The position numbers were made by a program, and so were the translations under genes. From contig JBBELK010000376.1 in assembly GCA_037783545.1 (NCBI GenBank), positions 930,001-994,000 on the forward strand: a stretch of 64,000 nt of DNA, read 5' to 3'. A model generated the notes under the pieces. It had not been told where the DNA came from and did no database searches. It saw only the letters and a list, made by a program, of their open reading frames with translations. The DNA is from Henricia sp. BOLD:AAB3569 (taxonomy: Eukaryota > Echinodermata > Asteroidea > Spinulosida > Echinasteridae). Positions 1-64,000 of this stretch are shown here, in pieces. Every line of letters starts with the position of its first letter. The stretch's first letter is position 1.

Positions 1-419
1 TTTTCTATGCCTTGGTATGGGCACAGAACATATTGTTAAAAAAGACATGTTTATGAGATGCGCTAATGAGTGACTAATTGCGGCAAAGCAGCTTTTAAGA
101 GTTTCGATGTAATACCGCCAATTCCTTTGGCCAAACATATCCTTCATTTTCTTAATTTGTTTTTCGATGTGTGGGCCGAAATAGGAAAAGATTGAAAGCA
201 ACATGCACTTTCGTCATTAGAAAACATATCTACAGTTATTGTGTCGTCTTTAAACGATGATGCCAAGTCGTTCCCAATATTGACAAAATAATGATTAAAA
301 TCATTAGCCATTTTTTGTTTAACATTCGCATTCGCGGGCAGGGTGGTGGATGTCCTAATAGAGCTTACCTCTTTAGCCAATGACACACATCTGTTTTGAG
401 TTTCCCTGATTAGCAGCAA
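1..419 (-). mobile_element. LINE (non-LTR retrotransposon) fragment, start of reverse transcriptase
   Basis: Read on the minus strand, 419 to 144 gives an open stretch with the motif NDFNHYFVNIGNDLA. This is the typical linker just before the reverse transcriptase domain of Jockey/CR1-type LINEs. Continuing towards position 1 in another frame gives AKGIGGITSKLLKAALPQL, which matches the usual start of the RT domain (A.G.DGI...LK). The two parts lie in different frames and a stop follows, so the copy carries at least one frame shift near 140-150 and a stop near 65-70. The rest of the RT lies beyond the left edge. The clade is not resolved. Confidence 0.75.
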
Positions 420-433
420 TCGTAGTAGTATAC

Positions 434-1230
434 ATGTATCTACGTTTAAGATTCTTAATAAGGTTGTTTACCTGGTTGCGTATATACATGCACTGCGTTG
501 AAGTGATGGTGGCAGACATATTCAATGATGGAATTTTTGGAATGGATTTCCTGCTAAAAACTGAAGGAAGTCTAGACCTGAAACAGTCGCACTTGAAAAT
601 TAGAGGAGGGCAAATTCCTTGCGTTGGTGCAAGCGATGAGAACACTGAACTACAAGAAATATCTGGAACGTCCTCTAAGTTTAAAACGTATTCGTCTCAG
701 TGGGCACAATTAAAAATCAGAGATGGAATGCTCTGCAGAAAGAGGGAAATGCTGGTATGCATGCATAATTCAGAGCCAAACACTCGGAAAGGGACACTTG
801 GCAAGTTTGCAGTAGTGTATGCAGACAGGCTTAAACCATGCATTTGAGGGCCCACCTGTAAAAGAGAAAGCTAAGAAAAACAAGCAATGGTTATAGATAA
901 GCCATTGAGGAAAAACCCATTGAGGGAAAGAAAGGTGCCCCAAAGATACACATGTGGGTAAAGTAGTAGCTCAGATGAAGTAGAAGATGACGCACAGACA
1001 GAGAAGTTCGGGGAGATCAACCTTGGCTGCTTAAGAACCTGAGAAATATCTGGGAAACTTGCAAACCGACGACGTATGATACCAGAGGACACGTGAAGAA
1101 GACTGACGTCACCGAGAGAGTTTACTTCTTAAATAACATAGGACACGAGGAATAAATTAAATTACGCGGCCTGGGTATAACATATTTAAGATCTAGTTCT
1201 ACGAGTTAGCTGTTGTAAATAAAATTATTT
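434..1230 (+). mobile_element. Ty3/Gypsy retrotransposon fossil (protease end and integrase C-terminal part)
   Basis: The open stretch 434-847 begins with a segment like the C-terminal half of a Gypsy aspartic protease (VADIFNDGIFGMDFL). It then passes to residues typical of the end of Gypsy pol (QWAQLKIRDGMLCRK and, near its end, DRLKPC). Sequence to about 1090 still resembles the basic tail after integrase (a VPQRYTCG-like motif). An AATAAA lies near 1220 and may belong to an LTR. RT and RNase H are absent, so this is a broken, internally reduced fossil with several breaks. It may be of the same family as the fossil at 36-39.8 kb; that is inference. Confidence 0.7.
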
Positions 1231-1492
1231 TAAATGTAAAATGTACGTGTGTAAACTTCAAGAGGGAAAGCTAAATTTGAGGATATTTGGCTTGTATAAA
1301 ATTTGAATTAGAAGACAGCGTACAAGCACAAAATGGTGCCGCGATAAATGATCACTCGCGATCTTGAAACAAGCCTGCGCTGCGGTACAAAGTACGCGAA
1401 CATGAGGAAAACGAGGGGTTTTGTGTCTTTTAGCGTCTTAAGAGGAGACTATATCATTTATCGAGCGTCGTACGCAGGTAGGCTATATGCTG
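1231..1492. other. Unassigned; shares a short motif with 9.6 kb
   Basis: No gene seen. The stretch 1408-1460 (CGAGGGG ... TAAGAGGAGACTATAT) is similar to the reverse complement of about 9612-9675 inside the 3.0 kb insertion. This points to a shared dispersed repeat. Confidence 0.4.
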
Positions 1493-2062
1493 CAAGATGA
1501 GTCTTTCCACGGTAAAGGAGGCATTTTGGCAACACAGACCATATTTTTCCGAAAATACCTTTGTCTGGTCTCAAAATAAAATAAAATAAGTTCCAATTGT
1601 TCTGAAGAGATAACTTAGGCCCAAATGGGTTACAATATACGGTCCTAACCGGGACATCCTGAAATGTAACACAAGTGTCCGTCCCGGTCCCAATTTTATA
1701 AAGCTGTTTAGCAGACAAATTTGCTTAATCCAAAATTTGTTTGCTTTATATAACAAGGGGGTTTCAGTAAAAATCTTATGAGATATATTGCAATTGACTA
1801 AAAACACAAGTTGACATACAACTTTTACTATTAACCTGTTTTTATAAAGCAAACACATTTTGCATTAAAGCAAATTATTTTCCTATACAGCTATATTGGA
1901 AATTTGTTGTCACACTATTTGTAATCCTTTTGGGGCCTAAGTTATCTCTTCAGAACAACTTAAAATTATTTCTTTTATTTTTAGACCAGACAAAGGTATT
2001 TCCTTCAAAATATGGTCTATGTTGACAAAATACCCCTTCACTGTGGACAGACCCAGATATGA
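1493..2062. mobile_element. DNA element with about 140-bp terminal inverted repeats
   Basis: The sequence from about 1493 to 1640 is repeated in inverted form at about 1918-2062. Both arms share GAAGAGATAACTTAGGCC and, further out, TACCTTTGTCTGGTCT. The centre (about 1683-1910) looks like a degenerate copy of the GGCCAATTTCATA...GCTTAAGC fold-back family seen intact at 18643-18882. No transposase is present. Exact ends and target duplication could not be fixed. Confidence 0.65.
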
Positions 2063-2206
2063 AACCGAGTGACTTCCCCTACCGCCCACCGCCTCTATAC
2101 CTAAACACACGACTGTCCCTCTAAAGCCTGAAAAGAAATACCTTGGATGTTTTACACACAATAGGGGAACAACGGAAGGGGAGTCACTAGGTCTCATATC
2201 TTGCAC
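2050..2206. mobile_element. Small inverted-repeat MITE
   Basis: AGATATGAAACCGAGTGACT near 2057 is matched in inverted form by AGTCACTAGGTCTCATATCT near 2187-2206, giving arms of about 26 bp. The sequence is related to the CACGATATGTGG family at 2414-2606 and in the array. Non-coding. Confidence 0.5.
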
Positions 2207-2413
2207 ATGTCCTTAGAATTACTAGAATATTTTAGACTCAATGGGGAAACAATGCATTGGCAATATGGGTGCCCTCTGCCGCATATAGTTCACAGAGTAC
2301 CATCTGTCACACTCCATGCACCGAATACTTTCTCATTCACCCAATACAGTTCCAATTCGGAAAAACAGCTTGGCGGAGTGACGCGGATAATGGCATTTCA
2401 CGTACCTCTTCTC

Positions 2414-2606
2414 TCATATGCAGCACGATATGTGGCAAACGGACTCACCCCTACCATTGATCCCCTATTGTGTCCCAAACATCCAAGGAATTTCTAAGGA
2501 ATTCCTTTCAGTTTTTAGGGGGATTGGTGCGTTAACAAAAGGGAAGAGTGTGTTGAGGTATAGTGGCGTTAGGGGAGAGTCCCTCTGCCACATATCGTGC
2601 CGGGTA
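2414..2606. mobile_element. Inverted-repeat MITE of the CACGATATGTGGCA family
   Basis: GCACGATATGTGGCA near 2424 is mirrored by TGCCACATATCGTGC near 2587-2601. The interior (CATCCAAGGAATTTC, then GGTGCGTTAACAAAAGGGAA) is also found in every long unit of the tandem array (for example 5586-5705). This shows that the array unit carries a related element. Confidence 0.6.
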
Positions 2607-2805
2607 TACTTCCTCTGCTTTTCTGACTAGAGGGCTTATAAGGGCTCCACCGTGCGGTTCTCAATCACTTTCCGAAATCTCGAAATACCAGCAAGAACTG
2701 TCCGCCGTTCTACGTGAATCACTACCGGTAGGTACTGCTACGGCATGTGTTTGTTGTATTTTCATGGAATCGTGCTGTAGGTACGGTATTTTATCCACAG
2801 CAATA

Positions 2806-3545
2806 GACCTATGACATAATGACGTCACGCAGTGTTTATCGCTAGTTTACACAATGCATAGTTCCGAGATTGCCCAGTTAACCCCGCCCCTTAGATATTG
2901 TTGCTATGTGCTCACAAGCCATCGCAAAAAAATGGCGACACTACGTACAAAACAACGGGACTCGGCATGGAAAGCACAGATTGATTGGAGAAAACTCGAA
3001 GGTATTTATGTTTTAGGGTCGACAGTTACCGTAGCACACACTGAGCGAAGGGCTAGTATTGCAGGAATGACATGTTTTTATAAAAATGCGCTTTCCTACC
3101 TTTGAACAGCGAATCGCCCGACATTGAAACCAAAATTCACCCGGTCACTGGCGCATACAACATACAAACTGTATGGGCAGAAATTCGCGTAAACGGTGTG
3201 ATGATTGCATCACTTTGACCTATGTGGGCGCCGTCTGCTAGCTCTGTTGTGATTGGTCGGCGGGTTCGGCTTGATTGACAGGTCGGAACTATGCATTATT
3301 GCAGGGCCATTATCTCCGCCTTTTGGGGCCTTAACAGTTAAAACCATAGTTCCGGCGTTCGTCGTGCACTGGGCTTAACTCGCGCAGGCACAACTAAGTT
3401 GACACGAACCATTTTAGAAAATTGCGATCTTTGTTTTTGACGAGGTTTTTTTTGGCAGCGAACTAGAGATACAGAGATTTCGTCCCCACTTTTCACCCAT
3501 AATGCACCGCGGTAAACATTGCGTGACGTCATTACGTTTTAGGTC
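2806..3545. mobile_element. TA-flanked MITE with about 40-bp arms around TGACGTCA
   Basis: The left end (GACCTATGACATAATGACGT...) pairs with the right end read in reverse (GACCTAAAACGTAATGACGT...). Both ends are flanked by TA, as in Tc1/mariner-type insertions. A second element (2856-3294) is inserted inside. The right arm ends 27 bp before the ATG of the secreted-protein gene, so it lies in that gene's promoter or 5' leader. The palindromic TGACGTCA in each arm is a CRE-like site; regulatory use is inference. Confidence 0.65.
2856..3294. mobile_element. Non-autonomous DNA element, 12-bp TIR GCATAGTTCCGA, copy 1
   Basis: The ends are GCATAGTTCCGA and its reverse complement, flanked by AT on both sides. 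A second copy of almost equal length lies in opposite orientation at 49948-50387. Similarity runs over the full length, including TGGCGAC...ACGTAC and the GATTGGTCGGCGGGTTCGGC region. An 83-codon open stretch in this copy is not kept open in copy 2, so it is not treated as a gene. Confidence 0.8.
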
Positions 3546-3572
3546 TATTTATTTCTCGTTCACAGAAATAAG

Positions 3573-4293
3573 ATGGCAATTTTCAGGACCGCAGTGTTTG
3601 TCTTCCTGGTAGCTGGCTTCATTGGTGCCCAGACGGATGATACATTGAACAGCGTCGTTAGACGGGTGCTCGATGAGCTTCGTCAGATTGGCAGGTATAG
3701 GCATTAAGACTTCGTTCTAATTCCGCTAAAGTATGTTTAATTGCATTGATGCATTACTTATTTACATGTGCGATTTTTACGGGGTTTGCAGAGCCGTGGG
3801 AAGCCATGACATCGTGTTAAATTTCTATTATTGTCCTTTTCAGACGGAACTAGCTTACAGGTACTTGGCCAGACTCGAAGACGTGGCGATGGATAAGTCG
3901 ACGGGCGAGCTCGAAATCGACCGGGCCATCTTCATCGATGTCTCCACCGGCAAGCCCATAACTCGACCGGACATCACCTACGGCCTCCAACTCGCTGGAC
4001 TAGAAATGGCCGTCATCGCTACTGCCTTCAAGGGCAACCGCTTCGAATCCATGGAAGCAAAGGGGCTGATGGCCGAAGGGGTCCCGTACACGTTTGTTGG
4101 AATTGAACATGGAGTGGCCAACGCAATGCAGAAGGACCTAAACGGGGCTCTGACCATGATGAAGACGGCTATAGGAGTTATCGTTGCTCATTCGCCTAAA
4201 GGAGCCATGGACATTGCCATTCACGCGGTCCGAGCCATTCACGACGAGATTGCACAAGAAGCGGCTACGCCGAAACGTTCATGGGCTCAATAG
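3573..4293 (+). CDS. Small secreted protein, two exons, family not recognised
   Basis: Exon 1 is 3573-3694. It encodes MAIFRTAVFVFLVAGFIGAQ, a clear signal peptide with a hydrophobic core and a likely cleavage site after GA or AQ. The intron is 3695-3860 (GTATAG...CTTACAG), phase 2. Exon 2 is 3861-4293 and stops with TAG. A nearer AG at 3843 would bring in an immediate stop, which decides the acceptor. The product is about 184 residues. The mature part has no transmembrane segment and no cysteine pattern. It contains alternating short helical-looking stretches (YLARLEDVAMDKSTGEL, GLEMAVIATAFKG, IGVIVAHSPKGAMDIAIHAV). The codon pattern is GC-richer than the surroundings, as expected for a real exon. 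No family is recognised; a secreted or lumenal helical protein is the most that can be said. An AATAAA at 4689 could serve as its poly(A) signal. Confidence 0.75.
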
Positions 4294-4750
4294 GAAACGT
4301 ACAAAACACAAGACTAAACCAAAGCCTTCTGGGAGTCGCACTAAAAAAGCATTCCAATCGACACCTTTCCCTGTTCTGTGGGAAAATAGCCCTTTTGACC
4401 CTAGAGTATCGACCGTAAGAAGGGTTGCACAAACCTAGATCTCGGTCTCGGTCGAAAGTTTTTAAAGTGAACACAAAAATTGGAAATTCAGAAATGTTAG
4501 GGAAGTGAATATTTGTATTTTGATCACAAGATAAAGCTACATTCCCCAAAAAAAACTTTAGGGAAAGATTATTTGTCTGCTTCATTCATGTAGACATTAA
4601 ACCTAAGATTGCATCGGCGAACTCGGTTTAGATTCCGTTTATAATGCGTGTCTTTCTCAAAGTAACACTGGATAAACTTGGAATAAGAAATAAAGTAAAA
4701 AGCTGGAATATTTTGCGAAATGTTCTTTATTGTACTCGTTTTCCACTGGT
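4294..4750. other. 3' flank of the secreted-protein gene
   Basis: Probable 3' UTR and flank. An AATAAA is at 4689-4694. No other feature seen. Confidence 0.4.
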
Positions 4751-4877
4751 TTAAAGGCAATGCGCGCGCGCCAAAATTGTGCCACGAAATACGCAGCTCC
4801 ATGCCTTTGCTACGGAGCTGCGTATTTCGTGGCACGAATTTGGCACGCGCGCATTGCTGACGAGCCTGTGCCTTTAA
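4751..4877. mobile_element. Fold-back MITE (TTAAAGGCACAG family), copy 1
   Basis: Nearly perfect palindrome. The arms read CGTGCCACGAAATACGCAGC inward and the mirror image outward, with a loop near 4800. The left arm lacks about 17 bp next to its end. Further full copies are at 46055-46195 and 59437-59573, and half copies at 41706-41766 and 52561-52626. The ends carry TTAA. Confidence 0.85.
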
Positions 4878-5100
4878 ACTAATGTATGAGGTTAATTTGC
4901 TTACATGCGTACTTTCCTAATGCAATGCTAACCGCCCTGTTCAGTACCGTACGACTATTTTGGAAGCACTTTGAAACGCTTGTTGGCAGCAAACATCCGC
5001 TGCTTTCCCATTGTTACGTCATATTGAGCATGCGCACCTTATCTCAAACGTGACGTAACAATCGGAAAAGGGCAAGGTTGTTTACTGCCACCACTGGCCA

Positions 5101-5300
5101 ATTTCATGGCGCTGCTCAGCACAAATTTGCTTAGCACTGGATTTGTTTGCTTTATTCTGCAAAAATGGATTGCCAGCTGAAATCAAAAGTGATGTGTATT
5201 GAAAGGTATTCTCTCACTCGAAGAACACAAGTTGGCGTATAATTTTGGCTTGTAATCCATTTCATAAAGCAAATAATTCCTGTGCTTGGCTCCAACTTAA
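5101..5300. mobile_element. Degenerate copy of the GGCCAATTTCATA fold-back family
   Basis: CCAATTTCATGGCGCTGCT...GCTTAG near 5097 and TCCATTTCATAAAGC near 5262 resemble the arms of the element at 18643-18882. Strongly diverged. Confidence 0.4.
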
Positions 5301-5414
5301 AATGCAAACAGCAAAGGGTGATGACGTCCTGTTAGATTTAACGAGGTGCACTAAAAGTGTGTGGTTCCTTGTTTAGTTCTTAGACCATTACTACAAGAAA
5401 ACCATACACATTGA

Positions 5415-7985
5415 GGATTTTCTGAACGTTTTCTTCAAGTTTTCTCTTTAGTGACTTGTTATTGAGCGCCATCTCGAGCAAAAACTTCAAGTGACTTCGA
5501 TAACCATACGGGGGAAAACTATTACTTAATTACTGTGTCCAGCTGGTATTCAAATTTATTTCTCAATTCCGAGCCAATACCTCACATGCAGCACGATATG
5601 TGGCAGGGGTTATCTGCCCCATCCATTGTTCCCCCATTGTGTCTCGAACGTCCAAGGAATTTCAAAAGATTTCTGGTGCGTTAACAAAAGGGAAGAGTGC
5701 AGGGGACGAAGTTGCAAAGAGGACGCTATATTCTCCTGTTGCGTCACAATTGGCGCGTTTATTGAAATGCGCTCTGGAAACGCGCGCGTTCAAACTGGGT
5801 TTGTTTTAGAACGTTGCAACAACACAATCCCTCACACCCTTCACAGGTTTACGTGAGATCACAAGAACTTCGTGCGCTCCGAGCGTTTTCGATTTGCGAT
5901 TTAAATTTTGGCGAATTACGGTATTGTTATTACGGATCCGACAGTTTCCGTCATGTCAGTGCGAAGAATACTTCTTGCAACATATCAAGTGAGTACAACC
6001 CAACAGATAATGCCATTTTCTGCTATTGCCCAACAATTGTTAAAGTAGAGATAGGCCTACACAAGAAACAAAAGCCATTGAAACTACATTTTTTTTGTAT
6101 CAAAAAAACTGGAAATTGCAACAATACCGTGTAGTATGGGCGCCGCCATTTTGTCCACAGACTAGACAGAAAATCGCGTTTTTGTTTGCAACCTTTCCGT
6201 GTATTGTCATAAGAATACACGAAGGAATTGTATAGACCCAACACAAAACGATTTTCAGTAAAATTGGCACGACCACACCACAATACATGGCTGCAATTGC
6301 CGTTTTTGTGTGAAGCTCGTATCAGTTTTTGAGTGGGTCATAACCTATATTCTGTGCTCTTTGTAAAGCAATAATGTAGGCTACTAGTTTCTTTTTTTTA
6401 GCACATGGTATTTTGTTTCTTGGTTGTAGGCCTAATTCTTTAAATTATTCATTTTCGAAATATACGCTTACCTTTATAGTTTTAAAGGTGTGGGTTACTG
6501 ATTTTAAAAAAAACACAAGCAGGAATATACATATGGAAATTGTACAAAATATCCCTTTCGATCTCATGTGTATACGTTTGTTGAAAGGAACTTAATTCCC
6601 GTGACTGACAGGGATTTAATAATTAACGAATGTTCCACTTTTAACTTTTCATTGCTGAATTCTATGAAAACAATTTGAAAGCCAATAACTTCGTCAAACT
6701 GTAGCAATGATACATATATTGGGGAATTTAGTCCTTAAATGTGAGACATCTGACACAATATATAGACAAAAATATGTTAATATTCGGTATTTGTGGTATA
6801 AGTGGTATATTTCATGAAGTTAGGACTATTCAAATGCTTAGGAAACGATTAGTTTATAGGCATCACCACTATACACTGTTAAGTACCGGTAGTCATTTTG
6901 CACCCAAAATTAGTCAAATTGGAAATAAAAATTAGTCTTTGAACACGTGACTAATTTTGCAAATTAAAAGACTAACTGGACATTGTTTGACTAACCAATT
7001 GCACGAAAATACTAATCTCAGTTTATGCAAAGACTAATGCAGATTTTTGTAAGACTATTTTTTTTTAAAGATTAATAACATCACATCCAAATTACTAATC
7101 ATGTTTAGTCACCTGAGTTCCGGAAGACGAATTAAATTGCAAATGACTAATTGTATAACTAATTAATTCGTGAAATACTAATTCCTTACAAAATTAGTCA
7201 GGCTTTGGAAGCTTCCAAGGTTTGACGTCCCTCCCTCTGAACACTTACGTTAAATATGTCTTTCTTAAAGAAAATGAGCACGGCTCCAATGTCACTGAAA
7301 ACTGTTTTTGTTGTATTTCAAGCCAAGAACACAAGACAAATATTTTCCCTTTGTGCAGCTGCTTTGGGCTGTTTGTGCACCATACGTGTTACTTATGTTG
7401 AGGTACATGTAGTTAGTTCGAGCTGAGTGGCGTAATATTCTTTTTGGCGCTGAAACAGCGTACATATAAATGTACACGTACGTACGTACGCATGCTACAC
7501 ACAGCGTTCTAATTCAGCAGCGACAGATGCAGCCACGGCGACAGATCAGACTCAAAAGAGGTAGGGATTTCGTTCATAATTACCCGATTTATGTCTTTCA
7601 ACCTCGGTAACTTTATGGCGTGGACTGTACTGAGAACTTAAGGCAGCGGCAAATTACATACAATTTAGCAAACTGCAGGATTGTGCATGAATCCCGCGAG
7701 TCCAACTTGCGTAGGCTAGGCTATGTGCATAACATAGGCCTAGGCCTACGTGTGGGCTACGTTTGTACCGTATGTGTACTGTGACTACTACTTGCATACA
7801 AACGTTGAGTGAAAATGTCTGTGTGCAGTACATGTGTTTTACATGTATGTCGACAAACAAAGCGATCATGTTTTTGTATTGTATGACGAATGTTCTACAT
7901 TGCAAAAGGTTTCTTCGTACGTCGATTAACATGTACATATGTAACTTGAACGTTGAATGGAATTTGCTTCACAAAACGTCTGTTA
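5415..7985 (+). repeat. Array unit 1
   Basis: Full-length first unit. Like U7 it keeps the CGTCATGTCAGTGCGAAGAA stretch (5951) that is shortened in U4-U6, so the two outer units look closest to the ancestral form. Confidence 0.85.
7478..7496. repeat. (ACGT)n self-complementary microsatellite, variable between units
   Basis: A run of ACGT repeats occurs at the same place in the units (7478, 8851, 15906, 18599, 21697, 24896) and again near 13493, 16200, 19335, 22432 and 25195. Copy number differs between units. Each run is its own reverse complement. Confidence 0.8.
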
Positions 7986-9483
7986 ATACTAGAATTCCCG
8001 TGACTGACAGGGATATAAACGAATGTTCCACTTTTAACTTTTCATTGCTGAATTCTATGAAAACAATTTGAAAGCCAATAACTTCGTCAAACTGTAGCAA
8101 TGATACATATATTGGGGAATTTAGTCCTTAAAAGTGAGACATCTGACACAATATATGTGGTATAAGTGGTACACAATGTATATTTCATGAAGTTAGGACT
8201 ATTCAAATGCTTAGGAAACGATTAGTTTATAGGCATCACCACTATACACTGTTAAGTACCGGTAGTCATTTTGCACCAAAAATTAGTCAAATTGGAAATA
8301 AAAATTAGTCGTTGCACACGTGACTAATTTTGCAAATTAAAAGACTAACTGGACATTGTTTGACTAACCAATTTCACGAAAATACTAATCTCAGTTTATG
8401 CAAAGACTAATGCAGATTTTTGTAAGACTATTGTTTTTTAAAGATTAATAACATCACATCCAAATTACTAATCATGTTTAGTCACCTGAGTTCCGGAAGA
8501 CGAATTAAATTGCAAATGACTAATTGTATAACTAATTAATTCGTGAAATACTAATTCCTTACAAAATTAGTCAGGCTTTGGAAGCTTCCAAGGTTTGACG
8601 TCCCTCCCTCTGAACACTTAGGTTAAATATGTCTTTCTTGAAGAAAATGAGCACGGCTCCAATGTCACTGAAAACTGTTTTTGTTGTATTTCAAGCCAAG
8701 AACACAAGACAAATATTTTCCCTTTGTGCAGCTGCTTTGGGCTGTTTGTGCACCATACGTGTTACTTATGTTGAGGTACATGTAGTTAGTTCGAGCTGAG
8801 TGGCGTGATATTCTTTTTGGCGCTGAAACAGCGTACATATAAATGTACACGTACGTACGTATGCTACACACAGCGTTCTAATTCAGCAGCGACAGTAGTC
8901 TTGATGCAAGACCGAATTTACTGTTAGAGTTCGCGATCCCCACATTGTTCATTTTAGCCGCCAGAGGGCGTACCTACACTTACAACGTGAACTCGAAAAC
9001 TCGGTCTTGATTACTCCGTAAGAAAAAAGTTCGATAACCTTTATGGAAGTACATGAATAATTAAACAGCAAGGTCAAAAATTATGGGCGCCTGCGTAGAA
9101 GAGAAAGCGATGCCTCCATAAATAGGTCATGTGGGATGGTAACTTGCCGTGTACATTTTGTACGTGTGCAGTGATTCACCGTGCCGCGCGCGAAAACTGA
9201 TATCGGGCCGTTTTCGTGCAGTGACCGTGATGCGTGGCCTGCCGAGAAGCGGCATTTCTCGGTACGAGTGCGCGCCCAGCCCAGCCCAGTGACTTCCTGT
9301 CCCCGGCCGGGGGGCGTGTTTTTTATTTACACCGCAGCGAGGGGTACACCCCAATTTGTCAACCCGAATAGAGTCTAAGTTTCCAATGACTGACGTTTCT
9401 CGAGTGACAATCTTGGAAATAGTGACAACTCTTACTCTCACTATTAGAGAAAAAGAAGAAACCGAGAAATTTCGGAAAATCCC

Positions 9484-9560
9484 AAACATGCATAGATTCG
9501 AACCAGGGACCTTATGATTACAAGTCGAGCTCTCTTCTAACCAGACCACGAAGCTGGTTG
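9484..9560 (-). repeat. tRNA-derived SINE fragment
   Basis: On the minus strand a box A-like TGGTCTGGTTAGAAGAG is followed about 35 bp later by a box B GGTTCGAATC. The acceptor arms do not pair, so this is a tRNA-derived retroposon piece rather than a tRNA gene. Confidence 0.55.
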
Positions 9561-9594
9561 CAAACCGACCGCATTCAAAACCCTAAATTCCTTT

Positions 9595-9635
9595 AAAATA
9601 ACCAACCCTAAACCCTAAACCTGAACCCTAACCTA
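9595..9635 (+). repeat. Interstitial CCCTAA-like repeats
   Basis: Several imperfect copies of AACCCTAA occur within 40 bp. They resemble telomere repeats but are short and degenerate. Confidence 0.5.
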
Positions 9636-9774
9636 TTATATAGTCTCCTCTCAAGACGTTAAAAAGGTACAAACCCCATTGTTCTCCCCTCGCAGTGGTG
9701 TAAAAAAAATTACGCGGCCGGGGGTGCCTGTCCGTGTAGATTAAGACCCAATCATGCCATGGCCAAAACATTGA

Positions 9775-10440
9775 ACAATGTTGGACAACAGTGGGAAAAA
9801 ATCTAAAAATCATGAAAATTTCTCTCTCTTAGTTTTGACACCATGGTTTTTACAACCAAACTAACATTTTACATGGTTTTATAACAATGGAAATCCAGGC
9901 TGCCTAAAATCAGACATGTCATAATTTTATTTCTCATTTTTATCATCAAACTTGTTCTAACATGCATTGTTTATTTTTCATTTAATATAAAATAAAGACG
10001 TTTATAGTGGTCGGATATGGAATTCAACCTAAAAATTCAAATTATTTCTGCACTTGAAGTGAAATATTGAACTAATGAATCAGACAATGTTGACGAACAT
10101 TTCCTTGGACGATGTTGGACAGCAGTGGGAAAAAATTTAAAAATCATGAAAATGTCTCTTTCTTAGTTTTTACACCATGGTTTTTACAACTAAACTAAAA
10201 TTTTACATGGTTTTATAACAATGGAAATCCAGGCTGGGGGCCTAAAATCAGACATGTCATAATTTTATTTCTCATTTTTATCATCAAACTTGTTCTAACA
10301 TGCATTGTTTATTTTTCATTTACAGAATAAAGATGTTTATAGTGGTCGGATATGGAATTAAACCTAAAAATTCAAATTATTTCTGCACTTGAAGTCAAAT
10401 ATTGAACTAATGAATCAGACAATGTTGACGAACATTTCCA
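9775..10440 (+). repeat. Two direct copies of a 0.34 kb AT-rich unit
   Basis: The unit starting CAATGTTGGACAACAGTGGG (9777) recurs at 10110 with the same order of words through to GACAATGTTGACGAACATTT. There are only small differences. Non-coding. Confidence 0.85.
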
Positions 10441-11895
10441 TTTTTTTTAAAGTTAACCAAACTGTGCAAATTTTCTTCAAGGGCTTCTGTCCTATCTACA
10501 AAGTAGTTTGCTGTTGTTCCCTGGAATTCGTAAAAACAGCTTCATATCCACAAAATTAATGGGCCTTCTCAAAGCATTCTCCTCAAAGCACTGAAAAGGG
10601 TGAAATTTTAAACATTTAGTAAACTAATAAACATCAAATTTAAATTTGTTCCATTAAACGTTATTCCAGTATATTTTCGGAGGCTTATGCAAGCAAGTTG
10701 CTCTAATTAATTTTCTGCAATTCTGCTTGCTGTAGAAACAAAAACATGCACGAAGAATCAGAAAAAAGGTATTGTTTTAAATAGGCCGTAAAAGGTCGAT
10801 CCTTGGGTCACAACAATTTGCCTTATTTTTTGTTGGCCTAAATGAAAATCAAATGGGTCATATTTGACTTTGGAAAATGTACAATTACTTTTGTAAAACC
10901 ATGTGGCTTTGAGAGACTCCTTTCAACATTAAACTTACAAAAATTTAATAAGGGCATTTTGAATTTTTTAAAAATCTGCCCAACAATTTATAATACTAGT
11001 ACTTCAAACATTGTGTACAAAGCATGTGATAGTGAGTGAAATTAGTAGTTTTTAAGAAAGTGGGTGGTTCTTCACTCAGATTAATTCACTCCTAAATTTC
11101 GGTTTTTTCTATCATATCTGAACTAACTGATGCTTGCAAGTCATTTTAGGGAAAAATGGTAGTGGATAACTTCTCTGAAATCGTTTAGCACTTTTTTTTT
11201 ACCGAAGCCAATAATATGAAAAGCATGCCATAGTATAGAGGAGAAGAAAACAATCCCAGTCGTTTTCTTCCTCCATGCGTAAGCGATGAAAAAAAATCGT
11301 GACCAAGCAGAAAATGCCCTAAGAAAATCTCTAAATGCCAGTCTTTGATAGCCTTTGAACTTTTCGATTCCCAACTTGGAACGAAATGCTTCGTCTTCAC
11401 TGGCCGCCCAATCATCACACCCGACCGTAGACCCGTTCACGGGTCTAACCCGACCGTACGAGCAACGCAGGCCGGCAAGCGGCAAGGCCCGGACGTACGA
11501 CGGTACAGGCGAGCCACTGAGTGCAACGCGCAAGATAGCTTTGTCCGTGGACAACGTGTTTGCCTCATATCATGTTTGCCTGCTGACTGCTGATCGATCG
11601 ATCGATCAGCGACTGGAAAAGCAGCGACATTTGTATGCACTGTCCTGTCCAGTGTGTACTCTGGGTACCAGACAGACCAGAGCTGTTGTGAATTATGGAA
11701 ATTAGATGACGTCACGCATTTCAACGTGTCACACAAAGGTATGCCAGGAATTCGCTCGGTATTTTGCGAGCGATTTATACGGAATATGAAAGACTGTCTT
11801 TTCGACTGTATTTCAGGTGCGCCCTCTGGCGGCCAATGGTGAATAGTCTATGTACATCGTGTATTGCGCGCAAAAAGGCAGTCTTTCCGAAAGAC
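10441..11895. other. Rest of the 3.0 kb insertion, no gene seen
   Basis: AT-rich up to about 11340, then mixed composition, with a palindromic GATCGATCGATCGATC near 11593 and the right inverted-repeat block. Open stretches here are short and overlap on both strands, so none is called. Confidence 0.5.
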
Positions 11896-12366
11896 TACAG
11901 CGACAGATGCAGCCACGGCGACAGATCAGACTCAAAAGAGGTAGGGATTTCGTTCATAATTACCCGATTTATGTCTTTCAACCTCGGTAACTTTATGGCG
12001 TGGACTGTACTGAGAACTTAAGGCAGCGGCAAATTACATAAAATTTAGCAAACTGCAGGATTGTGCATGAATCCCGCGAGTCCAACTCGCGTAGGCTAGG
12101 CTATGTGCATAACATAGGCCTAGGCCTACGTGTGGGCTACGTTTGTACCGTACGTGTACTGTGACTACAACTTGCATACAAACGTGGAGTGAAAATGTCT
12201 GTGTGCAGTACATGTGTTTTACATGTATGTCGACAAACAAAGCGATCATGTTTTTGTATTGTATGACGAATGTTCTACATTGCAAAAGGTTTCTTCGTAC
12301 GTCGATTAACATGTACATATGTAACTTGAACGTTGAATGGAATTTGCTTCACAAAACGTCTGTTAA

Positions 12367-13911
12367 TACTAGAATTCCCGTGACTGACAGGGATATAAAC
12401 GAATGTTCCACTTTTAACTTTTCATTGCTGAATTCTATGAAAACAATTTGAAAGCCAATAACTTCGTCAAACTGTAGCAATGATACATATATTGGGGAAT
12501 TTAGTCCTTAAATGTGAGACATCTGACACAATATATGTGGTATAAGTGGTATATTTCATGAAGTTAGGACTATTCAAATGCTTAGGAAACGATTAGTTTA
12601 TAGGCATCACCACTATACACTGTTAAGTACCGGTAGTCATTTTGCACCAAAAATTAGTCAAATTGGAAATAAAAATTAGTCGTTGAACACGTGACTAATT
12701 TTGCAAATTAAAAGACTAACTGGACATTGTTTGACTAACCAATTTCACGAAAATACTAATCTCAGTTTATGCAAAGACTAATGCAGATTTTTGTAAGACT
12801 ATTTTTTTTTAAAGATTAATAACATCACATCCAAATTACTAATCATGTTTAGTCACCTGAGTTCCGGAAGACGAATTAAATTGCAAATGACTAATTGTAT
12901 AACTAATTAATTCGTGAAATACTAATTCCTTACAAAATTAGTCAGGCTTTGGAAGCTTCCAAGGTTTGACGTCCCTCCCTCTGAACACTTAGGTTAAATA
13001 TGTCTTTCTTGAAGAAAATGAGCACGGCTCCAATGTCACTGAAAACTGTTTTTGTTGTATTTCAAGCCAAGAACAAAAGACAAATATTTTCCCTTTGTGC
13101 AGCTGCTTTGGGCTGTTTGTGCACCATACGTGTTACTTATGTTGAGGTACATGTAGTTAGTTCGAGCTGAGTGGCGTGATATTCTTTTTGGCGCTGAAAC
13201 AGCGTACGTATGCTACACACAGCGTTCTAATTCAGCAGCGACAGATGCAGCCACGGCGACAGATCAGACTCAAAAGAGGTAGGGATTTCGTTCATAATTA
13301 CCCGATTTATGTCTTTCAACCTCAGTAACTTTATGGCGTGGACTGTACTGAGAACTTAAGGCAGCGGCAAATTACATAAAATTTAGCATACTGCAGGATT
13401 GTGCATGAATCCCGCGAGTCCAACTCGCGTAGGCTATAGGCTATGTGCATAACATAGGCCTAGGCCTACGTGTGGGCTATGTTTGTACCATACGTACGTA
13501 CGTACGTACGTGTACTGTGACCACAACTTGCATACAAACGTGGAGTGAAAATGTCTGTCTGCAGTACATGTGTTTTACATGTATGTTGACAAACAAAGCG
13601 ATCATGTTTTTGTATTGTATGACGAATGTTCTACATTGCAAAAAGTTTCTTCGTACGTCGATTAACATGTACATATGTAACTTGAACGTTGAATGGAATT
13701 TGCTTCACAAAACGTCTGTTACTAGTGTTAATATTTTTCACAATTTGTTTCAAATAAATAATTATTATGCGTGTACGTACGTGTACGTATACACTAGTTA
13801 CAGTGCTTTGCTTTATTGTTCTCAGTACATGTACAGTACATAAATTACAATCCACGCTAAGTTACGTTGAAAGAGGTAAATCGGGCGAAATCCCTACCTT
13901 ACGAGTCTGAT
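12367..13911 (+). repeat. Array unit 3 (short form)
   Basis: Starts at the same internal junction as unit 2 but ends like the full units. This suggests units 2 and 3 share one deletion or recombination event. Confidence 0.85.
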
Positions 13912-16619
13912 GGATTTTCTGAACGTTTTCTTCAAGTTTTCTCTTTAGTGACTTGTTATTGAGCGCCATCTCGAGCAAAAACTTCAAGTGACTTCGATAA
14001 CCATACGGGAGAAAACTATTACTTAATTACTGTGTCCAGCTGGTATTCAAATTTATTTCTCAATTCCGAGCCAATACCTCACATGCAGCACGATATGTGG
14101 CAGGGGTTATCTGCCCCATCCATTGTTCCCCCATGCATTGTGTCTCGAACGTCCAAGGAATTTCAAAAGATTTATGGTGCGTTAACAAAAGGGAAGAGTG
14201 CAGGGGACGAAGTTGCAAAGAGGACGCTATATTCTCCTGTTGCGTCACAATTGGCGCGTTTATTGAAATGCGCTCTGGAAACGCGCGCGTTCAAACTGGG
14301 TTTGTTTTAGAACGTTGCAACAACACAATCCCTCACACCCTTTACAGGTTTACGTGAGATCACAAGAACTTCGTGCACTCCGACAGTTTCCGTCAGTGCC
14401 AAGAATACTTCTTGCAACATATCAAGTGAGTACAACCCAATAGATAATGCCATTTTCTGCTATTGCCCAAAAATTGTTAAAGTAGAGATAGGCCTACACA
14501 AGAAACAAAAGCCATTGAAACTACATTTTTTTGTACCCAAAAAAACTGAAAATTGCAACAATACCGTGTAATATGGGCGCCGCCATTTTGTCCACAGACT
14601 AGACAGAAAATCGCGTTTTTGTTTGCAACCTTTCCGTGTATTGTCATAAGAATACACGAAGGAATTGTATAGAGCCAACACAAAACGATTTTCAGTAAAA
14701 TTGGCACGACCACACCACAAGACATGGCTGCAATTGCCGTTTTTGTGTGAAGCTCGTATCAGTTTTTGAGTGGGTCATAACCTATATTCTGTGCTCTTTG
14801 TAAAGCAATAATGTAGGCTACTAGTTTCTTTTTTTTTAGCACATGGTCTTTTGTTTCTTGGTTGTAGGCCTAATTCTTTAAATTATTCATTTTCGAAATA
14901 TACGCTTACCTTTATAGTTTTAAAGGTGTGGGTTATTGATTTAAAAAAAACACAAGCAGGAATATACATATGGAAATTGTACAAAATATCCCCTTCGATC
15001 TCATGTGTATACGTTTGTTGAAAGGAACTGAATTCCCGTGACTGACAGGGATATAAACGAATGTTCCACTTTTAACTTTTCATTGCTGAATTCTATGAAA
15101 ACAATTTGAAAGCCAATAACTTCGTCAAACTGTAGCAATGATACATATATTGGGGAATTTAGTCCTTAAATGTGAGACATCTGACACATTATATAGACAA
15201 AAATATGTTAATATTCGGTATTTGTGGTATAAGTGGTATATTTCATGAAGTTAGGACTATTCAAATGCTTAGGAAACGATTAGTTTATAGGCATCACCAC
15301 TATACACTGTTAAGTACCGGTAGTCATTTTGCACCAAAAATTAGTCAAATTGGAAATAAAAATTAGTCGTTGAACACGTGACTAATTTTGCAAATTAAAA
15401 GACTAACTGGACATTGTTTGACTAACCAATTTCACGAAAATACTAATCTCAGTTTATGCAAAGACTAATGCAGATTTTTGTAAGACTATTTTTTTTTAAA
15501 GATTAATAACATCACATCCAAATTACTAATTATGTTTAGTTACCTGAGTTCCGGAAGACGAATTAAATTGCAAATGACTAATTGTATAACTAATTAATTC
15601 GTGAAATACTAATTCCTTACAAAATTAGTCAGGCTTTGGAAGCTCCAAGGTTTGACGTCCCTCCCTCTGAACACTTAGGTTAAATATGTCTTTCTTGAAG
15701 AAAATGAGCACGGCTCCAATGTCACTGAAAACTGTTTTTGTTGTATTTCAAGCCAAGAACACAAGACAAATATTTTCCCTTTGTGCAGCTGCTTTGGGCT
15801 GTTTGTGCACCATACGTGTTACTTATGTTGAGGTACATGTAGTTAGTTCGAGCTGAGTGGCGTGATATTCTTTTTGGCGCTGAAACAGCGTACATATAAA
15901 TGTACACGTACGTACGTATGCTACACACAGCGTTCTAATTCAGCAGCGACAGATGCAGCCACGGCGACAGATCAGACTCAAAAGAGGTAGGGATTTCGTT
16001 CATAATTACCCGATTTATGTCTTTCAACCTCGGTAACTTTATGGCGTGGACTGTACTGAGAACTTAAGGCAGCGGCAAATTACATAAAATTTAGCATACT
16101 GCAGGATTGTGCATGAATCCCGCGAGTCCAACTCGCGTAGGCTATAGGCTATGTGCATAACATAGGCCTAGGCCTACGTGTGGGCTATGTTTGTACCATA
16201 CGTACGTACGTACGTACGTGTACTGTGACCACAACTTGCATACAAACGTGGAGTGAAAATGTCTGTCTGCAGTACATGTGTTTTACATGTATGTTGACAA
16301 ACAAAGCGATCATGTTTTTGTATTGTATGACGAATGTTCTACATTGCAAAAAGTTTCTTCGTACGTCGATTAACATGTACATATGTAACTTGAACGTTGA
16401 ATGGAATTTGCTTCACAAAACGTCTGTTACTAGTGTTAATATTTTTCACAATTTGTTTCAAATAAATAATTATTATGCGTGTACGTACGTGTACGTATAC
16501 ACTAGTTACAGTGCTTTGCTTTATTGTTCTCAGTACATGTACAGTACATAAATTACAATCCACGCTAAGTTACGTTGAAAGAGGTAAATCGGGCGAAATC
16601 CCTACCTTACGAGTCTGAT
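13912..16619 (+). repeat. Array unit 4
   Basis: Full unit of 2708 bp without later insertions. It is the best reference for the empty sites of the insertions found in U5-U7. Confidence 0.85.
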
Positions 16620-18635
16620 GGATTTTCTGAACGTTTTCTTCAAGTTTTCTCTTTAGTGACTTGTTATTGAGCGCCATCTCGAGCAAAAACTTCAAGTGAC
16701 TTCGATAACCATACGGGAGAAAACTATTACTTAATTACTGTGTCCAGCTGGTATTCAAATTTATTTCTCAATTCCGAGCCAATACCTCACATGCAGCACG
16801 ATATGTGGCAGGGGTTATCTGCCCCATCCATTGTTCCCCCATGCATTGTGTCTCGAACGTCCAAGGAATTTCAAAAGATTTATGGTGCGTTAACAAAAGG
16901 GAAGAGTGCAGGGGACGAAGTTGCAAAGAGGACGCTATATTCTCCTGTTGCGTCACAATTGGCGCGTTTATTGAAATGCGCTCTGGAAACGCGCGCGTTC
17001 AAACTGGGTTTGTTTTAGAACGTTGCAACAACACAATCCCTCACACCCTTTACAGGTTTACGTGAGATCACAAGAACTTCGTGCACTCCGACAGTTTCCG
17101 TCAGTGCCAAGAATACTTCTTGCAACATATCAAGTGAGTACAACCCAATAGATAATGCCATTTTCTGCTATTGCCCAAAAATTGTTAAAGTAGAGATAGG
17201 CCTACACAAGAAACAAAAGCCACTGAAACTACATTTTTGTGTACCCAAAAAAACTGAAAATTGCAACAATACCGTGTAATATGGGCGCCGCCATTTTGTC
17301 CACAGACTAGACAGAAAATCGCGTTTTTGTTTGCAACCTTTCCGTGTATTGTCATAAGAATACACGAAGGAATTGTATAGACCCAACACAAAACGATTTT
17401 CAGTAAAATTGGCACGACCACACCACAATACATGGCTGCAATTGCCGTTTTTGTGTGAAGCTCGTATCAGTTTTTGAGTGGGTCATAACCTATATTCTGT
17501 GCTCTTTGTAAAGCAATAATGTAGGCTACTAGTTTCTTTTTTGTTAGCACATGGTCTTTTGTTTCTTGGTTGTAGGCCTAATTCTTTAAATTATTCATTT
17601 TCGAAATATACGCTTACCTTTATAGTTTTAAAGGTGTGGGTTATTGATTTTAAAAAAACACAAGCAGGAATATATGGAATTTGTACAAAATATCCCCTTC
17701 GATCTCATGTACGTTTGTTGAAAGAAACTGAATTCCCGTGACTGACAGGGATATAAACGAATGTTCCACTTTTAACTTTTCATTGCTGAATTCTATGAAA
17801 ACAATTTGAAAGCCAATAACTTCGTCAAACTGTAGCAATGATACATATATTGGGGAATTTAGTCCTTAAATGTGAGACATCTGACACAATATATAGACAA
17901 AAATATGTTAATATTCGGTATTTGTGGTATAAGTGGTATATTTCATGAAGTTAGGACTATTCAAATGCTTGGGAAACGATTAGTTTATAGGCATCACCAC
18001 TATACACTGTTAAGTACCGGTATTAATTTTGCACCAAAAAATTGTCAAATTGGAAATAAAAATTTGTCGTTGAACACGTGACTAATTTTGCAAATTAAAA
18101 GACTAACTGGACATTGTTTGACTAACCAATTTCACGAAAATACTAATCTCAGTTTATGCAAAGACTAATTTTGTAAGACTATTTTTTTTAAAGATTAATA
18201 ACATCACATCTAAATTACTAATCATGTTTAGTCACCTGAGTTCCGGAAGACGAATTAAATTGCAAATGACTAATTGTATAACTAATTAATTCGTGAAATA
18301 CTAATTCCTTACAAAATTAGTCAGGCTTTGGAAGCTTCCAAGGTTGGACGTCCCTCCCTCTGAACACTTACGTTAAATATGTCTTTCTTGAAGAAAATGA
18401 GCACGGCTCCAATGTCACTGAAAACTGTTTTTGTTGTATTTCAAGCCAAGAACACAAGACAAATATTTTCCCTTTGTGCAGCTGCTTTGGGCTGTTTGTG
18501 CACCATACGTGTTACTTAGGTTGATGTACATGTAGTTAGTTCGAGTTGAGTGGCGTGATATTCTTTTTGGCGCTGAAACAGCGTACATATAAATGTACAC
18601 GTACGTACGTACGTATGCTACACACAGCGTTCTAA

Positions 18636-19064
18636 AGCCTGGGGCCAATTTCATAGAGCTGCTTAAGCATTAAAAATTGCTTAAGCATGAAAAACCTTGC
18701 TTGATAAAATGAGGTTACCAGCAAAAATTTCATGAGATTGTCGTGGTAATGAAACAGTTCTCTAACACTGGTCATACACTATTTCTATCACATGAAGATT
18801 TCACTAGTAACACTCTCTATTAAGAAAGAGTTTCTTGTACTTAAGCAAATTTTCGTGCTTAAACACCTCTATGAAATTGGCCCCTGGTTTCCATATAATC
18901 GTAACGCACACACGCAGACTAGACGCAAACAACCGCAACGCAAACACTGACGGAAACAGTCGGCAAAGTTGAACTTGGTTCAACTTTGCCGACTGTCTGC
19001 GTTACTGTTTGCGTTGGTAGTCGGTGGCACTCTCTGCGTATGTTACGTCTATGGAAACCGGGCT
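18636..19064. mobile_element. PIF/Harbinger-like MITE with TAA duplication (array unit 5)
   Basis: The ends AGCCTGG..TTTCCATA and AGCCCGGTTTCCATAG (reverse strand) are flanked by TAA on both sides. Units without the insertion show a single TAA at this point. A 3-bp TWA duplication is typical of PIF/Harbinger. The centre is a strong palindrome around CAAAGTTGAACTTGGTTCAA. Another element is nested after base 7. Confidence 0.85.
18643..18882. mobile_element. Fold-back MITE GGCCAATTTCATAG, nested in the previous element
   Basis: 240 bp with arms GGCCAATTTCATAGAG / CTCTATGAAATTGGCC and inner TGCTTAAGCA-like words. It is flanked by a CCTGG duplication that falls inside the Harbinger-like arm. The same nested arrangement is copied at 21740-21979. 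Confidence 0.85.
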
Positions 19065-21732
19065 TAATTCAGCAGCGACAGATGCAGCCACGGCGACAGA
19101 TCAGACTCAAAAGAGGTAGGGATTTCGTTCATAATTACCCGATTTATGTCTTTCAACCTCGGTAACTTTATGGCGTGGACTGTACTGAGAACTTAAGGCA
19201 GCGGCAAATTACATAAAATTTAGCAAACTGCAGGATTGTGCATGAATCCCGCGAGTCCAACTCGCGTAGGCTAGGCTATGTGCGCATAACATAGGCCTAG
19301 CCTAGGCCTACGTGTGGGCTACGTTTGTACCATACGTACGTACGTGTACTGTGACTACAACTTGCATACAAACGTGGAGTGAAAATGTCTGTCTGCAGTA
19401 CATGTGTTTTACATGTATGTTGACAAACAAAGCGATCATGTTTTTGTATTGTATGACGAATGTTCTACATTGCAAAAGGTTTTTTCGTACGTCGATTAAC
19501 ATACATACATATGTAACTTGAACGTTGAATGGAATTTGCTTCACAAAACGTCTGTTACTAGTGTTAATATTTTTCACAATTTGTTTCAAAGAAATAATTA
19601 TTATGCGTGTACGTACGTACGTGTACGTATACACTAGTTACAGTGCTTTGCTTTATTGTTCTCAGTACATGTACAGTACATAAATTACAATCCACGCTAA
19701 GTTACGTTGAAAGAGGTAAATCGGGCGAAAGCCCTACCTTACGAGTCTGATGAATTTTCTGAACGTTTTCTTCAAGTTTTCTCTTTAGTGACTTGTTATT
19801 GAGCGCCATCTCGAGCAAAAACTTCAAGTGACTTCGATAACCATACGGGGGATTACTTAATTACTGTGTCCAGCTGGTATTCAAATTTATTTCTCAATTC
19901 CGAGCCAATACCTCACATGCAGCACGATATGTGGCAGGGGTTATCTGCCCCATCCATTGTTCCCCCATGCATTGTGTCTCGAACGTCCAAGGAATTTCAA
20001 AAGATTTCTGGTGCGTTAACAAAAGGGAAGAGTGCAGGGGACGAAGTTGCAAAGAGGACGCTATATTCTCCTGTTGCGTCACAATTGGCGCGTTTATTGA
20101 AATGCGTTCTGGAAACGCGCGCGTTCAAACTGGGTTTGTTTTAGAACGTTGCAACAACACAATCCCTCACACCCTTTACAGGTTTACGTGAGATCACAAG
20201 AACTTCGTGCACTCCGACAGTTTCCGTCAGTGCCAAGAATACTTCTTGCAACATATCAAGTGAGTACAACCCAATAGATAATGCCATTTTCTGCTATTGC
20301 CCAAAAATTGTTAAAGAAGAGATAGGCCTACACAAGAAACAAAAGCCATTGAAACTACATTTTTTTGTACCCAAAAAAACTGAAAATTGCAACAATACCG
20401 TGTAGTATGGGCGCCGCCATACTAGAATAGAGAAAATCGCGTTTTTGTTTGCAAAAAGAATACACGAAGGAATTGTATAGACCCAACAGAAAACGATTTT
20501 CAGTAAAATTGGCACGACCACACCACAATACATGGCTGCAATTGCCGTTTTTGTGTGAAGCTCGTATCAGTTTTTGAGTGGGTCATAACCTATATTCTGT
20601 GCTCTTTGTAAAGCAATAATGTAGGCTACTAGTTTCTTTTTTTTAGCACATGGTCTTTTGTTTCTTGGTTGTAGGCCTAATTCTTTAAATTATTCATTTT
20701 CGAAATATACGCTTACCTTTATAGTTTTAAAGGTGTGGGTTATTGATTTTAAAAAAACACGAGCAGGAATATATGGAATTTGTACAAAATATCCCCTTCG
20801 ATCTCATGTACGTTTGTTGAAAGAAACTGAATTCCCGTGACTGACAGGGATATAAACGAATGTTCCACTTTTAACTTTTCATTGCTGAATTCTATGAAAA
20901 CAATTTGAAAGCCAATAACTTCGTCAAACTGTAGCAATGATACATATATTGGGGAATTTAGTCCTTAAATGTGAGACATCTGACACAATATATAGACAAA
21001 AATATGTTAATATTCGGTATTTGTGGTATAAGTGGTATATTTCATGAAGTTAGGACTATTCAAATGCTTGGGAAACGATTAGTTTATAGGCATCACCACT
21101 ATACACTGTTAAGTACCGGTATTAATTTTGCACCAAAAAATTGTCAAATTGGAAATAAAAATTTGTCGTTGAACACGTGACTAATTTTGCAAATTAAAAG
21201 ACTAACTGGACATTGTTTGACTAACCAATTTCACGAAAATACTAATCTCAGTTTATGCAAAGACTAATTTTGTAAGACTATTTTTTTTAAAGATTAATAA
21301 CATCACATCTAAATTACTAATCATGTTTAGTCACCTGAGTTCCGGAAGACGAATTAAATTGCAAATGACTAATTGTATAACTAATTAATTCGTGAAATAC
21401 TAATTCCTTACAAAATTAGTCAGGCTTTGGAAGCTTCCAAGGTTGGACGTCCCTCCCTCTGAACACTTACGTTAAATATGTCTTTCTTGAAGAAAATGAG
21501 CACGGCTCCAATGTCACTGAAAACTGTTTTTGTTGTATTTCAAGCCAAGAACACAAGACAAATATTTTCCCTTTGTGCAGCTGCTTTGGGCTGTTTGTGC
21601 ACCATACGTGTTACTTAGGTTGATGTACATAGTTAGTTCGAGTTGAGTGGCGTGATATTCTTTTTGGCGCTGAAACAGCGTACATATAAATGTACACGTA
21701 CGTACGTACGTATGCTACACACAGCGTTCTAA

Positions 21733-22161
21733 AGCCTGGGGCCAATTTCATAGAGCTGCTTAAGCATTAAAAATTGCTTAAGCATGAAAAACCTTGCTTG
21801 ATAAAATGAGGTTACCAGCAAAAATTTCATGAGATTGTCGTGGTAATGAAACAGTTCTCTAACACTGGTCATACACTATTTCTATCACATGAAGATTTCA
21901 CTAGTAACACTCTCTATTAAGAAAGAGTTTCTTGTACTTAAGCAAATTTTCGTGCTTAAACACCTCTATGAAATTGGCCCCTGGTTTCCATATAATCGTA
22001 ACGCACACACGCAGACTAGACGCAAACAACCGCAACGCAAACACTGACGGAAACAGTCGGCAAAGTTGAACTTGGTTCAACTTTGCCGACTGTCTGCGTT
22101 ACTGTTTGCGTTGGTAGTCTGTGGCACTCTCTGCGTATGTTACGTCTATGGAAACCGGGCT
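21733..22161. mobile_element. PIF/Harbinger-like MITE, copy in array unit 6
   Basis: Same insertion site, same nested structure and nearly the same sequence as 18636-19064. It therefore arose by duplication of the array unit, not by a second insertion. Confidence 0.85.
21740..21979. mobile_element. Nested GGCCAATTTCATAG fold-back MITE, copy in array unit 6
   Basis: Duplicate of 18643-18882, with the same CCTGG flanks. Confidence 0.85.
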
Positions 22162-24946
22162 TAATTCAGCAGCGACAGATGCAGCCACGGCGACAGATCA
22201 GACTCAAAAGAGGTAGGGATTTCGTTCATAATTACCCGATTTATGTCTTTCAACCTCGGTAACTTTATGGCGTGGACTGTACTGAGAACTTAAGGCAGCG
22301 GCAAATTACATAAAATTTAGCAAACTGCAGGATTGTGCATGAATCCCGCGAGTCCAACTCGCGTAGGCTAGGCTATGTGCGCATAACATAGGCCTAGCCT
22401 AGGCCTACGTGTGGGCTACGTTTGTACCATACGTACGTACGTGTACTGTGACTACAACTTGCATACAAACGTGGAGTGAAAATGTCTGTCTGCAGTACAT
22501 GTGTTTTACATGTATGTTGACAAACAAAGCGATCATGTTTTTGTATTGTATGACGAATGTTCTACATTGCAAAAGGTTTTTTCGTACGTCGATTAACATG
22601 TACATATGTAACTTGAACGTTGAATGGAATTTGCTTCACAAAACGTCTGTTACTAGTGTTAATATTTTTCACAATTTGTTTCAAAGAAATAATTATTATG
22701 CGTGTACGTACGTACGTGTACGTATACACTAGTTACAGTGCTTTGCTTTATTGTTCTCGGTACATGTACAGTACATAAATTACAATCCACGCTAAGTTAC
22801 GTTGAAAGAGGTAAATCGGGCGAAAGCCCTACCTTACGAGTCTGATGAATTTTCTGAACGTTTTCTTCAAGTTTTCTCTTTAGTGACTTGTTATTGAGCG
22901 CCATCTCGAGCAAAAACTTCAAGTGACTTCGATAACCATACGGGGGAAAACTATTACTTAATTACTGTGTCCAGCTGGTATTCAAATTTATTTCTCAATT
23001 CCGAGCCAATACCTCACATGCAGCACGATATGTGGCAGGGGTTATCTGCCCCATCCATTGTTCCCCCATGCATTGTGTCTCGAACGTCTAAGGAATTTCA
23101 AAAGATTTCTGGTGCGTTAACAAAAGGGAAGAGTGCAGGGGACGAAGTTGCAAAGAGGACGCTATATTCTCCTGTTGCGTCACAATTAGCGCGTTTATTG
23201 AAATGCGTTCTGGAAACGCGCGCGTTCAAACTGGGTTTGTTTTAGAACGTTGCAACAACACAATCCCTCACACCCTTCACAGGTTTACGTGAGATCACAA
23301 GAACTTCGTGCGCTCCGAGCGTTTTCGATTTGCGATTTAAATTTTGGCGAATTATTGTTATTACGGATCCGACAGTTTCCGTCATGTCAGTGCGAAGAAC
23401 ACTTCTTGCAACATATCAAGTGAGTACAACCCAATAGATAATGCCATTTTCTGCTATTGCCCAAAAATTGTTAAAGTAGAGATAGGCCTACACAAGAAAC
23501 AAAAGCCATTGAAACTACACTTTTTTGTACCCAAAAAAACTGAAAATTGCAACAATACCGTGTAGTATGGGCGCCGCCATTTTATCCACAGACTAGAAAG
23601 AAAATCGCGTTTTTGTGTGCAACCTTTCCGTGTATTGTCATAAGAATACACGAAGGAATTGTATAGACCCAACACAAAACGATTTTCAGTAAAATTGGCA
23701 CGACCACACCACAATACATGGCTGCAATTGCCGTTTTTGTGTGAAGCTCGTATCAGTTTTTGAGTGGGTCATAACCTATATTCTGTGCTCTTTGTGAAGC
23801 AATAATGTAGGCTACTAGTTTATTTTTTTTTAGCACATGGTCTTTTATTTCTTGGTTGTAGGCCTAATTCTTTAAATTATTCATTTTCGAAATATACGCT
23901 TACCTTTATAGTTTTAAAGGTGTCGGTTATTGATTTAAAAAAAACACAAGCAGGAATATACATATGGAAATTGTACAAAATATCCCCTTCGATCTCATGT
24001 GTATACGTTTGTTGAAAGGAACTGAATTCCCGTGACTGACAGGGATATAAACGAATGTTCCACTTTTAACTTTTCATTGCTGAATTCTATGAAAACAATT
24101 TGAAAGCCAATAACTTCGTCAAACTGTAGCAATGATACATATATTGGGGAATTTAGTCCTTAAATGTGAGACATCTGACACAATATATAGACAAAAATAT
24201 GTTAATATTCGGTATTTGTGGTATAAGTGGTATATTTCATGAAGTTAGGACTATTCAAATGCTTGGGAAACGATTAGTTTATAGGCATCACCACTATACA
24301 CTGTTAAGTACCGGTATTCATTTTGCACCAAAAATTAGTCAAATTGGAAATAAAAATTAGTCGTTGAACACTTGACTAATTTTGCAAATTAAAAGACTAA
24401 CTGGACATTGTTTGACTAACCAATTTCACGAAAATACTAATCTCAGTTTATGCAAAGACTAATTTTGTAAGACTATTTTTTTTTAAAGATTAATAACATC
24501 ACATCCAAATTACTAATCATGTTTAGTCACCTGAGTTCCGGAAGACGAATTAAATTGCAAATGACTAATTGTATAACTAATTAATTCGTGAAATACTAAT
24601 TCCTTACAAAATTAGTCAGGCTTTGGAAGCTTCCAAGGTTGGACGTCCCTCCCTCTGAACACTTACGTTAAATATGTCTTTCTTGAAGAAAATGAGCACG
24701 GCTCCAATGTCACTGAAAACTGTTTTTGTTGTATTTCAAGCTAAGAAAACAAGACAAATATTTTCCCTTTGTGCAGCTGCTTTGGGCTGTTTGTGCACCA
24801 TACGTGTTACTTATGATGTTGAGGTACATGTAGTTAGTTCGAGCTGAGTGGCGTGATATTCTTTTTGGCGCTGAAACAGCGTACATATAAATGTACACGT
24901 ACGTACGTACGTACGTATGCTACACACAGCGTTCTAATTCAGCAGC

Positions 24947-25764
24947 GACAAATGCAGCCACGGCGACAGATCAGACTCAAAAGAGGTAGGGATTTCGTTC
25001 ATAATTACCCGATTTATGTCTTTCAACCTCTGTAACTTTATGGCGTGGACTGTACTGAGAACTTAAGGCAGCGGCAAATTACATAAAATTGAGCAAACTG
25101 CAGGATTGTGCATGAATCCCGCGAGTCCAACTCGCGTAGGCTAGGCTATGTGCATAACATAGGCCTAGGCCTACGTGGGCTACGTTTGTACCATACGTAC
25201 GTACGTACGTACGTGTACTGTGACTACAACTTGCATACAAACGTGGAGTGAAAATGTCTGTCTGCAGTATCGTCAGTACTCCTAAATCCACGCGGTCCTA
25301 TTTCTACGCACTCACCTAATGTTTGCCGGCCAACGCGCGCGCGTGCATAAGCGTTAGGTGCGCAGATTATGGAGGATCGAGGATACATGTGTTTTACATG
25401 TATGTTGACAAACAAAGCGATCACGTTTTTGTATTGTATGACGAATGTTCTACATTGCAAAAGGTTTCTTCGTACGTCGATTAACATGTACATATGTAAC
25501 TTGAACGTTGAATGGAATTTGCTTCACAAAACGTTTGTTACTAGTGTTAATATTTTTCACAATTTGTTTCAAAGAAATAATTATTATGCGTTGTACGCAC
25601 GTACGTATACACTATTTACAGTGCTTTGCTTTATTGTTCTCAGTACATGTACAGTACATTACAATCCACGCTCTTAAAGTTACGTTGAAAGAGGTAAATC
25701 GGGCGAAAGCCCTACCTTACGAGTCTGATCTGTCGTCGTTAGGTGGAGTACGCTGCTAATATCA
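24947..25764. mobile_element. MITE with about 150-bp arms (complete copy)
   Basis: The left arm CGACAGATCAGACTC...GTAGGGATTTCG...CTTTCAACCTC mirrors the right arm GTTGAAAGAGGTAAATCGGG...GAGTCTGATCTGTCG. This is the only copy with both outer ends; in units 3-6 the right arm stops at GAGTCTGAT where the next unit begins. Confidence 0.75.
25270..25383. mobile_element. 114-bp TA-flanked MITE, unit 7 only
   Basis: Inserted between TA and TA within GCAGTACATGTG, which is uninterrupted in all other units. The ends TCGTCAGTACTCCTAAATC and, in reverse, TCCTCGATCCTCCATAATC are imperfect inverted repeats. Mariner-like by target. Confidence 0.8.
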
Positions 25765-26108
25765 CTGGGTGTATTCCTAGCAGGAAAAATGAGGTCGAAA
25801 TGTCAGACTAATTTAGGGTACAAAAACTAATTAAAAGACGAATTATTTTTCGGAATTGACTAATGAAATTGTTTGGATGACTAATTTTTATTTTTGGAAG
25901 ACTAATTAAATTTGATAAATGACTAATCACCCGAAAAATTTGGCAAATTATACCATTTTTAAAGACTAATTATTATTAGTCATTGCACACATGTAATGAC
26001 TAACCTTTTGACTAGGTGACTAAATAAAGATTATAGTCAAATTATACCATGAAATGACTATTTGTTTTTCGTTAATTGACTACTTAATTTTTACAGTGTA
26101 TAATAGTA

Positions 26109-27112
26109 CACTCAAAAAAATATTTCGTTGAGGAAACTTACAAAAATAAAGGCAACTCTGTTGCCTTAATTCAGTTACGTCCTTTCAACTTAACGTATTT
26201 TTAAGTTAAAGCCATGTATATTTGTTTGTTAAGATTACTTGTTGTCAACAGTACTGAATATACTTAATTATTTCAAGTTAAGAGGTCATTTTTAATTTTA
26301 ATTAGTAATTTCAACTCAATCTAGTAAATATTTATTACTTATAGTTGTATTTTTTAAAACAACTCAAAAAAAACAAATGGAATGCATTCACTCTCATATT
26401 CTATGTATTTCCAATGTCCAGTGTTTTTAAGTTATTGCAACTTAATATCTTGTAGTAAGTTTAACTTCATAAGTTTGTCAATTGGATTTTCTTGCCAATT
26501 AGGGGAACCGGACGACCAATGGCCCAAGAGTCATTTATGGGGAATCGATACTTACTCAAACAATGCTCCAAGAGAGCTTGCCCGTAATTGCTTTCGGCCC
26601 GGGGGTAACCAAAACTAAGCAACGTAACAGCCATGGTTATCACGTCGCAGAAACAAGACTTTGTACGTCCCCTACGCGCATGCGTAATTATGCACGGGTC
26701 TTCCGGTACCAGTGATTTTAAGTTATTGCAACTTAATAACTTTGAGTAAGTTTTATGCAGTCTGTTCAACTTAAACTGGTTTTGTTCTCGTAAGAAGTAA
26801 TTTTACGTTGCGCAAAATATTAAAATGTCAGTACTTCCTACTTTACAAAAACTGTAAAAGAGACGACAATATGATTCCAGTAATTATTACTCAAATATAA
26901 CTAATAAAGTTAACTTGACTTTTAATATTGTTACTTCTACTAATCCAACGTGTTGTTAACACAAGAAATAACAAGTTATATCCACTTGTTAACATTTCAA
27001 GTTGGTGTAACGCCATTATAAACGTAAATGCAACAATAACATAGTTTTGTGTAATATTTACTCATTTGTCTTGTTTAAAATTTACTTTAGGTCAGTCTCA
27101 TTTTTTTGAGTG
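26109..27112. mobile_element. 1.0 kb TA-flanked element with CACTCAAAAAAAT ends
   Basis: CACTCAAAAAAAT at the left end and its reverse complement at the right end are both flanked by TA. The interior is rich in AAGTTATTGCAACTTAAT-type palindromic words. A 45-bp stretch near 26420 is repeated near 26705, bracketing a GC-richer block that may be a later insertion. No coding sequence. Confidence 0.8.
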
Positions 27113-27149
27113 TATAGAACCTGCTCTTCTTTTGTACATGTAGGTAATC

Positions 27150-28196
27150 ATGATTGCAATAGAATACCAGTTGTTTTTACAACAGCACGGTCCATCCGAA
27201 ACATGCGTAGACTGCGGCTTACCAGTAAGTACAATTATCTGTGAATTCCGCTTAAAAAAAAGGATACTGTTTTAAACAGCTAGCAAATTCTTAAAAAGAA
27301 AGGTCGCCATCCGTGGGGATAACCACACTTTTGAATGGGATATAAAGCCGAAAGAGATGGGATATCCAGTACATTTTGTAATACAATTAAAATATGCTAG
27401 GATAGGATTTTGCTCGCAAGACAGAAGACCACTGTTGCCCGGTGTAAAAAAAGTAGTAATGTATTCCGACGTCTGATCCCGTTAATTATACTTTTTTAAA
27501 CGCAGAGCCAAAGTCAATACTGATACGTACAATTATTAATTCTTGAAGTGGAAATTGCAATAAGACCATTATTATTGATTGTGCAGGTGACTTCACTGGG
27601 ATGCGCTGCAAGAAGCGACGAGTCATGTGTCGATTGTAGAATCCCCTTCACCAAATGCCCCGTAAGTACAGCTCCTGTCCCGGTCTTGAAGTACTCACCA
27701 AAAATGGTCCGTTGACTTTCCATTCACAATGTTTCAGTTAAATTTTGATAAAAATGTGGACAAATTTCCATGAGTTTAGGAGTTAATCCTCGATGCAGTG
27801 GAAAACAAATCGGCTCCCCCCGGATTCGAACCACGAAGCATGTGATTATTGGGCACACACCCTACCATTTGAGTTGTAAAGCTTTCGAAACACGGTGTTG
27901 CAATTGTTTGTACTGATTGGGATTGGCTATCGCGTGTGATGAGCTTAACAAGCCCTACAGATGGATAGACATTTTAACGAGATAACCACCACTCCCTAAG
28001 ACCGTAAAGGCCCAAAACCCTGCCCAGATTAGTGTTCACTAAAGTATGAAATGTTAATTTTAGTTTAATTTTCAGTAGATATAGTTGCTGTTTGCTTTAA
28101 TAATTCATCAATATGTACTTTTGTTTTTGATAGCACTGGTCCTGCGTCGGCTCAAAATGCCCAAAGACCCGGCAAATGAGAAAAAAAGATTGTTAG
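27150..28196 (+). CDS. Cysteine-rich short protein segment in three exons
   Basis: Exon 1 is 27150-27224 (ATG start), exon 2 is 27587-27661, and exon 3 is from 28134 with a TAG at 28194-28196. All borders are GT..AG in phase 0. The reading gives about 70 residues with repeated zinc-ligand-like pairs: CVDCGLP, then SLGCAA, CVDCRIPFTKCP, and HWSCVGSKCPKT. Exons 1 and 2 share SE(T/S)CVDC, as if one module was duplicated. A GTAAGT donor at 28206 could continue the transcript into the minisatellite and kinase exon at 28642, also in phase 0; the TAG would then lie inside the gene. A run of seven A just before the TAG is a likely place for an indel or assembly error. Family not recognised. Confidence 0.5.
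27805..27890 (-). repeat. tRNA-derived SINE fragment in the intron
   Basis: On the minus strand a box A-like CAAATGGTAGGG precedes box B GGTTCGAATCC by about 30 bp. Followed by CGGGGGGAG instead of a paired acceptor stem. Confidence 0.55.
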
Positions 28197-28454
28197 AACA
28201 AATGGGTAAGTCGAATATCTTAAATGAGTCTTGGCGTAACGTTGTAGTAACTAACTGGAATAGTTTGGAACGGATGTTCAGAAAATAAATTAATTCAGTA
28301 AAATTGCCTTTCAAAAACTCCCTTTGTAACAGTAGAAAGAATGTGCGGTGAATCTGTTAGGGTTAAAGAATGAAACAACAAAAACAACCAATTGCAACAG
28401 CGTGAGAAAAAAAAGGGGTTTGTAGGGAAAACTTGAGAAAGTATACCACTCTGA

Positions 28455-28600
28455 TTCATAATTCGGGTGGTAGAGCATTGACCTGGAGTCAGAGATCTCA
28501 GGTTCAAGTCACAATTAGGCACATCTTTAAAGCCCGCGGGAATTTGCACTTCTCAAGTGAATAAACCCTCACTCCTGATGCAAGATCTGTGGATGAAAAA
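28455..28600 (+). repeat. tRNA-derived SINE fragment
   Basis: GGGTGGTAGAGCATTG (box A) and GGTTCAAGTC (box B) are spaced as in a tRNA. They are followed by an unrelated tail ending near CACCTGTGTGTAAC. Confidence 0.6.
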
Positions 28601-28641
28601 CACCTGTGTGTAACACTCTAACTTCACCAATTATTTTCCAG

Positions 28642-29305
28642 GTCACCAGGTGCCGGCAGCTCATCCAGGTCACCAGATGCCGTCAGTTTGTCCAGGTCAC
28701 CTGTTGCCGGCAGCTCGTCCAGGTCACCAGGTGCCGGCGGCTCATCCAGGTCACCTGGTGCCGGCATAGCTCATCCATGTCACCAGGTGCCGGCAGCTCA
28801 TCCAGGTCACCATGCAGGTGCCGGCAGCTCATCCAGGTCACCAGGTGGCGGCAGCTCATCAGGGTCACCAGGTGCCGGCAGCTTGTCCAGGTCACCAGGT
28901 GCCAGCAGCTCGTCCAGGTCACCAGGTGCCGGCAGTTCATCCAGGTCACCAGGTGCCGGCAGGTCACCAGGTGCCGGCAGGTCACCAGGTGCCGGCAGCT
29001 CATTTAGGTCACCAGGTGCCGGCAGCTCATCCAGGTCACCAGGTGCCGGCAGTTCATCCAGGTCACCAGGTGCCAGCAGCTCATCCAGGTCACCAGGTGC
29101 CGGCTGTTCATCCAGGTTACCATGTGCCGGTAGTTCATCCATGTCACCAGGTGCCGGCAGTTCATCCAGGTCACCATGTGCCGGCAGCTCACCCAGGTCA
29201 CCAGGTGTCGACAGTTTCTCCAGGTGCCGGCAGTTCCTCCAGGTCACCATGTGCCGGCAGCTCATCCAGGTCACCAGGTGCCGGCAGCTCAGTTCAACTG
29301 CCAGC
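28642..29305 (+). repeat. 27-bp minisatellite, about 25 units, in the exon before the kinase
   Basis: Unit GTCACCAGGTGCCGGCAGC plus TCATCCAG. I count 25 units; two are cut to 18 bp, and three (29, 31 and 19 bp) change the frame. Depending on frame it encodes VTRCRQLIQ, SPGAGSSSR or HQVPAAHPG, and on the minus strand ELPAPGDLD, so long open frames arise on both strands. The last units are in frame with the kinase. Confidence 0.9.
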
Positions 29306-30155
29306 TAAACCCACATCAGCTACAAGATGCACAATTCTGTGTAGCGCAGTTAAACATGAGCTTGCCGACACTGGCCCTGGATATGTTGCTGCCAACGCTC
29401 CATTCCACAATGCCCAACCTCGCCCTGGACAACCTGGAAACACCGACGTCTGGCGAGGTCCTCTTGTGGAGTGGGGCGTATGGCACGGTCAAGCTGCTGC
29501 TGCTACGAGCAGGAAAAGTCCCAGTGGCGGTAAAAACCGTTAGTTCGGTAAATCGGGAATTGATGCTCCGGGAAGCACGGGATACGTCCGTGCTTTTCGG
29601 ACATCAGTCATTGCCGACATTATTTGGTGTATTAGTTGACGGGGAGGAGCGGTGTATTGTGATAAAGTATTTATATGATGTGTCCACGGGGGAGTCACTG
29701 ACCCCGTCGCCTTGCTCTGAAGCCCTTCCGTCTGGTCTAGCATTGCGCTGGACATGGTGGAGGGGCTCAAATACATGCACGACAGAGGTCTCCTGCATAA
29801 CGACTTCAAGACGGATAACGTTCTTGTTCGTTATGCAGGAGGCCGATGGACTGTATGTATCATCGACGTGGGCTCGTGTACCCTGGCCAATTATCTTAGG
29901 AAACGCAAGCTCAATGATCAGGAGAAGCAGCCATATCGCCAATTCAACGCGCATATTGCCCCCGAGCTAGTCGAAGACGGAGCACCCGAGACTCAGCTAA
30001 GTGACGTTTTCCAGTTGGGACTGGTGCTCTGGTTCATCGGCCAGAACAAGGGCGTGCCGGAATTGGTGATATTTGGGGACTGGTGCGGGAAGAGGGACCC
30101 GCAGGCCCGGCCCCCAACCGCTGTGCTTCGTTTAATGATGTCAAACCTGATATGA
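29306..30155 (+). pseudogene. Protein kinase domain with one frame shift
   Basis: The frame from about 29236 to 29700 gives a glycine loop (WSGAYGTVKLL), the beta-3 lysine (VAVKTV), a helix C glutamate (MLREARD) and a hinge (CIVIKYLYD). A second frame, shifted by one net base somewhere in about 29700-29745, gives the catalytic loop LLHNDFKTDNVLV (HND in place of HRD, with Asp, Lys and Asn present). It continues with IIDVGS in place of DFG, APEL, and SDVFQLGLVLWFIGQN, ending at 30155. All catalytic residues are visible, so the domain was functional recently. The shift could be a real lesion, a sequencing error or a very short intron. Closest to the divergent single-domain kinases common in marine invertebrates; no subfamily assigned. 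Typed as pseudogene because of the shift. Confidence 0.75.
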
Positions 30156-31910
30156 AACAATGAAGACCCGGTTCTTGGCAAACATCCTCCAAACAGCAAT
30201 ATGCGGTACATGAAGTCTGCACTGTGTGGTGTTGTAGTGGAGACAACTCAATACAATAGAGTGATGGTAAAGATAGTAAATCTAAATTAGCTTTGTGTCA
30301 TTCAAGATTTCACCAAGGATTGAAATGGACACAACACTAAAGGAATTTTAAAGTATTAACTGTTACAACAAATGTTATGGAGGGAAAGGCTCCCCAGACG
30401 TATCGGTGACACCTTGCCAGACAATTGCCACGTAATATACTTATTGCGGAACTGTCCAAGTCGTAAAAGTACAGTTTTGACTATATATCACTGTTCAGTG
30501 CAGACTTGAAAAAAAATTGCCAAGACGTCATCCAGGCTCTGAATACCATTAAACGAAGCACTGCTCCTGGGGTGTCGATACACGACGTGCATATGACCGA
30601 TCTTGACCTTCACACGGAGACAATTTTCGAGAAGAAAACAAATGTCTATCTTGTCAGTCTTGATCTAAGTTCAGTCCTGGTTCTTTTAACGACGAAATAA
30701 CCACATCTATTTCAGCTTGGCCCGACATCAAGTGCACGTGTGTTGTCATCTTGGGTCCTGCTGCATCTCCTGCTCGCAAACTACGATTCAGGAAGCAGGG
30801 GCATGGAGAATTTATAAACAGTACCAGATAATCCTATTATGGATTCCCCACATCCTCCTCCATACCAGCTCCCTGAATCGTATGTTTCAGCTGCATGCAG
30901 GCGACGTGGGTTCCTCAGGTTTCTCACTTCAAACCTGTCCTTAAAACTGGACCATGCTATGAGAATATGAGAATAACTTTGTTACATTCTACTGATTTAT
31001 TTTGTTGACCGCCCATCTTCAAGTTATTCGAAGTTTTTCATTTTAATGCAATTTACACGCCACCCGTGTGAGTTTTAGGGGTATAGGTCCTAGCTCCATT
31101 TTCTCAAAAATTTAAGAAGTATTTTGTCGGCATTTGTCAGGGCTCTCCCGTGGGTTCTCTACGACTCCTTGCGGCTCCTCCCCGATTGCTTCACGTCTTC
31201 CAGGACCACGCCTTCTCTATGTTATTATGATTGTTTGCATATTTTGATCTTTATGAGCTGCGTGATCAATTTGCCATTACGTAATACTCCTGTCTGCCCG
31301 AGCTCGTGATGAGCGGGTATCTGGTGGAAGGCTCGGTGTAATGACGTCACATGGTGCGGAAATAATAAAACAAGGCGAACGAATGCCCCCATCCTAGTCT
31401 AAAACTTAGCAAATATTCTTACCTTTAAGGCTTGAAGAGTAATATGATGTTCAACTGCATTTTTGTCAGCACTTTAACACGATACATTTGAGCGTTTGTG
31501 CATCGATGATTGTGCATTCACGAACACGTGCAGTTTTTGTGTGCTATAAATAGAGTTTGGGAAAATCCAAAATGGCAACCGTTTTCGACATGAGTTTCAG
31601 GCTAATGATTGGTTTGAAATTGTAAATTATTTCCTTGAAAAGTAGAGCTCGAAAATCGGATTTTATTATAGAGAAGTCTATTTAGGATTTATCTCATCCT
31701 AATTTTAGTGTTTTTACAGATTTACAATTTTGGTGTAATTTTAGAGAACAGTTTTATGAAGTCGTCTGCAAAGCGGGAAAGTGCTAATTATTTAAGGATG
31801 ATGTCATATGATATTTATGAATGGCACCTGTAGTTTGTTTACATTTTGGTACGTGCTAATTTGACACCTGCTTTTATGCGATTATTGCAAGTTATTAGCA
31901 AGTTTGAGTA
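30156..31910. other. Intergenic, no gene recognised
   Basis: Only short open stretches without coding character. Local TGACGTCA at 31342 and mixed AT-rich sequence. Confidence 0.5.
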
Positions 31911-32089
31911 CTGGGGTGGATTGCAATAAAACGCACTAACCAGTTAGTGCACTAAAATTACGTAACGCGACTTCAAACGCGTCACCCCAAGTACGTTTTG
32001 ATTAGTGCACTTAGTTTGACGGTTAAGAAAAGTACACTAAAACATGCATAGCACACTAACACCACTTTCTCTTAGTCTACTACAAACCT

Positions 32090-33132
32090 TTACAGGATAA
32101 GGTGCTTGACAGGGTTTATGTACAGAAAGATCTTGGTATTTATATTGATGCTCGTTTTAACTTTGTTCACCATGTTGATTTTATTATCAAGAAGGCTAAC
32201 CGTATTGCTGGTATGATTTGGCGTAACTTTAGATCGACTAAGAATGAACATGTACTTCGGACACTATACTGCTCCTTGATTAGACCCCAGTTAGAATATT
32301 GTACTGTAGCTTTCAATTCAATTTCACCGTACCAAGTGAGTAGGATTGAACGAGTTCAACGCAGATTTGTTTATTTTATGTACAAGACTCCAGGGCCCAA
32401 CAATGATGTAAATGTTCCAGATTACCATGATTTATGTAACCAATTTAGACTTGTTCCACTTTCCTGCAGACGAATTGTTAGTGATTGTATATTTTTGTAT
32501 AACTTAAAGGTATTCCGTAATCATTTCACTGTAACTAATGCCATTCCTTTTAGTCTTTATGTTCCTTCACGCAGGACAAGATTTGCCGACAAACACATTC
32601 TGCATGTCCCAAGGAGTCGCACTGATGTTGTTAAGAGAGGCTTCATCTCCAGAATTTCTACGACATACAGCGGGCTTCAAGGGAGGTGCGATGTGTTTGG
32701 TGCGGCAAATCTTGAATGCTTCCGCAGGGAAGTTTACAAAGCCCTAAACCCTAGCAGTTCATAAACTTCAATTTCTCTCCTGTATAGATACATAACGTTT
32801 GGGATACATTTACATTTAGTTTTATTTATTTCACCCATTTTTCAAATTGTCAAAATTTAGCTTTCTTGTTTTCTTGTATATAATTTAAATTACTGAATAT
32901 TTATTAATTATGTACATAAGCTACTTGAATTCCCTTTTTTTCATATTTATGTTTTATGTCATATACTTTATATTTATTAATTTCATATTCATTTTTAATG
33001 TACATAAGCTACTTGAATTCCCTTTTCTTCATATTTATGTTTTATGTCATATACTTTATATGTTGAATTCCTGTAAATGGCAATTTATTCGCTGTTGGAT
33101 TTGGTTAAATAAATAAATAAATAAAATAAATA
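32090..33132 (+). mobile_element. LINE 3' end (5'-truncated non-LTR retrotransposon)
   Basis: The open frame 32102-32764 (220 codons) is the C-terminal part of a LINE reverse transcriptase. It has KDLGIYIDARFNF, LYCSLIRPQLEYC and RIERVQRRFVYFM, all usual after the RT palm. A 3' UTR follows and ends in TAAATAAATAAA-type repeats (33107-33132). Flanks are the 6-bp duplication AAACCT. The empty site is seen in copy 2 near 34981, so the insertion is dated after the tandem duplication, or was lost from the other copy. The frame is uninterrupted, which suggests a young insertion. The clade (Jockey/CR1-like) is not resolved. Confidence 0.85.
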
Positions 33133-33774
33133 AAACCTGTCTAACTAATGCTTTCCTATACGTTTTGTGGTGGGAGGCGGGGGAACGACCGTGTCGTCTG
33201 CGGCAGAATTCCGAGTCGTCTGTTGCACTTGAAAAATGCACGGACAACTGTGCTATATTTGTATTTGTTCTAGAGCATGTGTAGGCTATCCTTTTCACGA
33301 AAACATGGATGTGTCATGGAAAAGAAATTATTCTTATTTCGAATGTATGATAGACAAAGCTTATAGGCATATAATGCAACAAACATTATTGGAAACAAAT
33401 ATGCCTACCATTATCGCACATCCGCCAAAATGTTTTCAAGACGACTTTCAACTTTCGTCTGAACGCACCTATATCTATCTACCTACTGAAAATTTATTTA
33501 TTTGCATGACGGCTTGCGCTTATATAACTCTTTAGCATGAAGGTATCTTTGTGTAATGTATTACTTTACTTCGCTCATTCCCAGCGTGCCTTATACATTC
33601 CCTGTAAGGCGCGCTGTTAAAGGTGCACACCGGCCTATACTGTTTACGTTATTTAGTAATACAGCATCTTTGACAATCATTTTTGTATGGTCCTTGTGAA
33701 AAAAAGGTTTACAATTAATATAAACGGTCAATAGTCTAATTATACGCTTTACCAGCCGTTCACTATCGCGCGAG

Positions 33775-34215
33775 ACTCGTTCACAACTTTGTCAGAAACG
33801 ATTCGCTCTTCACTTGGCAGCTTTTTGATTTGGATATCTCTCATTTTCTGCTGAAGATTTCACTGGACAGCCCGGACGACCGAATGGGTTTTTTTGTTTT
33901 CTGTAGAGGAGCTTACATTCATGGTTTGTCTTCACTAAAGTACAATTGTAGTTCCGGTTTTGGGCGGACAACGTGTGTGTGCCGTGGGGCTAAATGTCAC
34001 ATTGTAATGTGTTTGATTAGTCCCTGTGCGCATAAGCAGCACGGGACTGTATACTCCTCATAGGGAGCTGAGAAGGATTAAGGAATGATATTACTCAGCC
34101 CAATGACCAGGGGTAATAATGCAGAAAGCGCATTGAGAGTTCCGTCGGATCTGTAATGCGCTATATAAGAACTGTCTATTATTATAGCCTAACAAAGCCG
34201 GTGTGTCCCTTTAAT
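33775..34215 (+). repeat. Dispersed repeat with a SINE inside (copy 1)
   Basis: The edges match 40185-40445: GATTCGCTCTT..CTTGGCAGCTTTTTG...GACAGCC.GGACGACC at the left and AACAAAGCC at the right. The central part (about 33958-34187) replaces the central part of the other copy and looks like a SINE. Confidence 0.6.
33958..34187 (+). repeat. SINE-like tail AATGCGCTATATAAG
   Basis: The end AGCGCATTGAGAG...AATGCGCTATATAAG followed by TATTATTAT is a common 3' tail of animal SINEs. The 5' part is not clearly tRNA-like. Confidence 0.5.
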
Positions 34216-34816
34216 GAGCGAATTACTTTACTCGCACGCGCGCGTAAAAAAAATTAAATTGATACATTTTGTGGCATAGCTGGCTTCGTAGCCGGTGTGT
34301 GTAGGCCTACATGTACTACGTACACTGCACTATACTAGATATAATATAGGCAGCAGTAGTAAGCATGCAGTTGCCCTACGTAATTTTGCGTTTAGACACA
34401 CTTTTTGCAACTTACGTGCAACGTACGTGTACATTATGTTTCATATTTCAAGAATTAGAAACTGACAGTAAACATCGATAGTGTGCCAGTGTTTGAAGAA
34501 GGTTGAGGTAGGATGACACATTTCGTCTGCGAAAGCTTTTTTTCTGTGCCTTGCAATATCGCATATGTTGAGCCGAGTGTGATTGCTCCGGTTTGGGACC
34601 GAAATCGGAAGCCATTTAACACATCCACACTGGATTAACTTTAAAACAGGGACGTATTCGACCCAATACACATCTTACAAACCTGAATCGCCAGGGAAAT
34701 CTTCAAATTTCCGCTAATTTTGCGATTGAAAACGATTTTATCGCCGTTAATGACCGCCATTTTGACAGCAGCAAAAAGTACACTTACGTTAGTGAACTTG
34801 AAAATTTGTATTGAAA

Positions 34817-35981
34817 CTGGGGTGGATTGCAATAAAACGGACTAGCCAGTTAGTGCGCTAAACCTTCGTCAAACGCGTCACTCCAAGTGCGTTTTCATTA
34901 GTGCACTAAGTTTGACGATTTCAATAAAGAAAAGTAAACTAAAACATAGTGCACTAACCCAACTTTCACTAAGTCTACTACAAACCTGTCTAACCAATGC
35001 TTTAGTATTGCGTTTTGTGACGGGGGTTGGGGGACCGACCGTGTCGTCTGCTTCGCAGAAATCCGAGTCGTACGTCTGCTGCTGCACTTGAAAAATCTTC
35101 AAGTAGGCTTATGTGCCGACCACCCATTTCACGATCGATGCAATGTGTCAGGGAAAAGAAATTTTTCGAGTGTACGATGGACAAAGCAAGGCATAATTCA
35201 ACATTTTATTTAAAAAAATAAAAAGAAAACAAACAAACAATTTTGTGACACAGGTCACGTCGATATACAAGTATAAAGTGCGAGTTGCGTTTAATATGTG
35301 TACTGACAACATGACTGCAAAAAATCATTGAACACATGTACGTAAATGACGTAGGTCTAGTACGTGTACATTATGAGTCTTCAAGTCAAGAAACTCAGCG
35401 GCAGTAGGCCTACATTGATAGCTTGGCAGTTTTAAGAAAGTTGAGGTAGGCCTAGTACAAATTTCGTATGCAAGCTTATTTTCTGTGCTTTTTCACTGCT
35501 TTGCGCTATCATTCATGTCTCATGATTTTGCTTTTTGAAAGGCACACGTACGCTCGCTACGACTACGTATAGGCCCTATCGCATTATGTTGAGCCGAGCG
35601 TCGATCGCTCGATCCGGTTTATGACCGAAATCGGAAGCCATTTAACACCTCCACACTGCATGGCTTAACTTTAAACTGCCAGCCAAAATAGGGAAGTATT
35701 CGACCGAATATACGTCATACAAGCCTCAATTGCCAATGAAATATTCCTTTTTCTGTTAATTTTGCGATCGAAAACAATTTTTGTGGCCGTTTATGGCCGC
35801 CATTAATTATTGCATGTTTTGACACAGCGGCAAAAGTACACTTACGTTAGTGAACTTGAATTTTTTTTATTGAAACCGGCTTGTGACTTTTCGTTAGTGC
35901 ACTAATCCTAGTTCATTTTCTTAGTGCACTTTGGCCATAGTGCACTAACTGGTTAGTGCGTTTTATTGCAATCCACCCTAG
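34817..35981 (+). mobile_element. GTGCACTAA-rich inverted-repeat element, copy 2 (complete)
   Basis: 1165 bp. The left end CTGGGGTGGATTGCAATAAA matches the right end in reverse (CTAGGGTGGATTGCAATAAA); the inverted similarity is about 40 bp and includes the GTTAGTGCACTA run. No transposase. A short region encoding nothing convincing carries GACCGAAATCGGAAGCC. Confidence 0.85.
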
Positions 35982-36123
35982 AATATGAGAGTACATATTC
36001 ATGATTATTTAAGATGCTTTGTTTGAGTATTTAGTGCAGAAAAATGTGACTTTTGAGAGATGTTTTGAAGATAGATGGACTTTGTTTTTAGAGCTCTGCA
36101 ACTTGTGGGCGTGGCCATTTTAC

Positions 36124-36190
36124 GACGCGCGCGTGAAGTTTGCAGCGCGTGAAGTTTGCAGCGCGTGAAATTTGCAGCGCGTCAGCGCGA
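36124..36190 (+). repeat. Short tandem repeat GCGCGTGAAGTTTGCA
   Basis: Three to four imperfect copies of a 17-bp unit (GCGCGTGAAGTTTGCAG). Confidence 0.8.
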
Positions 36191-36394
36191 TTGAAAAGTA
36201 TAAATACTGGTGCTCAGAAGGCACTTTGCTATGCTAATTTTCTTGGTTCCGTTGTTCACTTTGGTCAGACCGCTATAAAGTTGTATTGCCCACCTCCAAA
36301 CAATCTTGGGGAGCTCTCAAACTAGAATTGCATAGATTTTTGGGGACCTACCTTGATTTTCGCGTGTAGCTACTGTGCACACGTATATTGTGCA

Positions 36395-36620
36395 AACTTG
36401 GGGAGCAGCGGGGAGCGGCTTCTCCCCGCAGCTTCTCACTACAATTTGTTTCCACTGGGGAGCACATTGTTTCCACCGGAAGACAGAGCTGTCTCCGATA
36501 TGAGCTCGCTGTTTTCGTTGGGGAGCAATTGGTTTCTGTGGAAAGCAGGTTGGTTTCCTGTGGGGAGCAATTTGTTTCCACTGGGGAGCAATAGAAACTG
36601 CATGTATGCAGTATTTGGGG
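36395..36620 (+). repeat. Degenerate GGGGAGCAA/GTTTCCACT repeat within the LTR
   Basis: GTTTCCACTGGGGAGCA-like units occur about six times at irregular spacing. Confidence 0.6.
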
Positions 36621-37385
36621 AGCAGATTTCCAAAGTATGCAGTAAGTGTTTATTCAAGGAATAACTATGACCCTCAGTGCTTAAAACGGATAATCAAGGA
36701 GAGCTCTTCGATACTCAGTGGCTGGTGAGAAGCCAAGTGAGTGATATTTTGCGACGTAGTCGTATTTTTTAGTCGGTACGCGAATTGGTCACTCGGTATA
36801 AGCCTACGCGAAATAATTCGGTACGCGAGTTGTTGCACTGAGATTTCATAGTTATCCCGTGTATTTCCTCCTCCCCAAAGAAAAGTAAGTGTTTGAGACA
36901 GACAAGGAGTTCTTGTCAGGACTTGGCAATTAAGAATTATCCCCAGTATTTTGAGTAATATTAGAGTTTCCCCAAGTCTAGCTAAGGTAACCGTATGAGT
37001 GTATATTATAAGTGTAAAGTTCCTGGAATAAAACACTGTTGAAGTTGAATTGCAATTTACGGTGTGGAACTAGGTGTCACTTTAGGACAGGCTCTCCCCA
37101 GGCCCCGTGCGCCCCTCCCTATAGGTTCTCCCTCCCCCGACCCCCAGGTCACCACCCCCCCCCCTTCCGTCCGCGACCACCGACAGCCTTTTATCCGGTC
37201 ATATATTTTGACCACGGACCCGAGCCGACCATCGACGAAAACTCAGTAAACCGGAGAGGCGGGACTCCATAGGTTTAGGCCTGAAATTAATCCGCCTGAT
37301 GGCAGCGCTGTCCGAGAGCGATCTAAGAGAGAGCGATCTAAGAGAGATCGACCTCGACCGATTGTATTTTCCGTAACCGCCACAC

Positions 37386-37403
37386 TGGTGGCAGCGGTGG
37401 GAT
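37386..37403 (+). promoter_or_regulatory. Retrotransposon primer-binding site, tRNA-Leu
   Basis: TGGTGGCAGCGGTGGGAT is complementary over 18 nt to the 3' end of animal tRNA-Leu (...ATCCCACCGCTGCCACCA), as known for the AAG/TAG isoacceptors. It lies one base after the LTR end. Confidence 0.85.
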
Positions 37404-39191
37404 AAACGATAAAAAGAGTGGTCGGTTGGATAAACGATACAAAGAGTGGTCGGTGGGATAAATGATAAAAAGAGTGGTCGGTGCGGATAAAAGATAAAAA
37501 GAGAGATATCGGTGGGATAACAAGATAAAAGGACCAAAACAAAGGACGAGATAGAAACAAATTATTAGTGGCACAGAAAAAAAGAAGTGATAAAAACACA
37601 GAGCCGTGAAAAGTTAAAAAGTGTCACGAAAGAGAAACATGTGCCGTATAAGAATACAGAGAGAACTTGCAGAACTTCTTGCAGAGTCTTAATATTTTAA
37701 TATGGAGAGGCACAGAGAAGATTGCTCGGCGGTGAGCAATACAACTCCGATAGCGAGTCGGACCGAAGTGAGCCAAGCCAAAACGAGCCAAGCAGCTAAA
37801 GAAAAAGAAAAATAAATCAGACGTCCTAACGCTGGACTTGGTGAAGAAGGCAGAAGAATGCCTTTTCACGATAATTTCGAACAGGGTGATTTTATGAGGC
37901 ATGATGGAATTTACCAATCTCGAAATTACCGAGACGAATTTGACAGTAATGAAGTCAGGTTTAAATACCCTGAACTCGAAATAAGTAGACAGCGGAGTCT
38001 AAACTTAGAAAACAGGGACTCGCAAAGTGTAAGAGAGTATGAACAAAGAGAGCCTATCGGTAGAAACGAAAGGCTAAATATGCCTCCTGGTCAGAGAAAT
38101 AACTGTGCTAACGAGCAAACAAATTATTAACCACCAAGAGATCAGGTTTACTTGAGTAGGAGAGAAATAATCCCTGACAAATTTGATGGACGAATTGGTT
38201 GGAAAGATTACTTGAGGCATTTTGAGGTAATGCAAAGTTGTGAATAAATGGTCAGATAGAGAAGCTGCATCTCATCTGGCTACGCGTTTGCAAGGGCCAA
38301 CTTTGAAAGTTTTAGGAAGCATGCCAGTGGATGGGTACTTGTACTGATAATTGACGGCGAATTTAGCCCAAAGATTTGGACCGGGTAAACATCCCTAGAA
38401 ATATCTCCTTGAATTGAGAATGAAGAGAAGACGTCAAAATGAGACTTTTCAAGAACTAGGCCAAGAAATAAGAGACTTAACGGCAATAGCCTACCCAGAG
38501 TTACCCCGCGAAGTCAGGGAAAGATTAGCCAAAGGTAACTTTTTTGATGCAATTGACGATGTGGAAATTCGTGCAGGAATTTTCCGCACCAGGCCAGAAA
38601 CACTATAAGATGCGATTAGATCGGCTCTTGAGACAGAATATTTTCTCCTGGTTGAGCACAACAGGGAGAGAAGACCTGAAAAATATGCAAGAAGCATTAC
38701 CGACAATAATGCAAAAATTTAGGAAATGAGTGTAAAAGGTCTTGCTAAGGAGTTAGCTTAACTCAAAGTGTCCCTGGCAGAAATGAAGAGGGATATGAAG
38801 GGTGAGAAAATGCAAAAGGTGATATATGAAACTGATGCAAATCGTCCATTTCAGACAAATAAAATGGACAGAAGTAACTTAGAATGCTATGCATGTGGGC
38901 AAAAGGGACATTTTGCCAGATATTGTCCAAACAAAGACGTTGAAATAAAAATGCCGGTAAACGGCCAACGGCGAACTCGGAGGGTCGAGAGGTGGCCGGA
39001 CAATCAAAACAAAGGCCCAATGAATCCGAGAAGGAATTTTTCCAGTTAGAGTGCGACGTAACTGAAATAAATGAGAACTGTTCACGTTGAATTGCAAGCT
39101 GGAATTTATGTAGAAGGAATGATATGTGACACAAAAGCGCAACTTTTTGTAGATACTGGGTAAAGTCACACTGCTATTTCCAAGGTAAAGA

Positions 39192-39674
39192 TAAAGCGGC
39201 CATTTCACCAAGGATTGTTTTTTTTCCCAATCGGCCCGATCTAGACCAGATTGTCCCCCATGAATCAATGTTTTGGATCGGCCCGATTGTCGTCATGAAT
39301 CGCCTCCAATCGTCCCCTTTTTTGACCCGATTGAGTCCCGACCATTGGACCATGGCGGGGGGGAGGGGGGGGACGAATCGGGGACGTTCCTCGCGCGATC
39401 GACACGTTTCCGGAGCGCAAGACGACCACGGGCCGACGGTTTTTGATCGGCTACTGTTTTTCAACATGTTTAAAAACAGTAGCCGACCACTTTTTCGGTA
39501 CCCGACCCTCGGAGGACTGAGGCGATCGCGCCAGATCTTCCCCCGAAGGTATAGGGTAGTGCTCGACAGCGCTCGCAGGTTCCCGACTATTTTCGCAAAA
39601 ATGCGGCCGATCGACCAAAAAAAGGATCGGGTACTATCGGGACCAAAACAATCCTTGGTGAAATTGCCGCTTTA
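39192..39674. mobile_element. 483-bp MITE inserted in the Gypsy fossil
   Basis: AAGCGGCCATTTCACCAAGG at the left and its near mirror at the right (CCTTGGTGAAATTGCCGCTT), with TA at both borders. The interior has a hairpin GGCTACTGTTTTT ... AAAAACAGTAGCC around 39447-39486. A 180-codon frame across it is not considered coding. Confidence 0.85.
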
Positions 39675-39810
39675 CAGACCGAGATTAACAACAATAGGTT
39701 TTGGCATCAAACAGGCAGATGGGAAACCTACAGGAGTTTCAGGAAGTGCCTGGGTGAATGTGCAAATAGGCACTTCAACGAGCCAATCTCTCGGGTCACC
39801 AGAATTGTGA

Positions 39811-40184
39811 GCTCTAGCCCGCTAGATAGAAATCACGCTGCCGTCCAAGGTGCAGGATCAGGAGCTCTTTCGTGGCCCACACGGCCGGAGCTGTGTATAG
39901 TTTTGTTTCTGACGGATGTGTCCAAACGGAGCGTGTTTGTTACATACATCATAAAACATGGTTTCCCATAATACCAGGCATGATTGATGTTAATGGTATG
40001 TTCAATTAAGTTCCAAGACATTTAAAACAAATCACGTAAAAAAACTCCGTTTCATGTGACAGGGCCTTTAGGCAAATAGGCCTATGCACAATAACGACAA
40101 CAGGCTTACTCTGATTAAACGTTAATTCCAAACAGCAGGATTCCATAAGGTATACGTACTTGAACGTCGTGCGTTGCTAAAAAA
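39811..40184. other. Unassigned
   Basis: No gene or repeat boundary recognised. Confidence 0.4.
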
Positions 40185-40500
40185 AATATGATTCGCTCTT
40201 AACTTCGCAGCTTTTTGCTTTGGATATCTTATTTTCTGTCGAAGATTTCACTGAACAGCCTGGACGACCAGAATGTGGTTCCGATAAATCACGTGACCTC
40301 GCGTTTTTTGAAAAATGCTCAAAAACGGCCAAATTTTGTGGTTTGTTTTTAGGTGCTCTTCAGTCTATTTCGGAAAGTCTTTCAGAATCATGTATGGGTC
40401 TATTTCGATCCCAAAATAGCCCAACAAAGCCTGTATGTCTCTTTAGGCGTCCACTACGAAGCAGTTTCATTGCCCACTGGACAAAGTAATACGTCATATT
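40185..40500 (+). repeat. Dispersed repeat, copy 2 of the 33775 family
   Basis: Shares both edges with 33775-34215 but keeps its own centre (including TTTCGGAAAGTCTTTC). It therefore shows the state before the SINE-like replacement in copy 1. Confidence 0.65.
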
Positions 40501-40923
40501 AAACGCCCGATGTCTTTAATGAACAATCTGACAATGAAAATTCTTAAACACTATGGGGTAGTTTTGCAGGCGTTTAGCGCCATTTCAAACCAAGCAGTAG
40601 ACGATGAAACTTAGTATGGACGGCCCGGCAGATACTGGAACTTGCCCAAGAAGAGGCCAACGAAATTTAAAATGATGATCGAAGATGTATGCCACGAGTA
40701 TTAATTAGAGACAGGAGTAATCCTTTAGAGGAGAACATCCAACACAGAAACGTCATCTTCTTCCGGCCGTAGGCCTATGTGCTGCTACAATCCTGGACAA
40801 AATAGTTGAGACAGTGTGTACCCCCCGCTCCACGGTTCAATGTTGACGCCGACTGCAGCTGCAGATTTCGGTGGCGCGCACCCGTACCCTAGCGACCCAA
40901 CATTGCGCGGGCCGGGGTCGCGG

Positions 40924-41512
40924 CATCCCGTGATCTCAGGGAATTTCCACTCTGTTAAGCGACGTTACAATACCCTGAGGAAATCCACGCAGATCTGCGA
41001 AGTAACACGGCTGTGGCAAACACACGCCCGAGGCATTTTGATGTGATTTAATCAATTTGGTCATGTTATGCCGAAAACAAACAATAATTTTGTACTTTCC
41101 AGAAATTGTATTGGGTTTTGTTCCTTATACGACTGGTCCCTTTCCTACCAAAATTCCCGGCGACGATCTTATTTACTCCGCAGCTTTTCAAATTAATAAC
41201 ATGGATGTATGCTGACGAATTTAATAGAACTGAGATCCCCAGTATGCTTTAAATAGCAGCCAATCGCCGACGCGGACAACGGCCAGCATTACCGAGTAGC
41301 CTACATGTAGCACACACTGCATGCACGGTACTTACAATCTGCGCGCGTTACATTTGAAAGCCTGCAATGCACTGCCAAGTTCTCTGATTGGTCCAGAGGA
41401 GGCGACAATATTTATGTCGCTTGTTCCCCAGCGAAATGGGGCTGGTGTCTCAACAAGGCCTCGGTTTACCCGATCGGGGAGTGCGTTAAAGGGGCACTGT
41501 TTTAAGAGGATG
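40924..41512. mobile_element. 589-bp element, CATCC...GGATG ends, 9-bp target duplication, copy 1
   Basis: Flanked by the perfect 9-bp duplication GGGTCGCGG (40915-40923 and 41513-41521). The ends CATCCCGTGATCTCAGGG and CATCCTCTTAAAACAGTG (reverse strand) are imperfect inverted repeats. It contains a TTTAAATAG TATA-like box beside a CCAAT motif. Copy 2 is at 43078-43661. No transposase. Confidence 0.9.
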
Positions 41513-41705
41513 GGGTCGCGGGGCCCGTTGCACGGGGTTTAGCTGGGGTGTCCCAAGCTATATTGTGTCCAAGGTTGTAGCTTGCGATGTGCGTTTCTTT
41601 GCATGTGGGTCATATGATTTCAGATAGTTGTGGGTTAGTTGTTTAGCATTCCTCAGCAAGTCTTTGGTCAAGCAGTGCATAGAGTTTCAGCTTCGATTTG
41701 CGCAA

Positions 41706-41766
41706 TTAAGGGCATAGACTCGACAGCAATGCGCGCGCGCCAAATTCGTGCCACGAAATACGCAGA
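41706..41766. mobile_element. Half copy of the TTAAAGGCACAG fold-back MITE
   Basis: One arm only, ending at the centre of symmetry (ATACGCAG). Confidence 0.75.
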
Positions 41767-42902
41767 AATACCTCCCCAAAATACTATCCATGGGGGGTGG
41801 GGGGAACCCAGAAAATGCGTAATCTCCAAGTTTGATGTAGAAGCAGAAAGGTTGGTGTAATCACTGCTTTGTTTACAACAAATTGGTAGTTTTTTGACGA
41901 TATTACGTATTGAGAACGCGAAATTTTAGAATGGTAATTAGAAAAATATGCTAAACGATATGGTATAAAAATATCAACACCCATGGGAAAAATCGGGGGT
42001 TCAAAAATGTGATCTGGTCACATTTCATGAGCTATTCCGAAACTCCGGATGCTGCAGGTGGGATTGTATAATGTTATGCAAATTTACAATCTTTGTATTT
42101 GCATTATTCTTGTATTTGTAACGGTAAGAAACCTTATTTTAAAATGCGTGTAAAGTACCATGGAGTGAATGTTATATGTACAAAATTGAACAAGAAATCT
42201 GGGGGTGGGGGTTAAGAGGGCACCACTAGCAATAGATATGTGAATGTTTCTCTTCCAACAAAACAACTCAAGTTTTCAAACAATTTCAAAAGTGTGACGT
42301 CATCATGTCGCCCGATCACCTAGCGTTTGTCTTGAGACAAACGTCTTACCTCAATTTGTTTTTACCTTTAATTTATTTTTCTTACTTATAAATTTGACCC
42401 AAATTTTTGCCCCATGGGTTGACAAGAAAAACACTTATTACTACAAAAGTTGATGACAATCAAACACCACATCAATTTATTTCTGTCAAAGATAATGATA
42501 CTTTCTGTAAAAAAAATGAACGACTGAAGTTTTTTCTTTTTAAATAGTGTAAAACATGTATGGGTTCAGTCTGTTTTCTGAAGCGCTTGCAGCCTTTATG
42601 TATAGTACTCAGACTGACATTTTTTGCCCCAAAAGAAAGCTATAAAACCGCTCTTAACCGTTTACAGTACACTGATATTATTTTAGGGGATTTTCCCTGA
42701 GAAATTGGGTAAAAGCAAAAACACTACTTCAGAAAAAAACATGACGATGAAGCCGTGCGATCATGATAACGGAAGTCTGCGGAATTTCCAACAAAATTAT
42801 GATCTACTTCCACGTGCAGTTGCAACATTCCTGACACTAACAGTATGGGAAAACCCCATTTATGACGTCTGGTTCTGGTCCAGTCGCGTCGTCGTCCAGC
42901 AT
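41767..42902. other. Unassigned AT-rich stretch
   Basis: No gene recognised. TGACGTCATCATG at about 42296 is CRE-like. Confidence 0.4.
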
Positions 42903-42950
42903 TAGACTGGTTCACGTCCACATATTCTACATAGGAGAATATAGGGACAG

Positions 42951-43019
42951 TAGGTTGGTTCCCGATCCTCTCGCTTATTGCGAAAATATAGGTGGAATAT
43001 GTGGACGGGAACCAGTCTA
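42951..43019. mobile_element. 69-bp mini copy of the TAGACTGG MITE
   Basis: Little more than the two ends in inverted orientation (TAGGTTGGTTCCCGATCC and GGACGGGAACCAGTCTA). Flanked by (A)TAGGGACAG on both sides, a 9-10 bp duplication of the host MITE. Confidence 0.8.
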
Positions 43020-43036
43020 ATAGGGACAGGTAAAGG

Positions 43037-43930
43037 TAGACTGGTTCCCGTCCACATATTCCACATAGGAGAATATACATCCTGAGATCTCAGGGAATTT
43101 CCACTCTGCTAAGCGACGATACAATACCCTAAGGAAATCCACGCAATTCTGTGAAGTAGGCCGGCTGTTTTGTTTGGACAACACACGCCCGAGTCATTTT
43201 GATGTAAGTTAATCAATTCGGTCATGTTATGCCGAAAAGAAACGATTGATACACTTTCCAGAAATTGTATTGGGTTCTGACTGTCCCATTCCTACCAAAA
43301 TATCCGGCGACGATCTTAATTGACTCCGCAGTTTTTAAATTAATAACAGGGATGCATGCTCACGAATGTAATGGAACGGATTCCCCATAGCTTTAAATAG
43401 CAGCCAATCGCCGACGCGGACAACGGCCAGCCTTACCGAGTAGGCCTACATGTATCACATGCATGCACGGTGTTTACAATCTGCGCGCGTGACATGTGAA
43501 TGCCTGCAATGCACTGCCAAGCGTCCTGATTGGTCCAGCAGAGGCGACAAGATTTCTGTCGCTTGTTCCCCAGCGAAATGGGGCCGGTCTCAACAGGGCC
43601 ACTGTTCGCAGGATTTGGCGAGTGCGTTAACTGGTTAAAGGGGCACTCTTGCAAGAGGATGGAGAATATAGGGACAGGTAAAGAGTGCTTCATCTTGATC
43701 TGTGATTGATCGTATTTGCGCGTGCGCATTGTGTGTTTAATATTTAAAAATTGGCGAAGCCCTTTGCTTTAGGCAATGTACTTTATTTACATTTGGATAT
43801 GTTCGACACGCATGGCCGGGTTACAAATGTCAATGCAAAAAGAATTCTGCCCGGTCACGTGGTCTGTCATGGCTGCCCTTTACCGATCCCTATATTTTCG
43901 CAATAAGCAATAAGATTGGAAACCAATCTA
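43037..43930. mobile_element. TAGACTGG MITE, younger copy, itself interrupted
   Basis: The ends TAGACTGGTTCCCGTCC and GGAAACCAATCTA are flanked by the perfect 9-bp duplication AGGTAAAGG (43028-43036 and 43931-43939), which is part of the older MITE. Contains copy 2 of the CATCC element. Confidence 0.9.
43078..43661. mobile_element. CATCC...GGATG element, copy 2
   Basis: 584 bp, inserted in the younger TAGACTGG MITE. Flanked by the perfect 9-bp duplication GAGAATATA (43069-43077 and 43662-43670). Collinear with 40924-41512 over its length. Confidence 0.9.
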
Positions 43931-44074
43931 AGGTAAAGGCGCTTCATCTTGATCTGCAGTGATTGGTCGTCTTTGCGCGTGCGCATTGTGTGTTTTATAT
44001 TTTAAAATTGGCGAAGCCCTTTGCTTGAGGCAATGTACTTTATTTACATTTGGATTTGTTCGATACGCACGACA

Positions 44075-45144
44075 GGTGTCCCGCTCTCAGATGTTCCGCG
44101 TACTCAGATGTTCCGATGACCAAATATGGTAGCTTACGTCACGGAACGTCATGCGCACAGCGTATGTATTTATACCAGTTTAGGTGCAGTGCTGAGTTGA
44201 TCAGCAGAATTCGCGCCATGTACGTACTTTGATGCGCGCAGATGTAGTGACATTTTTGCAAGATGGCAGCCGCGGACATGGCGGAGCGTTCATGTGGTTT
44301 CGCCGTATTTAAAGAAAAAAAAGGAAACCTAATTGATTACTTAAAGGGCCTGTTACATGCTAAACAACTTTGTGCCTAAGCTTTGCTTCATAATGACGGA
44401 TTACTTGTTCAGCAAGACATACTATTGTTCGTTTGGATGTAAAATCAATAAAAGGTGGCCTTTTTCAACTTTGAAGATTTCATTGCAATAAATCACAGAC
44501 AGAGGGCGCTGTTTTGAGTGCATCACATAAGGAAGACATAAGAGAAAAGTTAAGAAAAAACATAAGACTTTAAGTTGGACTTGTGGCAAATTGCTGCAGT
44601 TTCTACCCCCAGTTTTGTCATGGCTTACAGCAGGCAACATGTAAAACAAACTCAAACAGCCATGGATTACAAAAGTTTCAGGAAAATTGAGAAAAAAGTG
44701 GAATCTTTTGTGCACAGTTGGATGTGATTTTCCTGTGTTTGCCTCTTGTGACATCGTGACCTTGGTCATGAATATGCATATTTTCATTAGCATAAAAACT
44801 AAAAACCTTTGTTTTAACCCCCAAAGCAAGCTCCAAATCGGATTTTTATGATTTTAACTGAGTAGAGTGTTTTAAAGCATATATTTCATTGATAAAAATC
44901 CTAAATAAGGGGCCCTTTAAGCAAGGGGTCTTACGCAGCAGGGCTTTCTGAGAGTCAGAAGAGAGAAACACATGTACGATGAGGCCAGTAAGCACGCGGA
45001 CACATTTACAAGGGGACAGTTTTACCTTTTACACCGGGACATCTGAGCACGCGGAACATCTGAGATCGTGCACGCAACGTGCTGAAATGTTCCGTGACGT
45101 CATCGGAACATCTGAGCACGCGGAACATCTGAGACCGTGACACC
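44075..45144. mobile_element. 1.07 kb element with repeated TCAGATGTTCCGCG in its arms
   Basis: Left GGTGTCCCGCTCTCAGATGT and right, in reverse, GGTGTCACGGTCTCAGATGT form arms of about 45 bp containing two to four copies of CTCAGATGTTCCG. It interrupts the right half of the oldest TAGACTGG MITE. A TTAA element is nested inside. Confidence 0.8.
44345..44916. mobile_element. 572-bp TTAA-flanked MITE (AGGGCCTG/AGGGGCCCT)
   Basis: TTAA at 44341-44344 and 44917-44920, with short inverted ends AGGGCC / GGCCCT. A 135-codon minus-strand frame inside has no known motif and is not called. Confidence 0.65.
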
Positions 45145-45298
45145 GGGTTACAAATGTCAATGGAAAATATACGCACTTACTAAAAAAATTATAATAATAA
45201 CCACGTGACCGGGCAAAATTCTGCCTGTCATGGCTGCCCTTTAGGCCCTACCGATCCCTATATTTTTGCAATAAGCGATAGGATCGGGAACCAATCTA

Positions 45299-46054
45299 TG
45301 ATTATATTCGATGGTGGCATGGGGACCAGACTAACTAAATTTGCGTATGACGCCCACGTATGACGTCGCGTTGTGATGACGCCACAACGCGACGAGGAAC
45401 TTTCCGGGCGTTCGAGATGCTTACACCGTCTAACACGGGGTTTACACCAGCGGAAGCCTCCAGAAGATGCAAAACAAACGACAAGGGGTTTCGCTTTGAA
45501 TTCTGGGAACACAGGTCAAAGGTTGTTGCCAGGCAGGGCTAGTATAAACACTGTTGAATCGCGAGGAAAAATTAACCCGGCGCCGCGCAAAATGAGTTGT
45601 CCAAAAGGTACCGTAACAAACTTTGTCAATGCTCACAGGCCACAGACATCTCTACCGATAAAGCAAAATGTACATGTATATATATACATGCATGCACAAC
45701 CCTATTTCATCCTACTTTGTGTCACAAATCTTTGTTTTTCTTCGTACTCGCGTCGCGGCGATTCCAAACTGTCCACCATATTTTACTACTCGCAACTTCC
45801 ATACGGTTACTAGGTGACGTCATTACACCGAGCCTTACACCAGAAACCCGCCCGCGAGCTCAGGTAGTGGTGGCTGCTGCCACGGGGGCAGACACGTGTA
45901 TCACGTGATGGCTAAAAGAACGCCCCGGTGTAAGTTGGTTGAATGGTTTATTAACCTCTGCGACCCCAGCATGGGGTATGAGAGCCAGCTTAATTTACAT
46001 GACAGTTTATAAAGGTAAAAGAAGACAAATTAAACAAATTTGTAACTAAAAACA
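45299..46054. other. Unassigned stretch containing one arm of a 23-bp inverted repeat
   Basis: The only structure seen is 45406-45428, mirrored at 46700-46722 next to the DnaJ gene. A 146-codon frame here has no recognisable features. Confidence 0.4.
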
Positions 46055-46195
46055 TTAAAGGCACAGGCTCGTCAGCAATGCGCGCGCCAAATTCGTGCCA
46101 CGAACTACGCAGCTCCGTGTAGCAAAGGCATGGAGCTGCGTATTTCGTGGAACGAATTTGGCGCGCGCGCATTGCTGACGAGACTGTGCCTTTAA
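46055..46195. mobile_element. Fold-back MITE (TTAAAGGCACAG family), copy 2
   Basis: Full palindrome with arms of about 60 bp and TTAA-type ends. About 25 bp of host sequence (AGACAAATTAAACAAATT) is repeated on both sides, at 46022 and 46213, which is longer than a simple target duplication. Confidence 0.85.
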
Positions 46196-46371
46196 ATATA
46201 AAAGTAAAAAAAGACAAATTAAACAAATTACCGCAATGGATGAGTTAGGTTTAAACAAAGGCTTTAGTGGAACTAAATACAAATCACCTCGTAAAATTAA
46301 AATGAAAATAAATGTAGACATTGTGTTTACAGGATGGGAAATTAGACAATAATTATGTTCAACGGTGTAAG

Positions 46372-46699
46372 TAGACTGGTTCCCGTCCACATATTCCACA
46401 TAGGAGAGTATAAGGACAGGTAGAGGGCGTTTCATCTTGATCTGTGATTGGTCGTCTTTGCGCGTGCGCATTGTGTGTTTTATATTTAAAAATTGGCCAA
46501 GCCCTTTGCTTTAGGCAATGTACTTTATTTACATTTAGATATGTTCGACACGCACGGCCAAGTTACAAATGTCAATGCAAAATATACACACTTACTAAAA
46601 AATAAATAATAATAACCACGTGACCACAGGCAGATTTCTGCCCGCCCTTTACCGATCCTTATATTTTCGCAATAAGCGATAGGATCGGGAACCAATCTA
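46372..46699. mobile_element. TAGACTGG MITE, intact reference copy
   Basis: 328 bp. Ends TAGACTGGTTCCCGTCC and, in reverse, TAGATTGGTTCCCGATCC. Perfect 9-bp duplication CGGTGTAAG (46363-46371 and 46700-46708). It ends about 100 bp before the DnaJ start codon. Confidence 0.9.
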
Positions 46700-46799
46700 C
46701 GGTGTAAGCATCTCGAACGCCCCCTCAGAGTGACTTTCGCAACAGCGCAATCGCAGTGTGGTTTCGGTTTTTCCGCTTGATTCCAGCGATTTCGACAAG

Positions 46800-46898
46800 A
46801 TGGCGTTCCACATGCGAGGAAGAGCTCCTGCTAACGACACAAAGCTCTACGATCTTTTAGGAGTATCAAAAAATGCTACCGAGACCGAAATTAAAAAG
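46800..46898 (+). CDS. DNAJA2: DNAJA2-like exon 1
   Basis: 33 codons from the ATG in AAGATGG (good start context) to donor GTAAGA. Confidence 0.9.
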
Positions 46899-49800
46899 GT
46901 AAGACAACCAGGCAATAAAGGGTGAAATATTGTTAAGTTGTGATGTAAATTAATGTAAATTTCAATTCGGACATAAAAATTGTTAGAGTAGGCCGCACTG
47001 CATTTATACACGCACGCGCACGGCCGGCTTTTTGTGCATGAAGAAGCGATATTTTGCCGGCAACCGATTGGCAAGATTACCGTACAATACCGGCCTGGTT
47101 TCCCTCTCCCCCTTTTTGGGGGTATTTTTCTCCCCCTTTGTTTTGGTCTTTTTCTTTTATATTTTCTAATTTCTTTGTTTGTTTGGTTTTTTTTTTTAAA
47201 TGAAAATCATTTTTGGGTTAAATTAAAATATCTACACGTTATACTGAAAGTAGGCCCCTATCTGCCTTTTTTATCGTTTGTATTGAAAATATTATTATGC
47301 CGTTTAAGCCTACATGTACTTTCAATAGAACAATTTTTTCCCCCATCAAATCGGAATCTTTAAGCAAGTCTTTTTACAGGAAATTACAATTTTTGGGTAA
47401 AATCAAATTCTCTACATGTTCTACATATTTCCCTGGCCGTAATAGTACTCTCTTAAAAATGACAAACACACATCCTTGAAAACCGAATCTTCCAAGAAAA
47501 ATCAGACGTCCGTAAATTATCGCCGGTAAAATCCAACAGCCTAAACGCAACATGAAGAATAGACTGGTCCCCTGTCGATGTCCATGTCTGCTACGCTGCT
47601 CTCGGCTGCTCGCTCTTCGCTATACTACTAAGGGGAAGTAAATACCGTAATAAGCCGCCCAGGGTGTAAGCCGCGACGCCTGAAAATTCCAGAAACAAGA
47701 TTCGGACGTCAACATACGGTATAAGCTGCACTACCCTAGTATAAACCGCACCATTAAGCATAAAAAATGCTAGTCAGTGAGCTTTCCTTTCATACAGTGG
47801 ATTGTTGTCATTTTGCCTCGAAATTAGAATCACACCCAAATATTTCCAGCTGGTTGTGTCCTGCATTGGTTTTAGATATTCTTGATTGGAAAACAAACAA
47901 AAAATAACTACTTACATTGCCGTTTTTCAATAAAAAACGTCTATTTCCGACAATCTTCGAAGAGAAAATCTGTTGTTACGATGTGACCAGCTAAAATAAA
48001 GTTGGCTAGGCTTAACGCTTGGGGGCGCTCCAGCATTTTCGGAGTCGACTCCGATTCCAAAAAAGAATCTAAATTCTATTCCAGATCGATTCCATTTTTC
48101 GTATGAAAACATACGTGTACACTGCGATTTCTTATTGTGTCCAGGACAACCCATTCTAATCGATTCTAGTGTGGAGTCGCGCTAAAGTTCGACGTGGTCT
48201 TTTGTTTGCGAACGTACAGTTGGTGTGCCTCTACGGAGGCCCAATGAGAGTACGGGTGGCGCTCTTATGTCACGCGCATTTATACGGCGCGGCATACAAT
48301 GTACAGTTTCGTTTGACGTTCTCTTTGGGCGTCCGTCAATGCACAACTACACGTTTGCAATCGTTTTTATCGTGATAAGGAGTCCGAACAATTTCTTCGT
48401 CGAAGATTGTCGGAAATAGACGTTTTTGATTCAAAAACGGCAATGTAAGTAGTGCTTTTTATTTGTCTTCTAATCAAGAATATCTAAAACCACTACAGGA
48501 AACAACTAGCTGGAAATAGTTGGGTGTGATTCTAATTTCGAGGCAAAATGACAACAATCCACTGTATGAAAGGGGTACCTTCTGTCCCTACGGGAAATCC
48601 CGTAGGGACAGAATCATTCTGTCTAAAAAAATGCTGCCATGCTAATAATAGGCATATATTAGGCCGTCACGGAAAACACGCGAGGAGACCTTGGAATCAT
48701 GTTCTTTAGACTCTACAGAATCCGATGACGTATTTCGCATTTCATTCGGTTGAGTGGTTCAGAAACTGTGCCTGGTTGAAGATTTCAAGGTAAGTTTTTT
48801 CACTTTTCTAAATAATTTCACCGGAAACGAACTATACCTCGAAAAAGAACAACTATCATAGATTATAAACAGATATGAATCTATTTATTTGAACGTGAAT
48901 AACTCCGTTGGAATCGGCAAAGTTGTAAGGCCATCCCATGCCACAAACGGACGGCCATTTTTGCATTGCAGCGAACCTCGCCCCCAGGTTTATCGATCTC
49001 GAAATCCTATACACGGGGCACACTCGATGCGTCATTTGGACTTGGGGACGAGGTTTGCTATTTATATACAGGCCACGTTGCTTTGTTTATTATTGATTTC
49101 TAAGGGATTTTAACACTGATCTGAGTATTTTATGAGTGGAATTATATTCCTGATGGGTTATCATTACTGAACATTATCGTTTTAAAAATCGTTTTTAAAA
49201 ATAGTCCCATACCATACTACGTTAATCTTTCAAATTCTTAGTAAGATTTTTTTTTTTGCAGTGTAGGCTGCACAGTACATGTGTTTTCGAGTGATTTTTT
49301 GCTGAATAATATTGTATAGATTCCCAACAATTGACATCTTCCAATTATTCTCAAAATATTTATTTATTGTATTTCAGTGTCCTGAAAATGGCAGGTAACA
49401 GTTTCCAAACCAAGGGGGATGGACTTCCCGTCTTCCGGATCCGTGGATGAATGCGAGATATTTATGCAGTCAGAACGATGTTGCCGGCAGAACATGGATC
49501 GCTACACAAAGTCTGGACACAAAGTCTGGACCATAGAAGTGATTGATGAAAAACTGTTCTCTGATATTGATAGAAAGCAATTCACAGAACAGCTAAAATC
49601 ACAGCTGAAAATGAGAAAAATTCTGGGTTGTGGTGGTGACAAAGAACTCGTCCAGTTGAGTAAGGGTGGAAAGAAGTATTCCAATACTGAAATTGCTGAA
49701 CATTTGAAGGAAATAATTCGTCTCTCTGTTGGTTTGGGGCAAACCCCTTCCGAGTCGAGTGCATCTGATGAATCCGAACGGCAAAGGCTTCAGAACCTGC

Positions 49801-52800
49801 AAGAAAGGAAACAGAAATTAGCATTGGAAATAGCACGGCTGAGTGGTTGTGCTGAGACAGAATTAGTAAAGGTCAAACAAGTTGCTAAGAAACATGTCAA
49901 CAAGAGGATTGGGATAGAGAGGACAGTTATCAAGGAGTTGGGTGAATGCATAGTTCCGACCTGTCAATCAAGCCGAACCCGCGACCAATCACAACAGAGC
50001 TAGCAGACGGCGCCCACAAAGGTCAAAGTGATGCAATCATCACAAACAATCCGCGATGTTCTGCCCATACAGTTTGTATGTTGTATGCGCCAGTGACCAG
50101 GTTAATTTTGGTTTCAATGTTGGGCGATTCGCTGTTCAAAGGTAGGAAAGCGCATTTTTATGAAAGATATGTCATCCCTGCATTACTAGCCCTTCGCTCA
50201 GTGTGTGCTACGGTAACTGTCGACCTCAAAACATAAATACCTTTGGGTTTTCTCCAATGAATCTGTGCTTTCCATGCCGAGTCCCGTTGCTTTGTACGTA
50301 GTCTCGCCATTTTTTTGCGATGGCTTGTGAGCACATAGCAACAATATCCAAGGGGGCGGGGTTAACTGGGCAATCTCGGAACTATGCATTGCCAGAGTTT
50401 GTGGAGAAGAGGGTGGAACAGTTGTACTATGATAGGGCTGACAAGAGTGAAACATGGTGGGAAGGGAGAGTGTTAAGATGTGAAAACGAAGATTGCGAAG
50501 ACCCTTCAAAACAAATGTTCGTGATTGTGTATAGTGGTGATGAGAACGAGGATGAATATGTGCAAAACCTTTACTCTGACTACTTCAACGGGAGCTCAAT
50601 ATTCTGGATTAGGTAATAATTTGCATACTTACCCAAAATTTTATGGGCTCATCTTGTTCCTAATAGTCACATCAGGCATACTGCCAATTTTCATTGCAAA
50701 ATTTGGCCAAATGGCAGAGTTATTGCCGGAAGAGTATTTTGCTCGTTAAGGTAATTATGCTAATTAGGTGGTAATTTGCATATTTACCCGGAATTTGATG
50801 AGCTTGTCTTATTACTCACATTGAGATCATGCTTGTTGCCAACTTTCATAGCAATATTTGGCCAGTTAACCAAGTTATCTTGAAATCTGTGTCTTATTCA
50901 GTAAAGAAATGGCTTCACCAATAACCACTTGACCTTTGACCTTTCTGTACATTTTACTTTAAATGGATTTCTACAAACATTGCCCGTTTTCATAACTTCA
51001 AAATTCAATATCTCCGGAACGGGTACAGATATTTTAATTCTGTAAACTGCTCTGTGATGCTTGCTTCAAGACCTTTCATATGAGACTAATATCAATGCAA
51101 TGGTGTCATTATTTTTAATTTGGTCTGAGATGCCTACTAATAAAGTGCCGCACATCGGACAGTGCAAGCATCAGTGGTCACACTCACTGTCAGCACATTG
51201 GCAAAATGCCACAAAGTAATCATTGTGTGGCGTCCAAGTTAGAATGTTTTGATAATGGCACAATGGAAAGCAAAACTTTTTTATTAAAATCGTGAATTAA
51301 GTTGCACTGATCATGAAGGGGATTTTCCCCCCAGAGAAAAAACATTGATTTTCCCCCCTGGATCAATGATCTGATCACCATAAGCCGTTTCACGGATACC
51401 GCCATCTTGTAAAATTTTCACAAACACATGGGGGCAAACACTAGATGAAGGTCCCGGATGTGTACGTAAAACCTATGGGATTCGCACGCGCGGCGATAAC
51501 AAATTCGTTCTTTTTTCCTCTTCTGTATTTATTCTTTCGAAAAAAAAGCATGAAATACACAATAGAAGTACTATTAGAGTGATGTCAGTGTTTTATTTTT
51601 TCCATATTTCAGGTAGAAAGCAGCAGTGGGAGCAGGAGGCAAATTATTGTCCAACGCCGGCGGCATCATGCCATGTGCAGGAGTTGTGAAAGAACTGCAA
51701 ACTTTTTTTCTCAAATGAGAAATATAAGGGAAAAATCGGAGAGAATTCCGTACTCGTATACGTCACTATTTTCTCCCAAAAATTACTTCTAAAACATGTC
51801 AAAGAGTGCAAATTTAATGGAAAAAAAAATTTGTAGAGGAAAAATACGACGTTTTACTAGGAAAAATTTCTTGAGTTGTCTGCCCACTTCACTTGTCCTA
51901 CTTTCCCCCCAATACTTGACAAGGAATAAAATAATATAGGGGTTTGCAATTTAAAGAAAAAAGTGTCAAAACAACCATCTTGTAAATAGTTATTGATGCT
52001 TTGATCCACAAAAGTGTGTCCGGCCTTGATCTGCCACAGCGATGGTGAATATGGCAGCCTCGAGGGATTTGTGTTGTCGCTACAACTACACTTAAAACAA
52101 ACGGCTCTTTTCAGAGCTAACACAACCCCATGCCCCGATAAAGATATTAAAAAGAAAGCAGCTTACCCCAAACTTCTCTTCATGTGTGTTGTGTGAACAA
52201 TTTTTGCAACAATGTCGCACAGAATGAATGATACACAGCGTGGGTAGCAAATTGGGGAAAAAATTCACAATTTCTATTTTGAGATAAAACCACTTTCACA
52301 CCACAGACAAGTTGCAACAGATTTCAAAAATACTTTTGTTGCGAAAAATTATCAAGCGGTTGATGCTTATGCTTGTTAAAATGCGTCCAATTTATCGTCA
52401 ATGAAAAGGAATAGACAGCAACATCAAAAATTGTGATGTGATGCCAAGCGCCCTGTTTGGCACGAAGCACATTATATTTTCTTGGTTAGTCTTAAATTCA
52501 AGCGTTATATATTTATCTTGTCCTTCAAGAGCAGACTAAACAGGGCGCCATTAACTGACATTAAGGGCTAAGGCTTGTCAATGCGTGCGTGAGGCCAAAT
52601 TCGTGCCAAGAAATATGCAGCTTCATACATGTAGTTAGATGTACTCGGACTAAAACCTTCTATAATATAGGCCCTAATTGGTTTTCGTTTTTGTTTCTGG
52701 TGGTTGCTGACGGCTCTTGACATTTCCTGAAGATGATAAGTGCGGCCAGAAAATCTTCAATTATTCTCACAAACTCACTCCTAAATTTGGGTTTTCTTTT

Positions 52801-55800
52801 AAATATAAAATTAAATATTTTCTCAGAAATCACTTGGGAATATTTCAGCCATGATCAACCACTCTCAATTATTTCCGTTTATGCACCTATCAATTTTTAA
52901 CACCACCCCCACCTACCGGTAGTCAGTGAGCTTTCCTTTCATAAAGTGGATTGTTGTCATTTTGCCTCGAAATTAGAATCACACCCAAAAATTTTCTCCT
53001 ACAGTGTAGTTGTGTCCTGCAGTGGTTTTAGATGTCCATGATTGGAAAATGATTGGAAAGAAATATTTACAACACCGTTTTTGAAGCCAAAATGTTGTCA
53101 TTTCCTCAGTGCGTACAGCACTAGCGGCACGGAAAGGACTGCGTACTTGTAAATGAATTTGTGCCCGATTAACGATAAGGCTTGATATTGGGCAGGCCCA
53201 ACAGTAATTTATTTTCACGTAGGAAAGCGCCTTCTCGCGAGATTTCACGTCGAGACATATTATCACGGCACCGACAGAACCAGCCGTTCAATTTGTACGT
53301 TGGACAACATTTTGGCTTAAAAAACGGTGTTGTAAGTATTTCTTTCCAATCATTTTCCAATCATGGACATCTAAAACCACTACAGGACACAACTAGGAGG
53401 AAATTTTTGGGTGTGATTCTAATTTCGAGGCAAAATGACAACAATCCACTTTATGAAAGGGGTACCTTCTGTCCCTACAGGAAATCCCGTAGGGACAGAA
53501 TCATTCCGTCTACCCCCCACCCTCTTCAAATGCACTGCACCACCCCTTCGTTGGGATTTGGTAAGGATTTTCATGCCCAAGGGTGGGGATTTTGACGCAT
53601 AGGAATCAAATTTTCAGTGCCCCCAGGAGCAAAACATGCATGTTCTGCACAAGTGGGTGGGGATTTTTGTCACCTAAATTTTGTCCCAGGGGTGGGGATT
53701 TTATTCTTGTATATCTGCCCCAAAAGCAACCCTCGTGTTAGTGGCAAGCTACCGGTACAATGTATAGGGCATATAAGTCTGTTTTCAATACTGGAGAGAC
53801 TTTTTTACCAGGGTCATAACTCTATGCAATGCCAGATATCTTCTCTCAAAACAAAAGAAATATCTTAAGACAGATCTAAGAAGATAACCTAAGCAACAAA
53901 TAGTGCAACAACATACCTTTCTGAAAACACTGTGTACAAATTTCCTATTTAACGTATGTAACATACCGGTAGGCAGGGCTTGCCCTTAATTTTTTCTGAG
54001 AGTAGCCCACTGGGCTAGTAAATTGTGTTTTTAACTAGCCCGCAGAAATTTTTACTAGCCCATGAAATGTTTGAAAAAACAAAGCATTAAAATATTGACT
54101 AGCACTGTCTACTGAGAAAGTTGATTTTTGTTCATCCCCGCCATGGCTAGAAATCACTAGCTGCGTTCTCTCGCTTGTTTGATGATGGATTTGGATTTTT
54201 AACGGTGGACATGTACCACCACATGTTGCAGCCCGGTAGTCAAAATTCTCTCCAACACGTTTAAATTCTCTCCAACACTGCACTGTCGATGTCACAACAC
54301 ACAGCGATCCTCCTGAAAATACGCACTGACCATGCGGTGTGCTATTCGGTATTTTTTTCCCACTGTGCAAAATAACTGGCCTTTATTTGCACTAGGGTAT
54401 GTAGGAAAAAAATCCGACGCAGCATCGGTTTTTGGTATCTGGTTCCCAGTACGAATTGTATGTCAATTACATTGGTCACTTATAAAGGTTACTAAATACT
54501 GGTGAAACTATCGTTGATACAGTACCGCAGTAGGTAGAACACGTCAATACGTACGGTGCATACGACTAGTCGTAGTCGTAGCGATGCTGGGGGATTTCAC
54601 ATGGCTTTGCAATAAAATAAAGTTACATTCATGACAGTGACACACAAAAGGTAAAGCTTTGAAGAGTTCGTTTTATTTTCAGTAATCACATCTGGAAAAC
54701 AAGGAACGTGCACATGTTTTAAGTAGCCCGCCGGGCAAGTTGAAAAGTGGATTTTACTTGCCCACAGCAGTTTTTACTAGACAATGTACGCCGGGCTAGC
54801 GTTAAGGTCGAGCCCTGGGTAGGACACATACTTTGTGACATTTTTTGGTGTCCTTGTTACATACATGTACGGTATATTGGAAATTTGCACACAGGGCTTT
54901 CAGGAAGGTATGTTGTGGCACTATTCGTTGCAGTTCTATAGCTGAAGTTATCCCCTCAGATCTATCTTAAGATATTTCTTTTGTTTTGAGAGAAGATGAA
55001 TGACATTGTACAGAGATATAATCCTGGAGGAAAAAGTCTTTCCAGTATTGAAAACAGACACATATACATAACGGTGATTTCAACTTTGAGGCAGTACATT
55101 TTGTATAAATTTGTTAACTATTGTGTATTTTACTTACAGGCATATCGCAAGATGGCGAAAGAATATCACCCGGACAAGAACCCCAATGCTGGAGAAAAGG
55201 TAACTCTTTATGCTTGTAATTCAGTCAGCCCTTGCATTGACAAATTGTGGCTTGTAAAATTGTAAAGCCTTGTGTTTGTTAACAGTATGCTACACTCTTT
55301 TCACATTGGTTTGCACGCCTGGTTTCGTCCACTGCTCAGCTTCGCAATGTATCCTGTAAAGCGCGCGCGTGTGCCGTCACCAAAAGCCAAGGTTGGATAA
55401 CACTTGACATGATTGGACAGATTCTGTCACCTGATGCAGTAAACATGTCAAAGTGTGACATTTTGATGTAGTGTATACAATATTTAAGACAACGTACAGT
55501 TGTCTTGGTATCATACATGTATTCAATGAAATCCTTTATGACACGAGAGACACCAAGGCATTTTACAAGACCCATGACATGTATGATACATTTTTTCCAG
55601 CGGTGTACAGGGGAAATCGTTCACTGGGGTGAATTACAGGATGTTTTTATTGAATAGGCAGTTCTTTTCGTTGGGTAAACATTTTTGAAAATGTTCACAT
55701 ATCGAATATTCGATCAAAAAAATAATTGAATTGAGTAATCGGGCCGATATGCACGTGCGTAGAAAGAACCCTGCCGTAAGCCGCCGCGCGCCGTCGCGAT

Positions 55801-58800
55801 ACGTTAGTCTGGTCAGTTTTCCATTTTCGTTTTTTCATTTCTCACTAACATTTACAAAACTAATCTGGAAGTGCAAGAATAAGGACAAAATGTTGGAAAA
55901 AATGTGTCGCAAATTGCATCGCTAAATTAAGTCAAAAACTGCGATGCACTTTGAAAAGTGGCATAGCAGATTGTCAAAAACGCGTCGCATTTTGTGATGC
56001 GATACAGGGGAAATCGTTCACTGGGGTGAATTACAGGATGTTTTTATTGAATAGTCAGTTCTTTTCGTTGGGTAAACATTTTTGAAAATGTTCACATACA
56101 TCGAATATTCGATCAAAAAAATTAATTGAATTTCGAATAGTCAATTTTTCGAAAAAGCACAGGCCTATTTTTTTTCACTAGTTCCTTTAAAAAAATGGTA
56201 TGTAAAGTTCCTGCACTTATATAATTAACAAAATGTCACTAAATACTTTGTATTTTTTAAAATTTCACGTACATGTACATCATTGTACATGTAGGAGATT
56301 TCGCTTGTTTATCAAGTCTTTTTCGTCATTTTGTGGATAATATCAACTCTTAAAGGTGTTCTTCAGTTCACAAAGACCATACATGTATGCTGAGGGTAAT
56401 CGTTATGTGGAACGCAGTATTTATAAAGAAAAAAAAATCAAATCCAGGATTTTTTGCGTTGTTAGGGTGGGGGCTTTAACACGTTGACTGCCGACTACGA
56501 GTATACATGTACTCGTAGTTAACAGGTGTACCGGATTCTGCCACTACGAGTATACTCGTAGAAGATGGCAACGCTCTCTGTGGGAATGCCCTATGAAACT
56601 ATGCTCGGCTGTCAACATGTTAAAGGAGTACTGTCATTAAAGACAAAGATGGCTTTAAAACAACCCCAAGTAGTGACTTGTTAGTGTACTGATTTTCATT
56701 TGGCATGTTTCCACATGGTTTATGAGTAATAAGCCTGTGCATATACGAGTATTAAAAGATTCGGATACCCCTTAATCGTAACGGTCGGGTACCCGGATAC
56801 CCTCAAAATCAAGGCAAACATCTTAAATTTCAAACCCGGAAGTAATGAGGTGTTTTTTTACAAGCGGCGGCCAAACCGCCACGCGTTTATGTATGTATGC
56901 CAATAGTTGGCCTATTTTCGATGTAGTCAAAGAAGTGTTCTATTAAAGTTTGTTTTGTAAAAAGAAAAATGAGTAACTTGGACATAAAAATACCTTGGTT
57001 TTGGGTATATGTATTATCATCGTATTTGTACATAATAAAACAAATCTGGAAAGAATTGAAGACATCGATGACGAAGTCGCGAAGTCCGGAAGCCATCAAC
57101 ATACTCACCGCACCAGTTTCAAACTTTCTCCGACGGCGACCGCATGGATGGATGCAGCATATACGACCGGCTCTGCATTGCATGCACGGACGCATGTACA
57201 TATGTGTACACGCAGACAGTACAGAGCCAATGCATGCACAAACACAAGGTAAGTGAAAGCACGTGTACAAATTGTACAGTGCTTTCGCCTGGGCCCGACG
57301 CATGCGCTTTGTACAATAATAACCGGCCGAGTCGTTCCATTACGCGCATCTCGATTGGCCAAACAATGCACGGGCCACGTGGTAAAATTTAGATTGCCTT
57401 TTTTTGGGTCGTTCGGTTTTGATCTTACCAGGCAGCCAAAATACATCAAAGGTTTAATGTAATGCATTCATCGTACATTGCGTTTGTCATGCATTCGGCC
57501 CCATATGACGATTTAATTAAATTAATTAAGTAAAGGACATGGAACAGAACACTAGACATGACATTGACTGTATGGACGAACTTCGACGGTTAACGTGACA
57601 AAACAGAATTTTATTTTTATTTATTGTACTCAGAAATGAAGACTTTATAATCAGTTAATTTATTAACACAACAAAATCCAATATTCCAATTATATCCGAT
57701 AATAAAGAAAAAATAAGCTGAACCAAAATCAGTGAGAAATATTAGCAGCAAGAGCTAATAGTATTACTCATAAAATTACTTAATTCAAGAAATTTAGTTC
57801 AATTCATTTAGTTCAATGGGAAGGGGCCTTTGGGGTTTCTACTTTCTAACGGTTCAACTTGGAGTTTTGCGATAGAAAAACCAACATGTTAACGTTCTCT
57901 GCTGTCAAACAACTCCGCTTCGCTGAAACAATGTTTCCGGCTGTTGAAAACACCCGCTCTGACGGAACCGAGGTGGCGGGAACGCAAAGTAACCTCCTTG
58001 CAAACCCGGCCACAGACGGAAATCGGTCGCCGTTGGCTCGCCACCACTGGCATGGGTCTGTGTTCAAACTGACTGGTTTTGCTCGGAGGTACTCTGCGAA
58101 CTCTTCCACCATCGATGTCTCCCCGTCTTCGCTGGTGTCTTCATCCTCGAGTGTTCCCTGGGCTCCACCTAGTAGAAAGGCCATCGCGGATGTTTCTGCC
58201 GTGTCAAGTCGCTGACGCTTTTTGGGAGGTTCCTCATCCTGACCCTGTACCATCATGTCAAGAACTCGGTCCTTGGCAGCCTGCCGCTGTTCCTTGGAAA
58301 GGAAGTTGTGGTCCTTGTAGCGCGGGTCCACTACCGACGAGAGCAGCGGAACGTCAAGGGCGTCGACGCAAAACCTGTTTCAATTTTCAAAGGCAAAGAA
58401 AGGAACCCAATTAAGAACCCAATTGTATTCTTCAAGAAAAACTTTTAAACAAAATAATATACACCCTTGCCGGTTGAGCCTCCATTCACTAAGTCTATGG
58501 AGCATGATATCAAGTGTTTTCAAAGGAAAACTTTAAATTTTCTTACTGGTTAATTCATGTTTCCTAACCACTTTCTGGGGTGTTATCAATATCATGTCAT
58601 ATTACGAAGAATTAGTTGCGAGGGTGTATAGTATTTATTTATACCAAGCTTTTGATTCATTATTTTTAATCATTAATAAATAATTGTAAACCTTTAACCT
58701 AGATCGCATGCACTTTAAAATGCGTGAATTTTATGCTGCAATTTTTGGGGTGGCTTGTTGGAGCGGGAGGAAAAAATTCATACATCACACACCACTGCCG

Positions 58801-61800
58801 CCTTTGTAGTGTGGCCGATATGCTCGGCGCGCGGCGATAGTATGATACCCTCTGTGTGCTTTCACAAAAACCGACAACCAATAAAAACGCTATTCACTTA
58901 GTGCCCGCAATAATCCCTCCAATCATTTGCCTTTCATTTTGTGCTTGTTGTCACTCACGGACTGGGCTTTATGGCTGCTTTGATGTGACGTCTTTAAAGG
59001 AAGTTGCATTTTTAAAAACTAGCTTACCTTTTGGCCAAGTCGTTGCGGATTGCCGTCTTCAGTGTCTGGATGGCGGCCGAGTCGTCCTGCGTGGTGCGCA
59101 GATGGCCGTGCAGCCCGTTTACGATCGGGTACACGCAACTCCCGCTCACGTTGGTCTCATACGACAGGCATGTCGTGGCTACCTGCGAAATAATTAAATA
59201 AGAGGTATAAATATTATACAATGGTTCAAATTGATAAGAGCTACACTTCAAAGAATATTGCATAAAAATCACTGACTTGGAATTTTTTTCTTCTCACTGC
59301 TAAATTCATGTTTCCTCACCATTTTATATTTACACTTGTGCTGATCATAACAAATAAACAAAAGCAGTAACTTTTTTTTATTTTTATTCAAGACCATTAT
59401 AAAATTAGCACGGCCCAATTTTAGTCAAAATATGAATTAAAGGCACAGACTCGTCAGCAATGCGCGCGCCAAATCCGTGCCACAAAATACGCAGCTCCAT
59501 GCTTTGCTACACGGAGCTGCGTATTTCGTAGCACGAATTTGGCGTGCTCATTGCTGACGATCCTGTGCCTTAACCTTCCTACATGTACAGATGTACCTGC
59601 AGTGGTTTCAGACATGTTACTAGTTCGTCTACCAGGGCCCATTGAGCGTTCGTAAGTTCCAGAGTCTTGGCTTCCGATAGCTTTGTTATGTTGTGGTCAC
59701 TCAAAACCGCGCAAAGAGGCCAGCGCTGCTCTTTGGCTATCTTGAGCATCTCGTAGGTCGAATTCCACCTCGTCTTCACAGATTGTACCAGTCGGGCTTT
59801 GGTGGCAAGCGTGCTTCGTCTAAAGTGTCCTACCAGGCGGCTTACGGCTGCAATTGCTGTAGAAATCGGCCGAGATGCATCGAAGCCTTTGTTTATAGAT
59901 AGTTGCAACTTGTGCGCAGCACAGCCGACATCAGAAGTAGGGTTGCGTTGGCCTACATCCTTAACATTGGCCGCGTTATCGTGCACCACCGCCACGACTT
60001 TTCCTACGAGCTCCCAGTCGCTGATGACACGGCCTAGCTGGGCTGCGAGCGCTTCTGCGGTGTGTCGTTGTGGTGCTGCCTCGGCAGTGTCGCCATCGTC
60101 AGTCGGTGCCACTACCGGTGAGGTGTCCAGTACGGCGGACTTGCAGGACCAGTATTCATCGATAAAATGGACAGTCACCGTCATAAAACCTTCCTGGCTG
60201 CGCGAAGTCCAGCAATCCGTCGTTAATGCAACTTGCTGGCATCCGCCCAGCCTTGACTTGAGCTCACCTTTCTTGACTTCAAACATATTGTGGATGCGAG
60301 CCGTTACCGCTTTCCGGCTAGGTACCGTGTAACCCGGTTCCAAGAAGGCGAGGAATTGACGTAGACCATGTCCTTCGACGACCGAAATCGGAAGCGAATC
60401 TATCGCCACCATTTCTGCCAGCAATTGGCACATTTTCTCCGCCTTTGCTGGGCTGCATTCTTGGCGACCGAAAAATCCAGAAATCGTTGTCTGCTGGCGG
60501 CTTAGACTTCTCTTTTCCCCGGCCTTGTCGGATGTAGGATGCTTTCCCACAAGGTGTTTTAGCATGGAGCTGGTTGACCCGCCCGCGAAGGACAATTCTA
60601 CGTTGCATATTGTACACTTGACGGTTTTCGGACTAACTTTCTCGAAATGCGACCAAACTTGGCTTCCGGAACGTGGCATGATGTACGATCAGTAGCAAGG
60701 TTTGAGACAGAATGAGAGAGACTGAGACACCAAGAAATAATCACACACGAATGCACACCAAATCAACTGGGCAAAAGCTTGAAGCTTCTTTTAATTGTAT
60801 CACATTGTATCATACAAGTTCTTTGTGTCATTTGTTTGAGCCGCCATCCGCGGTACATCAGAGAAAGCCAGAAACCGATTCCAGGAACAAGGGGCTTTTT
60901 TCCCCAAGACAAACAACCATTAACACAATACTCTTGTATTATCAATGGGCAGTGAATGAGTGACTGAAAACCGCAAGTGTGTCCAAAATCGTCGGGAAAT
61001 TACCTCAAAGGAGATCGTGATGATGAATGACATGTGTCAGGAACGTCGGCATTTTTAGATAAAGTGGACACAAAAGATGACTCTATAAAGTCTTTTTATC
61101 TTCCTCCCAACATGGCTTTTCATTTCGTAAACATGACAAAATGATACCCCAACAATTTGTTCATGCCCTATTTTGTCGGAAAAAGGTTGTGGGGAATTTT
61201 AGAAAGTGGAATACGATTACCCGAACCGGAAAAGGAGAACCGGTTCTTAACATCGGCGGTCGGATACCCGGATACTCGGGTATCCGGCACTGGCTTAATG
61301 AGTAAAACCAGGAAAAGGGGGCAAAATTACCCCGTTTTGTTGTGAATGGGCCGCGCCATGTTTTTATTCAAGCCCTGTTTTCGCGCTCCAATACCCCGAA
61401 GGACATGACGTCACGCCGGCTGGGTTTGTATCGCTGGTACTTTGCACGGCCCTCTGACAGCGAAGCTTTTCCGGCCGAACGAACGTTGTGTCGTGTGTAC
61501 GTACCATGTTATCGACCACGGAATTTCCCAAACGAGCGCGGACGGCAAACAGCAGAAAAACGATGCAATTTCAGGACACAGAAAACATTGAAGGGTTCAT
61601 GTTCGAACCGGAGTTTACAGAAGAAGAACTACAAAATATCAAAACGCATGTTGACAAAACCAACGCCGAAGAAGAGCGAGACGGGAAAATTGCAGCGCGG
61701 CGTGCGCGCGTGGGTATGGTACCCTGTAGCTAGCTGTATGCAGCTAGCTAGCTAGCTAGATCAGGCAGCCGCGCTGACGTCGCGATGAAAAGCGCCCGCT

Positions 61801-63394
61801 AGCGGTAGATGGTGGAGAATGGCTGGCACAGAGGTTCGCTTTTAGTGTCATGGCGGCGCACAGAAGTCATTTTTATTTCAATTTTTAAAAAGATATATTC
61901 GTCATATGACAGAAATGTCCATGTTATCATATAAAACAAACTCTAATGTACAAAATGAGACAATTTTATCATCTTCTGACACTACTCCTTTAAGGGTTGA
62001 CTTAAAAGGACCAATGTTTTATAGTACATGTACCTGTACCTTTGAACCCGTTTCTTTAAAAACAATATTTTCTATGGAATAAGTGTTTTGTTTTGTGATA
62101 TAATGCTTTTTTACTCTGTCTTGATTTTTAGTTCAAGGAGATTGGATTTGCATATGAGGTGCTGAGTAATCCTGACAAACGAGACACCTACGACCGCTAT
62201 GGACTGGATGGCCTCAAAGAAGGCGACGGAGGAGGTAAATGAAAATCAAAATAAGGGTGAAATGAGAAAATGTGAACCGAGTCGAGAAAATGTGAACCGA
62301 GTCGAGAAAATACATGTATGAACTGAGTATTGAAAATATGAAACAAGTTATGAAAATATGAAACAAGTTATGAAAATATGAAACAAGTTATGAAAATATG
62401 AAACAAGTTATGAAAATATGAAACAAGTTATGAAAATATGAAACAAGTTATGAAAATATGAAACAAGTTATGAAAATATGAAACAAGTTATGAAAATATG
62501 AAACAAGTTATGAAAATATGAAACAAGTTATGAAAATATGAAACAAGTTATGAAAATACGAACTGAGTGACAAAATTACAGACCGAGTCATTGAATTATG
62601 AACAGAGTCAGGAAAACTGGACCGAGTTATGAATTTTCGAGTCATGGAAACATGAACTGACTCTTGAAAGTATGAACCAAGTTATCAAAATATGAGCTGA
62701 GTGAGAAAATTACGGACTGAGTCATGAATTACTGAGTCATGAAAAATGAACTGAGTCATTAAAATAAATGTATGAGCACAGTCATGAAAGTCAAGGCGAG
62801 TCTTGTATTTTCATGACTCCATTATTATTACAATGTATCACTATAAAATGATGCTTACATGTAGTTTCTTTATTTTTGTAAGATTTACAGAACTTTTTTT
62901 CGTTTGCTTTGAAAGACTTAAGTTTACTTCGAGTTTACAATCGCATGCGCTTTTGTTACTGTTGTACCGGTACAGTATTTTTTTTATACCATATTCGCAC
63001 GTGTGTGGCATGCACCTGCATGGCATGTACCGTATATATATGCATTGTATTTATATGATACATGTACAGTACCGTACAATGTACATCTAGGTCGGCGTCA
63101 TTCAAAGACTTCACACGTGTGTGTGTGTGAATGCATGTATTTTGGGTGAGCCCAGTTTGAATGCCCATCAGAATAGAGCTCTGTTTTGCACAGTATCAGG
63201 AATGGTTCATTTTATATGATACAAGTTTCATTTTTATATATGATGTCAAATATCAACTTTCCACATTTTGCAGGTTTTGATGACATCTTTTCCCATTTCT
63301 TTGGCGGCGGTCTGTTTGGCGGCGGCGGCGGCGGCTTTGGCGGCGGTCGAAGACCGCGGAAGATGAAAGGCGAAGATACTGTGCATCGTCTGGG
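46800..63394 (+). CDS. DNAJA2: Type A DnaJ/Hsp40 co-chaperone, DNAJA2-like, 5' four exons
   Basis: Exons: 46800-46898, 55140-55199, 62132-62234 and 63274-63394, all with GT..AG borders; phases 0, 0, 1 and 2 at the ends. The joined order is a J domain: [20 protein letters not shown] (helices I and II start), [20 protein letters not shown] with the HPD motif that stimulates Hsp70 ATPase, then [20 protein letters not shown] and [12 protein letters not shown] Gly/Phe-rich linker follows ([20 protein letters not shown]), then [16 protein letters not shown], which in type A proteins leads into substrate-binding domain I. The zinc-finger region, second barrel and C-terminus lie beyond the window. 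The longer N-terminus before the J domain and the RRPRK.KGEDTVH stretch favour DNAJA2 over DNAJA1. The product is a cytosolic Hsp70 partner. Introns of 8.2, 6.9 and 1.0 kb are filled with repeats. Confidence 0.92.
46899..47770. other. Start of DNAJA2-like intron 1
   Basis: No gene. About 47640-47760 carries three spaced TAAGCCGC / TAAACCGC motifs (AATAAGCCGC, GTAAGCCGC, ATAAACCGC), which looks like an old repeat. Confidence 0.4.
47771..48625. mobile_element. Long-arm DNA element A, 9-bp target duplication
   Basis: 855 bp. Arms of about 190 bp are mirrored: CATTTTGCCTCGAAATTAGA near 47813 and its reverse complement near 48528. The outer ends are TAGTCAG and, in reverse, TAGACAG. Flanked by the perfect 9-bp duplication AAAAAATGC (47762-47770 and 48626-48634). 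The right end carries an extra perfect hairpin TTCTGTCCCTACGGG/CCCGTAGGGACAGAA. No transposase frame. Confidence 0.9.
48735..48789 (+). promoter_or_regulatory. Possible 5' non-coding exon of the nested gene
   Basis: An AAG|GTAAGT donor at 48790 and a TTTATTGTATTTCAG acceptor at about 49376 would join this stretch to the coding region starting at 49419. The transcription start is not defined. Confidence 0.35.
49419..50616 (+). CDS. Unrecognised gene in DNAJA2-like intron 1, coding sequence split by a MITE
   Basis: The frame 49419-49946 (ATG start) is lysine/glutamate-rich. It has a charged helical middle ([19 protein letters not shown]) that could form a coiled coil. The MITE 49948-50387 interrupts it. 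Coding resumes in frame at 50390, counting one copy of the AT target dinucleotide, with [20 protein letters not shown]. It ends with WWEGRVLRC...[10 protein letters not shown]...[15 protein letters not shown] and a stop at 50616. The last part resembles the small Tudor/chromo-like barrel signature (W.G.V....F.V.Y.GD) seen in many transposon-linked invertebrate proteins; that is weak inference. Without the MITE the product would be about 250 residues. With it, the frame runs into MITE sequence and stops at 50003. Function unknown. Confidence 0.6.
49948..50387. mobile_element. Non-autonomous DNA element GCATAGTTCCGA, copy 2 (reverse orientation)
   Basis: 440 bp, same TIR and interior as 2856-3294 but inverted, with AT on both sides. 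It lies inside a coding sequence whose frame is restored exactly when the element and one AT are ignored. This supports both the borders and the 2-bp duplication. Confidence 0.85.
50617..52560. other. Intron 1 sequence, no feature recognised
   Basis: AT-rich. Two similar stretches (TAATTTGCATA-TTACCC near 50620 and 50773) suggest an old local duplication. No gene. Confidence 0.4.
52561..52626. mobile_element. Half copy of the TTAAAGGCACAG fold-back MITE
   Basis: One diverged arm: GCCAAATTCGTGCCAAGAAA, ending at ATGCAG. Confidence 0.65.
52920..53512. mobile_element. Long-arm DNA element B (same family as element A)
   Basis: 593 bp. Arms of about 170 bp are shared with element A (GTCAGTGAGCTTTCC at left, GGGACAGAATCATTC at right, and the same subterminal hairpin GTCCCTAC.GG...CCCGTAGGGAC). 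The interior is different and shorter. The target duplication is unclear because both flanks are C-rich. Confidence 0.85.
53839..54996. mobile_element. Element with about 140-bp inverted repeats, containing an hAT-like MITE
   Basis: TCTTCTCTCAAAACAAAAGA at the left and its mirror at the right, extending through AAGAAATATCTTAAGA and CAACATACCTT.CTGAAA. The whole centre is taken by the element at 53974-54817. Confidence 0.8.
53974..54817. mobile_element. hAT-like MITE CAGGGCTTGCCCTTAA
   Basis: Ends CAGGGCTTGCCCTTAA and, in reverse, CAGGGCTCGACCTTAA. The arms contain repeated ACTAGCCC/GGGCTAGT words. GGTAGG is found on both sides (6 of the 8 bp expected for hAT). Confidence 0.75.
55140..55199 (+). 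CDS. DNAJA2: DNAJA2-like exon 2
   Basis: 20 codons, [20 protein letters not shown], containing the HPD motif; acceptor TTACTTACAG, donor GTAACT. Confidence 0.92.
55604..56150 (+). repeat. Direct repeat of about 140 bp (55604-55735 and 55998-56150)
   Basis: Both copies start with ACAGGGGAAATCGTTCACTG and run through TTTTCGTTGGGTAAACATTT and TCGAATATTCGATCAAAAAA. The spacer has several GTCGCA/TGCGAT words. Confidence 0.85.
56480..56619. mobile_element. 140-bp piggyBac-like MITE
   Basis: TTAA on both sides, ends CACGTTGACTGCCG and, in reverse, CATGTTGACAGCCG. The interior has two CTACGAGTATAC..CTCGTAG palindromes. Confidence 0.8.
57846..60679 (-). CDS. hAT transposase (ZBED-type), three exons, apparently uninterrupted
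   Basis: Minus strand: exon 1 60679-59597, exon 2 59182-59028, exon 3 58374-57846. Borders are GT..AG and phases 0 and 2 agree. About 588 residues, normal for ZBED/hAT proteins. The N-terminal BED zinc finger ([19 protein letters not shown] ... MLKHLVGKH) binds DNA. The RNase H-like core follows, with LTTDCWTS (first Asp) and [12 protein letters not shown] (second Asp). The C-terminal hATC dimer region has [23 protein letters not shown] (Glu) and NMLVFLSQN. The splice joins LKPLQ to [11 protein letters not shown] and AKR to FCVDALDVP without a stop. Intron 1 contains MITE 59437-59573. The intact frame inside bounded TIRs argues for a potentially functional transposase rather than a domesticated host gene. 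Confidence 0.9.
59437..59573. mobile_element. Fold-back MITE (TTAAAGGCACAG family), copy 3
   Basis: Full palindrome with ends TTAAAGGCACAG and CTGTGCCTTAA. Inserted in the first intron of the hAT transposase, so it is younger than the hAT copy or travelled with it. Confidence 0.85.
61488..61733 (+). CDS. Possible first exon of an unknown protein
   Basis: From the ATG at 61506 ([18 protein letters not shown]) the frame passes through an acidic stretch [20 protein letters not shown] and [20 protein letters not shown], then a stop. The acidic F/Y-EP-E-TEEEL motif resembles the N-terminus of invertebrate proteins annotated as P2X7-like, which are often transposon-linked. This is recalled similarity, not proof. 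A donor may lie at the GTGGGTATGG just after RARV. It lies within the TTAA-flanked element, beside the hAT right end. Confidence 0.4.
   Translation: MSCVRTMLSTTEFPKRARTANSRKTMQFQDTENIEGFMFEPEFTEEELQNIKTHVDKTNAEEERDGKIAARRARVGMVPCS
62132..62234 (+). CDS. DNAJA2: DNAJA2-like exon 3
   Basis: Ends of the J domain, [20 protein letters not shown] and the following [13 protein letters not shown]; acceptor GATTTTTAG, donor GTAAAT. Confidence 0.9.
62240..62815 (+). repeat. Minisatellite in DNAJA2-like intron 3, 20-bp core
   Basis: About eleven virtually identical copies of ATGAAAATATGAAACAAGTT (62330-62560), bordered on both sides by diverged units of the type ATGAA.TGAGTCATGAAAAT. The homogeneous core points to recent expansion. 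Confidence 0.95.
63274..63394 (+). CDS. DNAJA2: DNAJA2-like exon 4
   Basis: Gly/Phe-rich linker with GGC runs and then [12 protein letters not shown]; acceptor CATTTTGCAG, donor GTGAGT. Phase 2 end fits continuation with the VSLEDLY-type sequence of type A DnaJ proteins. Confidence 0.88.
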
Positions 63395-63797
63395 GTGAGT
63401 GGGCACATTGTACAATGGACACCATGTACATACATGTACACTGCCAAAAGTTACTATTTTCGGTGATATTTTCGGTAATATTTTAGTTAATATTGCAAAT
63501 TGTGTATACTAGAAATGTACCCTTAAGCCATTTGAAATTGATTATGCAAGGTACATTTACATTAACTGGTTTTCTTCGTGGTCTCCAAAATTCACTCAAC
63601 TCTAAAAATTTGTGAATCGGTATTTTGAACTTTAAAGGAGAAAATACACTTTGACAAATTCAAAGTCCCAAAATGTTATTTAATCATTTGACTGGAATAA
63701 CCTTTAATACTTGCATGTAAATAGAAGACAAAAGTGGTTCCAACTGTCCAATGTAATGAAAACTTGTTATCGGAAAACAATAATTAAAGATAAATAT
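63395..63797. other. Start of DNAJA2-like intron 4
   Basis: AT-rich, no feature recognised. Confidence 0.4.
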
Positions 63798-64000
63798 ATA
63801 TTTATTAATTTTGACAAGGGCACCTTCTTTAACGAAGTAATTATTGCGTCAGTCCATATGATGATACTGGTACATGGAAGTTATTCGCCCTCACGACGCG
63901 GTATGCACTATATACTAATTGCACTCCCAGAGGACACGCTAAAAACTCTGTGTGCTCAGGCGGGACTCGAACCCACGACCTCCTGCATACTAGGCAGACG
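63798..64000 (-). repeat. tRNA-derived SINE, cut by the window edge
   Basis: On the minus strand from 64000: an anticodon-arm-like CTGCCTAGTATGCAG, then GTGGGTTCGAGTCCCGC, in which the T stem pairs well, then a tRNA-unrelated tail (TCTGGGAGTGCAATTAG...) ending in AT-rich sequence. The 5' half of the tRNA part lies outside, so a true tRNA gene cannot be excluded. Confidence 0.6.

Follow-up and report, generated by a model that had tools for sequence, protein, structure and literature searches.

Is the 4568-bp segment at positions 56730-61297 of the window (the whole 64,000-nucleotide stretch of Henricia sp. DNA analysed here) a complete hAT transposon, and could it still move? By the orientation of its transposase gene the element lies on the minus strand, within the 55200-62131 intron of DNAJA2 and antisense to that plus-strand gene. 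Four plus-strand DNAJA2-like exons with fitting splice sites surround it (Table 1). Among 46 sequences, the peptide from the last three of these exons (94 amino acids, matching over residues 1-53, with two surplus residues at the second junction that fall outside the match) is closest to DNAJA2 (9.1e-24, versus 6.6e-21 for DNAJA1). Two of the exons match the Pfam DnaJ model, each slightly under the curated cut-off. We rejected a second gene beside the element: the ORF at 61506-61730 has no Pfam match at E 10 (E 0.1 for the longer ORF).

The 8-bp duplication and matching ends of the preliminary description are both present. An exact copy of ATGAGTAA stands directly outside each end, and the tips themselves, TAAGCCTGTGC and (as reverse complement) TAAGCCAGTGC, match at 10/11 bases. 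A third occurrence of ATGAGTAA lies within the element, at 56969. Past 11 bp the similarity of the tips is weak and gapped, and the score of their outer 60 bp was reached in 2/2000 mononucleotide shuffles. As an alternative true end we considered CAGTG, just inside the gene-5' tip, and rejected it, as no direct repeat (read by eye) lies outside it. The ends of hAT elements start with YARNG; the terminal TAAGC fits this at four of the five positions and departs at the fifth. The duplicated sequence fits the target pattern of Hermes, nTnnnnAn (excerpts of PMC2803484 and PMC10368747), a match that a single site would give by chance 1 time in 16. The 8-bp duplication, the 10/11 match of the terminal inverted repeats (TIRs) and the size of 4568 bp agree with the hAT superfamily, which is described as having short TIRs of 10-25 bp and a size of 2.5-5 kb (excerpt of PMC3942097).

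Could these ends be a chance pairing, with the true element longer or shorter? Boundary-like pairs, defined as two copies of an 8-bp word spaced 1-6 kb with an inverted match of at least 10/11, arose 7 times when the whole window was shuffled 40 times with dinucleotides preserved, and were found in 5 of the 40 shuffles (~0.18 per window), a rate that lends the idea some weight. The real window contains 38 such pairs; apart from the one considered here, all 37 have coordinates that fall within its own repeat families. By chance alone the boundary is only moderately unlikely. It is firm, however, because it brackets the transposase, an hAT gene of fitting size, together with independent tip motifs just inside both ends, and we regard a chance pairing as very improbable.

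Table 1. Features of the element and of the surrounding DNAJA2 gene, in window coordinates.
Feature	Positions	Strand	Remarks
DNAJA2 exon, donor GTAAGA	46842..46898 (about)	+	motif search for DnaJ start, not family model
DNAJA2 exon	55140..55199	+	
Target-site duplication, copy 1 (ATGAGTAA)	56722..56729	.	exact match to 61298-61305; fits nTnnnnAn
Terminal inverted repeat, gene-3' tip (TAAGCCTGTGC)	56730..56740	.	10/11 versus other tip
Two GGATAC motifs, gene-3' end	56763..56800	+	34 and 66 bp from tip, both sense
Three AATAAA polyadenylation-like signals	57610..57664	-	downstream of transposase stop
Transposase exon 3	58374-57846	-	hAT dimerisation domain and catalytic E552; 529 nt including stop
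Transposase intron 2	58375..59027	-	653 bp, GT-AG
Transposase exon 2	59182-59028	-	155 nt
Transposase intron 1	59183..59596	-	414 bp, GT-AG
Palindromic MITE in transposase intron 1	59437..59573	.	TTAA at both ends
Transposase exon 1	60679-59597	-	1083 nt with ATG; BED finger, D155, D234
Three GGATAC motifs, gene-5' end	61262..61285	-	13 (sense), 23 and 31 (antisense) bp from tip
Terminal inverted repeat, gene-5' tip (TAAGCCAGTGC read inward)	61287..61297	.	
Target-site duplication, copy 2	61298..61305	.	
DNAJA2 exon	62132..62234	+	
DNAJA2 exon	63274..63390	+	3' limit approximate; no Pfam match of its own

The gene inside these ends has the architecture first proposed for it, a BED-finger transposase of three exons with agreeing frame and splices: its 588 codons are open, with 0 internal stops, and both predicted introns are GT-AG, at junctions 59597/59182 and 59028/58374. 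Within exon 1 the coding frame contains 0 stops, compared with 23 and 11 for the two remaining frames of that strand, and the GC content of the coding sequence (CDS) is 54%, against 36-37% in the introns. A Pfam search of the 588-amino-acid protein identified zf-BED at residues 6-48 (1.2e-8) and Dimer_Tnp_hAT (PF05699) at residues 505-583 (7.5e-22), whereas the hAT RNase-H model gave no match at E 0.1; a hit to tRNA_bind_3 (0.063), below the cut-off of that family, was taken as chance. The best solved-structure match is the Hermes transposase (7.7e-21, in two stretches). In all, the comparison with solved structures gave four distinct sequences at E values up to 1; two of these are named Hermes transposase, and one of the four, 2bw3, we take to be Hermes. 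D155, D234 and E552 align to the catalytic D, D and E of Hermes, presumably D180, D248 and E572, with Hermes spacings of 68 and 392 as counted by eye from the alignments; RW at 304-305 is also kept. Another of the four matches, 4d1q, is Hermes (excerpt of PMC10368747). A single-sequence structure model of residues 1-361 (pLDDT 36.5) was too poor to use. Judged from its sequence, the protein is predicted to be an apparently functional transposase.

New here is a cluster of GGATAC motifs at the tips of the element, in a Hermes-like asymmetric orientation. All five occurrences of GGATAC or its complement in the element lie within 71 bp of the tips, with none in the 4.4 kb between, and 6 occurrences lie in the 59 kb of the window outside it. 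None of 2000 shuffles brought five GGATAC to within 75 bp of the tips; when any 6-mer was allowed, 0/500 shuffles attained five there. Read inward, the motifs run sense, antisense, antisense at the gene-5' end and sense, sense at the gene-3' end. At bp 13-28 of the gene-5' end, which is the promoter end, the first two motifs make up a quasi-palindrome; the gene-3' tip has no palindromic motif pair.

In Hermes, the left end is the promoter end. The BED-binding repeats of that element, AAG(T/C), are arranged there with STR1 sense and STR2-STR7 antisense and with a quasi-palindrome within bp 11-27, and STR1-STR5 at the right end are all sense (excerpts of PMC10368747). By analogy, the orientation of GGATAC resembles this asymmetric arrangement: in both elements one end has a palindromic pair and the opposite end has repeats that all run in the same sense (excerpt of PMC10368747). 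We treat the resemblance as a lead only, because it was seen post hoc, involves five motifs and would arise in 1/16 of cases if orientations were random. Among the matches listed from the open-licence literature, the Hermes study was the only one with this repeat-orientation pattern, by title and abstract opening, and among the papers listed for the tip letters none concerns transposons by title.

The wider likeness to Hermes (hAT, Ac family; Musca domestica) includes a BED finger, a DDE core and a C-terminal dimerisation region. Both elements also have an 8-bp target duplication of the form nTnnnnAn, dissimilar ends and repeats near the tips (excerpts of PMC10368747 and PMC2803484). They differ in motif (GGATAC here, AAG(T/C) in Hermes), in TIR (11 bp here, 17 bp in Hermes), in length (4.6 kb, compared with ~3 kb) and in transposase size (588 compared with 612 amino acids; excerpts of PMC10368747), and the sequence similarity of the two transposases is remote. 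Also alike, by description, is the BuT2 / Tip group, which has a multi-exon transposase, a 12-bp TIR and an 8-bp target duplication (excerpt of PMC3942097). A broader proposal, that the asymmetric subterminal-repeat code of Hermes is general to BED-type hAT elements despite the change of motif and that the element belongs to a live family with a passenger MITE in its intron, is tentative, and as a whole we think it rather unlikely. Such a general code would consist of a palindromic pair at the promoter end just inside the TIR, more antisense repeats at that end and same-sense repeats opposite.

The ends also bear on whether this copy can be cut. A bounded but immobile copy, its transposase open by luck or youth and its gene-3' end decayed and uncuttable, would be compatible with hAT identity and would deny present mobility only. 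The gene-3' tip, with its missing palindromic pair, points in this direction, as does the severe impairment of cleavage in Hermes when the left-end repeats are shifted by a single bp (excerpt of PMC10368747). However, the ends of Hermes are dissimilar too, and its right-end repeats, STR1-STR5, run in one direction as they do here (excerpt of PMC10368747). We consider an immobile copy possible, if somewhat unlikely.

The palindromic MITE in transposase intron 1 offers a gauge of age. Its relatives in the window lie at 46054-46196, 4757-4877, 41704-41765 and 52560-52626. Measured against a family consensus built from eight arms, two of them its own, the nested MITE has 8 substitutions in 124 positions (~6%), although one could be a boundary effect. 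The corresponding counts are 3/125 at 46054 and 4/106 at 4757; the half copies, with 4/61 (41704) and 9/62 (52560), are as divergent as the nested copy or more. When neutral decay was simulated for the transposase CDS, with indels at a chosen 0.12 per substitution, 5.8% of runs left the CDS intact at 1% divergence, 0.1% at 2% and 0/2000 at 5%; with stops and start loss only, it was open in 26% at 2% and in 4% at 5%. If the MITE differences arose inside the element, the transposase has therefore probably not been decaying neutrally over that time: either the MITE travelled with a family that transposition kept functional, or this copy is under selection where it lies. Alternatively, the differences may be older than the insertion of the MITE. 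A MITE carried by a still-selected element is likelier than in-place changes beside a neutrally decaying transposase, an argument limited by the 8 differences, the self-including consensus and the chosen indel rate. By title and abstract opening, no open-licence paper among the matches listed concerns a MITE inside a hAT transposase intron.

Selection at this site is what would be expected if the transposase were a host (ZBED-like) gene in the making, an old fixed copy whose ORF is held open by in-place selection on the protein and not by transposition. An ORF that is open although the nested MITE has diverged from its consensus would fit such a history, as would tips that are unlike past 11 bp. 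Domesticated genes, however, have typically lost their transposon ends and target duplication, whereas the element still has both, and the exact duplication, the matching tips and the five tip motifs persist where decay would be expected after domestication. That metazoan ZBED genes derive from hAT elements counts for the host-gene explanation; these domesticated hAT transposases have a BED finger and hAT dimerisation region, as here (excerpts of PMC3606216 and PMC10027918). The catalytic residues kept in the transposase would speak against it, yet they do not separate the two, since domesticated ZBEDs keep them too (excerpt of PMC3606216). Overall, we judge a nascent host gene improbable.

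One copy of the element was seen, that in the window. Allowing one mismatch, the pattern of the tips matches 3 times there (2.80 expected by chance); two of these are the tips themselves, and the third, at 56157-56167 on the minus strand, was taken as chance. The motif-rich tip pattern occurs in the window only at the element's own two places. In a blastn search of 54500-64000 against the window (E 0.01), the sole parts of the element to match sequence outside it were the MITE and a weakly similar stretch of 77 bp (56944-57020, 69%, E 0.002). The viral contigs scanned yielded no relative, whether searched with the whole protein or with its last domain; in the genome contigs scanned, the last domain found one distant contig and the full-length transposase none. 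SLAD01000126.1, a hAT contig of a Kiritimatiellae MAG (L001), is 49% identical across 61 residues in the dimerisation region and 27% identical in each of two longer stretches, a distant likeness; its coding sequence is broken by an internal stop and a change of frame. It is presumably a misbinned eukaryotic contig.

On the sequence evidence, the element could be mobile at present or have moved recently. The open frame, the catalytic residues, the exact duplication and the clustered tip motifs speak for this, whereas the 8/124 substitutions of the nested MITE and the divergence of the tips past 11 bp speak against a very young age. Recent movement is thus still a possibility, but the evidence goes against calling the element pristine.

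Taken together, these results confirm a hAT transposon that is complete in structure, ordinary in kind, and equipped with a transposase that appears functional. The central claim of the preliminary description, of a complete, intact-looking autonomous hAT antisense in a DNAJA2 intron, is upheld by the boundaries, the open CDS and the plus-strand DNAJA2 exons on either side. We put a probability of about 0.87 on the reading that this is one copy of the hAT superfamily, a cut-and-paste insert in the DNAJA2 intron that is closest, of those tested, to Hermes (Ac family). Counted against it are the single copy seen, the end agreement of 11 bp, the absent gene-3' palindrome, the fifth base of TAAGC and the hAT RNase-H model of Pfam, which gave no match.

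If the element works as Hermes does, its transposase would assemble as a multimer, and the BED fingers would grip GGATAC asymmetrically, through the palindromic pair at the promoter end and the same-sense repeats at the other. The RNase-H-like core would then excise the element and join it to an 8-bp staggered target of the form nTnnnnAn. Lying antisense in an intron, the element would be removed when DNAJA2 transcripts are spliced. An ancestor of this copy probably received the MITE in intron 1, and later transpositions probably took it along, with selection meanwhile maintaining the transposase.

The hAT superfamily is large and widespread, so this copy is in itself ordinary. Its value would be as a test case: it combines a predicted BED target, GGATAC, that is unlike that of Hermes with an equal end geometry, and may be used to ask whether the asymmetric transpososome is common to hAT elements. 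If mobile, the element would be one more candidate hAT for gene delivery.

Both introns of the transposase gene share a 35-nt direct repeat (58540–58574 and 59291–59325, 86% identity). The first of these introns harbors a palindromic MITE with TTAA at each end, which belongs to a family that has other whole and half copies in the window (Table). Immediately to the left of the hAT transposon, we recognized by eye another small TTAA-bounded element (56476–56623), with the ends CACGTTGACTGCC and GGCTGTCAACATG, which resembles piggyBac-type MITEs.

Table. Further copies of the palindromic TTAA-bounded MITE family
Copy	Position
Whole	46054–46196
Whole	4757–4877
Half	41704–41765
Half	52560–52626

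The DNAJA2 intron that contains the hAT transposon also holds an open reading frame (61506–61730, +) that starts about 200 bp from the end of the transposon. This frame may resemble the P2X7-like intracellular-domain proteins of invertebrates, but it has no Pfam match in searches up to an E value of 10. A minisatellite (62331–62562; 20-bp unit, 11.6 copies, 99% matching) occupies the next DNAJA2 intron.

Elsewhere in the window, long direct duplications, mostly of 94–98% identity, form an array at 5412–25729, with a unit size of approximately 2.7–3.1 kb as estimated from coordinates. An inverted duplicate of about 450 bp (2852–3297 versus 49945–50391, 94% identity) is spaced by 47 kb. Approximately 430 bp upstream of a protein-kinase-like open reading frame (29721–30152; Pfam Pkinase, 5.8e-13) lies a tandem array of 24 copies of a 27-bp unit (28637–29291). 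Another frame (3730–4290, +) has a weak profilin match (3.1e-05), slightly short of the Pfam cut-off.

The contig that encodes a distant relative of the transposase (SLAD01000126.1) was assigned by binning to a Kiritimatiellae bacterium, and its hAT transposase reading frame (positions 491–2429) is broken by one internal stop codon and by a change of frame. This contig is probably eukaryotic and misbinned.
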